A DNA stretch of 11,938 nucleotides from an uncultured Bacteroidales bacterium (GTDB lineage Bacteria; Bacteroidota; Bacteroidia; Bacteroidales; UBA932): positions 1 through 11,938 of the forward strand of contig CAJOJC010000034.1 in the NCBI GenBank assembly GCA_905234775.1, written 5' to 3'. The notes beneath the pieces were generated by a model. The model was not told the DNA's origin and did no database searches. It saw only the letters and a list, made by a program, of their open reading frames with translations. The position numbers and the translations under genes are program-made. Shown here in pieces: positions 1 through 11,938 of this stretch. The stretch's first letter is position 1. Each line of letters begins with the position of its first letter.

Positions 1-1211
1 CGGGAGCCCAGTTCGACAAAGCCCGGAGTGACGCAGATGCGCCGCCCGCCCTGAGGAAGCTTCATCGAAGCGAGTACTCCAAGAGCCATGGCCGCGCCAG
101 TAGGATTGGAGTTATATGCGTCGTCGAGAATCGTCAGCGAACCTCTGCGGGACATGCTGAGCCTGTGCTCCACCGGCTGAATCTTACTGACCGCCAGCGC
201 AATCGAACGGTCCGGAATTCCCAGATGCTTTGCTATAACTATCGCGCCGGTCAGGTCCAGAATATTAGCCTCGCCGAGCAACTGAGTCTTAAGATGCAGC
301 GAACCGGCGGCATCGATAACATCGAACTCCATTCCGCCGGGAGTGTACTGAATGCCAGAAGCGCGGACATCAACCCTATGAGCATCGATTCCGAAACGGA
401 CAATAGAGCAATCCTCACGGATTCCGCCATACGAAGCAATACCAGGGGACTCGAAGTTAACGACTCCGAAACCATCAACAGGCAGCGAGTCTATAAGTTC
501 AAACTTAGTCTTCTGAATGTTCTCAAACGAGCCGAAGGTCTCAAGGTGCATCTCCCCCACCGCAGTGACGATACCCATCACAGGGTGTACCAGATCGCAT
601 ATTTCTTTAATATCTCCGACCTCCTTCGCGCCCATCTCGCAGATGAACACTTCGTGGAAGGGCTCGAGATTTTCGCGTATGGTACGGACAACACCCAGGG
701 TCGTATTGTAGTTCCCCGGGGTCATCAGAACATTGTATTTCTCGCTGAGTATTCTATACAGATAGTTCTTGGTACTGGTCTTCCCGAAACTGCCGGTAAC
801 GCCGATAATAATCAGATCCTTATGCGCAGCAAGTTTCCGACGAGCGTCCTTGATATACCAATTATTGATAGCCTTCTCAATCGGACTGTTGAGCCAGTCT
901 GCAATACAAAGAACAAACGGGCAAAAGAGGATGATCAACGCCGATAGCCAGAACACCCCGAAGAACCAGGGAGCCAGGGTCAGAGCGACGGCCACCAAAG
1001 TCGCAGTGATAGTCAGACGAACCATTCTCTTCGTCATAACGAACTTCACCTTCGACTTCCCGAAAAGTCTGGGATACGGGTTGTCCTTAAGCCACAGCAA
1101 GAACCGGTCGCGCCTGTTCGAATTCTGCTGAAACATCTGGAGGTAAAACCTCATATACAGAATCCACGCGGAAACCCACAGGACTATGAACGTTATGATA
1201 AGAGCAGTCAT
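1..1211 (-). CDS. Membrane-anchored MurF-like Mur ligase (partial, C-terminus beyond left edge)
   Basis: I translated the minus strand from the ATG at 1211; 403 residues are visible with no stop before the edge. The N-terminus is hydrophobic: one likely membrane segment at residues 2-22 and two more within 66-104. A Mur-ligase ATPase follows, with a P-loop GVTGSFGKTST at 137-147, EMGAKEVGDI at 192-201, a TKFEL segment at 235-239 whose Lys236 matches the carbamylated lysine of Mur ligases, EHR at 348-350 and DDAYNSNP at 363-370. The last motif is a MurF hallmark. MurF joins D-Ala-D-Ala to UDP-MurNAc-tripeptide using ATP. Here the usual UDP-MurNAc-binding N-terminal domain is absent and a membrane anchor takes its place, so the substrate is probably not the standard soluble one (inference). 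The start overlaps the hydrolase stop by 4 nt (ATGA), which suggests translational coupling. Mur ligase family: near certain. Exact substrate: unknown. Confidence 0.9.
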   Translation of the reverse strand, partial: MTALIITFIVLWVSAWILYMRFYLQMFQQNSNRRDRFLLWLKDNPYPRLFGKSKVKFVMTKRMVRLTITATLVAVALTLAPWFFGVFWLSALIILFCPFVLCIADWLNSPIEKAINNWYIKDARRKLAAHKDLIIIGVTGSFGKTSTKNYLYRILSEKYNVLMTPGNYNTTLGVVRTIRENLEPFHEVFICEMGAKEVGDIKEICDLVHPVMGIVTAVGEMHLETFGSFENIQKTKFELIDSLPVDGFGVVNFESPGIASYGGIREDCSIVRFGIDAHRVDVRASGIQYTPGGMEFDVIDAAGSLHLKTQLLGEANILDLTGAIVIAKHLGIPDRSIALAVSKIQPVEHRLSMSRRGSLTILDDAYNSNPTGAAMALGVLASMKLPQGGRRICVTPGFVELGS

Positions 1212-1951
1212 TTCAAAAAGTTATTGGCAACTGACCTGAACAGCCCGGGATCTTCCAGGAACGAAAAATGAGTTCCGCCCTTGACCGTAATCAAACCGGC
1301 GTCCGGCAACAGCCGCGCCATCAACTGGGCATCCGAAAGTGGAGTGGCAGTATCAGCGGTACCCCAGAAAAGGATAACCGGAACAGTAATCGAAGGCAGC
1401 AACTTACGAAGATCCTGATTCACGGTCTTGGACAGGACCGCCTTCATCATGGGCGAGGCCGCAGCATAGTCTGAAGAGCCCTTGCCGGCGCGCATGCGTT
1501 CGAAGCGCTCAGTATCCCGAAGCACCTTCAGAAACCACCACTTCGCAATCTTGTACTTATATATTTTTATGTAGTATCCGAGAGAGCGCTTAGGCTTGAT
1601 TCCGGCCGCATCTACCAACATCAGACGGGAGATTTCACACTTAGACGCAAAAACTATCGCGACCCTTCCGCCGAACGAATGACAAATAATAGACGGCTTA
1701 ACTACCCCGACAGCAGCGCAGAAAGCCTCCAACATCTCTTCGTATTCAAACACGCCCCAGACGGTCGGCGGCTCGTCAGACTCCCCGAATCCCGGAAAAT
1801 CCAGCGCAATAACGCGATGATTCCGAGCGAAATCTGCGACAAACGGATCCCAGATAGAATGGGTACATCCCCAGCCGTGGAGCAACAGAAGGTCAGAGCC
1901 TTCTCCGGAAAGCTCATAATAAACTTTAACTCCGTTGTAGTCGAAAAACAT
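1208..1951 (-). CDS. Alpha/beta-fold hydrolase paired with the MurF-like ligase
   Basis: The 247-residue protein is a complete single-domain alpha/beta hydrolase with no evident signal peptide, so it is probably cytoplasmic. Visible motifs are HGWG (25-28, oxyanion-hole region), LDFPGFGESD (50-59), a nucleophile elbow CHSFGG (90-95) with Ser92, acid Asp200 in GTADTATP, and His228 in GGTHFSF. The triad is therefore intact. The elbow's first position is Cys instead of the usual Gly of GxSxG. A basic, aromatic cap segment lies at about 120-150. The gene sits 3 nt after the PBP1A stop and overlaps the Mur ligase start, so it belongs to a cell-wall operon. A role in hydrolysing or transferring an ester or amide on a wall precursor is inference from position only. 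The general fold assigns no substrate. Confidence 0.9.
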   Translation of the reverse strand: MFFDYNGVKVYYELSGEGSDLLLLHGWGCTHSIWDPFVADFARNHRVIALDFPGFGESDEPPTVWGVFEYEEMLEAFCAAVGVVKPSIICHSFGGRVAIVFASKCEISRLMLVDAAGIKPKRSLGYYIKIYKYKIAKWWFLKVLRDTERFERMRAGKGSSDYAAASPMMKAVLSKTVNQDLRKLLPSITVPVILFWGTADTATPLSDAQLMARLLPDAGLITVKGGTHFSFLEDPGLFRSVANNFLK

Positions 1952-1954
1952 CGC

Positions 1955-4318
1955 TTAATCGAAGAAGCCTTCTTCTTCCGAAGCCGGCGCGTAACTCTGA
2001 TTATCGTCGGTCTCTATATCTCCGCCGGTACAGCTGAGGTCGAGGGTCATTCCGCCCGGAGCCTCGAAGCGGTCGTAGTCGCTCCATCCGAGGGTGGGAT
2101 CGGCCAGACACTTCTTCATGAAGATGCCCCACACGGGAAGCGCCGTCGCCGAGCCGCTACCCTGAGCGAGCTCCTTGAAATGGACCATTCTGTCTTCTCC
2201 GCCGACCCAGACTCCGGCCGTGATCTTCGGCGTATAGCCGATGAACCAGCCGTCTGAGTTATCGTTGGTGGTACCAGTCTTTCCGGCGATATCGCCCCTG
2301 AGTCCGAAACGCGTACGAAGGCGGTTACCCGTTCCGTGGTTGACCACGCCCTGCATCAGGTTCACCATCAGATACGCAGTCTTCGCGCTGATAGCCTCCG
2401 TCTTCTTTCCGGCGAAATCGGTGATGAGGTTGCCGTCGGCATCCTCGATACGGGTGATGAACATGGGCTCAGAGTAGACTCCCTTCGAGGGGAAAGTATT
2501 GAAGGCCGCGACCATCTCGCAGATCGGGAGATCGGACGAGCCCGCGCAGAGCGAATAGACCTCGTCTACATGGCTCTTTATTCCCATCTTCTTCATCATC
2601 TTGACCATGGCCGAAGGGCCGAACTGCCTCATCAGGTAGGCCGAGATGTTGTTCGAGCTATGTGTAAGGCCCCATTTCAGGGTCACGGTCTTACCGATCC
2701 ATTCGTCGCGGTCCGTGCTTCGCGGGGTCCAGGTTTCGTCGCCCACGATGAAGGTCTGCGGCATGTTGACCACTCGGTCGCAGGGGGTCATTCCCTCCTG
2801 CATGGCCAGAGTATAGAGGAACGGTTTGATAGTCGAACCGACCTGCCTCTTGCCCTGGCGGACGTTGTCGTACTTAAAGTAGCGGTAGTTGGGGCCGCCG
2901 ACATAAGCTTTTACGTGACCCGTTCCGGGCTCGATAGCCATGAAGGCCGCCCTCAGAATGGACTTATAGTACTTGATCGAGTCGTCCGGGGTCATCAGGG
3001 TATCCACATAGCCCTGCTCGTTCCAGGCAAACACCCTCATCGGAGTCTTGACCGAGAACTGGGCGAGGATTTCCTTTTCGGGAACCCCGGCCTTTTTCTG
3101 GGTCCGGTAGCGGTCGCTCCACTTCCTGGCCTGGCCCATCAGGGTATTGTAGGTACGGTTCTCCATGGTGTTGGGGAAGGGAGGACGACGACGCGTTTTA
3201 AGTTCGCGGTTGAAGAGCGGCTGGAGGTTTTGTCCGAGCTGCTCGGCCACCGCTTCCTCGGCATAACGCTGGAGGCGGGAATCGATCGTAACATATATCC
3301 TGAGGCCGTCGCGGTCCAGATTATACTTCTCGCCGTTGGCCTTGCGATACTTGGTAAGCCAGCCGTAAAAGGCGTCATTGGCCCAGCGAATCGTATCCGC
3401 GACATACTCCTCTTCATAGAGATAATTGCTGCGCTTGGGCTCTGTAGCGTTCATCTCGCGACGGATCATGTCGCGGAAATACGGCGCAAGACCGGCGTTG
3501 TGGTCCCTGACCTGGTAGCGAAGCTCGATAGGGCTGGCCTGAGCCGCAGCCTTCTCTTCTTCGCTGAGATAACCGGCCTTCTCCATCTGACCGAGCACGA
3601 AGTTGCGGCGGCTCATGGCCAGATCATAGTGGAGTACGGGGTTGTACCTGGTAGGTTTGTTGACCATTCCTACGAGCATTGCAGCTTCCTGGACATTCAG
3701 CTCCGCCGGGCTCTTGGAGAAGAAGGTCTCCGAGGCGGACTTGATTCCGTAGGCGCTGCTGCCGAAGAAGATCGAGTTCAGGTACATGGCGACTATCTCG
3801 TCTTTAGTATAGTTTCGCTCAAGCTTCACGGCCGTAATCCATTCCTTGAGCTTAATCCAGACCATGGTCCCGGCCTTTACGAACGGGTTATTACTGCCCG
3901 TCTCCACTCGGGGATAGAGGGTCTTCGCGAGCTGTTGGGTGATGGTACTGCCGCCGCCCTGGCTCGAATCCCTCATCAAGAGAGTCTTGAAGAACACGCG
4001 CCCGAGGCCCTTAAAATCTATTCCGCAGTGTTTATAGAAGCGGACGTCTTCGGTAGAAATCGCGGCGTGGATGACGTTGGGGGAAATGTCGTTATAGGAA
4101 ACGTAGGTTCTATTCTCTATATGGAAGGTACTGAGCACGACTCCGTCTGAAGAAATAATCTGGGTTGCCAGATTGTTGTTGGGGTGTTCGAGTTCTTCGA
4201 ACGAAGGAATCTCGGCGAAATACCACACAGAGGCCAGCAAACCTAACACCAGCACCACCGGGGTAACGATTATAAACCAGAACCAGAATACTATTCTTTT
4301 ACGGGTACGTTCTTCCAT
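1955..4318 (-). CDS. Bifunctional class A penicillin-binding protein 1A (glycosyltransferase/transpeptidase)
   Basis: The 787-residue enzyme polymerises lipid II into glycan strands and crosslinks stem peptides at the outer face of the inner membrane. A short cytoplasmic tail (residues 1-9) precedes a membrane segment (10-34). The GT51 domain shows EDVRFYKHCG with catalytic Glu90, GGSTITQQLAKTL (122-134), the KLKEW...KLERNYTKDEI stretch (156-175) and LNSIFFGSSAYGI (180-192). The transpeptidase domain shows the nucleophile motif STIK (Ser495, Lys498), SSN (554-556) and KTGTT (680-684). All catalytic motifs are intact. A charged region (about 370-450) links the domains and the C-terminus is strongly acidic (about 767-787), as is common for long PBP1A proteins. 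It is the first gene of the leftward operon and has a near-perfect Bacteroidetes-type -7 box just upstream. I call it PBP1A (mrcA/ponA type) but leave the symbol empty because naming varies in this phylum. Confidence 0.96.
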   Translation of the reverse strand: MEERTRKRIVFWFWFIIVTPVVLVLGLLASVWYFAEIPSFEELEHPNNNLATQIISSDGVVLSTFHIENRTYVSYNDISPNVIHAAISTEDVRFYKHCGIDFKGLGRVFFKTLLMRDSSQGGGSTITQQLAKTLYPRVETGSNNPFVKAGTMVWIKLKEWITAVKLERNYTKDEIVAMYLNSIFFGSSAYGIKSASETFFSKSPAELNVQEAAMLVGMVNKPTRYNPVLHYDLAMSRRNFVLGQMEKAGYLSEEEKAAAQASPIELRYQVRDHNAGLAPYFRDMIRREMNATEPKRSNYLYEEEYVADTIRWANDAFYGWLTKYRKANGEKYNLDRDGLRIYVTIDSRLQRYAEEAVAEQLGQNLQPLFNRELKTRRRPPFPNTMENRTYNTLMGQARKWSDRYRTQKKAGVPEKEILAQFSVKTPMRVFAWNEQGYVDTLMTPDDSIKYYKSILRAAFMAIEPGTGHVKAYVGGPNYRYFKYDNVRQGKRQVGSTIKPFLYTLAMQEGMTPCDRVVNMPQTFIVGDETWTPRSTDRDEWIGKTVTLKWGLTHSSNNISAYLMRQFGPSAMVKMMKKMGIKSHVDEVYSLCAGSSDLPICEMVAAFNTFPSKGVYSEPMFITRIEDADGNLITDFAGKKTEAISAKTAYLMVNLMQGVVNHGTGNRLRTRFGLRGDIAGKTGTTNDNSDGWFIGYTPKITAGVWVGGEDRMVHFKELAQGSGSATALPVWGIFMKKCLADPTLGWSDYDRFEAPGGMTLDLSCTGGDIETDDNQSYAPASEEEGFFD

Positions 4319-4325
4319 AACGGAG

Positions 4326-4333
4326 CAAAAATA
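4326..4333 (-). promoter_or_regulatory. Candidate -7 box for the PBP1A operon
   Basis: On the minus strand these bases read TATTTTTG, an exact match to the Bacteroidetes -7 consensus TAnnTTTG. The PBP1A ATG begins only 7 nt further on. I found no good TTTG -33 box at the expected 19-21 nt distance, so the assignment rests on the -7 box and its position in a 61-bp divergent gap. The spacing implies a leader of only a few bases. Confidence 0.55.
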
Positions 4334-4343
4334 CTCATTAATT

Positions 4344-4375
4344 TTTGAAAAATCCCTTAATTGTCATTTTCTTTG
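4344..4375 (+). promoter_or_regulatory. Candidate topA promoter (-33 TTTG, -7 TTTCTTTG)
   Basis: TTTG at 4344-4347 and TTTCTTTG at 4368-4375 are 20 nt apart, the usual Bacteroidetes spacing; the -7 box has one mismatch to TAnnTTTG. If used, transcription would begin almost at the topA ATG (4380), giving a leaderless or nearly leaderless message. An alternative -7 box is AATTTTTG at 4340-4347, also one mismatch, which would give a leader of roughly 28 nt. The sequence alone does not decide between them. Confidence 0.45.
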
Positions 4376-4379
4376 CAGT

Positions 4380-6677
4380 ATGAATTTAGTGATTGTAGAG
4401 TCCCCGCACAAAGCGGTGACAATCCAGAAGTTTCTTGGAGAGGGTTGGAAGGTCGTTTCTTCCAAAGGCCATATCCGGGACCTTCAGGAAAAGGAGCTGG
4501 GAGTAGACCTGAACAACAACTTCACCCCCGAGTATGTAGTGCCGGCCGATAAAAAGCGGACGGTAGCCGAACTCAAAAAACTGGCAGAGCAGGCCGAAAT
4601 GGTCTGGCTCGCATCCGATGAAGACCGCGAAGGAGAAGCAATTTCGTGGCATCTCACGGAAGCCCTCGGGCTCGATCCTGCTAAAACCAGGCGAATTACC
4701 TTCCACGAAATAACGAAGAATGCGATCCTCGAAGCTATCAAGAATCCGAGGACCGTGGATATGAACCTTGTCAATGCCCAGCAGGCCCGCCGAGTACTCG
4801 ACCGCCTCGTGGGATACGAGCTGTCGCCCGTGCTCTGGCGCAAGATCCGCCGTGGTCTTTCGGCCGGCCGCGTCCAGTCCGTCGCCCTCCGCCTCACGGT
4901 GGACCGCGAGAAGGAGATCCTGGCCTTCCAGCCGGAGCCGTTCTACCGGGTAGACGCCGAATTCACGGTTGGCCGTTCGAAGATCCATGGCACGCTCGAT
5001 AAGAAATTCGGGTCCATGATGGCAGCCCACACCTTCCTCGCAGACTGCATCGGGGCGACCTACACCGTCGCGAATATCGAGCGCAAGGAAGGCGTCCGAA
5101 TCCCCGCCGCCCCGTTCACGACCTCGACCCTCCAGCAGGAAGCCGGCCGTAAGCTGCGCTTCCCCGTCAGCCAGACGATGAGGGTGGCCCAGAGCCTCTA
5201 CGAGCGCGGTCTCATCACCTACATGCGTACGGACTCGACTAACCTCTCGAGCCTCGCGATCAACACTGCCAAGCAGTTCATTACCGACAACTTCGGCCCG
5301 GAGTACTCACACCCCAGACAGTATAAAACCCATTCCAAGGGCGCCCAGGAGGCCCATGAAGCTATCCGCCCTACCTACATTGAGAACACGGCGATCAACG
5401 GCACTCCCCAGGAGCAGAAGCTCTATAATCTTATCTGGAAACGGACCGTCGCCTGCCAGATGACCGAAGCGCGGGTGATGAACACCGCGATCACTATCGA
5501 AATCGACAAGCGCGCGGAGAAGTACGCAGTCCAGGCGGCAGAAATCCTGTTCGACGGCTACCTTAAAGTATATAAGGAAGGAACGGACGACGAAACAGAC
5601 GACGAAGAGCTCGCATCCGTCCCGCCGATGAGCGTGGGTCAGACCCTGGCCTTCAAATCAGCGCAGGCAACCTGCAAGTTCACCCAGGCCCCTATGCGCT
5701 ACTCCGAACCGACCCTGGTCCGCAAGCTCGAAGAGCTCGGGATCGGCCGACCGAGTACTTACGCCCCCACTATCACTACCCTCACTACGGAACGCGGCTA
5801 CCTCGTCAAAGGCGATAAGCCCGGAGATCCCAGACCGGTCGTGAACCTTACCCTCAAGGGCGACAAGATTACTGAAACGCACTGGACCGAACACGTAGGC
5901 TTAGACAGGGGTAAACTCCTCCCTACCGAGATAGGAATGGTCGTCACCGACTACCTCTGCGACAACTTCGCCGAGATCCTGGACTATGGCTTTACTGCCA
6001 ATGTGGAGAATTCGTTCGACGAGGTCGCAGACGGCAAGAAAGACTGGCATAAGTGTATTGCCGACTTCTATTCGCCGTTCCACACACAGGTGGAGCAGGC
6101 CGTCAGCGACAAACAGTATATGAAGGTAGAGCGCGAGATCGGAGTAGACCCTTCAGACGGAAAGATGGTGGTCGCGAAGCTCGGCCAGTTCGGCCCGTTC
6201 GTCCAGAAAGGCGAGGGCGAGGACAGGGTCTTCGCATCACTGCCCGCAGGAATGCTGATCGAAAGCGTCACTCTTGATGTCGCCCTGAAACTGCTCGCGC
6301 TTCCGCGCACGGTGGGCGAATACGAAGGGGTTCCTATCGTGGCTACCAAAGGCCGCTTCGGCCCGTATCTGAAGTACGGAGACAAGAATATCGGACTTCC
6401 GCGCAGCGCAGATCCTCTGACAATCAGCCTCGAAAAGTGTATTTCGCTCGTTCAGGCCGAACTGGATCACGCTGCCCAGATCCAGGTCATCCGCGAATTC
6501 GCGGGCGGGATCGCGCTTATGAACGGCCGCTATGGCCCGTATATCAAGGCAGGCGGAAAGAACTACAAGCTCCCCCACGGGACTAAGGCCGAGGACGTGA
6601 CAGAAGAGATGGCGAAGCAGATTGTCTCTTCTTCAGATCCTACCCAGGGACGCCGTAAATTCTCAAGACGCAAATAA
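4380..6677 (+). CDS. topA: DNA topoisomerase I (type IA)
   Basis: I place the start at the ATG at 4380, which gives MNLVIVESPHKA, the canonical TopA N-terminus, and 765 residues. An upstream in-frame start would run through the divergent promoter and into the PBP1A gene. The enzyme relaxes negative supercoils by single-strand passage. The Toprim domain carries Glu7 in VESPHKA and the acidic motif DEDREGE (80-86). SAGRVQSVALRL lies at 161-172. The catalytic tyrosine is Tyr281 in ITYMRTDS. The C-terminal part holds three FGPF/Y-type repeats near residues 601, 657 and 715 (for example KGRFGPYLKYG). No four-cysteine zinc fingers are seen, so DNA contacts there likely rely on these repeats. The tail is basic (GRRKFSRRK). 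An 8-nt gap to the regulator gene suggests cotranscription. Confidence 0.97.
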   Translation: MNLVIVESPHKAVTIQKFLGEGWKVVSSKGHIRDLQEKELGVDLNNNFTPEYVVPADKKRTVAELKKLAEQAEMVWLASDEDREGEAISWHLTEALGLDPAKTRRITFHEITKNAILEAIKNPRTVDMNLVNAQQARRVLDRLVGYELSPVLWRKIRRGLSAGRVQSVALRLTVDREKEILAFQPEPFYRVDAEFTVGRSKIHGTLDKKFGSMMAAHTFLADCIGATYTVANIERKEGVRIPAAPFTTSTLQQEAGRKLRFPVSQTMRVAQSLYERGLITYMRTDSTNLSSLAINTAKQFITDNFGPEYSHPRQYKTHSKGAQEAHEAIRPTYIENTAINGTPQEQKLYNLIWKRTVACQMTEARVMNTAITIEIDKRAEKYAVQAAEILFDGYLKVYKEGTDDETDDEELASVPPMSVGQTLAFKSAQATCKFTQAPMRYSEPTLVRKLEELGIGRPSTYAPTITTLTTERGYLVKGDKPGDPRPVVNLTLKGDKITETHWTEHVGLDRGKLLPTEIGMVVTDYLCDNFAEILDYGFTANVENSFDEVADGKKDWHKCIADFYSPFHTQVEQAVSDKQYMKVEREIGVDPSDGKMVVAKLGQFGPFVQKGEGEDRVFASLPAGMLIESVTLDVALKLLALPRTVGEYEGVPIVATKGRFGPYLKYGDKNIGLPRSADPLTISLEKCISLVQAELDHAAQIQVIREFAGGIALMNGRYGPYIKAGGKNYKLPHGTKAEDVTEEMAKQIVSSSDPTQGRRKFSRRK

Positions 6678-6685
6678 AACGAGAT

Positions 6686-7156
6686 ATGAGCGACTACAAA
6701 ATCGATGAAATGGACAGGAAAATCCTGTCGTTTCTGGTCAAAGACGCAAGAATGCCCTTCCTCGAGATAGCTCGCGAGTGCGGAGTGTCCGGCGCCGCAA
6801 TCCACCAGAGAGTCAAGAAGCTCGAAGACGCGGGCATCATCACCGGTTTCTCGGCGATGGTCAAACCTGCCTCACTGGGCTTTTCCGTCTGCGCTTTCGT
6901 GATGATGAACATCTCAGAGGCGAACAAATTCAACGATGTCGTAGCCGCTTTGAAAAAGATCCCCGAGGTAGTGGAGACGCACTTCATTACCGGCCACTCA
7001 TCGCTGCTTATAAAACTGTATTGTTCTGATTTTGACCACCTGATGCAGGTAGTCCTCAACTCGATCCAGAAGATTCCGGCGGTTGAAAGTACCGAGACTA
7101 TGATTTCGCTCAGCGAAGCATTCCAGCGTCAGGTCTGGGTGAAGAAATCAAAATAA
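6686..7156 (+). CDS. Lrp/AsnC-family transcriptional regulator
   Basis: The 156-residue protein has the standard two-part layout. An N-terminal winged helix-turn-helix (about residues 5-56) includes the DEMDRKILSFLVKDAR opening and the recognition-helix region CGVSGAAIHQRVKKLEDAGII. A RAM effector-binding and oligomerisation domain follows (about 66-145), with VVETHFITGHSSLLIKL. Members usually assemble as dimers to octamers and respond to amino acids; the ligand here cannot be read from sequence. The gene follows topA by 8 nt and is probably cotranscribed. Its 3' end overlaps the ispD 3' end on the other strand by 9 bp. Lrp-type proteins also shape DNA, so sitting beside topA is suggestive, but regulation of topA or neighbours is only inference. 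Confidence 0.93.
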   Translation: MSDYKIDEMDRKILSFLVKDARMPFLEIARECGVSGAAIHQRVKKLEDAGIITGFSAMVKPASLGFSVCAFVMMNISEANKFNDVVAALKKIPEVVETHFITGHSSLLIKLYCSDFDHLMQVVLNSIQKIPAVESTETMISLSEAFQRQVWVKKSK

Positions 7157-7840
7157 TTTTCTCGCCAGATCCAGATCCTCCGGGGTCGTGATCTTGATAT
7201 TGTACCTCTCTCCTTCTATATAGGTGAGAGGTATTTTTGCGGCCCTGGCCACCGAAGCGTCGTCTGTAAGAGCCTGATTATAAGCTACTTTATCGTAAGC
7301 CTTCTTAATAAGTTCCGACAGGAACAACTGGGGAGTCTGGGCTCCATAAAGCCCGGCGCGCGAAGGATCGGGCTCTCCGCTCGCCTTAAGGGTTCCGTCC
7401 TCAGCGGGGACCAAACTCTTAAGAGTATCGGTTACGGGAGTTACAGGGATTACGCAGCGCTTTTCGTCTGAAACTTCAAGAATGCGCTTGATGAGCTCGG
7501 CGCTGACAAGCGGCCTGACTCCGTCGTGGATCAGGACGAGGGATCCGTCTGGAATTTTCGCCAAAGCATTTTTAACGGAATGGAAGCGGGTGATGCCGCC
7601 TTCCACTATGATCTGCGGCAGGTCGAAACGATTCTCCACGCAAAGCCGTTTCCACGTCTCGATATGATCTGCAGGCAAAGCTACGACCGGGACCAGCTCA
7701 GGGCAGGCCTCAAGGAATTTCATAATAGACTGCTGCAGGACAGGGCGCCCACCCAGTTCAAGAAACTGTTTGGGAACTTCAGTCCCCATTCTGACGCCGC
7801 TTCCGCCGGCTACAAATACTCCGTAAACTTTTTTTGTCAT
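7148..7840 (-). CDS. ispD: 2-C-methyl-D-erythritol 4-phosphate cytidylyltransferase
   Basis: The protein activates MEP with CTP to give CDP-methylerythritol, the third step of the non-mevalonate isoprenoid pathway, in the cytoplasm. I start at the ATG at 7840 (MTKKVYGVFVAGG), giving 230 residues, the usual length. A longer version from 7903 would add 21 unrelated residues, cross the promoter palindrome and overlap mreB. Visible motifs are the nucleotide loop AGGSGVRMG (11-19), PKQF (23-26), GGITRFHSV (81-89), HDGVRPLV (105-112), TPQLF (169-173), TDDASVAR (192-199) and KITTPEDL (216-223). All expected catalytic segments are present. The gene is divergent from mreB and convergent with the Lrp-type gene, so it appears to be a single-gene unit. 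Its product feeds undecaprenyl-phosphate supply, a loose functional link to the wall genes around it. Confidence 0.96.
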   Translation of the reverse strand: MTKKVYGVFVAGGSGVRMGTEVPKQFLELGGRPVLQQSIMKFLEACPELVPVVALPADHIETWKRLCVENRFDLPQIIVEGGITRFHSVKNALAKIPDGSLVLIHDGVRPLVSAELIKRILEVSDEKRCVIPVTPVTDTLKSLVPAEDGTLKASGEPDPSRAGLYGAQTPQLFLSELIKKAYDKVAYNQALTDDASVARAAKIPLTYIEGERYNIKITTPEDLDLARKLF

Positions 7841-7856
7841 AAGTAGTTTTCTGCGA

Positions 7857-7864
7857 CAAAAATA
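7857..7864 (-). promoter_or_regulatory. Candidate -7 box for ispD
   Basis: On the minus strand it reads TATTTTTG, an exact TAnnTTTG match, 16 nt before the chosen ispD ATG at 7840. No clear TTTG -33 box was found at 19-21 nt. Its position supports the shorter ispD start. Confidence 0.55.
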
Positions 7865-7866
7865 GT

Positions 7867-7874
7867 TATTTTTG
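7867..7874 (+). promoter_or_regulatory. Candidate -7 box for the mreBCD-mrdA operon
   Basis: TATTTTTG is an exact match to TAnnTTTG and lies 22 nt before the mreB ATG at 7897. No convincing TTTG -33 box is seen at the right distance (TTTTC nearby is the best). An AAGGA at 7876-7880 is 16 nt before the ATG, too far to act as a normal ribosome binding site. The leader is short and A-rich. Confidence 0.55.
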
Positions 7875-7896
7875 TAAGGATAAACACACACTAAAT

Positions 7897-8916
7897 ATGG
7901 CATTTTCTTTTCTTAGCCAGGAATTGGCTATAGACCTCGGCACAGCCAATACCGTCATCTACCAGAACGGCCAGATCGTTCTCGACGAACCCAGTATCGT
8001 CGCAGTAGATGTCCAGTCCGGCAAGTGCCTCGCGATAGGACACCAGGCGAAGCTCATGCACGAGCGCACCAACCCCGGAATCAAGACAGTCCGCCCGCTG
8101 AAAGACGGCGTTATCGCAGACTTCAACGCAGCGGAGCTGATGATCAGGGGCTTCATAAAGCAGGTAGGCGGCAAGAGACATCTCTTCGCCCCGAACCTTA
8201 AGGTGGTGGTCGGCATTCCTTCCGGCAGTACCGAAGTTGAGATCAGGGCCGTCCGCGACAGTACCGAACACGCCGGCGGACGAGACGTCTATCTCGTCTT
8301 CGAGCCTATGGCCGCAGCCCTCGGAATCGGCCTGGATGTAGAAGCGCCGAAGGGTAATATGGTGGTGGACATAGGTGGCGGAACTACCGAAATCGCAGTT
8401 ATCTCCCTCGGCGGACTCGTCGAGCAAGACAGCATCAGAACTGCTGGAGATGTGTTTACGAACGACATCATGTACTATCTCCGCCAGCAACACAACATCA
8501 AGGTCGGCGAAGTAACCGCGGAGCAGATCAAGGTGGCCGTAGGCGCAGTTATTACAGAATTGGACGACGAACCGGAGCCCATCGTCATCAAGGGACCCAA
8601 CCTCATGACGGCACATCCGGTAGAGGCCCGCATCACCTATCAGGAAATCGCCCACTGCCTCGACAAATCCATCGCCAAGATCGAGACTTCAATTCTCCAT
8701 GTTCTCGAAATGACTCCTCCAGAGCTTTACTCCGATATCGTGGAGAACGGCATCTATCTCTCCGGCGGCGGCGCCCTTCTCAGGGGCCTGGCGAAGAGGC
8801 TTACGGATAAGGTGAACATCAACTTCATTGTGGCGGAAGATCCGCTCCATGCTGTAGCAAGAGGAACGAACAAAGCGATCAAGAATACAGACCGCTACAA
8901 ATTCCTTATGCGCTAA
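7897..8916 (+). CDS. mreB: Rod shape-determining protein MreB
   Basis: The 339-residue bacterial actin homologue forms membrane-associated filaments that position the elongation machinery. Actin-fold motifs are intact: phosphate-1 AIDLGTANTVIY (11-22), connect/catalytic region FEPMAAALGIGLDV (135-148), phosphate-2 VDIGGGTTEIAVISLGG (157-173), RTAGDVFTNDI (181-191) and the adenosine motif LSGGGALLRGL (288-298). FEPMAAA replaces the EEPMAAA seen in proteobacterial MreB; only the first Glu of the pair is changed, and I recall an aromatic residue there in other Bacteroidota. The N-terminal MAFSFLSQ may act as a membrane-touching segment. This gene leads a tight operon; its TAA stop overlaps the mreC ATG by one base (TAATG). 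Confidence 0.97.
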   Translation: MAFSFLSQELAIDLGTANTVIYQNGQIVLDEPSIVAVDVQSGKCLAIGHQAKLMHERTNPGIKTVRPLKDGVIADFNAAELMIRGFIKQVGGKRHLFAPNLKVVVGIPSGSTEVEIRAVRDSTEHAGGRDVYLVFEPMAAALGIGLDVEAPKGNMVVDIGGGTTEIAVISLGGLVEQDSIRTAGDVFTNDIMYYLRQQHNIKVGEVTAEQIKVAVGAVITELDDEPEPIVIKGPNLMTAHPVEARITYQEIAHCLDKSIAKIETSILHVLEMTPPELYSDIVENGIYLSGGGALLRGLAKRLTDKVNINFIVAEDPLHAVARGTNKAIKNTDRYKFLMR

Positions 8917-9746
8917 TGCCGCGCCGCAAGTCCCCGGCAATCGTACTATCGGCAGCAATCTTCATTCTTCTGGAGGTTGCTGCCATCGCTATGTTACATA
9001 GTTCGTCCGTCCTCCAGGACATCTGGCTCAACCGCACTTCTCACCGCGTGTCGGGCTGGCTATGGGGCAGCGGCAACAGAATCGCCGGGTACTTCAGGCT
9101 AGGCTCTCGGAACAAGCTCCTCGAGGAGGAGAACGCCCGTCTCGCCGAAGAGCTCAGAAAATTCCGCGAACTCGAAAAGAGCGAGAATTATCTTTCGAAA
9201 TCCGCTGCCACGGACGACAGCTTTGAATACATCTTCGCGCGAATCGTGAAGATGGGAACCGGCAGCCAGCGCAACTACATCATAGTCGACAAAGGCTTGC
9301 TCGACGGAGTGGGTCCGGACTGCGGAATCGTGACCAGCGAGGGGGTCGTGGGAGTAATCGATGCGGCCGACAATCACCTCGCCTACGGCCGAACCCTGAT
9401 GAACCCAAACATGCACGTTAGCGTCAGAATCGGGCGCGACGGAGTAGCAGGGCCGTTGTCGTGGAACGGCCGAACCTCAAGCGGAGCGGTCCTTAGCGGC
9501 ATCCCGCTCGGATACAAGGCCGAGCCCGGGGACACCCTCTGGACCAGCGGCTATTCTTCAATCTTCCCGGCCGAGATACCGGTCGGGATCGTTACCGGCT
9601 CGAGCACCAAAAGCGGTGCGTCGCAGGATGTCCAGGTCCGACTTCTTCAGGACTTCAACTCGCTAGACTATGTAACAGTCGTCCGCAACCGTAACCATTC
9701 AGCCATCGAGGCCCTTGAACAAAAAGCAGAGGAGGATAAGAGATGA
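8916..9746 (+). CDS. mreC: Rod shape-determining protein MreC
   Basis: The 276-residue inner-membrane protein has a basic N-terminus (MPRRK), one membrane helix (about 8-28), a periplasmic helical/coiled-coil segment (about 66-90, rich in Glu, Leu and Arg) and a two-barrel beta domain (about 105-258). Family segments include NYIIVDKGLLDGVGPDCGIVTSEGVVGVID and TSGYSSIFPAEIPVGIVTG. MreC binds and activates PBP2 and links the periplasmic wall enzymes to MreB. The C-terminus is charged and short. It starts inside the mreB stop and its own TGA overlaps the mreD start (ATGA), so the three proteins are likely made in a coupled way. Length and motifs are ordinary for the family. Confidence 0.95.
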   Translation: MPRRKSPAIVLSAAIFILLEVAAIAMLHSSSVLQDIWLNRTSHRVSGWLWGSGNRIAGYFRLGSRNKLLEEENARLAEELRKFRELEKSENYLSKSAATDDSFEYIFARIVKMGTGSQRNYIIVDKGLLDGVGPDCGIVTSEGVVGVIDAADNHLAYGRTLMNPNMHVSVRIGRDGVAGPLSWNGRTSSGAVLSGIPLGYKAEPGDTLWTSGYSSIFPAEIPVGIVTGSSTKSGASQDVQVRLLQDFNSLDYVTVVRNRNHSAIEALEQKAEEDKR

Positions 9747-10252
9747 AAACGGGCCGCTATTTCATAATCTTCGCAATCCTGACTCTGGCTCAGGCGTTAA
9801 TCAGCACCTACTTCCTATTTTCGCAGTATGTGCTGATCAGCCTGTTGCCGCTGCTTATACTGAGCCTGCCCTCGCGCTACGGTACGCCAGCCGCCTTGGG
9901 TCTCGCGTTCGTGGCCGGCTTCGTAGTTGACTTCGTGGGCGGAGGAGCCCTCGGCCTTACGAGCTGCACCCTCCTTCCGCTGGCGCTGTTGCGCTTCCCG
10001 CTTCTCAGGTTGGTCAGCGGCGAAGAGATCCTGACAGATCGCGACGACTCCCCCATCGCTCATCAAACCACGGCCGAGCTGGCCCTGACGATGGTCCTTG
10101 CGTCGCTGCTGTTCTTTACCCTCTTCGTCTGGGTAGACTCGGCCGGGACCAGGCCCTTCTGGTTCAATACCGCTCGCGCCATTCTCTCCACTGTCGTAAG
10201 CGGCCTGCTCTGCGTTCTTCTCGGCAACTTCATCTTCGGACGGAACAGATAG
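9743..10252 (+). CDS. mreD: Rod shape-determining protein MreD
   Basis: The 169-residue protein is very hydrophobic, with about five to six membrane segments (roughly 6-25, 29-43, 48-70, 75-90, 112-132, 144-163). The AGFVVDFVGGGALGLTS stretch (58-74) fits the conserved MreD pattern in which an acidic residue lies in a membrane helix followed by Gly-rich positions. A polar loop lies at about 92-110. MreD is part of the elongasome with MreC, RodA and PBP2; its molecular role is less defined than theirs. It overlaps mreC by 4 nt and lies 3 nt before mrdA. Sequence conservation in MreD is low, so operon position strengthens the call. Confidence 0.92.
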   Translation: MKTGRYFIIFAILTLAQALISTYFLFSQYVLISLLPLLILSLPSRYGTPAALGLAFVAGFVVDFVGGGALGLTSCTLLPLALLRFPLLRLVSGEEILTDRDDSPIAHQTTAELALTMVLASLLFFTLFVWVDSAGTRPFWFNTARAILSTVVSGLLCVLLGNFIFGRNR

Positions 10253-10255
10253 CTT

Positions 10256-11938
10256 ATGGACAGTAACCGCAAATATAACAAGATCAGGATCGGTCTTGCT
10301 GTCTTCGCGGCATTGCTGCTCGGGCGGCTGTTCTACATCCAGATAGTCAACAGCAAATACAAGACAGACGCGCTGAACAATTCCATCGTCTACGAGACTA
10401 TTTATCCCCCGCGCGGGGTCATCTACGACCGCGGCGGCGAGGTGTTGGTCGGCAACCAGGCCACCTACGACATACTAGTGACCCCGCGCGAGGTGTCGGC
10501 TTTCGACACCCTGGGGCTGGCAAGAGTGCTGGAGGTAGACCCCGATGTCGTAAGGGAAAAGATGGATTATTACCGGACATATCGAACTCGTATCGGATTT
10601 AAAACGCTTGTGTTTTTGAAACATGTCAGCGAAGACGCATATATGCGCTTCAGCGAGGTCGAATATCGCTTCCCCGGTTTCCGTGGCCAGATCCGCACCG
10701 AGCGCATGTATCCCTTCAATGCCGGCGGAAACCTGCTCGGCTATGTCTCGGAAGTTGACGTAGACTACATCAGGAAACACCCCGAATACAAGGGCGGCGA
10801 CAACGTTGGCCGCACGGGCCTGGAAGCCGCCAGGGAGGAAGACCTTCGGGGCGAGAAGGGCTATCATATCTACCTTCGCGACTCGCGCAACCGCGTCCTG
10901 ACCTCCTACAACGAGGGCGAAGACGATAAGCTCGCTGTCCCCGGCCGCGACATCCACACTACCATCGACGCCCATCTCCAGCAGTACGGCCAGGAACTGA
11001 TGAAGGGCCGCAAGGGCTCGCTTATCGCGATCGAGCCGTCTACCGGTGAAATCCTCGCGCTCGTTTCCAGTCCGGGCATCGATGTCGATGTTCTCGCGAA
11101 CATGGGCAGCAACTACGACAAGCTGATGGCCGACCCCGGCAAGCCGCTCTTCAACAGGACGGTACAGGCCAGCTACCCGCCCGGCTCGGTATTCAAGCTG
11201 GTATGCGGGCTGATCGGCATGCAGGAGGGAGTGCTGGCGCCGTCGATGCGCTACGGCTGCTCGCGCGGCTATGTCTATGCCCCCGGGAAGAAACTCGGCT
11301 GCCATGAACACCGCTCGCCGCTATCGTTTACCGAGGCGGTCAGGATGTCGTGCAATGCCTACTTCTGCAACGTGTTCAAAAACGTTCTCGAGAACAAGAA
11401 GTATTCTTCGACCGCCGAGGCGTTCGACAAATGGGAATCGTACGTTCGAGCGTTCGGCTTCGGCTCGAAGCTCGGAACCGACTACCCCGGCGAGTTGGGA
11501 GGGAATATCCCAACCTCGTCGTACTACGATAAGGTCTACGGGCGCGGACACTGGCGCTTTTCGTCGGTCGTTTCGCTCTCGATCGGCCAGGGCGAAATCG
11601 GCGCCACGCCCCTGCAGATCGCCAACCTCGCCGCGATTCTCGCGAACCGGGGCTGGTATGTTACGCCGCATATTATAAAGACCCCCGATCAGGTCGGGGG
11701 TGACGGGAGTGACGGGAGTGACGGGGGTGACGGGAGTGACGGGGGTGACGGGGGTGACGGGAGTGACGGGAGTGACGGGAGTGACGGGAGTGACGGGAGT
11801 GACGGGAGTGTCATGGCCGACCCCGATCGGCCATCTTTCCATTCTACCGGAATCGACCGCAAGTACTTCGAATACGCGGTCGACGGAATGTGGCAGGCCG
11901 TGAACATGACGGTCACCGACGGGGCCACGGCTACCCTC
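10256..11938 (+). CDS. mrdA: Penicillin-binding protein 2, elongasome transpeptidase (partial, C-terminus beyond right edge)
   Basis: I translated from the ATG at 10256, 3 nt after mreD; 561 residues are visible with no stop. PBP2 crosslinks peptidoglycan during side-wall elongation with RodA. A membrane helix lies at about 10-31, then the [11 protein letters not shown] pedestal motif (51-61). The transpeptidase domain has the nucleophile motif SVFK (Ser311, Lys314) in YPPGSVFKL and SCN (365-367). [34 protein letters not shown] precedes an anomalous insertion: residues 476-526 include a 36-residue DGS/DGG repeat tract (483-518). The normal sequence then resumes ([15 protein letters not shown]). 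The KTG motif is expected just past the edge, since the window ends at the ATATL that usually precedes it. rodA would be expected next. Apart from the insertion the protein looks functional. Confidence 0.94.
11681..11701. repeat. Left hairpin of the mrdA repeat element
   Basis: ACCCCCGA (11681-11688), loop TCAGG (11689-11693), TCGGGGGT (11694-11701): an 8-bp perfect stem. It is GC-rich and could form in DNA or mRNA. It encodes TPDQVGG within PBP2. No U-tract follows, so it does not look like an intrinsic terminator. Confidence 0.85.
11701..11808 (+). repeat. 12-copy 9-bp tandem repeat (TGACGGGRG) in mrdA
   Basis: Twelve contiguous units occupy 108 bp. Units 3, 5 and 6 are TGACGGGGG and the other nine are TGACGGGAG, so only one position varies. 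The six units at the right end are identical, the pattern expected from recent slippage expansion. In the mrdA frame the units read Asp-Gly-Ser or Asp-Gly-Gly (residues 483-518). The strand is strongly purine-biased (G-rich) throughout. Confidence 0.95.
11813..11834. repeat. Right hairpin of the mrdA repeat element
   Basis: ATGGCCGA (11813-11820), loop CCCCGA (11821-11826), TCGGCCAT (11827-11834): an 8-bp perfect stem preceded by GTC and followed by CTTT. It encodes MADPDRP in PBP2. Its layout matches the left hairpin read on the opposite strand. Confidence 0.85.

Follow-up and report, generated by a model that had tools for sequence, protein, structure and literature searches.

Palindromic repeat elements within protein-coding sequence are already known, best from Rickettsia, and two described systems come closest to the locus analysed here. 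As set out in the available portion of Di Nocera et al. (2013, PMC3733652), CGTC-tagged REPs carry a CGTC or TGTC/CCTC tag, an 8-9 bp stem with A-T complementarity at its first and second positions, a loop of 4-5 nt (other lengths in few species) and a 3-nt tail that is mostly CCA; they form dimers, among which the tag-facing arrangement predominates and the tail-facing one is rare, include intragenic units, count Bacteroidetes among their host phyla, and are described there as without a known dedicated transposase. In the accessible part of the Rickettsia japonica study (PMC3767692), an ATGAC motif is given for RPE-4, RPE-6 and RPE-7, and orthologues have different RPE groups at one site or close to it, the choice between hot spots and divergence of one old insert being left undecided there for the shared sites; the same text mentions Wolbachia palindromic elements, one of them placed in the gene region that also has eRPE-4. 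An RPE-bearing guanylate kinase is still active, with a changed substrate affinity, according to the accessible part of PMC2229807. Our literature search, which drew largely on sources outside subscription journals, found no intragenic palindromic element reported for PBP2 or for rumen Bacteroidales.

The window (the whole 11,938-nt stretch of DNA analysed, from an uncultured Bacteroidales bacterium) ends within mrdA, whose product, PBP2, matches the Pfam families PBP_dimer (2.8e-34) and Transpeptidase (1.9e-34). The gene stands last in what we take to be the order mreB-mreC-mreD-mrdA, the names besides mrdA coming from a reading of the ORFs alone. Residues 1-474 are 93% identical to L001 and 94% to L002, and across the first 474-475 residues the nearest relatives, L001 to L004, which are rumen-type Bacteroidales MAGs, show 89-94% identity. 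The KTG motif lies past the window's end, beginning in L001 at 11 residues after the match to the last codon. A preliminary description had reported a 9-bp minisatellite read in frame inside the transpeptidase domain, and the array is where it was said to be: TRF placed it at 11695-11810 (period 9, 12.9 copies, 95% matches), with (DGS/DGG)x12 forming 36 residues in the mrdA frame, then VMADPDRPS, after which the relatives' sequence resumes. That description had missed two perfect 8-bp hairpins that bracket the array and whose unit recurs in sister genomes; its choice of a simple minisatellite as the primary object was not borne out, the tract appearing instead as a palindromic element of a dispersed family, to which the array is secondary. 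The features are as follows.

10256..11938, plus strand: mrdA (PBP2) coding sequence, the host gene, an ORF open at the window end, with PF03717 and PF00905.
11674..11844, plus strand: PBP2 loop occupied by the element, borders approximate, from DNA alignment with L001-L004 and the loop-length census.
11678..11704, minus strand: palindromic unit 1, GTCACCCCCGACCTGATCGGGGGTCTT, 8-bp stem, 5-nt loop, gene reading KTPDQVGGD (hairpin scan, inverted repeat I3).
11696..11812, plus strand: 9-bp array GGGRGTGAC, 13 units, reading (DGS/DGG)n (TRF 11695-11810 and unit list).
11810..11837, plus strand: palindromic unit 2, GTCATGGCCGACCCCGATCGGCCATCTT, 8-bp stem, 6-nt loop, gene reading VMADPDRPS (hairpin scan, inverted repeat I4).

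Units 1 and 2 are 27-28 bp long, begin GTCA, end TCTT and stand with their GTC ends facing; the 27-mer of unit 1 recurs identically in sister-genome loci. The repeated 9-mer, GGGGGTGAC, corresponds to the last nine bases of unit 1, with twelve further copies after it, of which nine have an A; taken in register starting at 11696, the 13 units are a mixture of GGGGGTGAC and GGGAGTGAC, the final one being GGGAGTGTC. A 20-base probe, allowing up to 3 mismatches, had 12 matches in the window, all in the tract, where 200 dinucleotide-preserving shuffles gave an expectation of 0.00. Folded as single-stranded DNA, the whole tract did no better than shuffles (z 0.47).

We read the tract, with a probability of about 0.88, as a dimeric palindromic repeat element, REP- or RPE-like, that was inserted in frame in a hot-spot loop, the array having grown by slippage. 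A copy of the element, or a tract carrying one, would have been inserted in the flexible loop that joins the strand following NRGWY.TPH to the next helix, displacing a few native residues; slippage would then have multiplied the final part of the first arm (GGGGGTGAC) to give the 9-bp array. An array unit of three codons would keep the frame, and the protein would thereby tolerate the insert. In this reading the element works like an intragenic REP or RPE, closest to the CGTC-tagged REPs and the Rickettsia RPE-4/6/7.

Alignment with relatives, a check the preliminary description had named, upheld its claim that the loop, short elsewhere, has an insertion that keeps the frame. Defined as the stretch between NRGWY.TPH and the helix, the loop was readable in 69 of the 80 fetched loci; it has 24-32 residues in 68 of these, 60 in L003 and 71 in the window, where the element replaces about 6-8 native residues (native relatives have residues like SDTEAERHE here). 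Among 120 listed proteins the loop has 24-32 residues in 118, 58 in P0026 and 37 in P0025. The last of these, on a separate contig, carries a short version of the window's element, with the same left junction and a short interior. P0032, whose loop is native, differs from P0025 at 1 position in the first 472 residues and at 6 past the loop; given this near-identity, even very close sequences differ in whether they have the element, a difference that could have come about through recombination or chimeric assembly. In a loop-region search, the best 7985 candidates that were scored yielded 15 proteins, the inserted PBP2s among them being P0025 and P0026; the 13 others look like low-complexity matches in unrelated proteins and were set aside. 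As a separate observation, P0040 has, by eye, a P0029-like N-terminal part and a remainder like other PBP2s, and may be chimeric.

An AlphaFold model of P0025 built on a 58-sequence alignment reached a mean pLDDT of 84.7, superseding a weak earlier model (mean 62.1), and in Foldseek its top-ranking hits were MrdA/PBP2 structures. The sole segment of at least 3 residues under 50 pLDDT in this model was 478-491, within the insert, so that the alternative offered in the preliminary description, a tolerated insertion in a flexible loop, would be the best fit. We infer that the effect on PBP2 is likely neutral to slightly harmful, and not regulatory.

The dispersal of the window-type element, here called family 1, is known from the sister genomes, those of L001-L004 being designated G001-G004. 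BLAST of the tract gave 22 matches in G001, 5 in G002, 4 in G004 and none in the other three of the six genomes searched. A covariance model built from 18 units found, at E 0.01, 47, 24, 4 and 21 matches in G001, G002, G003 and G004, with at least one match in 7 of 9 genomes; across 101 genomes around G001, at E 1e-4, matches were present in 37 (up to 75 per genome) and absent from 64. The stem covaries: in alignment A1, which includes unit 2, all 136 of 136 cells were paired, and 20 cells showed double changes, against 6.3 in shuffles. The window matched nothing in Rfam at gathering scores, the tract had no match in a plasmid collection searched in distant mode, and the window PBP2 had no relative among viral contigs.

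As in the CGTC-tagged REPs, so far as the available account of those describes them, the window's units are tagged CGTC and TGTC, have an 8-bp stem that starts from an A-T pair, form a dimer and have intragenic copies, and no transposase gene is associated with them. Against the loops given in that account, those of the window measure 5 nt (unit 1) and 6 nt (unit 2), and its spacer has grown into the 9-bp array; against A-T at both of the first stem positions, the first pair in family 1 is A-T in 17 of 17, while the second is T-A in 11 and C-G in 6. The 38 family-1 units that were counted divide by tag into CGTC (21), TGTC (6), AGTC (8) and GGTC (3). Their tails, unlike those described for the CGTC REPs, are CTT in 16 of 38 and CCA in 2 of 38, and tail-facing dimers are about as frequent as tag-facing ones (7 vs 8); since tails and dimer preference differ, we did not assign the element to the described CGTC families.

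Y1_Tnp (RAYT-type) genes, present at 20 places in five of the six genomes, were considered as mobiliser and rejected because the units do not flank them. Among 14 places scanned, units lay within 1.5 kb of the gene at none of six in G003 and at one of eight elsewhere, where another ORF intervenes; at the G002:C20 place a covariance-model match is 1.25 kb away. The remaining 6 of the 20 places are on contigs without a model match. In the genomes examined we found no mobilising enzyme and observed no insertion event.

Clustered model matches in G001, G002 and G004 made up 63 elements, three single matches having been dropped (G001:C28:6899 and G004:C23:6032, both weak, and G002:C57:33009, E 2.9e-4). 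Thirty-six of the 63 (18 of 32 in G001, 12 of 16 in G002 and 6 of 15 in G004) lie in frame inside an ORF, according to a heuristic that asks for an ORF open from stop to stop, with 25 or more residues to either side of the element, and applies a codon score for which the genes of the window were the training set. Whole ORFs were scored, single-flank scoring having mixed up sense and antisense; the wrong frame was apparently chosen for at least L085. Twenty selected host ORFs were searched for Pfam domains. A single domain spans the insert in RNase R (RNB), urocanase, an amino-acid kinase, a metallophosphatase, ApbE, a nucleotidyl transferase and a Mur ligase; the insert falls between domains in TldD and in an FAD synthetase/flavokinase, and outside the matched domain in other hosts, while host L170 had no Pfam match. 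Family-1 dimers were also seen in a DnaX-like protein, where the dimer follows the gamma3 domain (L090:349-2094), and in another G001 ORF (L182:1-1800); each is 54 bp long, that is 18 codons, with units overlapping by 1 nt.

The PBP2 loop of L003 holds a different palindromic family (GTCATTTCGAGC... GAGAAATCTC), which we call family 2. Three extra hosts (Mur ligase, RNase R and urocanase), picked for alignment before their state in G003 was known, all had family 2 in G003 where G001 or G002 has family 1 (3 of 3). At RNase R and mrdA the elements replace native residues and are not mere additions. The G003 RNase R and ApbE matches have one flagged stop codon each, near the 5' end, and a frame open through the element. 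G004 has one family-2-like unit in its Mur ligase. The urocanases of G002 and G004 (L197, L198) have a third inserted sequence (AGGLGGTPHSPLGVQGD...), assigned to neither family, in the loop that is occupied by family 1 in G001 and by family 2 in G003.

In 1.447 Mb of G003, sampled in stretches, the family-2 pattern found 87 elements comprising 146 units, compared with 1 unit in a single mononucleotide shuffle. Two-unit opposite pairs were tag-facing in 24 cases and tail-facing in 1, and 38 of the 87 elements lie in frame inside ORFs. In the favoured reading frame, GTC or GAC is a codon in 31 of 35 family-1 units (from 25 elements of 30 tried, orthologues unmerged) and in 46 of 60 family-2 units (from 38 elements), so that the encoded peptides are hydrophilic (KTPDQVGGD and VMPDSDRAS, for example); this bias arises in part because some frames have stop codons. 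In the G003 nucleotidyl transferase (L275:3970-4191) two distinct loops have family-2 inserts, and the second insert contains tandem repeats of SSSSSV.

The two families meet at the same places far beyond chance. Family-1 host sites flanked by at least 25 residues numbered 42, of which 24 had an orthologous pair in the sampled part of G003 and 18 had none; family 2 was at the site in 14 of the 24, orthologues unmerged. With orthologues merged, family 2 occupied 11 of 18 distinct comparable sites, or 8 of 15 when the three that had helped define the pattern (Mur ligase, RNase R and urocanase) are excluded, where a random place is occupied by chance 1.3% of the time (binomial P 5.6e-17 for 11 of 18). 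Conversely, the aligned host genes contain 12 family-2 elements, 11 of which were at a family-1 site, such sites making up 2.8 of 23.2 kb. The remaining 7 of the 18 comparable sites, the Rho host for example, were without family 2.

These coincidences resemble what the accessible text on Rickettsia RPE-4/6/7 reports: in-frame inserts in conserved protein genes, with different families at the same sites. The RPE motif ATGAC is present in one of the window's two units, unit 2 beginning with GTCAT, its complement, and unit 1 with GTCAC. In contrast to the RPEs as portrayed there, the elements belong to another phylum, native unfilled loops persist in some sister species where all the aligned Rickettsia orthologues have inserts, and arm-seeded tandem arrays are prominent; the likeness is one of description. 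To set beside the solvent exposure that marks RPE-encoded peptides, the insert of P0025 offers its pLDDT below 50. The Wolbachia elements, as mentioned in that source, are likewise palindromic repeats that code for protein, again a likeness by description alone.

A variant of the favoured reading, with another history, is a single old insertion per loop, inherited and then overwritten in place by the palindromic family dominant in each genome. It would account for different families at orthologous sites, some of which share one reading frame (VMPDPDRASL vs VIPSAAKESL), but we consider it unlikely, given where native loops have been kept. At RNase R the native loops of G002 and G004 are homologous, and different families occupy the site in G001 and G003; the Mur ligase loop is native in G001, and that of mrdA in L001, L002 and L004. 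Regaining a homologous native loop after an insertion requires recombination. A broader proposal, which we put forward tentatively and at somewhat under even odds, is that in these bacteria core proteins have conserved docking loops where successive palindromic families replace native residues and each other, their arms seeding arrays. If this is true, docking loops filled by whichever family is active in a lineage would be a general, still-running route by which protein loops are rewritten. Native, family-1 and family-2 states of one loop exist in close species, so the choice between a hot spot and divergence of an old insert becomes directly testable.

Returning to insertion of a dimeric element with slippage in its spacer, we find that such arrays adjoin other elements as well. 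In the sampled G003 sequence, 21 of 143 tandem arrays with a period of at least 6 touch a family-2 element, against a null of 1.0%; 11 of these 21 have period 21, and many of their units have GTCATTTCGAGC-like half arms. Family-1 spacers at L081, L083, L085, L088 and L096 show a similar habit. The window's 9-bp array therefore looks like one case of what appears to be a general tendency of the elements to seed arrays from their own arms, which would tie minisatellites in coding genes to REP-type elements. A rival reading, a functional length-variable minisatellite whose 9-bp copy number tunes PBP2 activity or drug response, the palindromes being incidental, could draw on the three-codon unit and on the varied lengths of the inserted loops (71, 60, 58 and 37 residues); we regard it as improbable, since like elements, many of them with arrays, are found in unrelated proteins, so that PBP2 is not special, and since the loop stays at 24-32 residues in 68 of the 69 loci that could be read. 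Unusual loops of essential proteins, PBP2 among them, may be footprints of repeat elements and not adaptations. That the array, at 116 nt near short-read length, was misassembled from short reads is very improbable, its unit variants coming in non-periodic order with the frame kept and the same left junction recurring in P0025 on another contig. The antisense of the array is open too, within an ORF of 173 aa on the minus strand (11321-11842) that reads TPVTPVTPV... and is probably no gene; such an open frame is expected because the 9-bp repeat is stop-free.
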